A stretch of DNA of 33,600 nt from Thiobacillus sp. 65-1059 (GTDB taxonomy: Bacteria > Pseudomonadota > Gammaproteobacteria > Burkholderiales > Thiobacillaceae), in NCBI GenBank assembly GCA_001897675.1, contig MKUE01000141.1, forward strand, positions 1-33,600, written 5' to 3'. Below, in pieces: positions 1 to 33,600 of this stretch. The position numbers and the translations under genes are program-made. The notes beneath the pieces were generated by a model that ran no database searches, was not told where the DNA came from, and saw only the letters and a list, made by a program, of their open reading frames with translations. Position 1 is the first letter of the stretch, and each line of letters opens with the position of its first letter.

Positions 1-663
1 GTCATCAAGACCGATTGCGTGGTCCTGGACTTCGGCACCGCGACCTTGATGCACGGATCTCTGGAACAGGACGTCAATCTCGACGGACACCAGCATCATG
101 GCGAAGCGCCCACCAAGGACTGCCCGTCCTGTGAAGCCACCGTCCCGCTCGGCTGCCGCGAATGCCCTCTGTGCGGCTTCGTCTGGGAGAACGAGACCAC
201 CGAGGAAGGAGATGCGCTGGCCGATTTCGTGATGACCGAGATCGATCTCCTCAAGCGCTCCAACTTCCGCTGGTGCGACCTGTTCGGCTGCGATGACGCG
301 CTGATGGCGACTGGCTTCAACGCCTGGGGTGGCGTCTTCTTCCTGAACGGCCGCTGGCACGCCGTGGGCGGCGGTAAGGGTCTGCAGCCGCGCTTGTTGG
401 CTGTCGGCGACCGCACGGTTTGCATGGCCAAAGCCGATGACTGGTTGAACGACCGTGAGTCGGCTGACTCCGCGCACAAGACCCGTCGTTGGCTGAACGA
501 GCCGCCGACCGCGAAGCAACTCCAGTATCTGCCGCAGGCGCTGCGCGCCGACTTTGGCATGACGCGCTATCAGGCCTCGGCGCTGTTGTCCTTCCAGTTC
601 AACAAGTCGTCGATTCAGCGCCTCGTGGTGGCTGCCAACGATGCCCACCGGGAGGCCGCGTGA
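1..663 (+). CDS. DEAD/DEAH-type phage helicase, C-terminal fragment (5' end outside window)
   Basis: The frame is open from the first base and ends with TGA at 661-663; a GTG at 19 is only an internal codon, so the gene starts upstream of the window. The visible 220 residues begin with VIKTDCVVLDFG, the post-motif VI strand typical of SF2 helicases in phage early operons, followed by a four-cysteine zinc ribbon (CPSC ... CPLC, about residues 41-63) and a C-terminal domain without recognisable motifs. The helicase core (Walker A, DEAD/DEAH box) is not in this window, so the call rests on the tail sequence, which I recall from phage SSL2-like helicases, and on the position just ahead of nuclease and primase genes. 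Likely role: ATP-dependent unwinding during phage replication or recombination. The stop overlaps the GTG start of the next gene, suggesting translational coupling. Confidence 0.7.
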   Translation, partial: VIKTDCVVLDFGTATLMHGSLEQDVNLDGHQHHGEAPTKDCPSCEATVPLGCRECPLCGFVWENETTEEGDALADFVMTEIDLLKRSNFRWCDLFGCDDALMATGFNAWGGVFFLNGRWHAVGGGKGLQPRLLAVGDRTVCMAKADDWLNDRESADSAHKTRRWLNEPPTAKQLQYLPQALRADFGMTRYQASALLSFQFNKSSIQRLVVAANDAHREAA

Positions 664-1082
664 AATGTGCAGTCTGCTCACGAAAGGCCAAGGGCTTCGG
701 CTACTTCAATCCACGTCTGCCGCGCAGCGATCCACGACGTTACTCGGACCGCTGGGTGTTCTGCTCCATGCGCTGCCAGAACGCATTTTCGCGACTCATG
801 GAAAAGACGGGAGGTCACATGATCGATCCCACTGATATGGAGCTCGCCGCCATGGCGTCCTGCCTGGCGCCGCTTGGCGAGTATGTCGGCTCCATCGGTA
901 TGCAGCGACCGCTGGCGGACTACAGCAAAGACGAAGTGCTGATGCTGATCGACGTAGTGGTGACTGCCTACCAGGAACACATGCTCGTCGAGCACGAGCG
1001 GATGGCAGAAAAGGATCGCGCCTTTCTCGAGGAGCGGCTCGCCCGGCAAGGCAAGCCGGCTTCGATGGGAGTGCCGTTCTGA
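660..1082 (+). CDS. small zinc-finger protein, DUF6511 type
   Basis: I chose the GTG at 660, which overlaps the preceding TGA in a GTGA junction; the frame is open further upstream but that part lies under the helicase gene. The 140-aa product starts VKCAVCSRKAKGFGYF and has two Cys pairs (C3/C6 and C35/C39), a probable treble-clef or zinc-ribbon site. The C-terminal two thirds is mostly helical, with charged segments such as EHERMAEKDRAFLEERLARQ. The pattern LAPLGEYVGSIGM followed by an ADYSKDEV helix matches what I recall of the DUF6511 family, found almost only in phage replication operons between helicase and nuclease genes. No enzymatic motif is visible; a DNA- or protein-binding accessory role in replication is inference. 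Confidence 0.72.
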   Translation: MKCAVCSRKAKGFGYFNPRLPRSDPRRYSDRWVFCSMRCQNAFSRLMEKTGGHMIDPTDMELAAMASCLAPLGEYVGSIGMQRPLADYSKDEVLMLIDVVVTAYQEHMLVEHERMAEKDRAFLEERLARQGKPASMGVPF

Positions 1083-1837
1083 TGCTGGATTTCAATCACC
1101 GTCCCAAGATCCATGAGCTGATCGGCGTGCTCATCGACGCTGCACTAAGCGCCGACCGTGACAACCATTCCCGTCGCAACTACCTCGGTGCGTCGCGATT
1201 GGGCGTCGCCTGCGAGCGCGCGCTGCAATACGAGTATCTCCAAACCCCTGTCGATGCTGGAAGGGAAATCCCGGGTCGCGTGTTGCGCATTTTCGAGGTG
1301 GGACACGCTCTCGAAGAGCTGGCCATTCGTTGGCTGCGCATGGCCGGATTCGATCTGTACACCCAAAAGGCCAGCGGCGGTCAGTTCGGCTTTTCCGTTG
1401 CAGGCGGTCGTATTCAAGGGCACGTCGATGGCGTCCTGAACGGCGGCCCCGCAGAGCTACGAATGAGCTATCCGGCCCTGTGGGAGTGCAAGACCATGAA
1501 CGACAAGTCCTGGCGGGATACGGTCAAGCACGGCGTCAGTAAATCCAAACCGGTCTATGCCGCGCAGATGGCTATCTATCAGGCCTACATGGAAGCCAGC
1601 ATCCCGGGCATTTCCGCGAACCCGGCGTTGTTTACCGCGATCAACAAGGACTCCGAGGAGATCTGGTTCGAGCTGGTGCCGTTCGATGGTGGCCTGGCGC
1701 AGCGGATGTCCGATCGCGCGGTTCGTGTCATCACGGCGACCGACAGCCAGGAACTGTTACCGCGCCATGCGACTACACCGACGCATGTCGAGTGCAAGTT
1801 CTGCCCCTGGCAGGACCGCTGTTGGGGTTCGACATGA
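1082..1837 (+). CDS. PD-(D/E)XK nuclease, RecB/Cas4-like with Fe-S type Cys cluster
   Basis: The 251-aa product starts at an ATG overlapping the previous stop (TGATG). The RecB-family nuclease motifs occur in order: a GHALEE helix (residues 75-79), GHVDGV with D116, WECKTMND supplying E135 and K137, and Q162 in AAQMAIYQ (the RecB QxxxY-like helix). C44 near the N-terminus plus C238, C241 and C247 at the C-terminus form the 1+3 cysteine arrangement that holds a 4Fe-4S cluster in Cas4, AddB and related nucleases. It probably acts as an exonuclease or end-processing nuclease in phage recombination or replication. Its place between the DUF6511 gene and the primase/helicase, with start/stop overlaps on both sides, indicates one operon. 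Polarity and substrate cannot be read from sequence. Confidence 0.85.
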   Translation: MLDFNHRPKIHELIGVLIDAALSADRDNHSRRNYLGASRLGVACERALQYEYLQTPVDAGREIPGRVLRIFEVGHALEELAIRWLRMAGFDLYTQKASGGQFGFSVAGGRIQGHVDGVLNGGPAELRMSYPALWECKTMNDKSWRDTVKHGVSKSKPVYAAQMAIYQAYMEASIPGISANPALFTAINKDSEEIWFELVPFDGGLAQRMSDRAVRVITATDSQELLPRHATTPTHVECKFCPWQDRCWGST

Positions 1838-4023
1838 TGGCCGACAACATCATCTGGCTCGACTTCAACGACGCCCCCGAGCAGCGCGACGAGCTGGCAT
1901 CCGATACCGATGCGCTGCGTGCGGGGCTACTGGACCGGCTCGAAGCCGTTCTCCACTACCTGTTTCCGCAGGGGCGCATCCGAGGTGGAAAGTTCTACGT
2001 CGGCGATGTCGATGGCAACCCTGGCAAGAGTCTGGTGGTTGAACTCGACGGACCACGGCGCGGCCTGTGGAAGGACTTCTCCACCGACGAGGGCGGCGAT
2101 GTCATCGATCTTTGGGCGCGGTCGCAGGGTCGCTCGGCACGCAGCGACTTCCCGCGCATCGCTGGCGAGATCCGGCAGTGGCTCGGTCTTGCTGCACCGA
2201 ACATCACGCCGATGCGCCGCGATGTTCGCAGCGTGCCGATGGACGACCTCGGCGCTTACACCGCCAAGTGGGACTATCTCTCACCCGAGGGCGAACTGAT
2301 CGCCTGCGTCTACCGCTACGACCCACCGACGGGCAAGGAATATCGCCCCTGGGATGTTCGTGCCCGCATGTGGCGCGCGCCCGACCCTAGGCCGCTCTAC
2401 AACCTCCCGGTCATCTCGAGGGCTCGAGAGGTCGTCCTGGTCGAAGGCGAGAAGTGTGCGGCTGCATTGATTGTTTGCGGTATTGCGGCCACCACCGCGA
2501 TGAACGGCGCCAAGGCACCAGTCGACAAAACCGACTGGAGTCCATTGGCCGGGAAATCCGTGGTGATCTGGCCGGACCGGGATGCACCGGGCTGGGACTA
2601 CGCCGAGAGCGCGGCTCGGGCTTGCGTGATGGCAGGCAGCACATCCGTGGCCATCCTGGTGCCGCCCACCGACAAGCCAGCCAAGTGGGATGCCGCAGAC
2701 GCTGTCGACGAAGGTTTCGACTGCGCGACATTCATCGCCCAAGGCGAACGCCGCGTGGTCAAGGCAGCGGCTCCCTCTCTGCCCACCTTCACTCTCGGCG
2801 AACTGCTCGATGACAACTCGCCGCTGCCCCCGGATCTGATCGCTCCGCGCGTGCTGACACCGGCTGGCATGTTGGTGTTCGGTGGCGCACCGAAAGTCGG
2901 CAAGAGCGACTTCCTGCTGTCTTGGCTGGCGCACATGGCTGCAGGCGCTGTATTCCTCGGCATGCAGCCACCCCGTCCGCTGCGCGTGTTCTACCTGCAG
3001 GCCGAGGTCCAGTACCACTACCTGCGCGAGCGCGTGAAGGATGTGCGCCTGCCATCACACCGGCTTTTGGATGCCCGCGCCAACTTCGTCGCCACACCGC
3101 AGTTGCGGCTGGTGCTCGATGACGCAGGGCTGGCGCAGGTGATCCCGGCGATCGCGCAGGCTTTCGGCGGCGAGCCTCCCGACATCATCGCCATCGATCC
3201 GATCCGCAACGTTTTCGACGGCGGTGACGCCGGTGGCGAGAACGACAACGGCGCGATGCTGTTCTTCCTGTCCCAGCGGGTGGAGCGCATTCGCCAGGCA
3301 GTGAATCCGGACGCCGGCGTCATCCTCGCCCACCACACCAAGAAGCTCGGCAAGAAGCAGTTCGAGGAGGACCCGTTCCAGGCACTGGCCGGCGCGGGAA
3401 GTCTGCGCGGCTACTACTCGACCGGGATGTTGTTGTTCAGGCCCGACGAGACCAGAACGACCCGCCAGTTGATCTTTGAGCTGCGCAATGGCGCGGGTAT
3501 CCCGCAACGGCACGTCGACAAGATCAACGGCGAGTGGCGCGAGGTCGATGCCAACGAGCGGCTGGTGATGAAGGACTACGGTCAGCGCTTGGATGCCGAA
3601 CGCCGCCGCAAACGAGACGCGATCCTCCAGATCTTGTTCGAGGAGGCCGGCAACGGGCGCTGCTACACCGCCAACCAGTTCGCTGAGTCCTTCGAGGGCA
3701 AGGCCGGCCTTGGCGGCGAGCGCACCATCCGCGAACGCGTCTCCGCGCTCTCGACGCAGGGCTACATCAAGTATTTCCGCAACGCTGCGGACTACGGTCT
3801 GCCCTCCAGCGGCCGCACCAAGTTCGGCTATCTCTGCGTCGAAGGCATGGTGCTGCGCATGCCTGCGGGCGATGTCGACACGGCCACCGGCGAGCTGCCG
3901 ATGCGCGAGCACACGGTGCTCCCCACCCACTACAAGTGCCCGCATTCCGGCGCCTCGATGCCCGTCGAGAACCCCGAGGTGTGGGTCTACCACGACGAAC
4001 TGAACGACCCGGAGGCCTCATGA
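1834..4023 (+). CDS. Toprim-containing primase / RepA-like hexameric helicase
   Basis: The frame is open from 1792, but ATG 1834 overlaps the upstream TGA (ATGA); ATG 1837 is an equally possible start. The product is about 729 aa. The N-terminal 130 residues resemble the start of zinc-less phage primases (GLWKDFSTDEGGDVIDLWA). A Toprim-like domain follows, with VVLVEGEK near residue 200 and IWPDRDAPG near 250. The RecA-fold ATPase has Walker A GGAPKVGKS at about 350 and Walker B DIIAIDP at about 450, with HHTKK downstream, as in the AAA_25/RSF1010 RepA group. The C-terminus looks like a winged helix (GGERTIRERVSALSTQGYI). It probably primes and unwinds phage DNA. The repeat array starting 16 bases after its stop suggests it may act on or beside an origin there. 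Confidence 0.88.
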   Translation: MMADNIIWLDFNDAPEQRDELASDTDALRAGLLDRLEAVLHYLFPQGRIRGGKFYVGDVDGNPGKSLVVELDGPRRGLWKDFSTDEGGDVIDLWARSQGRSARSDFPRIAGEIRQWLGLAAPNITPMRRDVRSVPMDDLGAYTAKWDYLSPEGELIACVYRYDPPTGKEYRPWDVRARMWRAPDPRPLYNLPVISRAREVVLVEGEKCAAALIVCGIAATTAMNGAKAPVDKTDWSPLAGKSVVIWPDRDAPGWDYAESAARACVMAGSTSVAILVPPTDKPAKWDAADAVDEGFDCATFIAQGERRVVKAAAPSLPTFTLGELLDDNSPLPPDLIAPRVLTPAGMLVFGGAPKVGKSDFLLSWLAHMAAGAVFLGMQPPRPLRVFYLQAEVQYHYLRERVKDVRLPSHRLLDARANFVATPQLRLVLDDAGLAQVIPAIAQAFGGEPPDIIAIDPIRNVFDGGDAGGENDNGAMLFFLSQRVERIRQAVNPDAGVILAHHTKKLGKKQFEEDPFQALAGAGSLRGYYSTGMLLFRPDETRTTRQLIFELRNGAGIPQRHVDKINGEWREVDANERLVMKDYGQRLDAERRRKRDAILQILFEEAGNGRCYTANQFAESFEGKAGLGGERTIRERVSALSTQGYIKYFRNAADYGLPSSGRTKFGYLCVEGMVLRMPAGDVDTATGELPMREHTVLPTHYKCPHSGASMPVENPEVWVYHDELNDPEAS

Positions 4024-4038
4024 ACATTGCCCAATCGG

Positions 4039-4236
4039 CAGTTGGCAGCGTAGTTGCCAACTGCACTCATTTCCTTGCCAACTTCCCGCAGTTGGCAAAC
4101 CCCTGCCAACTGGAACTCCAGTCAGATCAAGGCATTGCAGGGAATGACCCGCAGTTGGCAGTTGGCAACGATGCCAACTTGCCAACTGGCGCAAACCCGC
4201 GTGGTTGCTGGACTTTCTCCCATTCTCCAGTTGGCG
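4039..4236 (+). repeat. array of ten CAGTTGGCA / TGCCAACTG 9-mers (candidate iterons or operators)
   Basis: Plus-oriented copies start at 4039, 4089, 4152, 4159 and 4228 (the last ends in G). Minus-oriented copies start at 4055, 4076, 4104, 4172 and 4180 (two end in TT instead of TG). Several form inverted pairs GTTGGCA-N4 to N7-TGCCAAC (4041/4055, 4091/4104, 4161/4172), and the block 4152-4188 is a nested double dyad of about 37 bp. The array lies directly after the primase/helicase stop and before the conserved part of the RuvC-like gene. Although one frame is open across it, the peptide is low-complexity and the repeats are preserved as DNA in both orientations and different frames. Replication origin iterons, a multi-site operator or a structured leader RNA are the alternatives. 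Confidence 0.8.
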
Positions 4237-4246
4237 AAAACTCCCC

Positions 4247-4296
4247 CTCCTACTACGTAGGAGAGGGACCAGGGGGTCCCTCCACCCTACGTAGGG
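4247..4296 (+). repeat. cluster of nested palindromes next to the 9-mer array
   Basis: CTCCTAC (4247-4253) pairs with GTAGGAG (4257-4263); GGGACC (4265-4270) pairs with GGTCCC (4275-4280); CCCTACGTAGGG (4285-4296) is a perfect palindrome. In addition TACGTAGG (4254-4261) can pair with CCTACGTA (4286-4293) around the middle hairpin, giving one long imperfect stem. No T-tract follows, so an intrinsic terminator is unlikely. An origin secondary structure, a primase recognition site or a regulator-binding site are possible. The bases are read directly; the function is inference. Confidence 0.65.
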
Positions 4297-4337
4297 GGCT
4301 TGCCGGCCACCCGGGATCAGATCATTGGCGGCCATCC

Positions 4338-4799
4338 GTGTCATCGATCCTGGCATTGGATCTCGGCACCCAGACAGGCTGGGCACTGCGCGACCGCGAT
4401 GGCGCAGTGACCAGCGGATCGGAATCCTTCAAGCCGCAGCGCTTCGAGGGTGGCGGCATGCGCTACCTGCGATTCAAACGCTGGCTCACCGAGATCAAGC
4501 AGTCCTGCGACAGCATCGACGCCGTGTACTTCGAGGAGGTGCGCCGCCACGCCGGGGTCGATGCGGCACACGCCTACGGCGGCTTCATGGCCCACCTCAC
4601 CGCATGGTGCGAGCACCACCAGATCCCGTACCAGGGCGTGCCGGTCGGCACGATCAAGAAGCACGCCACCGGCAAGGGCAACGCGAGCAAGGACGACATG
4701 GTCGCCGCCGCCCGCCGCCTTGGCCATGCCCCTGCCGACGACAACGAAGCCGATGCCATTGCCCTCCTGCACTGGGCGATCGAGACGCAGGAGGTGTGA
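4338..4799 (+). CDS. RuvC-like Holliday junction resolvase / RNase H-fold nuclease
   Basis: I start at GTG 4338, giving 153 aa beginning VSSILALDLGTQTGWAL, because the conserved RNase H fold starts there. The frame is open back to an ATG at 4020 (overlapping the primase stop), but those 106 extra residues are just the translation of the repeat and palindrome region. Acidic catalytic residues fit RuvC: D8 in ALDLGT, E66/E67 in VYFEEV, and the C-terminal DDNEADAIAL (D134, D135, D139). Small RuvC-like proteins in phage early operons resolve branched recombination or replication intermediates. It is followed one base after its stop by the 70-aa gene. The start is the uncertain part; the family call is firm. 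Confidence 0.83.
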   Translation: MSSILALDLGTQTGWALRDRDGAVTSGSESFKPQRFEGGGMRYLRFKRWLTEIKQSCDSIDAVYFEEVRRHAGVDAAHAYGGFMAHLTAWCEHHQIPYQGVPVGTIKKHATGKGNASKDDMVAAARRLGHAPADDNEADAIALLHWAIETQEV

Positions 4800-4800
4800 C

Positions 4801-5013
4801 ATGAAGGTTCCGACTCCCGCATACCGCTGTGCCCTGGCTCGACTGCAGCCCGATCCGCGCCCCGATCCAGAGCAGATCAAGCGCGAGGGCTGGCGCGACC
4901 AACAGATCCTGGTGATCTCGCCTGACGACACCCGACTCGACTGGGTAGAACGTGAACTGCTTCGCCGGATCGGCGATCGGCTGTACGGGCCGAAGGAGCG
5001 TCGACATGGCTGA
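4801..5013 (+). CDS. hypothetical 70-aa phage protein
   Basis: ATG 4801 lies one base after the resolvase stop; the AGGAGGTG just upstream, inside the resolvase 3' end, is a plausible Shine-Dalgarno. The product starts MKVPTPAYRCALARLQPDP and contains an acidic/hydrophobic stretch, ILVISPDDTRLDWVERELL, then a basic tail. No enzymatic motif, membrane segment or signal peptide is visible. It overlaps the next gene by 8 bases, so it belongs to the same operon. I recall similar short proteins in the same slot of other prophages, but no function. Confidence 0.6.
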   Translation: MKVPTPAYRCALARLQPDPRPDPEQIKREGWRDQQILVISPDDTRLDWVERELLRRIGDRLYGPKERRHG

Positions 5014-5410
5014 GTGGACGATCGAGACTGTGGCGGATCGCTTCATCGAGGCCGCGCGAACTGCCCACCGCCTGCCTCCGGTTCGCGTACAGGGCTACTT
5101 CAACTGCTGGCCCGCGATCAAGCGCATGCCATGGGAAAACCTGTGCGCCGAGCCGCCGGTCTACCGCTTTCCTCCCGACCCTGCTGCCATCGACCGGATG
5201 CTGGAGACGATGCGTTGGGTGCAATGGCTGGAGGAGGAACAGCGCCACCTCGTCTGGATGCGAGCACAGCGCTACCCCTGGAAGGAGGTCTGCTGCCGCT
5301 TTGGCTGCGACCGGACGACCGCCTGGCGTCGTTGGCAGAAGGCCTTGGAGATCGTCGTCGAGCAACTGCGAACAGAAAAATGTCATGGGGCAGCTGTCAA
5401 CGGCCGCTGA
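5006..5410 (+). CDS. DUF6362-type helix-turn-helix protein, possible late regulator
   Basis: ATG 5006 has GAAGGAGCG upstream and overlaps the preceding stop; product 134 aa. It begins MAEWTIETVADRFIEAARTA and carries a tryptophan-rich middle (RWVQWLEEEQRHLVWMRAQ). The C-terminal segment YPWKEVCCRFGCDRTTAWRR (about residues 91-110) has the shape of a sigma-70 region 4-like helix-turn-helix, as in phage DUF6362 proteins. It is the last gene of the early + operon, the position where many phages carry their late-gene activator (for example RinA or ArpU), so a transcriptional role is plausible but not shown. A strong hairpin follows at 5549-5576. Identification of the family is from memory of its N-terminal signature. 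Confidence 0.75.
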   Translation: MAEWTIETVADRFIEAARTAHRLPPVRVQGYFNCWPAIKRMPWENLCAEPPVYRFPPDPAAIDRMLETMRWVQWLEEEQRHLVWMRAQRYPWKEVCCRFGCDRTTAWRRWQKALEIVVEQLRTEKCHGAAVNGR

Positions 5411-5548
5411 CGTTGCGTGTAGTTGCGAACAATCGCGACGCCGTTCGGAATCCTGCGTGCCGATGCGGGTTTCAGTCACTTTTTGGCGTGCAACATCCTG
5501 AGGCTTTTTCGCTAGTATTACGGCTAATCTTGCGAGCATTGGGTGCGT

Positions 5549-5576
5549 GAAGGCCACGGAGCGATCTGTGGCCTTC
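5549..5576 (+). terminator. hairpin GAAGGCCAC / GTGGCCTTC, probable end of early operon
   Basis: A perfect 9-bp stem (5549-5557 with 5568-5576) with a 10-base loop, followed by GTCGTTTCCC rather than a clean T-run. It lies 138 bp after the last early gene. A weak intrinsic terminator or RNA-stabilising hairpin fits best. Confidence 0.5.
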
Positions 5577-5675
5577 GTCGTTTCCCGCCCTCGATGGTCA
5601 TGCCCCGTTGCGACGGGTCCTTCCTGGCCAGAAAGCAATGCGGGGGGCGCGAGCGCGGCGCTTTTTTAGCGTCAG

Positions 5676-5728
5676 GGTGCGAACCAAGGTTCGCACGGTT
5701 CGCAGTTCGCACCCCGCCAGTTCGCACC
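5676..5728 (+). repeat. short-repeat cluster GTTCGCA (four direct, one inverted)
   Basis: Direct copies lie at 5688-5696 (GGTTCGCAC), 5697-5704 (GGTTCGCA), 5705-5712 (GTTCGCAC) and 5720-5728 (GTTCGCACC); an inverted copy GGTGCGAACC lies at 5676-5685 and forms a dyad with the first direct copy. Spacing between direct copies is 8-9 bp, then 15 bp. The motif differs from the 4039-4236 array. Position about 60 bp before the methyltransferase start suggests an operator for that gene pair; this is inference. Confidence 0.6.
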
Positions 5729-5734
5729 AACCCC

Positions 5735-5768
5735 AAAACCCGCCCACGGTTTGTCGTCGGCGGGTTTT
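5735..5768 (+). terminator. hairpin AAAACCCGCC / GGCGGGTTTT in methyltransferase leader (copy 1 of 3)
   Basis: A 10-bp stem (5735-5744 with 5759-5768) with a 14-base loop, 20 bases ahead of the TTG start of the first methyltransferase. The same stem sequence recurs at 17440-17460 and 31255-31279. It looks like an intrinsic terminator with a short T-run, but any promoter for the downstream gene would have to lie upstream, so readthrough must occur. Confidence 0.6.
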
Positions 5769-5788
5769 CTATTTTCAGGACACCATCT

Positions 5789-7201
5789 TTGAATACGCTC
5801 AACGTCGAGTACCGCAAGGTCGAGGCGCTGATTCCCTACGCCCGCAATCCGCGCACACATTCCGATGCGCAGATCACCAAGATCGCCGCCAGCATCGTCG
5901 AATATGGCTGGACGAACCCGGTCCTGGTTGATGGCGACAACGGCATCATCGCGGGCCACGGTCGTTTGGCTGCCGCACGCAAGCTGGGGCTGGATCAGGT
6001 GCCGGTGATCGAACTGGCCCATCTCACCACCGCACAAAAGCGCGCCTTGGTCATCGCCGACAACCGGCTGGCGCTTGACGCTGGCTGGGATGAGGAGATG
6101 TTGGCGCTCGAACTGGCGGAGCTTTCCGAAGCGGGTTTCGAACTGGCGCTGACCGGCTTTGAGAACATCGAGATCGATGCGCTGCTGGCAGATGCCCCGT
6201 CGACTGAAGGTGAACCGGCGGCGCAGGATGGTGTAGACGCCGATGAACCCGATACGACCGATGACGTACCTGACACGCCAGTGGTGGCGGTGTCGCGCGA
6301 GGGAGATGTCTGGGCCATCGGCTCGCACCGGTTGATCTGTGGCGACGCCACCGACCCAGCCGTGGTCGCCACGCTGATGCAGGGTGACACCGCGCAGCTT
6401 TGCTTCACCTCGCCGCCGTATGGCAACCAGCGCGACTACACCTCCGGCGGCATTGCCGATTGGGATGTCCTGATGCGCGGTGTGTTCGCACATCTGCCGA
6501 TGGCGGGCGACGGACAGGTGCTGGTCAATCTTGGGCTGATCCACCGCGACAACGAAGTCATCCCCTATTGGGACGGCTGGCTGTCCTGGATGCGTCAGCA
6601 AGGGTGGCGGCGCTTCGCGTGGTACGTCTGGGATCAGGGGCCCGGCATGCCCGGCGACTGGCAGGGCCGATTGGCTCCCAGCTTCGAGTTTGTTTTCCAC
6701 TTCAATCGCAGCACCCGCAAACCCAACAAGATTGTTCCTTGCAAGCACGCAGGCCAGGAATCGCACCTGCGCGCTGACGGGTCGTCCACGGCGATGCGCG
6801 GTAAGGATGGCGAGGTCGGCGGCTGGACGCACAAGGGTCAGCCGACGCAGGACACCCGAATCCCCGACTCAGTGATTCGCGTGATGCGCCACAAGGGCAA
6901 GATCGGTCAGGACATTGATCACCCCGCCGTCTTCCCGGTGGCGTTGCCGGAGTTCGCCATCGAGTCCTACACCGACGCCGGAGACATCGTTTTCGAGCCG
7001 TTCGGCGGCAGTGGCACGACGATGCTGGCCGCGCAGCGCACTGGCCGCATTTGTCGCAGCGTCGAGATTGCGCCGGAGTACGTGGACGTGGCCATCAAGC
7101 GCTTTCAGCAAAACCACCTCGGCGTGCCGGTCACGCTCATCGCCACCGGCCAATCTTTCGACGAGATCGCCACTGAACGCGAAATGGAGGTGGCGGCATG
7201 A
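5789..7201 (+). CDS. ParB-domain DNA methyltransferase, SPPY type (beta class, probably m4C)
   Basis: I chose TTG 5789, which has CAGGA eight bases upstream and begins LNTLNVEYRKVEALIPYARN; the longer frame upstream translates hairpins. Product 470 aa. Residues about 1-135 form a ParB/Srx-like domain (NPRTHSDAQITKIAASI, GIIAGHGRLAAARKLG, ALVIADNRLA). After an acidic linker comes the methyltransferase: TSPPYG (catalytic motif IV, about residues 207-212), a long variable target-recognition region, then the AdoMet-binding FEPFGGSGTT (about 402-411). Motif IV before motif I means class beta; SPPY favours N4-cytosine methylation. It is translationally coupled to a second ParB-methyltransferase and no restriction enzyme is nearby, so an orphan, phage-protective methylase is likely. 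The target site is unknown. Confidence 0.87.
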   Translation: MNTLNVEYRKVEALIPYARNPRTHSDAQITKIAASIVEYGWTNPVLVDGDNGIIAGHGRLAAARKLGLDQVPVIELAHLTTAQKRALVIADNRLALDAGWDEEMLALELAELSEAGFELALTGFENIEIDALLADAPSTEGEPAAQDGVDADEPDTTDDVPDTPVVAVSREGDVWAIGSHRLICGDATDPAVVATLMQGDTAQLCFTSPPYGNQRDYTSGGIADWDVLMRGVFAHLPMAGDGQVLVNLGLIHRDNEVIPYWDGWLSWMRQQGWRRFAWYVWDQGPGMPGDWQGRLAPSFEFVFHFNRSTRKPNKIVPCKHAGQESHLRADGSSTAMRGKDGEVGGWTHKGQPTQDTRIPDSVIRVMRHKGKIGQDIDHPAVFPVALPEFAIESYTDAGDIVFEPFGGSGTTMLAAQRTGRICRSVEIAPEYVDVAIKRFQQNHLGVPVTLIATGQSFDEIATEREMEVAA

Positions 7202-8433
7202 ACTGGCTGGCCGACAAGATCGAGCAGTGGCCGACAGCCAAACTGCTGCCCTATGTCCGCAATGCGCGGACGCACTCGGATGATCAGGTGGCGCAGATCG
7301 CTGCATCGATTGCCGAGTTTGGCTTCACCAATCCGATCCTTGCGGGCAGTGACGGCATCATCGTCGCTGGGCATGGCCGCTTGGCCGCCGCGCAGAAACT
7401 CGGGCTGGAAATCGTGCCCGTGGTCGTACTGGATCACCTGAGCCCGACCCAACGCCGCGCCTTGGTCATCGCAGACAACCGCATCGCGGAGAACGCTGGC
7501 TGGGATGACGCGATGTTGCGGATCGAACTTGAGGCCTTGCAGCTGGAAGGTTTCGATCTGGACATCACCGGCTTCGATGCCGACGCGCTGGCCGAACTGA
7601 TCTCGGGCGACGAGCCGGACAACGAGGGTCAGACCGACGAGGACGCGGTGCCGGAGGTCAGCGAGACACCCATCTCGCGCCCGGGCGATGTCTGGATCAT
7701 GGGCCAGCACCGGCTGCTGTGCGGCGACTCGACCGTGGCCGAGAGCTATGCCCGGCTGATGCAGGGCGACGTGGCAGACATGGTCTTCACCGACCCGCCG
7801 TACAACGTGAACTACGCCAACAGCGCCAAGGACAAGATGCGCGGCAAGGATCGCGCGATCCTCAACGACAACCTGGGTGACGGTTTCTACGACTTCCTGC
7901 TTGCAGCATTGACGCCCACCGTGGCGAACTGCCGGGGCGGTATCTATGTAGCGATGTCATCCAGCGAACTAGATGTGCTGCAGGCAGCCTTTCGCGCCGC
8001 CGGTGGCAAGTGGTCGACGTTCATCATCTGGGCCAAGAACACCTTCACGCTGGGCCGTGCCGACTACCAGCGCCAGTACGAACCGATCTTGTACGGATGG
8101 CCCGAGGGTGCGCAACGCCACTGGTGTGGTGACCGCGATCAGGGCGATGTGTGGGCTATCAAGAAGCCGCAGAAGAACGATCTGCATCCGACGATGAAGC
8201 CGGTGGAGCTGGTCGAGCGAGCCATCCGCAATTCGAGCCGCCCGGGTAACGTGGTGCTCGATCCGTTCGGTGGTTCTGGCACAACGTTGATTGCGGCCGA
8301 AAAGTCAGGTCGCGTCGCGCGGCTGATCGAACTCGATCCGAAGTACGTGGATGTGATCGTGCGCCGGTGGGAGGACTTCACCGGCCAGACGGCTATCCGC
8401 GAGGCAGCAGACCAGGAAGTGTGCGCCAGTTGA
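7198..8433 (+). CDS. ParB-domain DNA methyltransferase, DPPY type (beta class, m6A or m4C)
   Basis: ATG 7198 overlaps the stop of the preceding methyltransferase. Product 411 aa, with an N-terminal ParB-like domain clearly paralogous to its neighbour (RNARTHSDDQVAQIAASIAE, GHGRLAAAQKLGL, RALVIADNRIAENAGWDD). Catalytic motif IV is DPPYN (from about residue 199) and the AdoMet loop is LDPFGGSGTT (about 354-363), again class beta; DPPY is more usual for N6-adenine enzymes. The ParB domain may bind or nick DNA, or only help DNA binding; in phages this fusion is common. The last 41 bases overlap the 3' end of a convergent minus-strand gene. Different motif IV and target regions indicate the pair modifies two different sequences (inference). 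Confidence 0.88.
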   Translation: MNWLADKIEQWPTAKLLPYVRNARTHSDDQVAQIAASIAEFGFTNPILAGSDGIIVAGHGRLAAAQKLGLEIVPVVVLDHLSPTQRRALVIADNRIAENAGWDDAMLRIELEALQLEGFDLDITGFDADALAELISGDEPDNEGQTDEDAVPEVSETPISRPGDVWIMGQHRLLCGDSTVAESYARLMQGDVADMVFTDPPYNVNYANSAKDKMRGKDRAILNDNLGDGFYDFLLAALTPTVANCRGGIYVAMSSSELDVLQAAFRAAGGKWSTFIIWAKNTFTLGRADYQRQYEPILYGWPEGAQRHWCGDRDQGDVWAIKKPQKNDLHPTMKPVELVERAIRNSSRPGNVVLDPFGGSGTTLIAAEKSGRVARLIELDPKYVDVIVRRWEDFTGQTAIREAADQEVCAS

Positions 8434-8617
8434 ATGGCTGGCCGGGCTGCTTGGCCTCTTCTTCCTCAGCGATGCGCCGCAGGATTTGCAGGGTGGTGAG
8501 ATCGCGCGGCAGTGCCATGCACATGACGCGCACAGCCTGCTCGATGGAGATGTCTGTACGCCGGTTGGCAATCAGCCAACGCAGCGCCTGCTCGCGTTCG
8601 GTGGCGAGCGCTTTCAT
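8393..8617 (-). CDS. hypothetical 74-aa protein, end of minus-strand cassette
   Basis: On the minus strand ATG 8617-8615 shares a base with the TGA of the upstream 120-aa gene; the stop TAG is at 8395-8393. The product starts MKALATEREQALRWLIANRR, is predicted all-helical, has no Cys or membrane segment, and ends in a Pro/Gly/Arg tail. The open frame extends back to 9070, but upstream of this Met it is the shadow of the neighbouring gene. It overlaps the 3' end of the DPPY methyltransferase by 41 bases tail to tail. I do not recognise a domain. Confidence 0.6.
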   Translation of the reverse strand: MKALATEREQALRWLIANRRTDISIEQAVRVMCMALPRDLTTLQILRRIAEEEEAKQPGQPFNWRTLPGLLPRG

Positions 8618-8979
8618 CAGGCAGCCATCTCTTCGCAGATTTCGCAGTGGATCACAAAGCCTGTCAGGTAAGGCAGGCCGCGAGGGATGCCGTACTGCTT
8701 GCTGGTCTGGCGGCCAATCGTCCAGCCCATCCACCGTTGGGTGGCGGCGTTGATCGCATCCTGCAAGGCTTGGCCTTGGTACAAACCGTTCTGGACATCG
8801 TCGGCAAAGTGGCGTCCGTGGCGACTGTCGAGGAAGGTCTGAACCGATTCGAGGGGCTGGTGGGTGGCGTCCGAAATGGCGTTCATGGCCAGGGGCCATG
8901 CGGCGCTGGCGTGTTCGTTCATCGTGCCCCAAAAACCCCAGGCTTCGTTTTGGGTGGCGGGTATCTGGTTGGTGGTCAT
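8617..8979 (-). CDS. conserved hypothetical 120-aa protein of mobile-element cassette
   Basis: Minus-strand ATG 8979-8977 is preceded by CCCGGAGAAAACACC, a good Shine-Dalgarno. The product starts MTTNQIPATQNEAWGFWGTM and contains DSRHGRHFADDVQNGL and a C-terminal CEIC pair. I recall proteins with the DSRHGRHFADDV signature from integrative elements and plasmids of Pseudomonadota; no function is known to me. It is coupled to the 74-aa gene downstream, and one of the four repeated leader elements (9017-9059) lies upstream. It is probably soluble; no signal peptide or membrane segment is seen. Confidence 0.7.
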   Translation of the reverse strand: MTTNQIPATQNEAWGFWGTMNEHASAAWPLAMNAISDATHQPLESVQTFLDSRHGRHFADDVQNGLYQGQALQDAINAATQRWMGWTIGRQTSKQYGIPRGLPYLTGFVIHCEICEEMAA

Positions 8980-9016
8980 GGTGTTTTCTCCGGGTTGATC
9001 GTTGCGACACCTGTAG

Positions 9017-9059
9017 TAACGCGCTGTTCGATTGAGAAGCCAAGCTGTTCCTGGCTTCT
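9017..9059 (-). promoter_or_regulatory. repeated leader element, copy 1
   Basis: On the + strand AACGCGCTGTTC (9018-9029), then GAAGCCAAGC (9036-9045), with a hairpin AGAAGCCA/TGGCTTCT (9035-9042 with 9052-9059). Read in gene orientation, the hairpin comes first, then TTGGCT, 17 bases, and GTTACT. It also shares CGACACCTGTA (just before it on +) with copy 2. It lies 38 bases upstream of the 120-aa gene's start codon. Confidence 0.6.
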
Positions 9060-9076
9060 TTCTCGATCAATTTCGA

Positions 9077-9436
9077 TCACCCGAGACGGGCTACGTAGCG
9101 GGCGTAATCACCGCCCTCGGGATTGACGTAGAGGTAAGGGCGTCCGGGAGCAGTGACCTCGACGCAGAGGTAGCCGTCGCCAGTGCCGCCACCCTTGCCA
9201 CGCAGCCAGTCGCGTGACACCAGCAGGCTGCGCCCAAAGGCGTCGAATTCGGCAGGGGTGAGCTCCTTGGTCTCGGTGACGTAGACCTTGTGCTGGTCGC
9301 GACCGCCCAGTTCGCCGAGGTCGGCAGGTTTGCGTGCAAACGGCAGGCGGATGCTCAACTCTTCGACCTGGAGGCTTTGGCCTGCGAACTGCAGGGTGCG
9401 TGGGGTGCGTTCGATGGTGATGGTCATGGTGCTCAT
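9077..9436 (-). CDS. conserved hypothetical 119-aa protein of mobile-element cassette
   Basis: I chose minus-strand ATG 9436-9434 (MSTMTITIERTPRTL) because CCAGGAGAACCGCC lies directly upstream; nine in-frame codons before it lie in the leader. The product looks like a compact alpha/beta protein rich in short strands, with GELGGRDQHKVYVTETKEL in the middle and YLCVEVTAPGRPYLYVNPEG near the C-terminus. I recall this C-terminal signature from small proteins on genomic islands (possibly a DUF6329-like family) but cannot name a function. It lies between leader copies 1 and 2. Confidence 0.7.
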   Translation of the reverse strand: MSTMTITIERTPRTLQFAGQSLQVEELSIRLPFARKPADLGELGGRDQHKVYVTETKELTPAEFDAFGRSLLVSRDWLRGKGGGTGDGYLCVEVTAPGRPYLYVNPEGGDYARYVARLG

Positions 9437-9477
9437 GGCGGTTCTCCTGGTGTGCGTCGTCAATCACGACACCTGTA

Positions 9478-9524
9478 TGAACGCGCTGGCGGCGAGAGAA
9501 GCCAAGCTATTCATGGTTCCTCTC
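9478..9524 (-). promoter_or_regulatory. repeated leader element, copy 2
   Basis: On + TGAACGCGCTGGC (9478-9490), then GAAGCCAAGC (9498-9507), with hairpin GAGAGAAGCCA/TGGTTCCTCTC (9494-9504 with 9514-9524), which contains one G-T pair and one mismatch. In gene orientation TTGGCT-N17-GTTCAT. It lies upstream of the 119-aa gene. Confidence 0.6.
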
Positions 9525-9564
9525 GCCATCTTTTTGGCTTCGCCGAATCTCGCTGTACTCCTTT

Positions 9565-10128
9565 TCAGGCGATGCGGTACACCCGCTCGCCGCCCTGCGG
9601 TTTGTCCGACACGATGGTCAGGCCAAGTTTTTTCTTGAACGCTCCGGCGAAGGTGCCGCGCACCGTGTGCGCCTGCCAACCGGTGGCGGTGCAGATCTGG
9701 CCGATGGTTGCGCCCTCGGGGCGTTGCAGCATCCGGATCACTTCGGCCTGCTTGCTGTTCTCGCGTGTGCGCGGCTTGACCCACGTGGCTTCGGCGGCGG
9801 TAACAAAGGCTTCCAGTTCGGGATCGCTCGCGGCCACAGGCGCGCCTTCGGCATTGGCGATGATCCGGTCGAGATTGGCTTCGAATTGACCGACGCGCTT
9901 CTTGTTCAATCCGGGACGCGGAATGCCCAGGGCGTCATAGCCCTCCGCAGCGACAAACCAGTCGGTGCTGTCGGTGGTGATCAGTGCGCGGTTGAAAAGT
10001 CCGTCGAGCACCTTCTTGCGTGCGCCGCCTTTGATGTTGTCGGGGAACCAGTCGATCTTGCCGCTGGTGTGTTCAACCGCGTGGGCCAGGATCGCTTGCT
10101 GGGCAGGGGTCAGTTGGGTGGTGGTCAT
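9565..10128 (-). CDS. DUF3489 domain protein
   Basis: Minus-strand ATG 10128-10126 follows GAAGGAGCAAAAC; the frame is open to 10389 but that extension translates the leader element and the neighbouring gene. Product 187 aa. The N-terminal part (MTTTQLTPAQQAILAHAVEH, FPDNIKGGARKKVLDGL) resembles a winged-helix-like region. The C-terminal 70 residues carry the DUF3489 signature: RENSKQAEVIRMLQRPEGAT, IGQICTATGWQAHTVRG and GGERVYRI, a small helix-turn-helix-like fold. A DNA-binding, perhaps regulatory, role is plausible but unproven. This family is common on mobile elements in alpha-, beta- and gammaproteobacteria. Leader copy 3 lies directly upstream. Confidence 0.85.
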   Translation of the reverse strand: MTTTQLTPAQQAILAHAVEHTSGKIDWFPDNIKGGARKKVLDGLFNRALITTDSTDWFVAAEGYDALGIPRPGLNKKRVGQFEANLDRIIANAEGAPVAASDPELEAFVTAAEATWVKPRTRENSKQAEVIRMLQRPEGATIGQICTATGWQAHTVRGTFAGAFKKKLGLTIVSDKPQGGERVYRIA

Positions 10129-10162
10129 GTTTTGCTCCTTCGATGTGGTGGACGGTGATGTG

Positions 10163-10210
10163 ATGAACGCGCTGTTCTCAAGTGAAGCCAAGCGCTTTCT
10201 GCTTGGCTTC
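10163..10210 (-). promoter_or_regulatory. repeated leader element, copy 3
   Basis: On + ATGAACGCGCTGTTC (10163-10177) and the strongest hairpin of the set, GAAGCCAAGC/GCTTGGCTTC (10184-10193 with 10201-10210, 7-base loop). In gene orientation TTGGCT-N17-GTTCAT. It lies between the DUF6900-like and DUF3489 genes. Confidence 0.65.
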
Positions 10211-10222
10211 TTCGCTTCGCAA

Positions 10223-10420
10223 TCAGGTGTTGGCCTTGTCTGACGGGTTGGCATTGCGCCCCTGCTCGAGCCCCGCGTTGAAGGCGGCTTCGAGCGCATC
10301 GCGTAGGCACCAGACCGCCACATCGTGGAAGTCGAGGCTGTCCGAGCGGCGGGTTTCCAGGGTTTCGATGCCCAGCTTGTTTTGCGCAATCTGGGTCAGG
10401 AGTTGTTCGAGCTTGCTCAT
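10223..10420 (-). CDS. DUF6900-type small protein
   Basis: Minus-strand ATG 10420-10418 follows AAAGGACACGG. The 65-aa product starts MSKLEQLLTQIAQNKLGIET and contains LETRRSDSLDFHDVAVW and RDALEAAFNAGLEQG, which I recall as the DUF6900 signature. It is all-helical in appearance and has no catalytic motif. It is the first gene of the minus-strand cassette, transcribed away from the terminase genes; leader copy 4 lies in the divergent intergenic region. Confidence 0.78.
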   Translation of the reverse strand: MSKLEQLLTQIAQNKLGIETLETRRSDSLDFHDVAVWCLRDALEAAFNAGLEQGRNANPSDKANT

Positions 10421-10454
10421 GTCCGTGTCCTTTCATGGTGTTGATGACGAACGT

Positions 10455-10485
10455 ATGAACGCGCTGTTCCAGATGGAAGCCAAGC
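10455..10485 (-). promoter_or_regulatory. repeated leader element, copy 4 (hairpin arm missing)
   Basis: On + ATGAACGCGCTGTTC (10455-10469) and GAAGCCAAGC (10476-10485) with the same spacing as the other copies, but without a pairing second arm. In gene orientation TTGGCT-N17-GTTCAT. It lies in the 117-bp divergent region between the DUF6900-like gene and the terminase small subunit; no other convincing promoter is seen there. Confidence 0.55.
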
Positions 10486-10537
10486 TCAATCCGCAGGAAT
10501 GACGAACAAATGATTGAAGGTGCCCCGAAGGGGAAAT

Positions 10538-11086
10538 ATGGGTATTTCGATTCGTGCCTACGCACGCCACCGAGGGGTGTCCGATGCAGCGGTGCGCAAG
10601 GCCATCGCTGCTGGGCGGATCACGCCGGAGGCAGACGGAACGATTGATGCCGAGCGCGTCGACCGCGAGTGGGCGCGCAATTCCGATGCACCGCGCAATG
10701 GCACGGCCACCCGCGCGGTCAAGGTCGCCGTCCAGGAATCCAGCGGGGCCACAGGAGACGGGCAAGCAGCCTCATTGGCAACATCCGCAGCAGGTGGCAC
10801 GTCCTTGTTGCAAGCGCGGACGGTCAACGAAGTGGTCAAGGCGCAAACCAACAAGGTGCGTCTCGCCCGCCTCAAGGGCGAGCTGGTAGATCGGCCTCAG
10901 GCCATCGCCCACGTTTTCAAGCTGGCGCGCTCCGAACGCGATGCCTGGCTCAACTGGCCTGCACGCATCTCGGCACAGATGGCAGCCAAGCTCGGCGTCG
11001 ATCCCCACACGATGCACATCGCCTTGGAGGCGGCGGTGCGTGAGCACCTGCAGGAACTGGGCGAGATGCGCCCGAGGGTGGATTGA
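10538..11086 (+). CDS. terminase small subunit, Nu1-like
   Basis: ATG 10538 is preceded by CCCCGAAGGGG, whose AGGGG can serve as Shine-Dalgarno and can also pair with the CCCC in a small hairpin. Product 182 aa. The N-terminus ISIRAYARHRGVSDAAVRKA is a winged helix-turn-helix like that of lambda Nu1, which binds cos DNA. An Ala/Thr/Gly-rich linker and a charged helical C-terminus follow (for example NEVVKAQTNKVRLARLKGEL), and probably mediate oligomerisation and contact with the large subunit. Start/stop overlap with the large subunit (TGATG) supports the pair. A cos site would be expected nearby but cannot be identified by eye. Confidence 0.85.
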   Translation: MGISIRAYARHRGVSDAAVRKAIAAGRITPEADGTIDAERVDREWARNSDAPRNGTATRAVKVAVQESSGATGDGQAASLATSAAGGTSLLQARTVNEVVKAQTNKVRLARLKGELVDRPQAIAHVFKLARSERDAWLNWPARISAQMAAKLGVDPHTMHIALEAAVREHLQELGEMRPRVD

Positions 11087-13047
11087 TGGACATGGACTAC
11101 GAAGGCGCTGCCGAGATCGAACGCGCGTGGCGCGAAGGACTGACTCCCGACCCGCTGCTTACCGTGTCCGAATGGTCGGATCGCCACCGGATGCTTTCCA
11201 GCAAGGCCTCTGCCGAACCGGGTCGCTGGCGCACCAGCCGCACGCCATACCTGAAAGCGATCATGGATTGCCTGTCGCCGACCTCCCCGGTTGAGCGCGT
11301 GGTGTTCATGAAGGCGGCGCAGCTTGGCGCGACCGAGATGGGCTCGAACTGGATCGGCTACGTCATCCACCACGCGCCGGGGCCAATGATGGCGGTGTGG
11401 CCGACGGTAGAAATGGCCAAGCGCAACTCAAAGCAACGGATCGATCCGCTGATCGAGGAGTCGTCCGCACTGGCTGAACTGATTGCACCGGCGCGCAGCC
11501 GGGATTCAGGCAACACCATCCTGGCCAAGGAGTTCCGGGGTGGTGTGCTGGTGATGACCGGGGCCAACAGCGCGGTCGGCCTGCGTTCGATGCCGGTGCG
11601 CTACCTGTTCCTCGACGAAGTGGACGGCTACCCGCTGGACGTCGAGGGCGAAGGCGACGCGATCTCGCTGGCCGAAGCGCGCACGCGCACCTTCGCGCGA
11701 CGCAAGATTTTCATTGTCTCGACGCCGACGATCTCGGGCGCAAGCGCCATCGAGCGCGAGTACGAAGCCAGTGACCAACGTCGCTACTTCGTGCCGTGTC
11801 CGCATTGCTCGCATCGCCAGTGGCTGCGTTTCGAGCAGCTGCGTTGGGACAAAGGGCAACCGGAGACCGCTGCCTACATCTGTGAGTCATGTGACACCGC
11901 GATTGCCGAGCATCACAAAACGTGGATGCTGGAACACGGCGAGTGGCGCGCGCTGATCACCGATGGCGCGGGTAAGACGGCTGGCTTCCACCTGTCGTCG
12001 CTATACAGCCCGGTGGGCTGGCGCTCGTGGCGTGAGATCGCCGCTGCGTGGGAAGCCGCCGTCAGTAAAGAGTCGGGATCGGCCGCTGCCATCAAGACCT
12101 TCAAGAACACCGAACTGGGTGAAACCTGGGTCGAGGAAGGCGAAGCACCGGACTGGCAACGGCTGGTCGAGCGCCGCGAGGATTACCGGATTGGCTCCGT
12201 GCCACCGGGCGGATTGCTGCTGGTGGGCGCAGCCGACGTGCAGAAGGATCGCATCGAGGCGTCGGTCTGGGCCTTCGGACGCGGCAAGGAGTCCTGGTTG
12301 GTCGAACACCGGGTGCTGATGGGCGATACCGCCCGCGACACGGTGTGGAAGAGCCTCGCTGAAATGCTGGCAGAGACCTGGACACACGCTTCGGGCGCAT
12401 CGATGCCGCTGGTGCGTTTTGCCTTGGATACCGGCTTTGCGACGCAGGAGGCCTACGCCTTTGTGCGGGCTTGCCGCGATTCGCGTGTGATGGCGGTCAA
12501 GGGGGTGCCTCGCGGTGCAGCCTTGATCGGCACGCCGACCGCCATCGATGTCTCGCAGGGTGGCAAGAAGCTGCGCCTGGGCATCAAGGTGTACACGGTG
12601 GCGGTCAGCATCGCCAAGCTCGAGTTCTACAACAACCTGCGCAAGAGCGCAGATGTTGGCGAGGACGGATTGACCACGGTGTTCCCGGCCGGGTTCGTCC
12701 ATCTGCCCAAGATCGACGCTGAGTTCATCCAGCAACTCTGCGCGGAACAACTGATCACCCGCCGCGACCGCAACGGCTTCCCGGTGCGTGAGTGGCAAAA
12801 GATGCGTGAGCGCAATGAGGCGCTCGACTGCTACGTCTACGCCCGCGCGGCTGCATCGGCGGCGGGTCTGGATCGCTTCGAGGAACGTCACTGGCGGGAG
12901 CTGGAGCGACAACTGGGGCTGTCTAGTCCGTCAGCCCTTGAAACACCTACTGAATCGATCAACGAGGCCACCCACCGCGGTGGCCTCGCTGTTTCTGGCA
13001 ACCGTAACACAGGTCGGCGCGTGATCAAAAGCCGCTGGCTGTCCTGA
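11086..13047 (+). CDS. terminase large subunit, lambda gpA family
   Basis: ATG 11086 overlaps the small-subunit stop; ATG 11092 is an alternative. Product 653 aa, close to lambda gpA (641). ATPase motifs: a divergent Walker A KAAQLGATE (about 76-84) and Walker B YLFLDEVDGYP (about 173-183). A zinc-ribbon-like CPHC ... CESC pair lies near 238-270. The C-terminal nuclease domain has acidic residues in GAADVQKDRIEASVW (near 383) and FALDTGF. It ends in a basic tail RRVIKSRWLS typical of this family, which contacts the portal. It cuts concatemeric DNA and drives it into the prohead. A perfect 10-bp hairpin lies within the last 30 codons. Confidence 0.95.
   Translation: MDMDYEGAAEIERAWREGLTPDPLLTVSEWSDRHRMLSSKASAEPGRWRTSRTPYLKAIMDCLSPTSPVERVVFMKAAQLGATEMGSNWIGYVIHHAPGPMMAVWPTVEMAKRNSKQRIDPLIEESSALAELIAPARSRDSGNTILAKEFRGGVLVMTGANSAVGLRSMPVRYLFLDEVDGYPLDVEGEGDAISLAEARTRTFARRKIFIVSTPTISGASAIEREYEASDQRRYFVPCPHCSHRQWLRFEQLRWDKGQPETAAYICESCDTAIAEHHKTWMLEHGEWRALITDGAGKTAGFHLSSLYSPVGWRSWREIAAAWEAAVSKESGSAAAIKTFKNTELGETWVEEGEAPDWQRLVERREDYRIGSVPPGGLLLVGAADVQKDRIEASVWAFGRGKESWLVEHRVLMGDTARDTVWKSLAEMLAETWTHASGASMPLVRFALDTGFATQEAYAFVRACRDSRVMAVKGVPRGAALIGTPTAIDVSQGGKKLRLGIKVYTVAVSIAKLEFYNNLRKSADVGEDGLTTVFPAGFVHLPKIDAEFIQQLCAEQLITRRDRNGFPVREWQKMRERNEALDCYVYARAAASAAGLDRFEERHWRELERQLGLSSPSALETPTESINEATHRGGLAVSGNRNTGRRVIKSRWLS
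12963..12988 (+). terminator. hairpin inside the 3' end of the large terminase gene
   Basis: CGAGGCCACC (12963-12972) pairs perfectly with GGTGGCCTCG (12979-12988), with loop CACCGC, followed by CTGTTTCTGG. It has the look of a weak intrinsic terminator but is inside the coding frame, about 20 codons before the stop. Confidence 0.45.
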
Positions 13048-13064
13048 CACATCAAGGAGAAAAC

Positions 13065-13556
13065 ATGAGTCTTGCTACCCGTATCGAAAGCCTGGTCATC
13101 CGCGTCGCGCAGGAGTTCAACGACGTCCGCGCCAAGGCGGGCAACCTCGCCAATCTCACCACCACCGACAAGTCGAATCTGGTCGCGGCCATCAACGAAC
13201 TGAAAGCCGCCGTGGTGTCGTCGGCGGTGATCGACGATGCGCACGTCGCGGCCACGACCACTTACTCGTCCAACAAGATCGTCTCACTGCTCGATGCGCT
13301 CAAGACTGAGATCTTGGGCGGTGCCGATGCCGCGTACGACACGCTGGTGGAAATCCAGCAACTGCTGCAGAACGGCACCAGCGGTCTGGATGCCCTGCTC
13401 GCCGCCGTGAACAACCGTGTGCGCTTCGATGCGGCGCAGTCGCTGACCGTGGCCGAGCAACTTCAGGCACGCAGCAACATCGGAGCCGTCGCAGCCACCG
13501 ATGTCGGCAATACCGACACAGACTTCGTCGCGGTCTTTGTGGGTGCGCTGGTCTGA
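13065..13556 (+). CDS. fibre-like structural protein (head fibre candidate)
   Basis: ATG 13065 follows CAAGGAGAAAAC. The 163-aa product starts MSLATRIESLVIRVAQEFND and is a mostly helical, coiled-coil-like protein: LTTTDKSNLVAAINELKA, TTTYSSNKIVSLLDALKTEI, ending RSNIGAVAATDVGNTDTDFV and ALV. These are the modular segments seen in phage fibre and head-fibre proteins, especially the RSNIGA and ADVG-type endings. Location between the large terminase and gpW, not in the tail module, suggests a head or neck fibre. The next gene begins with a similar N-terminus and probably encodes the distal, receptor- or particle-exposed domain. Exact location on the virion is inference. Confidence 0.65.
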   Translation: MSLATRIESLVIRVAQEFNDVRAKAGNLANLTTTDKSNLVAAINELKAAVVSSAVIDDAHVAATTTYSSNKIVSLLDALKTEILGGADAAYDTLVEIQQLLQNGTSGLDALLAAVNNRVRFDAAQSLTVAEQLQARSNIGAVAATDVGNTDTDFVAVFVGALV

Positions 13557-13948
13557 TGAGCCTCGCATCGCGCATCAGTGCGCTGGCCAGTCGTGTCGGG
13601 CTCGAGGTCAAGACCAAGATCGACGCCACCCACCCCGGCGTGGCCCGGGCGTGGGTGTGCTTCGGCTATGTCGGCACGCAGGTCGTCGTGCGCGCATCGC
13701 ACAACGTGGCCAGCGTGACTCGGACGGCGGCGGGTCGCTACCGCGTGACCTTCACCGTTGCCATGCCCGACGCCAACTATTGCTGGACGGCACTCGCCCG
13801 CAGCAGCACCAACAGCGGCACGCAGCGCATTGCCATCGTGCGATCCAGCACCGACCAGAAGACCGCCCAGTACGTCGACATCAGTTGCGCCACCACGGCC
13901 GCATCGTTCGACGACTCCTCCGAAATCAACCTCACGGTGTTCCGCTGA
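13556..13948 (+). CDS. fibre tip-like protein, beta-rich
   Basis: ATG 13556 overlaps the stop of the previous gene. The 130-aa product has a short helical start MSLASRISALASRVGLEVK resembling its upstream neighbour, then a beta-rich domain (WVCFGYVGTQVVVRASHNVA, GRYRVTFTVAMPDANYCWTA). The latter pattern, with VRASxNV and FTxAMPDANY, is the C-terminal domain I recall from tail fibres of many marine and enteric phages. It probably trimerises on the coiled coil of the upstream protein, or forms a related spike. It sits just before gpW in the head module. Function as an adhesin-like tip is inference from the domain. Confidence 0.65.
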   Translation: MSLASRISALASRVGLEVKTKIDATHPGVARAWVCFGYVGTQVVVRASHNVASVTRTAAGRYRVTFTVAMPDANYCWTALARSSTNSGTQRIAIVRSSTDQKTAQYVDISCATTAASFDDSSEINLTVFR

Positions 13949-14169
13949 TGGCCTACACACAAGCACACCTCGATGCGCTGGAAGCGGCGCTTGTCAAGGG
14001 CGAAAAGCGCGTGACCTTTGGCGACAAGACCGTCGAGTACCGCAGCGTCGATGAACTCCAGGCCGCCATTGGGGCGGTCAAGCGCGACCTCTTCGAGCAG
14101 GCCGTGGATACCGGGCTGTGGCCCGGTGCGCCACGCCAGATCCGGGTCACCACCGGCAAAGGGTTCTGA
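13948..14169 (+). CDS. gpW-like head-tail joining protein
   Basis: ATG 13948 overlaps the previous stop. The 73-aa product MAYTQAHLDALEAALVKGEK continues with RVTFGDKTVEYRSVDELQAA, the signature of the gpW family (lambda gpW is 68 aa). gpW binds below the portal after DNA packaging, stabilises packaged DNA and makes the site where gpFII and the tail attach. Position immediately before the portal gene matches lambda. The call is firm on length, motif and order. Confidence 0.9.
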   Translation: MAYTQAHLDALEAALVKGEKRVTFGDKTVEYRSVDELQAAIGAVKRDLFEQAVDTGLWPGAPRQIRVTTGKGF

Positions 14170-14171
14170 AC

Positions 14172-15704
14172 ATGCAATGGTTTGACCGAATGCGCAGGCG
14201 CGTCGGCATGAGTCTGCTTGGCGGCACCCCGTTCTATGACGGTATCGGTGGCGGCCGTCGCGCATTGGCGTGGCAGGTCGGCAACCCAGGCGCAGTCGCA
14301 GCACTGGCGTTCACCCAGAACGAATTGCGCGCCAAGAGCCGCGATCTGGTACGCCGCAATGCCTGGGCAGCGGCAGGCGTTGAAGCCTTTGTCTCGAACG
14401 CTATCGGCACCGGCATCAAGCCGCAGAGCATGCTGGCTGATCAGCCCCTGCGTGAAGCGATCCACAGCCTGTGGTGGGACTGGTGCGAGGAGGCCGATGC
14501 CGCCGGACTGACCGATTTCTACGGACTGCAGGCCTTGGCCTGTCGCGCCATGCTCGAAGGCGGGGAATGTCTGGTGCGGCTGCGCTATCGCCGCCCGGAG
14601 GATGGCCTGCCGGTAGGCCTGCAATTGCAGTTGCTCGAACCCGAACACCTGCCAGCCACGCTGAATCAGGAATTGGCTTCGGGAAATGTGATCCGTGCGG
14701 GCATCGAATTCGACAAGCTCGGACGGCGGGTGGCTTACCACCTGTATCGCTCACACCCGGGTGATGGCTCACTGGCTCCGATGTCGGGCACCGGTGGCGT
14801 GGTGGGCGGTCTCGACACAGTGCGCGTCCCGGCCAGCGAAATCATTCACCTGTTTCGTCCCTTGCGGCCCGGACAGATCCGGGGCGAACCGTGGCTGGCG
14901 CGCGCACTGGTCAAGCTCAACGAACTCGACCAGTACGACGATGCCGAGCTCGTGCGCAAGAAAACCGCCGCGATGTTCGCGGGCTTCATCACGCGCCTGT
15001 CACCTGAGGACAACCTGATGGGTGAAGGCTTGCCGGATGCCAGCGGTGCGGCATTGGCCGGGCTGGAGCCGGGCACGATGCAGATCCTGGAGCCCGGCGA
15101 GGACGTGAAGTTCAGTCAGCCCGCCGACGTTGGCGCGAGCTACGCCGAATTCCTGCGCATGCAGTTCCGGGCGGTGGCAGCGGCGATGGGCATCACCTAC
15201 GAGATGCTGACCGGCGACCTGACGCAAGTGAACTATTCGTCGATCCGGGCCGGGCTGCTGGAGTTTCGCCGCCGCTGTGAGGCCATCCAGCACGGCGTGA
15301 TCGTCCACCAGTTGTGCCGCCCGATCTGGCGTGCCTGGATGGAGCAGGCGCTACTTGAAGGCGCGCTGGCGCTGCCGCAGTTCACCGAGAAGAAGCGCGA
15401 CTACTTCGCGGCCAAATGGATTCCACAGGGTTGGCAGTGGGTCGATCCCAAGAAGGAATTCGACGCGATGCTGACCGCCATTCGCGCCGGGCTGCTGTCT
15501 CGCTCGGAAGCCATCTCGGCCTTCGGCTACGACGCTGAGGACATCGACCGCGAGATCGCCGCCGACAACCAGCGTGCCGATGAGCTCGGTCTGGTCTTTG
15601 ACTCCGACCCGCGCCACGACAAAGCGCCCCAACCATCGGCATCGGGCGCTCCCATAAATGCGGCCGCCACAGTGGCCGTGCCGCAAGACCAACAGGACAA
15701 CTGA
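14172..15704 (+). CDS. portal protein, lambda gpB family
   Basis: ATG 14172 lies two bases after the gpW stop. Product 510 aa (lambda gpB 533). It begins MQWFDRMRRRVGMSLLGGTP and has the family hallmarks ELRAKSRDLVRRNAWAAAGV, an EGGECLVRLRYR strand, PEHLPATLN, and ITYEMLTGDLTQVNYSSIRA near residue 360. The latter is diagnostic for lambda-type portals. The dodecameric portal is the DNA entry channel and terminase docking site. The C-terminus is Pro/Ala-rich and probably disordered or proteolytically trimmed, as in lambda. It is in an operon with the protease gene starting one base after its stop. Confidence 0.95.
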   Translation: MQWFDRMRRRVGMSLLGGTPFYDGIGGGRRALAWQVGNPGAVAALAFTQNELRAKSRDLVRRNAWAAAGVEAFVSNAIGTGIKPQSMLADQPLREAIHSLWWDWCEEADAAGLTDFYGLQALACRAMLEGGECLVRLRYRRPEDGLPVGLQLQLLEPEHLPATLNQELASGNVIRAGIEFDKLGRRVAYHLYRSHPGDGSLAPMSGTGGVVGGLDTVRVPASEIIHLFRPLRPGQIRGEPWLARALVKLNELDQYDDAELVRKKTAAMFAGFITRLSPEDNLMGEGLPDASGAALAGLEPGTMQILEPGEDVKFSQPADVGASYAEFLRMQFRAVAAAMGITYEMLTGDLTQVNYSSIRAGLLEFRRRCEAIQHGVIVHQLCRPIWRAWMEQALLEGALALPQFTEKKRDYFAAKWIPQGWQWVDPKKEFDAMLTAIRAGLLSRSEAISAFGYDAEDIDREIAADNQRADELGLVFDSDPRHDKAPQPSASGAPINAAATVAVPQDQQDN

Positions 15705-15705
15705 C

Positions 15706-17013
15706 ATGCAACTCGTTCATCTGGCGTCACGCCTCTACGGGACGCCGCTCCTCATTGCGCGTCCCAAACTCGACGTGATCCTCTCCGTGCTGGGTTCCCG
15801 CATCGGCTTGCCCGATCTGGACATGGCGATGCCGCTGCCCATGCCGCGCCAGAACGCCACATCGGGTCAGGCGGGCATTGCCGTCATCCCGGTGGTCGGC
15901 ACTCTGGTCAGACGTTCGATGGGTATCGAAGCCGCCTCTGGCCTGATGTCCTACGGCGAGATCGAAGCCCGACTGGACGCCGCGCTGGCCGACCCACAGG
16001 TGGCGGGCATCCTGCTCGATCTGGATTCGCCCGGCGGCGAGGCATCGGGTGTGTTCGAGTTGGCCGAGCGCATCCGCGCTGCCAGCACCATCAAGCCGAT
16101 CTGGGCGCACGCCAACGATGCCGCGTACTCGGCGGCTTTTGCCATTGCGGCAGCCTGCCAGCGCCTGACGCTGTCGCAGACCGCTGGCGTCGGGTCGATT
16201 GGCGTGATCGCGCTACACGTCGACCAGTCGGTGAAGGACGCCAAGGACGGCCTGAACTACACCGCTGTCTTCGCGGGCAGCCACAAGAACGATTTCTCCC
16301 CGCACGAGCCACTCACCCCCCAGGCCACCACCGCGTTGCAGACCGAGGTGGATCGCCTCTACGACATCTTCGTGAATCAGGTCGGACAGATGCGCGGCAT
16401 CGATCCGGATGCCGTGCGCGCCACCGAAGCGGGGCTGTTCTATGGCGAGCAGGCGGTGGCAGCAGGCCTCGCCGACGCGGTGATGCCGTTTGATGCGGTG
16501 ATGACCGAGTTCACCGACGCGTTGGCGGCCAAGCAGCGGTTGGCGCAGCCCGGCGTGGCCCGCGCCTCGCCGCGAAGCCTGTCCACTCAATCCATTTCAA
16601 ACCCGCCCCGAAGCAAACCTTTCACCCTGGAGAACACCATGACCGACCCCAAAGACGACCACGAAAACCTTAAGCGACCGGCCGACACCGACCCACAGGG
16701 CGACCAGTCGCAGACCGACAGCGATCTTGAACCGACGCCTGCCGCCCAAGCCGCATTGGCGCAGTCGTTCGCCAGCGGGCGCGGCCAAGCTCAGGCCATT
16801 GCAGAGATGTGCCTGATCGCGGGCCAATCCCAACGCACGGCGGAATTCCTCGCAGCAGGCTTCTCGGAAGCGCAGGTGCGCCGCGCCTTGCTCGACGCCC
16901 GTGCCGACCAACCCGAAATCGCCTCGCGCATCACCGCAGAGGCAGGAACCATTCAGCGCCCGGAAAACAGTCCGGTGGTCGCTGCCGTCAAGAAGCTCAC
17001 CGCCAAGGAGTAA
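15706..17013 (+). CDS. S49 (SppA/ClpP-fold) prohead protease fused to scaffold, lambda gpC-like
   Basis: ATG 15706, one base after the portal stop, gives 435 aa starting MQLVHLASRLYGTPLLIARP. The N-terminal two thirds is an S49 peptidase: LLDLDSPGGEASGVFELA (about 103-120), catalytic Ser142 in AAYSAAFAIAAAC, GVGSIGVIALH, and a probable catalytic Lys194 in FAGSHKND. The C-terminal third after about residue 311 is acidic and helical (scaffold-like) and contains its own start (see nested feature). It matures the prohead by cleaving scaffold and portal. Neighbours are the portal upstream and gpD/gpE downstream, as in lambda. Confidence 0.92.
   Translation: MQLVHLASRLYGTPLLIARPKLDVILSVLGSRIGLPDLDMAMPLPMPRQNATSGQAGIAVIPVVGTLVRRSMGIEAASGLMSYGEIEARLDAALADPQVAGILLDLDSPGGEASGVFELAERIRAASTIKPIWAHANDAAYSAAFAIAAACQRLTLSQTAGVGSIGVIALHVDQSVKDAKDGLNYTAVFAGSHKNDFSPHEPLTPQATTALQTEVDRLYDIFVNQVGQMRGIDPDAVRATEAGLFYGEQAVAAGLADAVMPFDAVMTEFTDALAAKQRLAQPGVARASPRSLSTQSISNPPRSKPFTLENTMTDPKDDHENLKRPADTDPQGDQSQTDSDLEPTPAAQAALAQSFASGRGQAQAIAEMCLIAGQSQRTAEFLAAGFSEAQVRRALLDARADQPEIASRITAEAGTIQRPENSPVVAAVKKLTAKE
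16639..17013 (+). CDS. nested Nu3-like scaffold protein (internal start in protease gene)
   Basis: An in-frame ATG at 16639, preceded by CCCTGGAGAACACC with a strong Shine-Dalgarno at ideal spacing, would yield a 124-aa acidic protein starting MTDPKDDHENLKRPADTD. It would be identical to the C-terminus of the protease. Lambda makes its scaffold Nu3 the same way from within gene C. The region is Gln/Ala/Asp-rich and helical (AQSFASGRGQAQAIAEM) and ends VVAAVKKLTAKE; a basic C-terminal helix is typical for coat-protein binding. The CTGGAGA Shine-Dalgarno is the same as in front of the capsid gene. Separate expression is inferred. Confidence 0.7.
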   Translation: MTDPKDDHENLKRPADTDPQGDQSQTDSDLEPTPAAQAALAQSFASGRGQAQAIAEMCLIAGQSQRTAEFLAAGFSEAQVRRALLDARADQPEIASRITAEAGTIQRPENSPVVAAVKKLTAKE

Positions 17014-17016
17014 GCC

Positions 17017-17394
17017 ATGCCCACTGTCTCTCAACCCAAGAATCTCGGCGACCTGTTGAAGTACGAAGCGCCGAATCTCTACTCGCGTGACCAGGACACC
17101 GTCGCGGCCGCGCAGAACCTGTCGCTGGGCACCGTGGTGGGTCGCGAAACGGCTACCGCCAAGCTCAAGGCCCTCGACCCGAGCGCCTCGGACGGCACGG
17201 AAACCGCCGTTGGCGTGCTCGGCAATGACGTCGATGCGACGCTGATCGACCGTGAGGACGCGATCCTGATCGCCCGCCACGCCATCGTCGCGCGCGGCGC
17301 ATTGGTCTGGCCGACAGGCATCAGCACTGCGCACAAAGTGGCTGCCATCAAGCAACTCGCAGAACGTGGAGTCCTGGCCCGCGAGACTGCCTAA
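17017..17394 (+). CDS. head decoration protein, lambda gpD family
   Basis: ATG 17017 has AAGGAG upstream (overlapping the protease stop region). Product 125 aa (lambda gpD 110). It begins MPTVSQPKNLGDLLKYEAPN, then LSLGTVVGRETATAKLKALD, ILIARHAIVARGALVWP and ends in a helical IKQLAERGVLARETA, all typical for the gpD/HDPD family. Trimers cap the expanded capsid lattice and stabilise it. It is followed by an 87-bp gap with a hairpin and then the major capsid gene, the same order as lambda D-E. Confidence 0.93.
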   Translation: MPTVSQPKNLGDLLKYEAPNLYSRDQDTVAAAQNLSLGTVVGRETATAKLKALDPSASDGTETAVGVLGNDVDATLIDREDAILIARHAIVARGALVWPTGISTAHKVAAIKQLAERGVLARETA

Positions 17395-17439
17395 AACCCG
17401 CGCCTGCCCCACTTCCATCGCTCCGTTTCGCTCCCCCAA

Positions 17440-17460
17440 AAACCCGCCGCTGGCGGGTTT
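17440..17460 (+). terminator. hairpin AAACCCGCC / GGCGGGTTT in capsid gene leader (copy 2 of 3)
   Basis: A perfect 9-bp stem (17440-17448 with 17452-17460), loop GCT, followed by CGTCATTTCTGGAG and the capsid ATG at 17482. It resembles an intrinsic terminator, yet the capsid gene must be transcribed through it. Attenuation or mRNA stabilisation is likely. Same stem as at 5735-5768 and 31255-31279. Confidence 0.65.
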
Positions 17461-17481
17461 CGTCATTTCTGGAGATCCCAA

Positions 17482-18504
17482 ATGCAGAACCCTTTTGAAA
17501 ACCCCGGCTTTTCGATGGCCAGCCTGACGGCCGCCATCAACCTCCTGCCCAACCGCTATGGGCGGCTGGAGCAACTCAACCTGTTCCCGGCCAAGCCGGT
17601 GCGCACCCGGCAGATCCTCGTCGAGGAGTACGCCGGTCGTCTGAATCTGCTGCCTACCCGGGCGCCCGGTTCGCCCGGCACGGTGGGTGAACGTGGCAAG
17701 CGCAACCTGCGCTCCTTCGTGATCCCGCACATCCCCCACGACGACGTGGTGCTGCCCGAGGAGGTGCAAGGTCTGCGCGCCTTCGGGTCCGAAACCGAGA
17801 TGGAAGCCATTGGCGGTGTCATGGCCCGTCATCTGGAGACCATGCGCAACAAGCACGCGATCACCCTGGAGCATCTGCGCATGGGGGCGCTCAAGGGCAA
17901 GATCCTCGATGCTGATGGCAGTGAGCTTGTCGATCTGTTCGACGAGTTCGACATCACCGCGCAATCGGTGTCCTTCGAGTTTTCGACGGCGGCAGACAAC
18001 GGGCAAATCAAGACTGCCTGCCTGGAGTTGCTGGGTCTCATGGAAGATGGGCTCACCGGCGAGTTCTCGACCGGCGTGCATGTGCTGTGCTCGACCGAGT
18101 TCTTCCGGGCGCTGACCACCCACAAGGAGGTCAAAACCGCCTACCAGAACTGGCAGCAGGGCGCAGTGCTGATCAACGACATGCGCTCGGGCTTCAGTTA
18201 CAGCGGCATCACCTTCGAGGAATACCGTGGCCAGGCGTCCTTTGTGCAGGCCGACGGTACGCTGGGATCGCGCCGCTTCATTGCCGCAGGGGAAGCCCAT
18301 GCCTTCCCGGTCGGCACGGTGGATACCTTCGCGACCTACTTCGCACCAGCGGACTTCAACGAGACCGTGAACACCATCGGCCAGCCGCTGTATGCCAAGC
18401 AGGAGCCGCGCAAATTCGACCGGGGTACCGATCTGCACACGCAGAGCAACCCGCTGCCGATGTGCCATCGCCCTGGCGTGCTGATCAAGCTCGTTGCTGC
18501 CTGA
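17482..18504 (+). CDS. major capsid protein, lambda gpE family
   Basis: ATG 17482 follows TTTCTGGAGATCCCAA. Product 340 aa, exactly lambda gpE-sized (341). The N-terminal region MQNPFENPGFSMASLTAAIN, then RTRQILVEEYAGRLNLLPT, HDDVVLPEEVQGLRAFGSET (the E-loop/early part), and the C-terminal PVGTVDTFATYFAPADFNET and GQPLYAKQEP are all gpE-family signatures. HK97-fold shell protein. The last base of its stop is the first base of the next ATG. The leader hairpin upstream is probably part of its expression control. Confidence 0.95.
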   Translation: MQNPFENPGFSMASLTAAINLLPNRYGRLEQLNLFPAKPVRTRQILVEEYAGRLNLLPTRAPGSPGTVGERGKRNLRSFVIPHIPHDDVVLPEEVQGLRAFGSETEMEAIGGVMARHLETMRNKHAITLEHLRMGALKGKILDADGSELVDLFDEFDITAQSVSFEFSTAADNGQIKTACLELLGLMEDGLTGEFSTGVHVLCSTEFFRALTTHKEVKTAYQNWQQGAVLINDMRSGFSYSGITFEEYRGQASFVQADGTLGSRRFIAAGEAHAFPVGTVDTFATYFAPADFNETVNTIGQPLYAKQEPRKFDRGTDLHTQSNPLPMCHRPGVLIKLVAA

Positions 18505-18782
18505 TGGATGTCGCGACGTTGTACGAGGCGGCCCGCAGTGCAGGACTGCTGACCGCCGTCACGGTGGCGGGCAGCACCGTGCACTGCGCCTTCCGTGCCC
18601 CCGACGAAACCGTGCTGGATGGTTTTGCGCTGTCGCGGGACTACCAGATCGACTACCCGGCGTCCTGGCTGACGCTGGCAGCCGGGGACACGGTCGAGGT
18701 GGCAGGCAACACCTATCAGGTGCGCGACGTGCGCGCCATCGGCGACGGCACCGAGCGTCGCGCCTCGCTCACTCAACTCTGA
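18504..18782 (+). CDS. head-tail attachment protein, gpFII-like
   Basis: ATG 18504 overlaps the capsid stop. The 92-aa product starts MDVATLYEAARSAGLLTAVT and is beta-rich, with FALSRDYQIDYPASWLTLAA and YQVRDVRAIGDGTERRASLT; the last segment is typical of phage head-tail attachment proteins of the gpFII type. It would form the ring below gpW to which the tail binds. Position between the capsid and the tail terminator supports this. Sequence identity to lambda gpFII is low by eye, so the exact family is less sure than the role. Confidence 0.75.
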   Translation: MDVATLYEAARSAGLLTAVTVAGSTVHCAFRAPDETVLDGFALSRDYQIDYPASWLTLAAGDTVEVAGNTYQVRDVRAIGDGTERRASLTQL

Positions 18783-18792
18783 GGAACACCCC

Positions 18793-19218
18793 ATGAACTC
18801 CGTCCGCGAGCGCGTCTTGCGGGAGATCTTCACTCGCCTGGCATCTGCGATTGCCCCGACACCGGTTCTGCGCATGCCTGCCGTGCCGGTCACCCGCGAG
18901 GCCAGTCCGGCGCTGCTGTTGTTCGTTGATGGCGACAGCATCACCGCCCACGCCAACCACCTTGTCGACCGGTTGCTGGTCGTCCGGCTTGCCGTGGTGG
19001 CACGCGGTACGGATGCCTTCGACGTCGCCGACCAGGCGCTGGTCGCGGCCCACGCGGCAATGCTCGCCGACCCGAATCTGGGCGGTCTGGTCATCGCCGT
19101 GCGCGAGATCGACTGCGAATGGGAGTTCGACGACGCCGACGCCGGGGCCGTCGCGCTGCCCGCCCGCTACGAAATCCGCTACCGCACCCACGCCATCGAC
19201 CTCACCCAAACAGGATGA
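18793..19218 (+). CDS. tail terminator / minor tail protein, gpU-like
   Basis: ATG 18793 follows TCTGAGGAACACCCC. The 141-aa product starts MNSVRERVLREIFTRLASAI and has PALLLFVDGDSITAHANHLV, a central LVVRLAVVARGTDAFDVADQ and a C-terminal ARYEIRYRTHAIDLTQTG. Alternating helix and strands, the EIRYRT ending and the position before the tail tube fit tail-terminator proteins that cap the finished tail and join it to the head. I assign role by fold pattern and synteny; no catalytic function is expected. Confidence 0.75.
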   Translation: MNSVRERVLREIFTRLASAIAPTPVLRMPAVPVTREASPALLLFVDGDSITAHANHLVDRLLVVRLAVVARGTDAFDVADQALVAAHAAMLADPNLGGLVIAVREIDCEWEFDDADAGAVALPARYEIRYRTHAIDLTQTG

Positions 19219-19222
19219 ACCC

Positions 19223-19426
19223 ATGCATATCGAACTACTGAAACCCCATACCCACGCAGGCAAGCGCCTCGCCGTGGGTGATCGCCTTGATCTGAATGAC
19301 GCCAGCACCCGTTGGCTGATCGCGCAAGGCACGGCCAAAGCGGCCGCCCCCGCCACTGATTCCAAACCCACCCGCCGTGATGCCACGTCCGGTGTTTCCA
19401 CAACTGCAGCCACCCAAGGAGACTGA
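19223..19426 (+). CDS. small phage protein, DUF7210-like
   Basis: ATG 19223 follows ACAGGATGAACCC. The 67-aa product starts MHIELLKPHTHAGKRLAVGD, followed by RLDLNDASTRWLIAQGTAKA and an Ala/Thr-rich tail. This short beta pattern (IELLKPHTHAG, GD, WLIAQG) occurs in many siphophages just before the tail tube gene; I recall it as DUF7210. Function is unknown; a structural or assembly role at the head-tail interface is possible. The tail-tube gene starts two bases after its stop. Confidence 0.7.
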   Translation: MHIELLKPHTHAGKRLAVGDRLDLNDASTRWLIAQGTAKAAAPATDSKPTRRDATSGVSTTAATQGD

Positions 19427-19428
19427 AC

Positions 19429-20181
19429 ATGGCTTATTTTTCCGGACAAGGCCGCGTCTACATCGGCGCACGTGATGAACTCGGCAACCCAGCCGGACTG
19501 ACCTTCGTCGGCAACGTGCCCGAGCTGAAGGTCTCGCTGTCAGTAGACACCATCGAGCACCAGGAAGCGCAGTCGGGCCAGCGCCTGACCGACCTGCAGC
19601 TCATCAAGACCAAGAAAGGTGAATTCGCCTGCACGCTGGAAGAACTGATCGCCACCAATCTTGCGCTCGCGCTCTACGGCACCACGACCACGATCACCCC
19701 CGGTACGGTGACCGGTGAACTGCTGCCCAACCCGGTCACCCCGGGCAGTCTGTATCCGCTGGCCATGCAGAACGTGTCCGCCGTGCAGATCCAGGACTCG
19801 GACGTCACGCCCAAGACGCTCCCGGTCAGCCACTACAGCGTCAATGCCAAGCACGGCTCGCTGGTGGTGCTCGATGCCACGTCGGGCGGCCCGTACACCG
19901 AGCCGTTCACCGTCGATTACGCCTATGGCGCGGCGCAGAGCACGGCGATGTTCACCCAGCCACTACCCGAGCGCTGGATTCGCTTCGAGGGGCTCAATAC
20001 CGCCGACGGCAATCGCGAGGTGGTGATCGACCTGTACCGCGTGGCCATCAACCCGGCCAAGGAGCTCTCGATCATCACGGACGAACTGCTGAAGTTTGAG
20101 CTTTCGGGCCAAGTGCTGGCGGATCTGACCAAGCCAGTCGGTGGCGATCTCGGCCAATTCGGTCGTCTGGTGCTGCTGTGA
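19429..20181 (+). CDS. major tail tube protein
   Basis: ATG 19429 follows CAAGGAGACTGAAC. Product 250 aa starting MAYFSGQGRVYIGARDELGN, with the tail-tube pattern FVGNVPELKVSLSVDTIEHQ, RLTDLQLIKTKKGEFACTLE and RWIRFEGLNTADGNREVVID. A second domain spans roughly residues 100-170 (beta-rich, Val/Thr/Pro). It polymerises into the tail tube around the tape measure. Gene order capsid, connectors, terminator, tube, chaperone and tape measure is the canonical siphovirus order. Confidence 0.9.
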   Translation: MAYFSGQGRVYIGARDELGNPAGLTFVGNVPELKVSLSVDTIEHQEAQSGQRLTDLQLIKTKKGEFACTLEELIATNLALALYGTTTTITPGTVTGELLPNPVTPGSLYPLAMQNVSAVQIQDSDVTPKTLPVSHYSVNAKHGSLVVLDATSGGPYTEPFTVDYAYGAAQSTAMFTQPLPERWIRFEGLNTADGNREVVIDLYRVAINPAKELSIITDELLKFELSGQVLADLTKPVGGDLGQFGRLVLL

Positions 20182-20582
20182 TGGACGGCTTCAAAACCTT
20201 CCCCCCTGAACCTGTCGTCGTGACGCTGTCCGGTACCGCGCTGGAACTGACGCCGATCCGGCTGGGCGAGTTGCCACGGCTTCTCGCCGTGGTGCGCCCG
20301 CTGGCCGAGGAGATCAGCAGCGATCCGGACTGGATGGCGCTGCTGGGGCGACACGGCGATGCCGTGCTGGATTTGCTGGCGATCACTACCCGGCGTGAAC
20401 GCGCGTGGATCAACGACCTGTCGCTGGAGGACGCCGTGCACTTGGCCGCCGCCGTATTCGAGGTCAACGCGGATTTTTTCGTGGCGCACGTCGTCCCGGC
20501 GATTCAGGGCGCGGCCCAGCGACTCGCGCCGACGCTGCGCTCACTGACGATCTCGGCTGGGACAGCGCCGTCGCCCGCCTGA
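20181..20582 (+). CDS. tail assembly chaperone G-like (DUF6631 type)
   Basis: ATG 20181 overlaps the tail tube stop (GTG 20178 also possible). Product 133 aa starting MDGFKTFPPEPVVVTLSGTA, then LELTPIRLGELPRLLAVVRP and EDAVHLAAAVFEVNADFFVA, the pattern of DUF6631 proteins found between tail tube and tape measure. This slot in siphophages encodes the G protein that chaperones the tape measure, with a second ORF reached by -1 frameshift. A T TTT TTC heptamer in the correct phase lies at 20474-20480, and the -1 frame continues to 20767. The zero-frame C-terminus is Ala/Thr/Pro-rich. Confidence 0.8.
   Translation: MDGFKTFPPEPVVVTLSGTALELTPIRLGELPRLLAVVRPLAEEISSDPDWMALLGRHGDAVLDLLAITTRRERAWINDLSLEDAVHLAAAVFEVNADFFVAHVVPAIQGAAQRLAPTLRSLTISAGTAPSPA
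20474..20480 (+). other. candidate -1 frameshift site T TTT TTC
   Basis: In the G-like gene the zero frame reads GAT TTT TTC GTG, so bases 20474-20480 form the canonical X XXY YYZ heptamer. A -1 slip enters the frame that continues through LGWDSAVARLIRAGHRLGDV to the stop at 20765-20767. The homopolymer could simply encode Asp-Phe-Phe, and the -1 frame from here to about 20550 looks non-coding, so a later slip site is possible. Confidence 0.45.
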
Positions 20583-20611
20583 TCCGCGCCGGGCACCGCC
20601 TTGGCGACGTG

Positions 20612-20767
20612 ATGGCCTACACGCTCACGCAGACGCAAACCTTTCTAGATGCCGACGGACAGATCGAACGGCAGCAACTTGCCCAGCTGCTCGGCATTCA
20701 TGCCGTGGCAGCACAGGGCGAGAAGCGTGGCATCGAACAACTGCAACGCGATCTGCTCAAGGACTGA
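20612..20767 (+). CDS. tail assembly chaperone T-like extension, probably expressed as G-T frameshift fusion
   Basis: I list the first ATG (20612, MAYTLTQTQTFLDADGQIER, 51 aa), but no Shine-Dalgarno precedes it. The -1 frame upstream contains conserved-looking residues (GWDSAVARLIRAGHRLGDVM, from about 20555) that normally belong to the T part of tail chaperones, for example ARLIxAGH followed by YTLxQ. The frame is -1 relative to the G-like gene and overlaps its end, so expression by programmed frameshifting is most likely. The product would bridge tape measure and tail tube during assembly. The true junction is unresolved. Confidence 0.6.
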   Translation: MAYTLTQTQTFLDADGQIERQQLAQLLGIHAVAAQGEKRGIEQLQRDLLKD

Positions 20768-20770
20768 CCC

Positions 20771-21412
20771 ATGCGTCTCTCGCTCACCACCACCGGCCTG
20801 CTGGACCCGCGCCAATTGGCAGCATGGAGTACCGAGCGGCGTCGTGCCATCCACACCGCTGTCGCCAAGGGCATGCAATCGGGCGGGCGTGAAGTGCGTG
20901 ATGCGGCGCGATCCGAGATGCGCAGTGCCTTCACCGTCAAGCGCAACAGCTTCATCTCCTCGATGGGCGTGAAGGTGTTCGACAAGAAGCCCGAACTGCT
21001 GCCCGCCTTGCTGGTGGGCAGCAAGATTCCTTGGCTCGGCCTGCATGAAAAAGGCGGCACGGTGAGCGGCAATTTGCTGATACCGCTGCTGCCCGGGCGC
21101 ATCGGCCCCAAGCGCTTCAAGGCGGTCATTGACGGCCTGATGCGCTCGGGCAATGCCTTCTTCATCGAGAAGAACGGTCGCGTGCTGCTGATGGCCGAGA
21201 ACATCAAGGAGAACGCCGGGCAGCTGGGCCGCTTCAAACGTGCCGAGCGTGGTCGTACCGGGGCCAAGCAGATCAAGCGTGGTCAGGAAATTCCCATCGC
21301 CGTACTGGTCAAGCGCGTCGATCTGAAACGACGACTGAATCTGGCGGGCGGCGTGCAACGTGCGCTCCCTGCCTTGGCGCGGGCGATTCAACAAGAACTG
21401 GACAAAGTCTGA
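20771..21412 (+). CDS. minor tail protein, DUF6441 type (gpZ-like position)
   Basis: ATG 20771 lies three bases after the T-like stop. Product 213 aa starting MRLSLTTTGLLDPRQLAAWS, with a helical N-terminus (HTAVAKGMQSGGREVRDAAR), a beta section (VKVFDKKPELLPALLVGSKI, EKGGTVSGNLLIPLLPGR) and a basic C-terminal helix. This matches DUF6441 proteins found next to the tape measure gene in lambda-like prophages; HEKGGTV and LLIPL are features I recall from this family. Probably a tail completion protein. The last base of its stop is the A of the tape measure ATG. Confidence 0.78.
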   Translation: MRLSLTTTGLLDPRQLAAWSTERRRAIHTAVAKGMQSGGREVRDAARSEMRSAFTVKRNSFISSMGVKVFDKKPELLPALLVGSKIPWLGLHEKGGTVSGNLLIPLLPGRIGPKRFKAVIDGLMRSGNAFFIEKNGRVLLMAENIKENAGQLGRFKRAERGRTGAKQIKRGQEIPIAVLVKRVDLKRRLNLAGGVQRALPALARAIQQELDKV

Positions 21413-24117
21413 TGGCAAGCAATCGTGCCCAAATCCTGATCAGTGCCGTCGACCAGACCAAGACCGCTTTCGACTCGATCAAGCGGGGCCTAGGTGGCCT
21501 GACCGACACCGCCAAGAGCATCAACGGCGTGCTGGCCAACCTCGGCGTGGGCGTGTCGGTGGCCGGTCTGACCGCGATGGTCAAATCGGCCATCGACACT
21601 GGTGATGCGCTGGACGAGATGTCGCAACGTGTCGGTGTCAGCGTCGAGACCCTTTCGGTATGGAAACCGGCAGCCGAGCAGTCCGGTGTGTCCGGCGAAT
21701 CGTTCGAGAAGGGGCTGCGCAAGCTGTCCACCACGATGCTGGAGGCCGCGACAGGGTCGGAAGATGCCGCGCGCGGATTCTCCGCCGTCGGTGTCGAGTT
21801 CAAGAGCCAGGATGGCACCCTGCGTGCCACCGATCAGGTGCTGCTTGATCTGGCCGAACGCTTCAAAGCCATGCCCGACGGCGCGGAAAAAACTGCGCTG
21901 GCGGTGCAACTGTTCGGCAAATCCGGCGCGGAGCTGATCCCGTTCCTCAACCAAGGGCGCGACGGCATCAACGAGCTGGCTGCCGAGATGCAGGCGCTCG
22001 GCGTACAGATGAGCAGCGAAACGGCGGCGCAGGCAGGCAACTTCAACGATGCACTCGACAAGCTGCATCTGGCCACCACCAGCATCGGCAATCAGATCAT
22101 CGCGTCCTTGCTGCCTGCCCTGAACGACATGGCCGGTGGCATGGTCGAGTCGGCCAAGCAAGGCGGCACACTGCGCGCGATCCTGGATGGCGTGGTGCTG
22201 GTGCTCAAGACACTGGCGCTCGGTGCCGCCACCGTCGGCAAGGCCTTCGTCGCCTTGGGCGAGGCCATTGGTGCCGGTGTGGCGGCGGCGGTCGAGGCGC
22301 TCAAGGGCAACACCGACGGGGCCAAGGCCATCATTGCCGACCTCAAGGGCAATCTGGTCAAACGGCTGGATGAACTGGCGTCCTTTCGTGACAGCCTGTT
22401 CGACCCCAAGCCCATCGAGGTCAAGGCACCCAAGATCCAGGCCGATCCGGAACTACTTCAGCGCCTGACCAAGCCCAAAGCCGTCAAGCCAGCGCAGGAC
22501 ACGACCGGCGCGCAGACCACGCTGATGAAAGCGCAGCTGGACGCCGAGTTCGCGCTGCTCAAGGACGGTCTGACCCGGCAACAAACTGCGCTGGATGCTG
22601 CACTCGAAGACCGTCTGGTCTCGGTGCGCGACTACTACACGCAGAAAACGGCCATCGAGCAGCGCGAGATCGATGCCGAGATTGCCCGCAAGCAGCAGGA
22701 GCTGGCCCGCAGTCAGCAGGTCGCCACCACCGGCAAGTCGGAAAACGACCGCCTGCGCTCCAAGGCTGAAGTGGCCAAGGCGGAAGCCGACCTGATCACG
22801 CTCAACAACCGGCGCACGGACATCGAGCTGGCCAACGCGCGCAAGGCAGCGCAAGCCGAGCGTGAGCTAGCCGATGCCTTGGCGCAGGCGCGTGAGGAAC
22901 TGGCCCAGATCACCAGCACCGCCACGGATGCCGACCGGCAAGCAGCCATTGAGCGCAGCTACCGCGATCTACGGGCGCGACTGGCGGCAGAAAGCGATGC
23001 CGACGGCGTGTCGCTCGTTGATCGGCTGATCAATGTGAAGGCGGCGCAGGCCAATCTGGCTGCGCTTGAAGCTCAGTGGCGGCAAGTCACTGAGCGTCTG
23101 CGTAATGCGCAGGAGGCCATTCAGACCCAGCAGCAGGCTGGGCTGCTGACCGAAGCACAGGCACGTCAGCAGATCGTGGCCCTGCAACAGCAATCGGCCA
23201 CCGAGATGGAGCGCCTGTTGCCGACCATGCAGCAAGCCGCGCAGGCCATCGGGCCGGATGCGGTGATTCGCGTGCAGGCGTGGCGCAACGAGCTGGATCG
23301 CACCAAGCTCACCGTCGATGAAATGGCCCCGCTGTGGAATCGCATCGGCGAGAGTTTTGGTGGTGCGCTCAACGGGATGATCACCGGCGCGCAGACCTGG
23401 CGCAGTGCCTTGTCGAGCATCTTTCAGCAGGTGGCCGACGCCTTCCTGCAACAAATCGTGATCCAGCCGTTCCAGCAGTGGATCGCCATGCAGGCGCGGA
23501 TGCTGGCGCTCAAGCTCGGTTTCATCCAGCAGGAGCAAACCGTCGATGCGGCGGCCAGCGCTGCCAAGGTCGCCCAAAAGACCACTGAAACCACCGCCGT
23601 GGTGTCGATGGATGCGGCCAAGGCGGGGGCCGGGGCGGCTGCGTCGCAAGCCTCGATTCCCATCGTTGGACCGGGACTGGCCATCGCCGCAATGGTGGCG
23701 ATGGTCGCCGCTGTGATGGCGCTCTTGGGTGGCATCAAGAAGTTCGCGGGCGGCGGTCTGGTCTCCGGGCCGGGCAGCGCCACCTCGGATTCGATCCCGG
23801 CGCGTCTGTCCGCAGGCGAGTACGTGGTGCGTGCTGCCGCCGTGCGCCAGGTCGGTGTGGCCTTCCTCGATTCGCTCAACGGTTTGTCGGCAGGCCCACG
23901 TTTCAAGGGCGGCGAATTGGCATTCGCAGCGGGCGGGCTAGTACCGGAGGTGAAAGTGCCGCCCGCGCAGCCGCAGATGAATCAGGCCGTGCGCATCGTC
24001 AACGCGGTCGATCCGGGCGTGACCCACGATCACCTGCAGTCGCCTGCCGGAGAGCGGGTCATCGTCAACATCATCGGGCGCAATGCACGGGCCATCCGCT
24101 CGGCGCTGCAAAGCTGA
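21412..24117 (+). CDS. tape measure protein
   Basis: ATG 21412 overlaps the previous stop. Product 901 aa starting MASNRAQILISAVDQTKTAF, the longest gene in the tail module. It is dominated by Ala/Gln/Glu-rich helices with coiled-coil character (for example QAEREL-type stretches at about 470-600). It has a hydrophobic segment at about 265-300 (LGEAIGAGVAAAVEAL) and a strong one at about 750-772 (GPGLAIAAMVAMVAAVMALL). The C-terminal motif GGGLVSGPGSATSDSIPARL and SAGEYVVRAAAVRQVG (from about 780) is common to tape measures. Its length sets the tail length, and the hydrophobic segments probably insert in the host membrane at DNA injection. Confidence 0.94.
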   Translation: MASNRAQILISAVDQTKTAFDSIKRGLGGLTDTAKSINGVLANLGVGVSVAGLTAMVKSAIDTGDALDEMSQRVGVSVETLSVWKPAAEQSGVSGESFEKGLRKLSTTMLEAATGSEDAARGFSAVGVEFKSQDGTLRATDQVLLDLAERFKAMPDGAEKTALAVQLFGKSGAELIPFLNQGRDGINELAAEMQALGVQMSSETAAQAGNFNDALDKLHLATTSIGNQIIASLLPALNDMAGGMVESAKQGGTLRAILDGVVLVLKTLALGAATVGKAFVALGEAIGAGVAAAVEALKGNTDGAKAIIADLKGNLVKRLDELASFRDSLFDPKPIEVKAPKIQADPELLQRLTKPKAVKPAQDTTGAQTTLMKAQLDAEFALLKDGLTRQQTALDAALEDRLVSVRDYYTQKTAIEQREIDAEIARKQQELARSQQVATTGKSENDRLRSKAEVAKAEADLITLNNRRTDIELANARKAAQAERELADALAQAREELAQITSTATDADRQAAIERSYRDLRARLAAESDADGVSLVDRLINVKAAQANLAALEAQWRQVTERLRNAQEAIQTQQQAGLLTEAQARQQIVALQQQSATEMERLLPTMQQAAQAIGPDAVIRVQAWRNELDRTKLTVDEMAPLWNRIGESFGGALNGMITGAQTWRSALSSIFQQVADAFLQQIVIQPFQQWIAMQARMLALKLGFIQQEQTVDAAASAAKVAQKTTETTAVVSMDAAKAGAGAAASQASIPIVGPGLAIAAMVAMVAAVMALLGGIKKFAGGGLVSGPGSATSDSIPARLSAGEYVVRAAAVRQVGVAFLDSLNGLSAGPRFKGGELAFAAGGLVPEVKVPPAQPQMNQAVRIVNAVDPGVTHDHLQSPAGERVIVNIIGRNARAIRSALQS

Positions 24118-24136
24118 ATCTTTAGGGGAAAGTCCA

Positions 24137-25195
24137 ATGGCACTTCTGTTCATCGACGGTTTCGATCACTACGACCCGCAGGCCGTGGACAGCTTTGGCG
24201 ATCCGTGGCTTGCGCGTGGCAAAGCGGCGTATCTGTCACCGCAGGCCACCCGGATCAATGGTCGTCGTCCGTCCTCCTATGCCCTACGTTTGCCGGAAGG
24301 TTCGGGTGGTGGCTACGTCAAGAACCTCGACGCCACCAAGACCAGCCTGATCGTCGGGGCAGCCATTCGCGTGGTGCCGTACCAGAACACCTACACCGAG
24401 CCACTGCTACTGGGCGTGCGCGATGCCAACTCGCAGGTTGCGCATCTCGTGAAAATCGGCGAGGACGGTCGGCTCAAGCTCTACCGCTGGCAATACGGCT
24501 ATGACCAGTTGATCTCTGTCTCAGTCGCAAGCGCTCCGGCGCGCGGCTGGCACTACATCGAGTTGCAGGTTACGCAAGGCACCAGCAACGGCATTCTGTC
24601 AGTGCGCATCAACGGCATCCTGGCCATACAGATGACTGCGCAGAACACCATCCAGGGCGGTGGCCAACTGCTCACGGCATTTGTGGGTGCCGTGCCCGGC
24701 CAGAGCTGTCCGCTCACCATCGACGTCGACGACTTCTATATCGCCGACACCAGCGGCACGATCAACAACACCTTCCTCGGTGATGTGCGCGTCGATGCCT
24801 TGCAGGCACAGGCCGATGGCAGCCTGAACCAGTGGACGGCCAGCCCGGTCGCTACCGCCGCATGGGAAGCCGTGAGCGACGAGGACGAAGCTACGGCGAT
24901 CAATGCGCCGAACGTGGGGTTGCGCCAGTCCTTCGATGTCGAACCGCTGCCGGTGATGGCCACGCCCGCCATCTACGGCGTCCAGCTCACGATGCTGGCC
25001 CGCAAGACCGACGCCGGTCTGGGCAAGGTCAAAGGCCTCGTGGTCAGTGGTGCACAAAGTGCCGTCAGCACCGACATCATCCTGCAGGAGCAACTGGCCT
25101 GGCAGAGCACGCTGTTCGAGCGTAATCCAAACGGCAACGTGCAGTGGACGGAGGCCGCCTTCAATGCCGCTGAGTTCGGCGTGGAGTCGGCATGA
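24137..25195 (+). CDS. tail protein with ConA/LamG-like beta-sandwich
   Basis: ATG 24137 follows TTTAGGGGAAAGTCCA; the frame is open to 24083 but lies in the tape measure end. Product 352 aa starting MALLFIDGFDHYDPQAVDSF. The first 220 residues are beta-rich with RPSSYALRLPEGSGGGYVKN, GRLKLYRWQYGYDQ, WHYIELQVTQGTSNGILSVR and IDVDDFYIADTSG; these are typical of concanavalin-A/laminin-G-like domains in phage tail proteins. A C-terminal part (EPLPVMATPAIYGVQLTMLA) may attach it to the tail tip. Carbohydrate or host-surface contact is plausible; no enzymatic residues are seen. It overlaps the next gene by four bases. Confidence 0.72.
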   Translation: MALLFIDGFDHYDPQAVDSFGDPWLARGKAAYLSPQATRINGRRPSSYALRLPEGSGGGYVKNLDATKTSLIVGAAIRVVPYQNTYTEPLLLGVRDANSQVAHLVKIGEDGRLKLYRWQYGYDQLISVSVASAPARGWHYIELQVTQGTSNGILSVRINGILAIQMTAQNTIQGGGQLLTAFVGAVPGQSCPLTIDVDDFYIADTSGTINNTFLGDVRVDALQAQADGSLNQWTASPVATAAWEAVSDEDEATAINAPNVGLRQSFDVEPLPVMATPAIYGVQLTMLARKTDAGLGKVKGLVVSGAQSAVSTDIILQEQLAWQSTLFERNPNGNVQWTEAAFNAAEFGVESA

Positions 25196-26766
25196 CGGAT
25201 CGCGTCCTCGTTCAAGACCTCGCGGAGGTTTCCAGCAAGCCAACGCCGGGAAGCGAACTACCCGTTTTTCAGAGTGAGGTGCTCTCGCGCGCCACCTTCG
25301 GGGCGAGCGCAGCCAGCTTCACGCCGGAAACAGCTGTCGCTCCGCTGCCGCCCAATCTGGCGGCCAGCCTGCTGGCGGAATCCTTGGCGGGCCCCTGGCC
25401 ACCCATCGATGCACCGACGTTCTTGGTCGAAGTGTTGCGCCGGGACACGGCCTCGAGCGCCATCGTCGCCACCGGTATGAATGCCTTTGGCGACCAGCCT
25501 TGGCCGGATGCGCAACGCGGCGTGTTTGCCTTCCGTCATGATTGGATGGAGCCCCTCGTCGAACGGCTGGAGTGGCAGACCAGCGTCACGCGGCTGGCCA
25601 GCGGCAACGAATCCCGGCAGGCACGCCGCCGCATTCCCCGGCGCTGGCTCACCTACAAAGTAGGCAACGCCCGCCAGACCGATGCCCTGGTGGCCGACTG
25701 GCTGGCCGATCATCTGGGCCAGGCCGCGTGGTGGCCCCTGCCACAGTACGCCGTTCATCTCACTGAGAACGCTGAGGAGGGCGCGCTGAATCTCGGGGTG
25801 TCGGAGGCTGACTGGCGGCGCTTTGGCCCACCGGCTGCCGCGCTGCGTCTGACCTATGACGGCGTGCAGGGCTGGAACAGCGACGAACGCTGGGTGCTGA
25901 TCATTGCGCCCGAGGGCTGGCAAGTTGCCCAACTCAGCGACGTGGAAACCGATCTGCTGTGGCTGGCCGAACCCTTGGCGCGTGCTGCCGGAGCCGGTAG
26001 CAGCGTGATGCCCTTGGTGTGGGGACGCGCTGTCGATCCGGCGGACTTGACCCAGTGGGTGCCGGGGATGGTCGGCGGCAGCGTCACCACGACTGTCACG
26101 CCCGCGCAAACGCCGGACATGGATGCACTCGACGACGCGTGGCTCGACGAGATTCCGGTCTGGCCCGATGGCAACTGGCGTGACGATCCGACGACCGTCG
26201 CGCAAGCCACGATCACCCGACAAGACTTCTCGCCTGCAGATCCGTGGGTGCGCCGGGACGATCCCTGGGCGACGACAGCTTTGCAACGGCGCTATCTGGC
26301 CAGCTCACTCGATGAAATCGAGATCTGGCGGGCGCGGTTGTGGCAAACCCAAGGCCGTCTGGAAGCCTTCTGGCTGCCCGATGGCTTGGCTCCGATCCTG
26401 TGGGTGACGGCAGAGGCCGATCCCGAAGATGGCTACCTGCGCGTGGAAGGCAAAGACATCTCCGCGCGAATTTCGGATTTTTGGCATCGCCCCGCCGCCT
26501 GCTTGATCGTGCATCCAGACGGCTATAGGCAGTACGCACTGACGGCGACCTGCCATCTGGATCAAGGCGGTGTGCTGGTGCTGCGCTCGGGCCTCGATGA
26601 CTGGGTGCCCACGGGCAGCCGCGTCATTCGCCTCGTGCGCTGCCGCCTCGACCACGATGCCATCGATCTGTACTGGCACAGCCCGACGCTGCTGGAGATC
26701 ACCCTGACAGCGCGTCAGTTGCCCGAACCACGCGGCAATGACCGTCAAACCTACGAGGGAGAGTAA
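25192..26766 (+). CDS. large minor tail protein, distal tail region
   Basis: ATG 25192 overlaps the previous stop. Product 524 aa starting MTDRVLVQDLAEVSSKPTPG. Signatures I associate with this slot in lambda-like prophages are FAFRHDWMEPLVERLEWQTS, RRRIPRRWLTYKVGNARQ, ADWLADHLGQAAWWPLPQ, and a C-terminal beta region (LEAFWLPDGLAPILWVTAEA, YALTATCHLDQGGVLVLRSG, RVIRLVRCRLDHDAIDLYWH). It is Trp-rich and has no transmembrane segment. By order (after tape measure, before the gpL-like protein) it is a distal tail or gpM-like component linking tail tube and tip. Family name not recalled; role by synteny. Confidence 0.68.
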   Translation: MTDRVLVQDLAEVSSKPTPGSELPVFQSEVLSRATFGASAASFTPETAVAPLPPNLAASLLAESLAGPWPPIDAPTFLVEVLRRDTASSAIVATGMNAFGDQPWPDAQRGVFAFRHDWMEPLVERLEWQTSVTRLASGNESRQARRRIPRRWLTYKVGNARQTDALVADWLADHLGQAAWWPLPQYAVHLTENAEEGALNLGVSEADWRRFGPPAAALRLTYDGVQGWNSDERWVLIIAPEGWQVAQLSDVETDLLWLAEPLARAAGAGSSVMPLVWGRAVDPADLTQWVPGMVGGSVTTTVTPAQTPDMDALDDAWLDEIPVWPDGNWRDDPTTVAQATITRQDFSPADPWVRRDDPWATTALQRRYLASSLDEIEIWRARLWQTQGRLEAFWLPDGLAPILWVTAEADPEDGYLRVEGKDISARISDFWHRPAACLIVHPDGYRQYALTATCHLDQGGVLVLRSGLDDWVPTGSRVIRLVRCRLDHDAIDLYWHSPTLLEITLTARQLPEPRGNDRQTYEGE

Positions 26767-26771
26767 GCACG

Positions 26772-27560
26772 ATGAGCCAGAATCCCTTGCTGGAAGTCGA
26801 GCTATACGCCTTCGCCAGCAACAGCGCGCAGTTCTACCTGACGCCGCACGAATTCGATGTCGACCTCGATGGCAATCTGTACGCAAGCCTGTCCATCGAA
26901 CGCAACGAACTGGCGCTGGGTGCCGAGGCCGCCAAATCGGCGCTGGATCTGAAACTGCCGCCGAACTGCGATCTGGTGCGCCACCTGCTGGCCACGTCGC
27001 TCACCGGGGATACCACCTCGGTCACCTTGCGGATCGGACGGCGCGACACCTGGGGCGACTACTGGTGGATCTCCGGCACGCGCTGGATGGGCCGGGTGCT
27101 GGGCGTCGATGTCGCTGACGATGTCGCTCGCGTTCGCTGCGAGTCGGCGCAAGTCAGTCTCAAACGTATCGGATTGCGGCGGCTCTACAGCCGCAAGTGC
27201 TCCCACGTTCTGTATTCCGCGGCCTGCGGGGCTTCGCCGATTACGGCCAGCGCCATCGTCCTGGAGGTCTATGGCCGCAGTGTCGAACTCGATGGTGGTG
27301 TACCGGGTTGGGTCAGCGGCGGCCTGGCCGGTGGCTGGCTACAAACCCCGGACGGTGCGCGCCACATGATCATCGGCGACTACGGCAGCGGCGTCGAGCT
27401 GCTGTATCCAGCGGCCCTTGAGCCCGGCACGGAAGTGCTGCTGACCGTCGGCTGCGATCACAGCACGGCCACCTGTCAGACGCGCTTCGACAACCTCGAC
27501 AACTACGGCGGCTTTCCCGCCATCCCAAGCAAGAACCCGTTCTCGACAGGCGTGTTCTGA
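26772..27560 (+). CDS. gpL-like minor tail protein with Fe-S cysteines (BR0599/DUF2163 type)
   Basis: ATG 26772 follows GAGGGAGAGTAAGCACG. Product 262 aa starting MSQNPLLEVELYAFASNSAQ. The N-terminal half is beta-rich (tube-like); the C-terminal domain has four cysteines, C143 (RKCSHVLYS), C152 (AACGAS), C228 (GCDHS) and C235 (TCQTRF). It ends NLDNYGGFPAIPSKNPFSTG, the hallmark of phage BR0599-type and lambda gpL C-termini, which coordinate a 4Fe-4S cluster. It is a tail-tip hub component. The cluster is inferred from the conserved Cys pattern and not tested. Confidence 0.85.
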   Translation: MSQNPLLEVELYAFASNSAQFYLTPHEFDVDLDGNLYASLSIERNELALGAEAAKSALDLKLPPNCDLVRHLLATSLTGDTTSVTLRIGRRDTWGDYWWISGTRWMGRVLGVDVADDVARVRCESAQVSLKRIGLRRLYSRKCSHVLYSAACGASPITASAIVLEVYGRSVELDGGVPGWVSGGLAGGWLQTPDGARHMIIGDYGSGVELLYPAALEPGTEVLLTVGCDHSTATCQTRFDNLDNYGGFPAIPSKNPFSTGVF

Positions 27561-27578
27561 ATCCCCGGAGAAATCGCC

Positions 27579-27806
27579 ATGTGGTACCTCGTCGTCATCG
27601 TGGTGGCGGCGCTGGTTTCGGTCGCGCTCGCGCCGAAGCCGCCCGAGCCCAAACCGGCATCGCTGTCCGATGTCGATGCCCCAACCGCAGAAGAAGGCAG
27701 ACCGATTCCCGTCGTGTTCGGCACCGTGCTGCTGCGCGGCGCGAACGTGGTCTGGTACGGCGATCTGGAAGCCGAGCCGATCCGCAAGAAAGGCGGCAAG
27801 AAATGA
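27579..27806 (+). CDS. small tail-tip accessory protein with N-terminal membrane segment
   Basis: ATG 27579 follows CCCGGAGAAATCGCC. The 75-aa product starts MWYLVVIVVAALVSVALAPK, a clear hydrophobic segment of about 18 residues. A Pro/Lys-rich region follows, then DAPTAEEGRPIPVVFGTVLL and WYGDLEAEPIRKKGGKK. The GRPIPVVFG segment resembles the start of gpJ-like tip proteins, so this may be a small assembly factor or a split-off N-terminal piece of the tip. It overlaps the following gene by four bases. I recall similar small proteins in this position but no function. Confidence 0.68.
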   Translation: MWYLVVIVVAALVSVALAPKPPEPKPASLSDVDAPTAEEGRPIPVVFGTVLLRGANVVWYGDLEAEPIRKKGGKK

Positions 27807-28009
27807 GCACCAGCGTGATCGTCACTATCGACGACGTGCGCGCCGTCGGCCTGTGCGTGAACGGCTCGCGTACATGGTTCGAGCGGCATGGCCTGGACTT
27901 CCGCGCCTTTCTGCGGAAGGGACTTGATGCCGAAACCCTGCTGGCCACGAATGACGCGATGGCGCTGCGCGTGGTCGAGCACGCGCGTACCCGGCAGGAG
28001 ATGCACTGA
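27803..28009 (+). CDS. hypothetical 68-aa tail-module protein
   Basis: ATG 27803 overlaps the previous stop (ATGA) and follows GGCGGCAAGAA. The product MSTSVIVTIDDVRAVGLCVN continues with GSRTWFERHGLDFRAFLRKG and ETLLATNDAMALRVVEHA. It is a helical, acidic/basic small protein; the pattern DDVRA-GLC-GSR-WFERHGLDFRAFL is recurrent in siphophages just before the tip gene. No membrane segment or catalytic motif. Role unknown; the tight overlap with both neighbours suggests co-assembly with the tip. Confidence 0.68.
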   Translation: MSTSVIVTIDDVRAVGLCVNGSRTWFERHGLDFRAFLRKGLDAETLLATNDAMALRVVEHARTRQEMH

Positions 28010-30282
28010 TGGGTGGCAGCAGCAAGAAGCAAACCGTCGGCTACCGCTACCGGATGGGATTGCACCTGGTGCTATGCCAGGGGCCGGTCGATGCCGTGCA
28101 GGAGATCCAGATGGGCGACCGCACTGCGTGGGGTGATGCCGACCGTGCGCCGCTGTCTAGCGGGTACGGCCTGACCACTCTCAGCATCAACAAGCCCACG
28201 CTGTTTGGTGGTGACGAGCGTGAAGGTGGCGTGGTCGGCAACATCGATGTACTGCCAGGCGGCCCTGGACAGGGACGCAACGACTATCTGATGAGCCGCC
28301 TTGGCAGCGCCATTCCAGCCTTCCGGGGCGTGCTGTCCTTGGTGGCGCGCAAGATCCTGTTCGCGGCCAACAACCCGTACATCAAGCCGTGGGCAGTGCG
28401 CGTGCGCCGTTTCACGGCGGGTTGGAACGACTACCCGTGGATGGAGTGGAATGCCGAAGTCCGTGCCTGGGATGAAAATCAGGGCCGCGAGATCAGTGTC
28501 GGCATGAACCCAGCCCACATCCTGGTGCAATGCCTGACCGATCCGCACTGGGGCATGGGCTACCCGCAGGACAGCATCGGCTGGAGCTTCTGGAATGCAG
28601 CATGGGCCCTGTCGGACGAAGGCTTTGGTCTGAATCTGATCTGGACGCGCCAGCAGCCCATCGAGAGCTTCATCAGTCAGGTCATCGACCACATCGGCGG
28701 CATCCTCTACACCGATCCGGAGCAAGGCACGTTTGAGCTCAAGCTGCTGCGCGATGACTACTGGATCGATAGTCTGCCGCAGTTAGGGCCGGACGAGATC
28801 GTGCGGCTGGAGCGTTTCGAGCGCGCGCAATGGGGTGAGCTGCCCAACGAGCTGACCGTGGTTTACACCGACTGGCAAACGGGCGGCGACACCACCGTCA
28901 CCGTGGAAAACCTCGCCGCCATCCAGTTGCAAGGTGGCGTGATCAATCAACGCCGCGACTACCCAGGCGTCAACTATGGCCCGCTGGCCGCGCGTCTGGC
29001 GCTGCGAGATTTGCGTGCCTTGGGTTCACCCCTGGCGCGAATGAGCCTGACCGTGGCACCCGACACGCTGGAACGCGCGCCGCTGCCCGGTGACGTGTTC
29101 CTGCTCAACTGGCCGCGCTTGGGCATCGACCAGATGGTGGTGCGTGTGACCGGCATCGATACCGGCACGCTGGGGTCATCTGAGTGGCGCATCGAGGCGA
29201 TGGAGGATGTGTTCGGGCTGGATAACGCGGTGCTGGCACCGCCGCCACCGATCATCGACGAGCTAACCCTGGAGCCGCTGCCGCCCGCGTTGGTGCTGGC
29301 GGTGGAAATTCCGTACTGGGAACTGGCGCGCACCTTGTCACGAGCCGAACTGGACTACCTGACCGACACCGATGCTGCGCTTGGCGCATTGGCCGCAGTG
29401 GGTGGTGCGGGCCAGCTCAATTGGCAGCTCGCCACCGGTGCCTCGGCCAGTGATATCGCCAGTGTGGCCAGCGAGGACTACGCGCCACTTCTCACGATCG
29501 ATGTGGCGCTGCCTGCCAGTGAAGCTGTTGCCGTCGGTGTGCCAGTGACCGCCATCAGTCAGCCGGAAAGGCTGACCGTGGGCGACTATGCCTATCTGGT
29601 CGATGGCAGCGGTGCAATCCGCGAAGCCGTCGCTGTCCTTGACTTCGATACCGCTGCGGCCACCGTTGTCCTTGCACGCGGCGTACTCGACACCACACCC
29701 CAAGCACATGCCTCGGGGACTCGGTTGATCGGTGTCGGCGAATGGCTGGCATCCGAAGGTGCGGAGCGCGCCCCGGGCGAGTCGGTGTTCGTGGGCGCGA
29801 TCCCGCGCACATCGACCGATCAGGGCGATCCTGTGCTGGCCACCAATGGGCAGCCGATGGTGCTGACCGGTCGGCAGGCTTTGCCGTATCCACCCGGTCG
29901 TATCCGCCTCAATGGCCAGACCGAGCCTGTCGTGGTGGGAGGTGACCTCACCGTCGCGTGGGCCCATCGCGACCGCACGCAGCAGACCGCCTACCTCGTG
30001 CAGCAAGACGAGGGCGACATCGGGCCGGAGCTGGGCGTGACCTACACGCTGCGCATCCGCAATCGCAGCAACATGCTGGTTCGTACTGAGACGGGGCTGC
30101 TCGGCACCACTTACCTGTGGACGGCAGCAGTGGCCGCGCTGGATGCCGCTGCGCTGGGTGACCGCATCACGGTGGAGATCAGCGCCGAGCGCGATGGTTT
30201 GAGTAGCTGGCAGCCGCAGGTGCGGGTCATGGATCGCGCGGGCTACGGCCTGCGCTGGGGACAGTATTGGGGAGGTATGTGA
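28009..30282 (+). CDS. tail tip host-specificity protein, gpJ-like
   Basis: ATG 28009 overlaps the previous stop. Product 757 aa starting MGGSSKKQTVGYRYRMGLHL. The first 330 residues show the phage tail-tip pattern: LCQGPVDAVQEIQMGDRTAW, NIDVLPGGPGQGRNDYLMSR, NPAHILVQCLTDPHWGMGYP, FISQVIDHIGGILYTDPEQG and FELKLLRDDYW. The middle contains a hub-like domain (LPGDVFLLNWPRLGIDQMVV). The C-terminal 250 residues are beta-rich (Ig/FNIII-like) and are the likely variable receptor-binding part. It is shorter than lambda gpJ (1132 aa), so additional receptor-binding proteins may exist. It is followed by a glycosyltransferase-like gene with overlapping stop/start. Confidence 0.87.
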   Translation: MGGSSKKQTVGYRYRMGLHLVLCQGPVDAVQEIQMGDRTAWGDADRAPLSSGYGLTTLSINKPTLFGGDEREGGVVGNIDVLPGGPGQGRNDYLMSRLGSAIPAFRGVLSLVARKILFAANNPYIKPWAVRVRRFTAGWNDYPWMEWNAEVRAWDENQGREISVGMNPAHILVQCLTDPHWGMGYPQDSIGWSFWNAAWALSDEGFGLNLIWTRQQPIESFISQVIDHIGGILYTDPEQGTFELKLLRDDYWIDSLPQLGPDEIVRLERFERAQWGELPNELTVVYTDWQTGGDTTVTVENLAAIQLQGGVINQRRDYPGVNYGPLAARLALRDLRALGSPLARMSLTVAPDTLERAPLPGDVFLLNWPRLGIDQMVVRVTGIDTGTLGSSEWRIEAMEDVFGLDNAVLAPPPPIIDELTLEPLPPALVLAVEIPYWELARTLSRAELDYLTDTDAALGALAAVGGAGQLNWQLATGASASDIASVASEDYAPLLTIDVALPASEAVAVGVPVTAISQPERLTVGDYAYLVDGSGAIREAVAVLDFDTAAATVVLARGVLDTTPQAHASGTRLIGVGEWLASEGAERAPGESVFVGAIPRTSTDQGDPVLATNGQPMVLTGRQALPYPPGRIRLNGQTEPVVVGGDLTVAWAHRDRTQQTAYLVQQDEGDIGPELGVTYTLRIRNRSNMLVRTETGLLGTTYLWTAAVAALDAAALGDRITVEISAERDGLSSWQPQVRVMDRAGYGLRWGQYWGGM

Positions 30283-30878
30283 TGGAGCCGCGCATCGATG
30301 TTCATCTGCTCACCCTGAACGAGCCTGCCGAATGGCGGGATGCCTGCATCGCCAGTCTCGAGGACGCACCGATCCAGTTGCACGTTTTGCCCGGCATTCT
30401 GGGCCGTATTGGTGAGGCACGCGCGGCAGGCTATGCACAAGGCACGCTGCCGCTGGTGTCCTTTGTCGATCCCGACGATTTGTACGAAGCCAGTGCCTTC
30501 ACACAACTGGCCGATGCGCTAGATGCCTGCCCGCAGGCCGTGATGGCCTACACCGACGAAGCGCTGACCGACGAGAACGGCCACGACATCGCGGTGCGGC
30601 GTCTGGCCTACAGCCGTTGGCAGCACGCCAACAGCGCCAGCCACGTTCACGGCCTGATCGTGATGCGCCGATCTGCCGTGGAAGCCGTGCTCAAGGAAAC
30701 CACCGACCTCAACAACTTCGCCGACTGGCTGCTGACCCTGCTCGTAGCCAAGCGCGGCGGCGTGCTGTACCTGCCCATCGTTGGGCGTCATTGGCGACAA
30801 CACCCGCAGCAAAGCCACCGCACCGGCGACCCGGAGGCAGTCCGGCACATTCGCCAAGCATCGAACCTCTGGAGATAG
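30282..30878 (+). CDS. GT-A fold glycosyltransferase-like protein (family 2-like)
   Basis: ATG 30282 overlaps the tip-protein stop and follows GGGGAGGTATG. Product 198 aa starting MEPRIDVHLLTLNEPAEWRD. A short Rossmann-like GT-A core is visible: strand IDVHLLTL, SLEDAPIQLHVL, then GRIGEARAAGYAQGTLPLVS and FVDPDDLYEA, where D63/D65/D66 form the DxD nucleotide-sugar/metal motif. An acidic VMAYTDEALTDENG and HVHGLIVMRRSAVEAVL follow. Size is at the low end for GT2. It may glycosylate a tail or host surface component; in a tail operon, tail-fibre modification is possible (inference). No membrane segment. Confidence 0.75.
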   Translation: MEPRIDVHLLTLNEPAEWRDACIASLEDAPIQLHVLPGILGRIGEARAAGYAQGTLPLVSFVDPDDLYEASAFTQLADALDACPQAVMAYTDEALTDENGHDIAVRRLAYSRWQHANSASHVHGLIVMRRSAVEAVLKETTDLNNFADWLLTLLVAKRGGVLYLPIVGRHWRQHPQQSHRTGDPEAVRHIRQASNLWR

Positions 30879-30881
30879 ACC

Positions 30882-31232
30882 ATGTCATCGACCGACCCGA
30901 ACCTTGGGCTCAACTACGGCTGGACGCTCGGCGAGAGCGGCTGGGACACCGGCATGGACGCCAACCTCAAGCGCCTCGGCGCGGTGGTCGGCCTATCCGT
31001 GAAAGACCGCGACCTGACCACGCCACCGGCCAGCCCCGCCAACGGTGACCGTTACCTCATTCCTGCCGCTGCCACGGGCGTGTGGGCAGGCAAAACCAAC
31101 CAAATCGCGGTGCGCATTGCCGATGCCTGGGAGTACCACTCGCCCAAGATCGGCTGGCTTTGCTACATCGAGGACGAGGCCAAGCTCTCGGCCTACAAGT
31201 CCACCGGCTGGAGCGCAGGCATCGCCATCTGA
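30882..31232 (+). CDS. DUF2793 domain protein
   Basis: ATG 30882 follows CCTCTGGAGATAGACC. The 116-aa product starts MSSTDPNLGLNYGWTLGESG and continues WDTGMDANLKRLGAVVGLSV, PPASPANGDRYLIPAAATGV and WEYHSPKIGWLCYIEDEAKL, matching DUF2793. That domain is a beta-rich module often found in the tail fibres of proteobacterial phages and gene transfer agents. Here it is free-standing, last in the tail module. A fibre or carbohydrate-binding component is likely. A repeated hairpin cassette follows 22 bases after the stop. Confidence 0.82.
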   Translation: MSSTDPNLGLNYGWTLGESGWDTGMDANLKRLGAVVGLSVKDRDLTTPPASPANGDRYLIPAAATGVWAGKTNQIAVRIADAWEYHSPKIGWLCYIEDEAKLSAYKSTGWSAGIAI

Positions 31233-31254
31233 TTTCCCATCTTCGTACCCACCA

Positions 31255-31279
31255 GAAACCCGCCCACGAGGCGGGTTTC
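31255..31279 (+). terminator. hairpin GAAACCCGCC / GGCGGGTTTC before lysis genes (copy 3 of 3)
   Basis: A perfect 10-bp stem (31255-31264 with 31270-31279), loop CACGA, followed by GCATTTCTGGAGACTGCT and the ATG of the next gene at 31298. It lies between the tail module and the lysis cassette. The ATTTCTGGAGA tail is shared with the capsid-gene copy at 17440-17460. Confidence 0.65.
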
Positions 31280-31297
31280 GCATTTCTGGAGACTGCT

Positions 31298-31600
31298 ATG
31301 ACCGAACCCGAACAACAGCCTGCGCTCGTCGAGAACATGCTCCTGCTGCGACGCGAGGACTTCGACGAACTACTCGACCGCGCCGCAGAACGCGGAGCCG
31401 AGCGTGTGCTGGCGCACCTTGGCCTCGAAAACGGCCACGCAGCCCGCGACATCCGTGAACTGCGCGACCTGCTGGAAGCGTGGCGCGATGCCCGCCGCAC
31501 GGCGTGGCAGACCACCATCAAGGTCGTGACCACCGGCATCCTGGCCGCGCTGCTGGTGGGGGCCGCCATCAAGTTGAAGCTGATGGGTGGCGTGCAATGA
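31298..31600 (+). CDS. DUF6127-type membrane protein, lysis-region
   Basis: ATG 31298 follows TTTCTGGAGACTGCT; an upstream open frame is discarded because it crosses the hairpin. The 100-aa product starts MTEPEQQPALVENMLLLRRE, has an acidic helical N-terminal two thirds (AAERGAERVLAHLGLENGHA), and ends in a hydrophobic segment TTIKVVTTGILAALLVGAAI followed by KLKLMGGVQ, consistent with a C-terminal membrane anchor. It matches the DUF6127 family, recurrent before holin genes in prophages. Its role in lysis timing (antiholin or holin partner) is inferred from position. Confidence 0.77.
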   Translation: MTEPEQQPALVENMLLLRREDFDELLDRAAERGAERVLAHLGLENGHAARDIRELRDLLEAWRDARRTAWQTTIKVVTTGILAALLVGAAIKLKLMGGVQ

Positions 31601-31824
31601 CCGCCAAGCCGAAGATCTGCCTTTTGGACGACTGGCGGCGCGTGTTGCGACGGGCCTGGAGCATCCGCTTCTCGCTGCTGGCCGCTGCCTTCACGGCGGC
31701 GGAAGTGGTGGTGCCGCTGTTCGGAGACGTGCTGCCGCGCGGTGCGTTTGTGCTGCTGGCCTTTGCCGCCAGCATCGGCGCAACCGTTGCTCGCATCGTA
31801 GCGCAGCCGGAGATGCACCGATGA
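31597..31824 (+). CDS. holin-like protein (DUF7940-like), two hydrophobic segments
   Basis: ATG 31597 overlaps the previous stop. The 75-aa product starts MTAKPKICLLDDWRRVLRRA, then a first hydrophobic stretch SIRFSLLAAAFTAAEVVVPL, a turn (FGDVLPRGAF) and a second stretch VLLAFAASIGATVARIVAQ. The small size, two membrane segments and location directly before the endolysin gene are those of a holin or pinholin. I recall related proteins under DUF7940. Pinholins pair with SAR endolysins, and the next gene has a SAR-like N-terminus, so this fits. Confidence 0.78.
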   Translation: MTAKPKICLLDDWRRVLRRAWSIRFSLLAAAFTAAEVVVPLFGDVLPRGAFVLLAFAASIGATVARIVAQPEMHR

Positions 31825-32330
31825 CCCGGACACCATCACCCGTGATGCGCAGGACGGTGGCCGGACTGACGCTGTCCGCCGCCGCCCTGGTCGGCATCGT
31901 GCTGCACGAGGGCTACACCGACCGCGCAGTGATCCCGGTCAAGGGCGATGTGCCGACCATTGGTTTTGGCACCACCACTGGGGTGAAGCTGGGTGACACC
32001 ACTACGCCGCCGAAGGCGCTGGCTCGGGCGCTCACCGATGTGCAGCAGTTTGAGGGGGCGCTCAAACAATGCGTGACCGTGCCGCTGGCCCAGCACGAGT
32101 ACGACGCGCTGGTGAGCTTCTCCTACAACGTCGGCAGCCGCGCATTCTGCCAGTCCACGCTGGTCAGGAAACTCAATGCCGGTAACTACGCCGGGGCGTG
32201 CTCCGAGCTGCGGCGCTGGCGCTTCTTCCAGGGCAAGGACTGTGCGCAGCCTACCAACGCGCGGCTGTGCGGCGGGCTGGCTACTCGGCGAGAAGCCGAA
32301 TACCGGCAGTGCATCGGGGAGGCGTCGTGA
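31821..32330 (+). CDS. SAR-type endolysin, GH24 lysozyme (R21-like)
   Basis: ATG 31821 overlaps the holin stop. The 169-aa product starts MTRTPSPVMRRTVAGLTLSA, with a weakly hydrophobic, Ala/Gly/Thr-rich segment (residues 12-28) typical of a signal-anchor-release domain and no cleavage site. Catalytic Glu30 in LHEGYTD is followed by GDVPTIGFGTT (Thr46). The Asp usually six residues before Thr is replaced by Val40; Asp43 lies in GDVPT instead, as I recall from a subgroup of phage lysozymes. C-terminal signatures are ALVSFSYNVGSRAFCQSTLV and RRWRFFQGKDC. It cleaves peptidoglycan after membrane release. Confidence 0.92.
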   Translation: MTRTPSPVMRRTVAGLTLSAAALVGIVLHEGYTDRAVIPVKGDVPTIGFGTTTGVKLGDTTTPPKALARALTDVQQFEGALKQCVTVPLAQHEYDALVSFSYNVGSRAFCQSTLVRKLNAGNYAGACSELRRWRFFQGKDCAQPTNARLCGGLATRREAEYRQCIGEAS

Positions 32331-32827
32331 GCGTGATTCCGTGGCCGTACCGGCTGCTGACCCTCGCGGCGCTCAGCGTCGCCCTGGTCGGCTTCGGCTG
32401 GATCAAGGGTGCGAGCCACGTTCAAGCGCAATGGGATGCCGCCATCCAGCAACAAGCCCTGCAAGCCGCCGCCGTCCGCGAACGGCAGGCGCAAGCCACC
32501 GTCAAGGTCGTTACGCAGTACGTCGATCGCGTCCGCATCGTCCGCGAGAAGGGCGACACCATCATCAAGGAGGTCCCCGTCTATGTGCCCGTTCAAGCCG
32601 ATGCTGCTTGCACTATCAACCGTGGCTTTGTGCGCCTGCACGACGCTGCCGCCGCCGGTGAACTGCCCGAGCCCGCCCGAGATGCTGATGCGGCCGCCGC
32701 AGGCATTGCGCTCTCTACCGTCGCCGGAACCGTTGCCGCCAACTACCAGACCTGCCACGAGAACGCCGAGCAGCTAAGGGCGTTGCAAACGTGGGTCAGG
32801 GAGATGAAGGTTGCCAGCGAGCAGTAG
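32327..32827 (+). CDS. Rz-like inner-membrane spanin
   Basis: GTG 32327 follows GGGGAGGCGTC and overlaps the lysozyme stop (GTGA). The 166-aa product begins VSVIPWPYRLLTLAALSVAL and VGFGWIKG, an N-terminal membrane anchor. A periplasmic helical region follows (QAQWDAAIQQQALQAAAVRE, coiled coil), then VDRVRIVREKGDTIIKEVPV. The reading frame contains the complete Rz1-like gene in the +1 frame (32583-32777). Rz and Rz1 span the periplasm and fuse the two membranes in the last step of lysis. Location after holin and endolysin is canonical. Confidence 0.88.
   Translation: MSVIPWPYRLLTLAALSVALVGFGWIKGASHVQAQWDAAIQQQALQAAAVRERQAQATVKVVTQYVDRVRIVREKGDTIIKEVPVYVPVQADAACTINRGFVRLHDAAAAGELPEPARDADAAAAGIALSTVAGTVAANYQTCHENAEQLRALQTWVREMKVASEQ
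32583..32777 (+). CDS. Rz1-like outer-membrane lipoprotein spanin, embedded in Rz
   Basis: ATG 32583 lies in the +1 frame of the Rz gene and is preceded, at 8 bases, by a perfect AAGGAGGT (32567-32574). The 64-aa product MCPFKPMLLALSTVALCACT has a lipoprotein signal peptide with lipobox LCA|C (mature Cys19). A short Pro-rich mature part follows (TTLPPPVNCPSPPEMLMRPP), the hallmark of Rz1. The embedded arrangement inside Rz is the lambda type. Standard gene callers often miss it because it is short and fully overlapped. Confidence 0.88.
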   Translation: MCPFKPMLLALSTVALCACTTLPPPVNCPSPPEMLMRPPQALRSLPSPEPLPPTTRPATRTPSS

Positions 32828-32841
32828 GGTTCAGCACCGCA

Positions 32842-33600
32842 TCATGGATTGTTCCAGCATCCAGGGCTTCGCGAATCGAAGTACATCACTTCTGTGTCAG
32901 GCAAGGACCGGCCAGCAGCCTTAAGCACTTGGTGGCAGAACGCCTGCTGATCTCCATCTGGCTGACCAGTGAAAACCGAGACGGCCATTCGCTTTGGCGG
33001 ACTCGATGCGATGGCGTCGAGCACGTGTTGGTCTCGCTCGTCAAAGCTCCAGCCATATACGACCAGGCTCTCTCCAAGGGCGGGCAGCACCTCTTCATAT
33101 ACGTTCGTCAGGTAGTGACTTCGGCGAATCGCAGCGACCTTCTGATGACTGGTTCCCTCGCTAACAAACACGGGCACATAGTGCCCGGACGCCCACCTCC
33201 GGGTTATGGTGCCAAGCAAGTCACCTGCGCCTCCCGCGCCTACAGAAAGCTTTGTCTCATCACCAAGGTAGTCACGAGCAACCGCAAGACTGCCGTGAGG
33301 GTAGAAAACTAATGTTGCTCCTGCAGCGTGCCCATAGGGTCGCCGCAGATATTCCCAATCCGTCTGAAATTCCCCGTCGTGGAATGCGTCTTTGAACCAA
33401 CTTCCGTGCGCCGCGTTGAACAGCAGCATGGCCCAGTACAAGGTGAGGTCGTAGTTCAGGCTGACGACCGTGGGAAACGCGCTTGCAAACGCACCGACCC
33501 GCTGTAGGTCGGTGGCAACATCGGCATGCACCGGATGCACGCTGTGCACGGCCTCGATCAGCGCTGTGCGAACCTCCTCATAGGCTGCGGAGATGGCGGC
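32842..33600 (-). CDS. SIR2-like protein of DUF4917 type, C-terminal part (5' end outside window)
   Basis: The minus-strand frame is open from the window edge to TGA at 32844-32842 (about 252 visible residues); a GTG at 33549 is internal. It contains FPTVVSLNYDLTLYWAMLLF, a pattern with the NYD of SIR2/DUF4917 proteins, then GATLVFYPHGSLAVARDYLG, YVPVFVSEGTSHQKVAAIRR and VVYGWSFDERDQHVLDAIAS, resembling a Rossmann-like NAD-binding fold. SIR2-like domains of this clan occur in several antiphage effectors, but here no partner gene is visible. It is convergent with the lysis cassette, 14 bases beyond the Rz stop. It may be phage cargo (moron) or flanking host DNA. Confidence 0.68.
   Translation of the reverse strand, partial: AAISAAYEEVRTALIEAVHSVHPVHADVATDLQRVGAFASAFPTVVSLNYDLTLYWAMLLFNAAHGSWFKDAFHDGEFQTDWEYLRRPYGHAAGATLVFYPHGSLAVARDYLGDETKLSVGAGGAGDLLGTITRRWASGHYVPVFVSEGTSHQKVAAIRRSHYLTNVYEEVLPALGESLVVYGWSFDERDQHVLDAIASSPPKRMAVSVFTGQPDGDQQAFCHQVLKAAGRSLPDTEVMYFDSRSPGCWNNP

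Follow-up and report, generated by a model that had tools for sequence, protein, structure and literature searches.

The window (the whole 33.6 kb stretch of DNA analysed here) encodes a primase-helicase on the plus strand at 1792..4023, comprising an N-terminal primase part and an AAA_25 helicase core (Pfam AAA_25, 3.8e-20). The start codon is GTG 1792 or ATG 1834/1837 and the stop is TGA 4021-4023. The protein matches PHROG primase/helicase and DNA primase families, none of which is named RepB'; the match to PHROG 239 (DNA primase/helicase) has an E-value of 7e-69 and spans residues 29-726 in the 728-aa form. From its motifs the primase part is presumably of the toprim class. The C-terminal domain (3517..4020, plus strand; residues 576-743, numbered from GTG 1792) contains a predicted winged helix and is the proposed binder of the repeats described below. 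A PDB sequence search with the full primase-helicase returned no match up to E 1 and a search with the C-terminal profile found one weak chain (E 0.57); the modelled domain aligns to winged helices, and 1ka8 was not among the best 50 matches listed. The recognition helix (residues 643-656; 3718..3759, plus strand) corresponds to helix H68-81 of the predicted model and is also indicated by covariation; Arg644 (codon 3721-3723, plus strand) and Arg647 (codon 3730-3732, plus strand) both fall within it in the model. Among 50,697 phage records the C-terminal domain has only four matches, all in Wolbachia phage WO records.

Directly behind this gene lies a dense array of short repeats. An earlier note, made from the letters of this DNA, had described ten 9-mer sites, five per strand, three of them with a terminal base change, and a motif scan of the window allowing at most one mismatch to CAGTTGGCA recovers exactly this set within 4039-4236. 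On the plus strand, sites 1 (4039..4047), 4 (4089..4097), 6 (4152..4160) and 7 (4159..4167, overlapping site 6) read CAGTTGGCA, and site 10 (4228..4236), which is nearest to the hairpin, reads CAGTTGGCG. On the minus strand, sites 2 (4055..4063), 5 (4104..4112) and 9 (4180..4188) read CAGTTGGCA, and sites 3 (4076..4084) and 8 (4172..4180) read AAGTTGGCA; the single end-base changes are those in the sites starting at 4076, 4172 and 4228. The whole 33.6 kb contains 25 CAGTTGGCA-type matches compared with 10.1 +/- 3.1 after shuffling (25 was reached in 0 of 100 shuffles), the remaining 15 being scattered over the window outside the array. All seven copies of the exact 9-mer in the window are within the array, and the exact inverted pair AGTTGGCA-N0-30-TGCCAACT is found at two loci only in the 2.9 Mb host genome, namely the window array and contig C68.

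The interval 4039-4236 given in the earlier note holds the sites as it stated, but the feature is longer, because an IHF-like site and hairpins belong to the same module. The IHF-like site, GATCAAGGCATTG (4125..4137, plus strand), lies between sites 5 and 6 and has one mismatch to WATCAANNNNTTR, which we take to be the IHF consensus. Beyond site 10 are a first hairpin, HP1 (CTCCTAC[TAC]GTAGGAG, 4247..4263), whose minus-strand loop GTA is a GNA triloop, and a second, HP2 (GAGGGACC[AGGG]GGTCCCTC, 4263..4282), which appears in predicted folds. A third palindrome, CCCTACGTAGGG (4285..4296), was read from the sequence and pairs with the HP1 arm in predicted folds. The order of the module is about five sites, the IHF-like site, about five further sites, HP1 (usually 8-11 nt further on) and the second hairpin.

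The earlier note placed the array between the primase-helicase stop and a RuvC-like gene. It does lie behind the stop, but it is also inside an open reading frame (4020..4799, plus strand) that overlaps the primase-helicase gene by ATGA at 4020, passes through the module and enters the RuvC-like domain from about 4350 (PHROG 159 RuvC-like, 1.2e-34, residues 110-258). Of 271 readable loci, 143 have the ATGA frame open into the RuvC-like domain. In 9 others the two are in frame but interrupted by stops, in 44 they are out of frame, the overlap is missing from 34, and 41 have no RuvC motif. Translation of the array as a conserved peptide, which had been named as an argument against an origin, was rejected, as the array is without codon periodicity: the values for the three codon positions are 0.393/0.400/0.404, with no third-position bias, compared with 0.170/0.165/0.479 in the RuvC domain, and the synonymous share is 0.11 in the array part versus 0.57 in the RuvC domain. 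The array part probably forms a leader that is translated but not conserved. In an alphaproteobacterial relative (L144:8401-8784) a DUF6362 gene is located behind the array (E 2.7e-32), and no RuvC-like start motif was recognised between the two. Elsewhere in the window two adjacent genes (5543-7201 and 7198-8433) each encode a weak ParB-N-like match fused to an N6/N4 DNA methylase.

Most relatives with this primase C-terminus carry an array, a point that the earlier note had put forward for checking. With the primase-helicase as query we collected 80 viral and 76 genome loci, and divergent queries added more; the record titles of the genome loci name alpha-, beta- and gammaproteobacteria among others, some being metagenome bins with odd labels. 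A 7-mer is present at least five times behind the gene in 134 of 140 scored loci (17 of 157 were too short or ambiguous and were left out), and control stretches within the gene reach at most 5. In eight of the 140 (L076, L099, L111, L112, L145, L147, L156 and L157) the count is no higher than in the best of 40 dinucleotide shuffles. A hidden Markov model (HMM) of the C-terminal domain identified it in 298 of 389 loci, 271 of which are readable downstream and represent 226 unique arrays (L001 is the window itself); the set contains duplicates, and the main counts are given for all loci and for unique loci. Scores above the maximum of 60 control gene stretches (6.8) are reached by 185 of the 226 unique readable loci, and 41 do not exceed it. 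With a loose cut at a site score of 5, 254 of 271 loci pass (213 of 226 unique) and 17 (13 unique) fail; among the controls, 11 of 60 gene stretches pass but none of the 60 shuffled arrays.

The site motif exists in 40 versions across these relatives, with a constant layout in which the sites change as a set. The first and last sites lie at a median of 19 and 207 nt behind the gene stop, and at least two sites are present on each strand in 251 of 254 loci, the array running in both orientations unlike one-way direct repeats. Inverted pairs of AGTTGGC occur in 14 of 17 phage records (39-63 kb, possibly incomplete), in each case within one stretch of less than 320 bp, and the remaining three (L238, L259 and L270) bear other motifs. 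Four loci (L064, L066, L068 and L069) possess an additional half-array of AGTTGGCA sites upstream, about 120 nt before the main array. In L025 and L028 the array is retained and the hairpins and RuvC-like start are swapped for another version, out of frame, which is a recombination joint between array and hairpin.

The IHF-like site recurs among the relatives. WATCAANNNNTTR is perfect in 83 of 251 arrays (66 of 210 unique arrays) and has one mismatch in 99 more, compared with 4 perfect and 39 one-mismatch occurrences in shuffled arrays and 0 and 13 in gene stretches (251 of each). Five sites lie to the left of at least 113 of these 182 good matches, and 175 of them point the same way; the other 69 arrays, with at least two mismatches, match no better than expected by chance. 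It is reasonably likely that IHF bends the DNA at the centre of the array.

Of 251 loci, 195 carry a TNC triloop in the hairpin that comes first behind the last site, and 18 lack a hairpin; TNC accounts for 195 of the 201 triloops and is found in 160 of 209 unique loci. The HP1 loop in the module is a 3-nt TAC or TTC, which reads GTA or GAA on the opposite strand. When 59 non-redundant loci are considered, 33 have TNC, 3 TNNC, 5 TAAA and 8 other loops, and 10 have none; 747 control gene segments gave 60 hairpins, one of them with TNC. Of 207 loci, 155 have HP1 starting 8-11 nt past the called site before it, and in 32 this distance is 59 nt. Its stems vary in sequence, yet 23 of 26 distinct hairpins are perfectly paired and G-T pairs occur in none. 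On the minus strand the HP1-type loops read GNA or GNNA, loops that are described as a class of unusually stable DNA mini-hairpins in a passage of PMC4686876 and are likewise treated in part of PMC10527192; this suggests that HP1 may be selected as single-stranded DNA. Minimum-energy DNA folds of the window module have z -3.96 on the minus strand and -2.93 on the plus strand, and contain HP2. Against HP1, the minimum-energy folds of both window strands pair its arm with the third palindrome instead. Priming at HP1 is a tentative proposal from these features, to which we give slightly less than an even chance.

To relate the array to a protein, we scanned motif positions against C-terminal residues in 56 loci that are non-redundant at 80%. 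The strongest pair is residue 644 with base 7 (z 11.2); base 6 with Arg647 (z 6.0) ranks only tenth, behind for example base 5 with R604 (z 8.3). A two-residue rule could be counted in 252 of the 254 loci. Arg644 is accompanied by G7 in 198 of 198 loci (165/165 unique; 159/159 unique above the control maximum), Arg644 with Arg647 by G6 in 155 of 156 (127/128; 122/123) and Arg644 with Asn647 by T6 in 35 of 35 (30/30; 30/30). The sole exception for Arg647 and G6 is L284, whose motif, AGCTTGGC, retains TTGGC but out of register. The 54 of 252 loci without Arg644 (4 of them gapped there) are mixed and no rule could be stated for them, G7 still being present in 17.

The codons of the winged helix adjoin the array, and linkage alone would therefore yield some correlation. 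We built a C-terminal domain tree that excluded residues 640-650 and the locus L284. On it, the switch between Arg-G and Asn-T requires 8 steps each for the residue, the base and the two combined, and the switches therefore coincide. Ranking of pairs by co-change on the tree places R647 with base 6 and A631 with base 8 in a tie for first (0.61), followed by R644 with base 7 (0.58); an earlier count, now superseded, in which ties were broken arbitrarily, had R647 with base 5 as best and V732, V687 and A665 near-equal. A held-out set of 210 new loci (160 readable) provided 32 unique arrays less than 95% identical to the training arrays, 9 of which are unclear by the loose cut. Sixteen held-out loci were predictable, and 15 were correct at both bases; the sixteenth (L487, R644/R647) is among the nine and has no clear array. 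This is a moderate test, because identity to a training array is 68-93% for most of the 15 (one is unmatched) and only 6 score above 6.8. Taking these correlations together, the binder of the array is very probably the primase-helicase itself, acting through its C-terminal winged helix.

Relatives with other primase C-termini differ in the sequence behind the gene. The AcaML1 primase matches the window primase-helicase over residues 23-334 only, and 73 of 76 readable AcaML1-type regions are without any of three motif versions, the other 3 having one. A RuvC-like start motif is nevertheless found within 500 nt in 74 of these 76 regions, and the RuvC-like protein was rejected as the binder because its start motif follows these site-free primases too. 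AcaML1-type phages (L082:7375-7515, L153, L154 and entries among L309-L388) have a different inverted-repeat block behind the primase, for example of CCGTCAG or GGTCACC, which is possibly their own origin. In wMel-type WO prophage the RepA match ends at residue 587 and there is no array behind it, whereas WOVitB RepA has the full C-terminus and the array is present. In one wMel-type locus (L161:2131-2413) a separate short ORF matches the part of the C-terminal HMM before the winged helix only, again with no array. The RepA proteins of WOVitA/B show 34% identity to the window protein overall and 41-44% over the C-terminal domain, and prophage WO has a AAGTTGGCA/AAGATGGCA array behind RepA with a perfect IHF-like site, but an AT-rich hairpin instead of the TNC loop. 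Its annotation gives RepA and names no origin, and origin passages in a WO review (PMC9203015) concern the bacterial origin.

The array, its co-change with two recognition-helix residues, the IHF-like site, and the loop, pairing and spacing of HP1 are established by this comparison of relatives. We infer from it, with good confidence, that the module at 4039-4300 is a cis-acting replication origin bound by the primase-helicase, and hold it equally likely that this reading extends to a large, mostly uncultivated prophage family. The candidate origin of the earlier note is thus supported, having survived the checks on array conservation and on a conserved peptide. The C-terminal winged helix of the upstream-encoded primase-helicase would bind about ten AGTTGGCA sites, with Arg644 reading G7, Arg647 reading G6 and, in relatives, Asn647 reading the A opposite T6. 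Binding of IHF would bend the array centre and bring the two half-arrays together, and helicase loaded from the hairpin-proximal site would open the flanking DNA. The exposed single strand would then fold into HP1/HP2, which the primase domain would use to begin synthesis.

On balance we lean slightly towards a fuller version of this origin reading, a self-contained cassette in which one protein would be primase, helicase and site reader, a two-residue code would set the ten-site array, at least 8 Arg/G-Asn/T switches would have created mutually distinct origins, and the priming hairpin would be selected as single-stranded DNA (GNA/GNNA loops, no wobble) and not as RNA. For a prophage family that record titles place in alpha-, beta- and gammaproteobacteria, the module would supply a probable origin together with the specificity of its initiator. 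The residue-base rule makes origin recognition and the compatibility of co-resident prophages testable using natural variants, as it does the role of DNA hairpins in priming, and raises the question of how ten sites shift together at each single-residue change.

The earlier note knew of no description of such a two-way, palindromic array, but the crr of phage P4 (NC_001609) is a precedent for one behind a primase-helicase gene. As in the window, two-way short repeats lie directly behind the gene: crr follows alpha and consists of ten type-I octamers in both orientations (+ + - - + twice). P4 differs in having a separate ori (rep_origin) about 4.5 kb away, with 120-bp direct repeats and TGTTCACC-type sites; its array is needed in cis, but the ori is elsewhere. 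The P4 alpha helicase is SF3-type, unlike the window helicase, which matches AAA_25, and comparison of the C-terminal domain with the P4 alpha C-terminus detected no sequence relation (hhalign probability 0.2). A passage in PMC4234260 describes P4 alpha as a Toprim-type primase-helicase whose winged helix binds the repeats. By analogy the array could be an accessory region, bound by the primase-helicase for copy control or helicase loading, with initiation at a separate ori. We consider this unlikely: no second cluster of the motif, and hence no separate ori with the same repeats, was found in the window or in any of the 14 matching phage records (of 17, each 39-63 kb and possibly incomplete), and the module's IHF-like site and its hairpin, whose spacing is nearly fixed, are not features that an accessory region requires. 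P4 crr remains the closest precedent for the proposed origin, and as no second cluster was found, ori and crr seem to be merged here, with hairpins added.

It is very unlikely that the sites are operators controlling transcription of the replication operon or the RuvC-like gene. Dense inverted pairs can serve as operators, and autoregulation by initiators is common. Here, however, the sites follow rather than precede the gene with whose product they co-vary, a simple scan found no sigma70-like promoter in 3800-4800, and the downstream gene varies (it is DUF6362 in L144). The only terminator-like site that a scan picked up is on the minus strand and outside the module. Still less probable is that the RuvC-like gene is controlled by a structured leader RNA or an attenuator. 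As parts of the overlap, HP1 and HP2 would be included in the operon transcript, and TAC/TTC loops, once extended by G, are similar to UNCG loops, but T-A-closed stems (T[TAC]A) cannot make UNCG, 23 of the 26 HP1 versions are perfectly Watson-Crick paired and none of the 26 has a G-T pair, and the array co-varies with residues of a helix that reads DNA; in a search for known RNAs no Rfam family reached its gathering score. Finally, it is extremely improbable that winged helix and array, which are contiguous (the first site is about 20 nt behind the stop), simply recombine together without contact, since the strongest pair by z is on the recognition helix and chemically sensible (Arg-G, Asn-A), and 8 residue steps coincide with 8 base steps on the helix-free tree.

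The proposed origin shares with iteron-type origins repeated sites near an initiator gene that, by sequence comparison, the initiator reads, but in place of direct repeats in one orientation its sites run in both (251 of 254 loci). Replication of RSF1010 involves a helicase, a primase and a repeat binder, and its oriV iterons are direct. The hairpin with conserved loop and spacing in our module may be analogous to the primase-specific hairpins of RSF1010. As described in part of PMC4434180, the RSF1010 primase recognises one specific single-strand initiation site on each strand, a 40-nt sequence that bears a hairpin, and this primase, RepB', is AEP-type. RepA, RepB' and RepC of RSF1010 (IncQ) are three separate proteins (a passage of PMC4234260), unlike the single primase-helicase here. 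According to the same source, the archaeal plasmid pRN1 and phage BIP-1 each have a gene that joins primase, helicase and winged helix, and directly 3' of it a putative origin with a stem-loop; in pRN1 the stem-loop is essential. They are unlike the window in having an AEP primase, an SF3 helicase and no iterons, the stem-loop of pRN1 being of 100 nt. No description of the whole module was found in the literature searched (open-licence PMC).

The cumulative GC skew of the window has a shallow minimum (-0.09) in bin 4001-5000; the skew is weak and was not relied on. The second array of the host genome (contig C68:24414-24553, L599) is of the same type and lies behind a primase-helicase that is 84% identical over residues 235-726. 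Its hairpin loop is TTC, not TAC, and the genome possesses two co-resident putative origins that share one site sequence.
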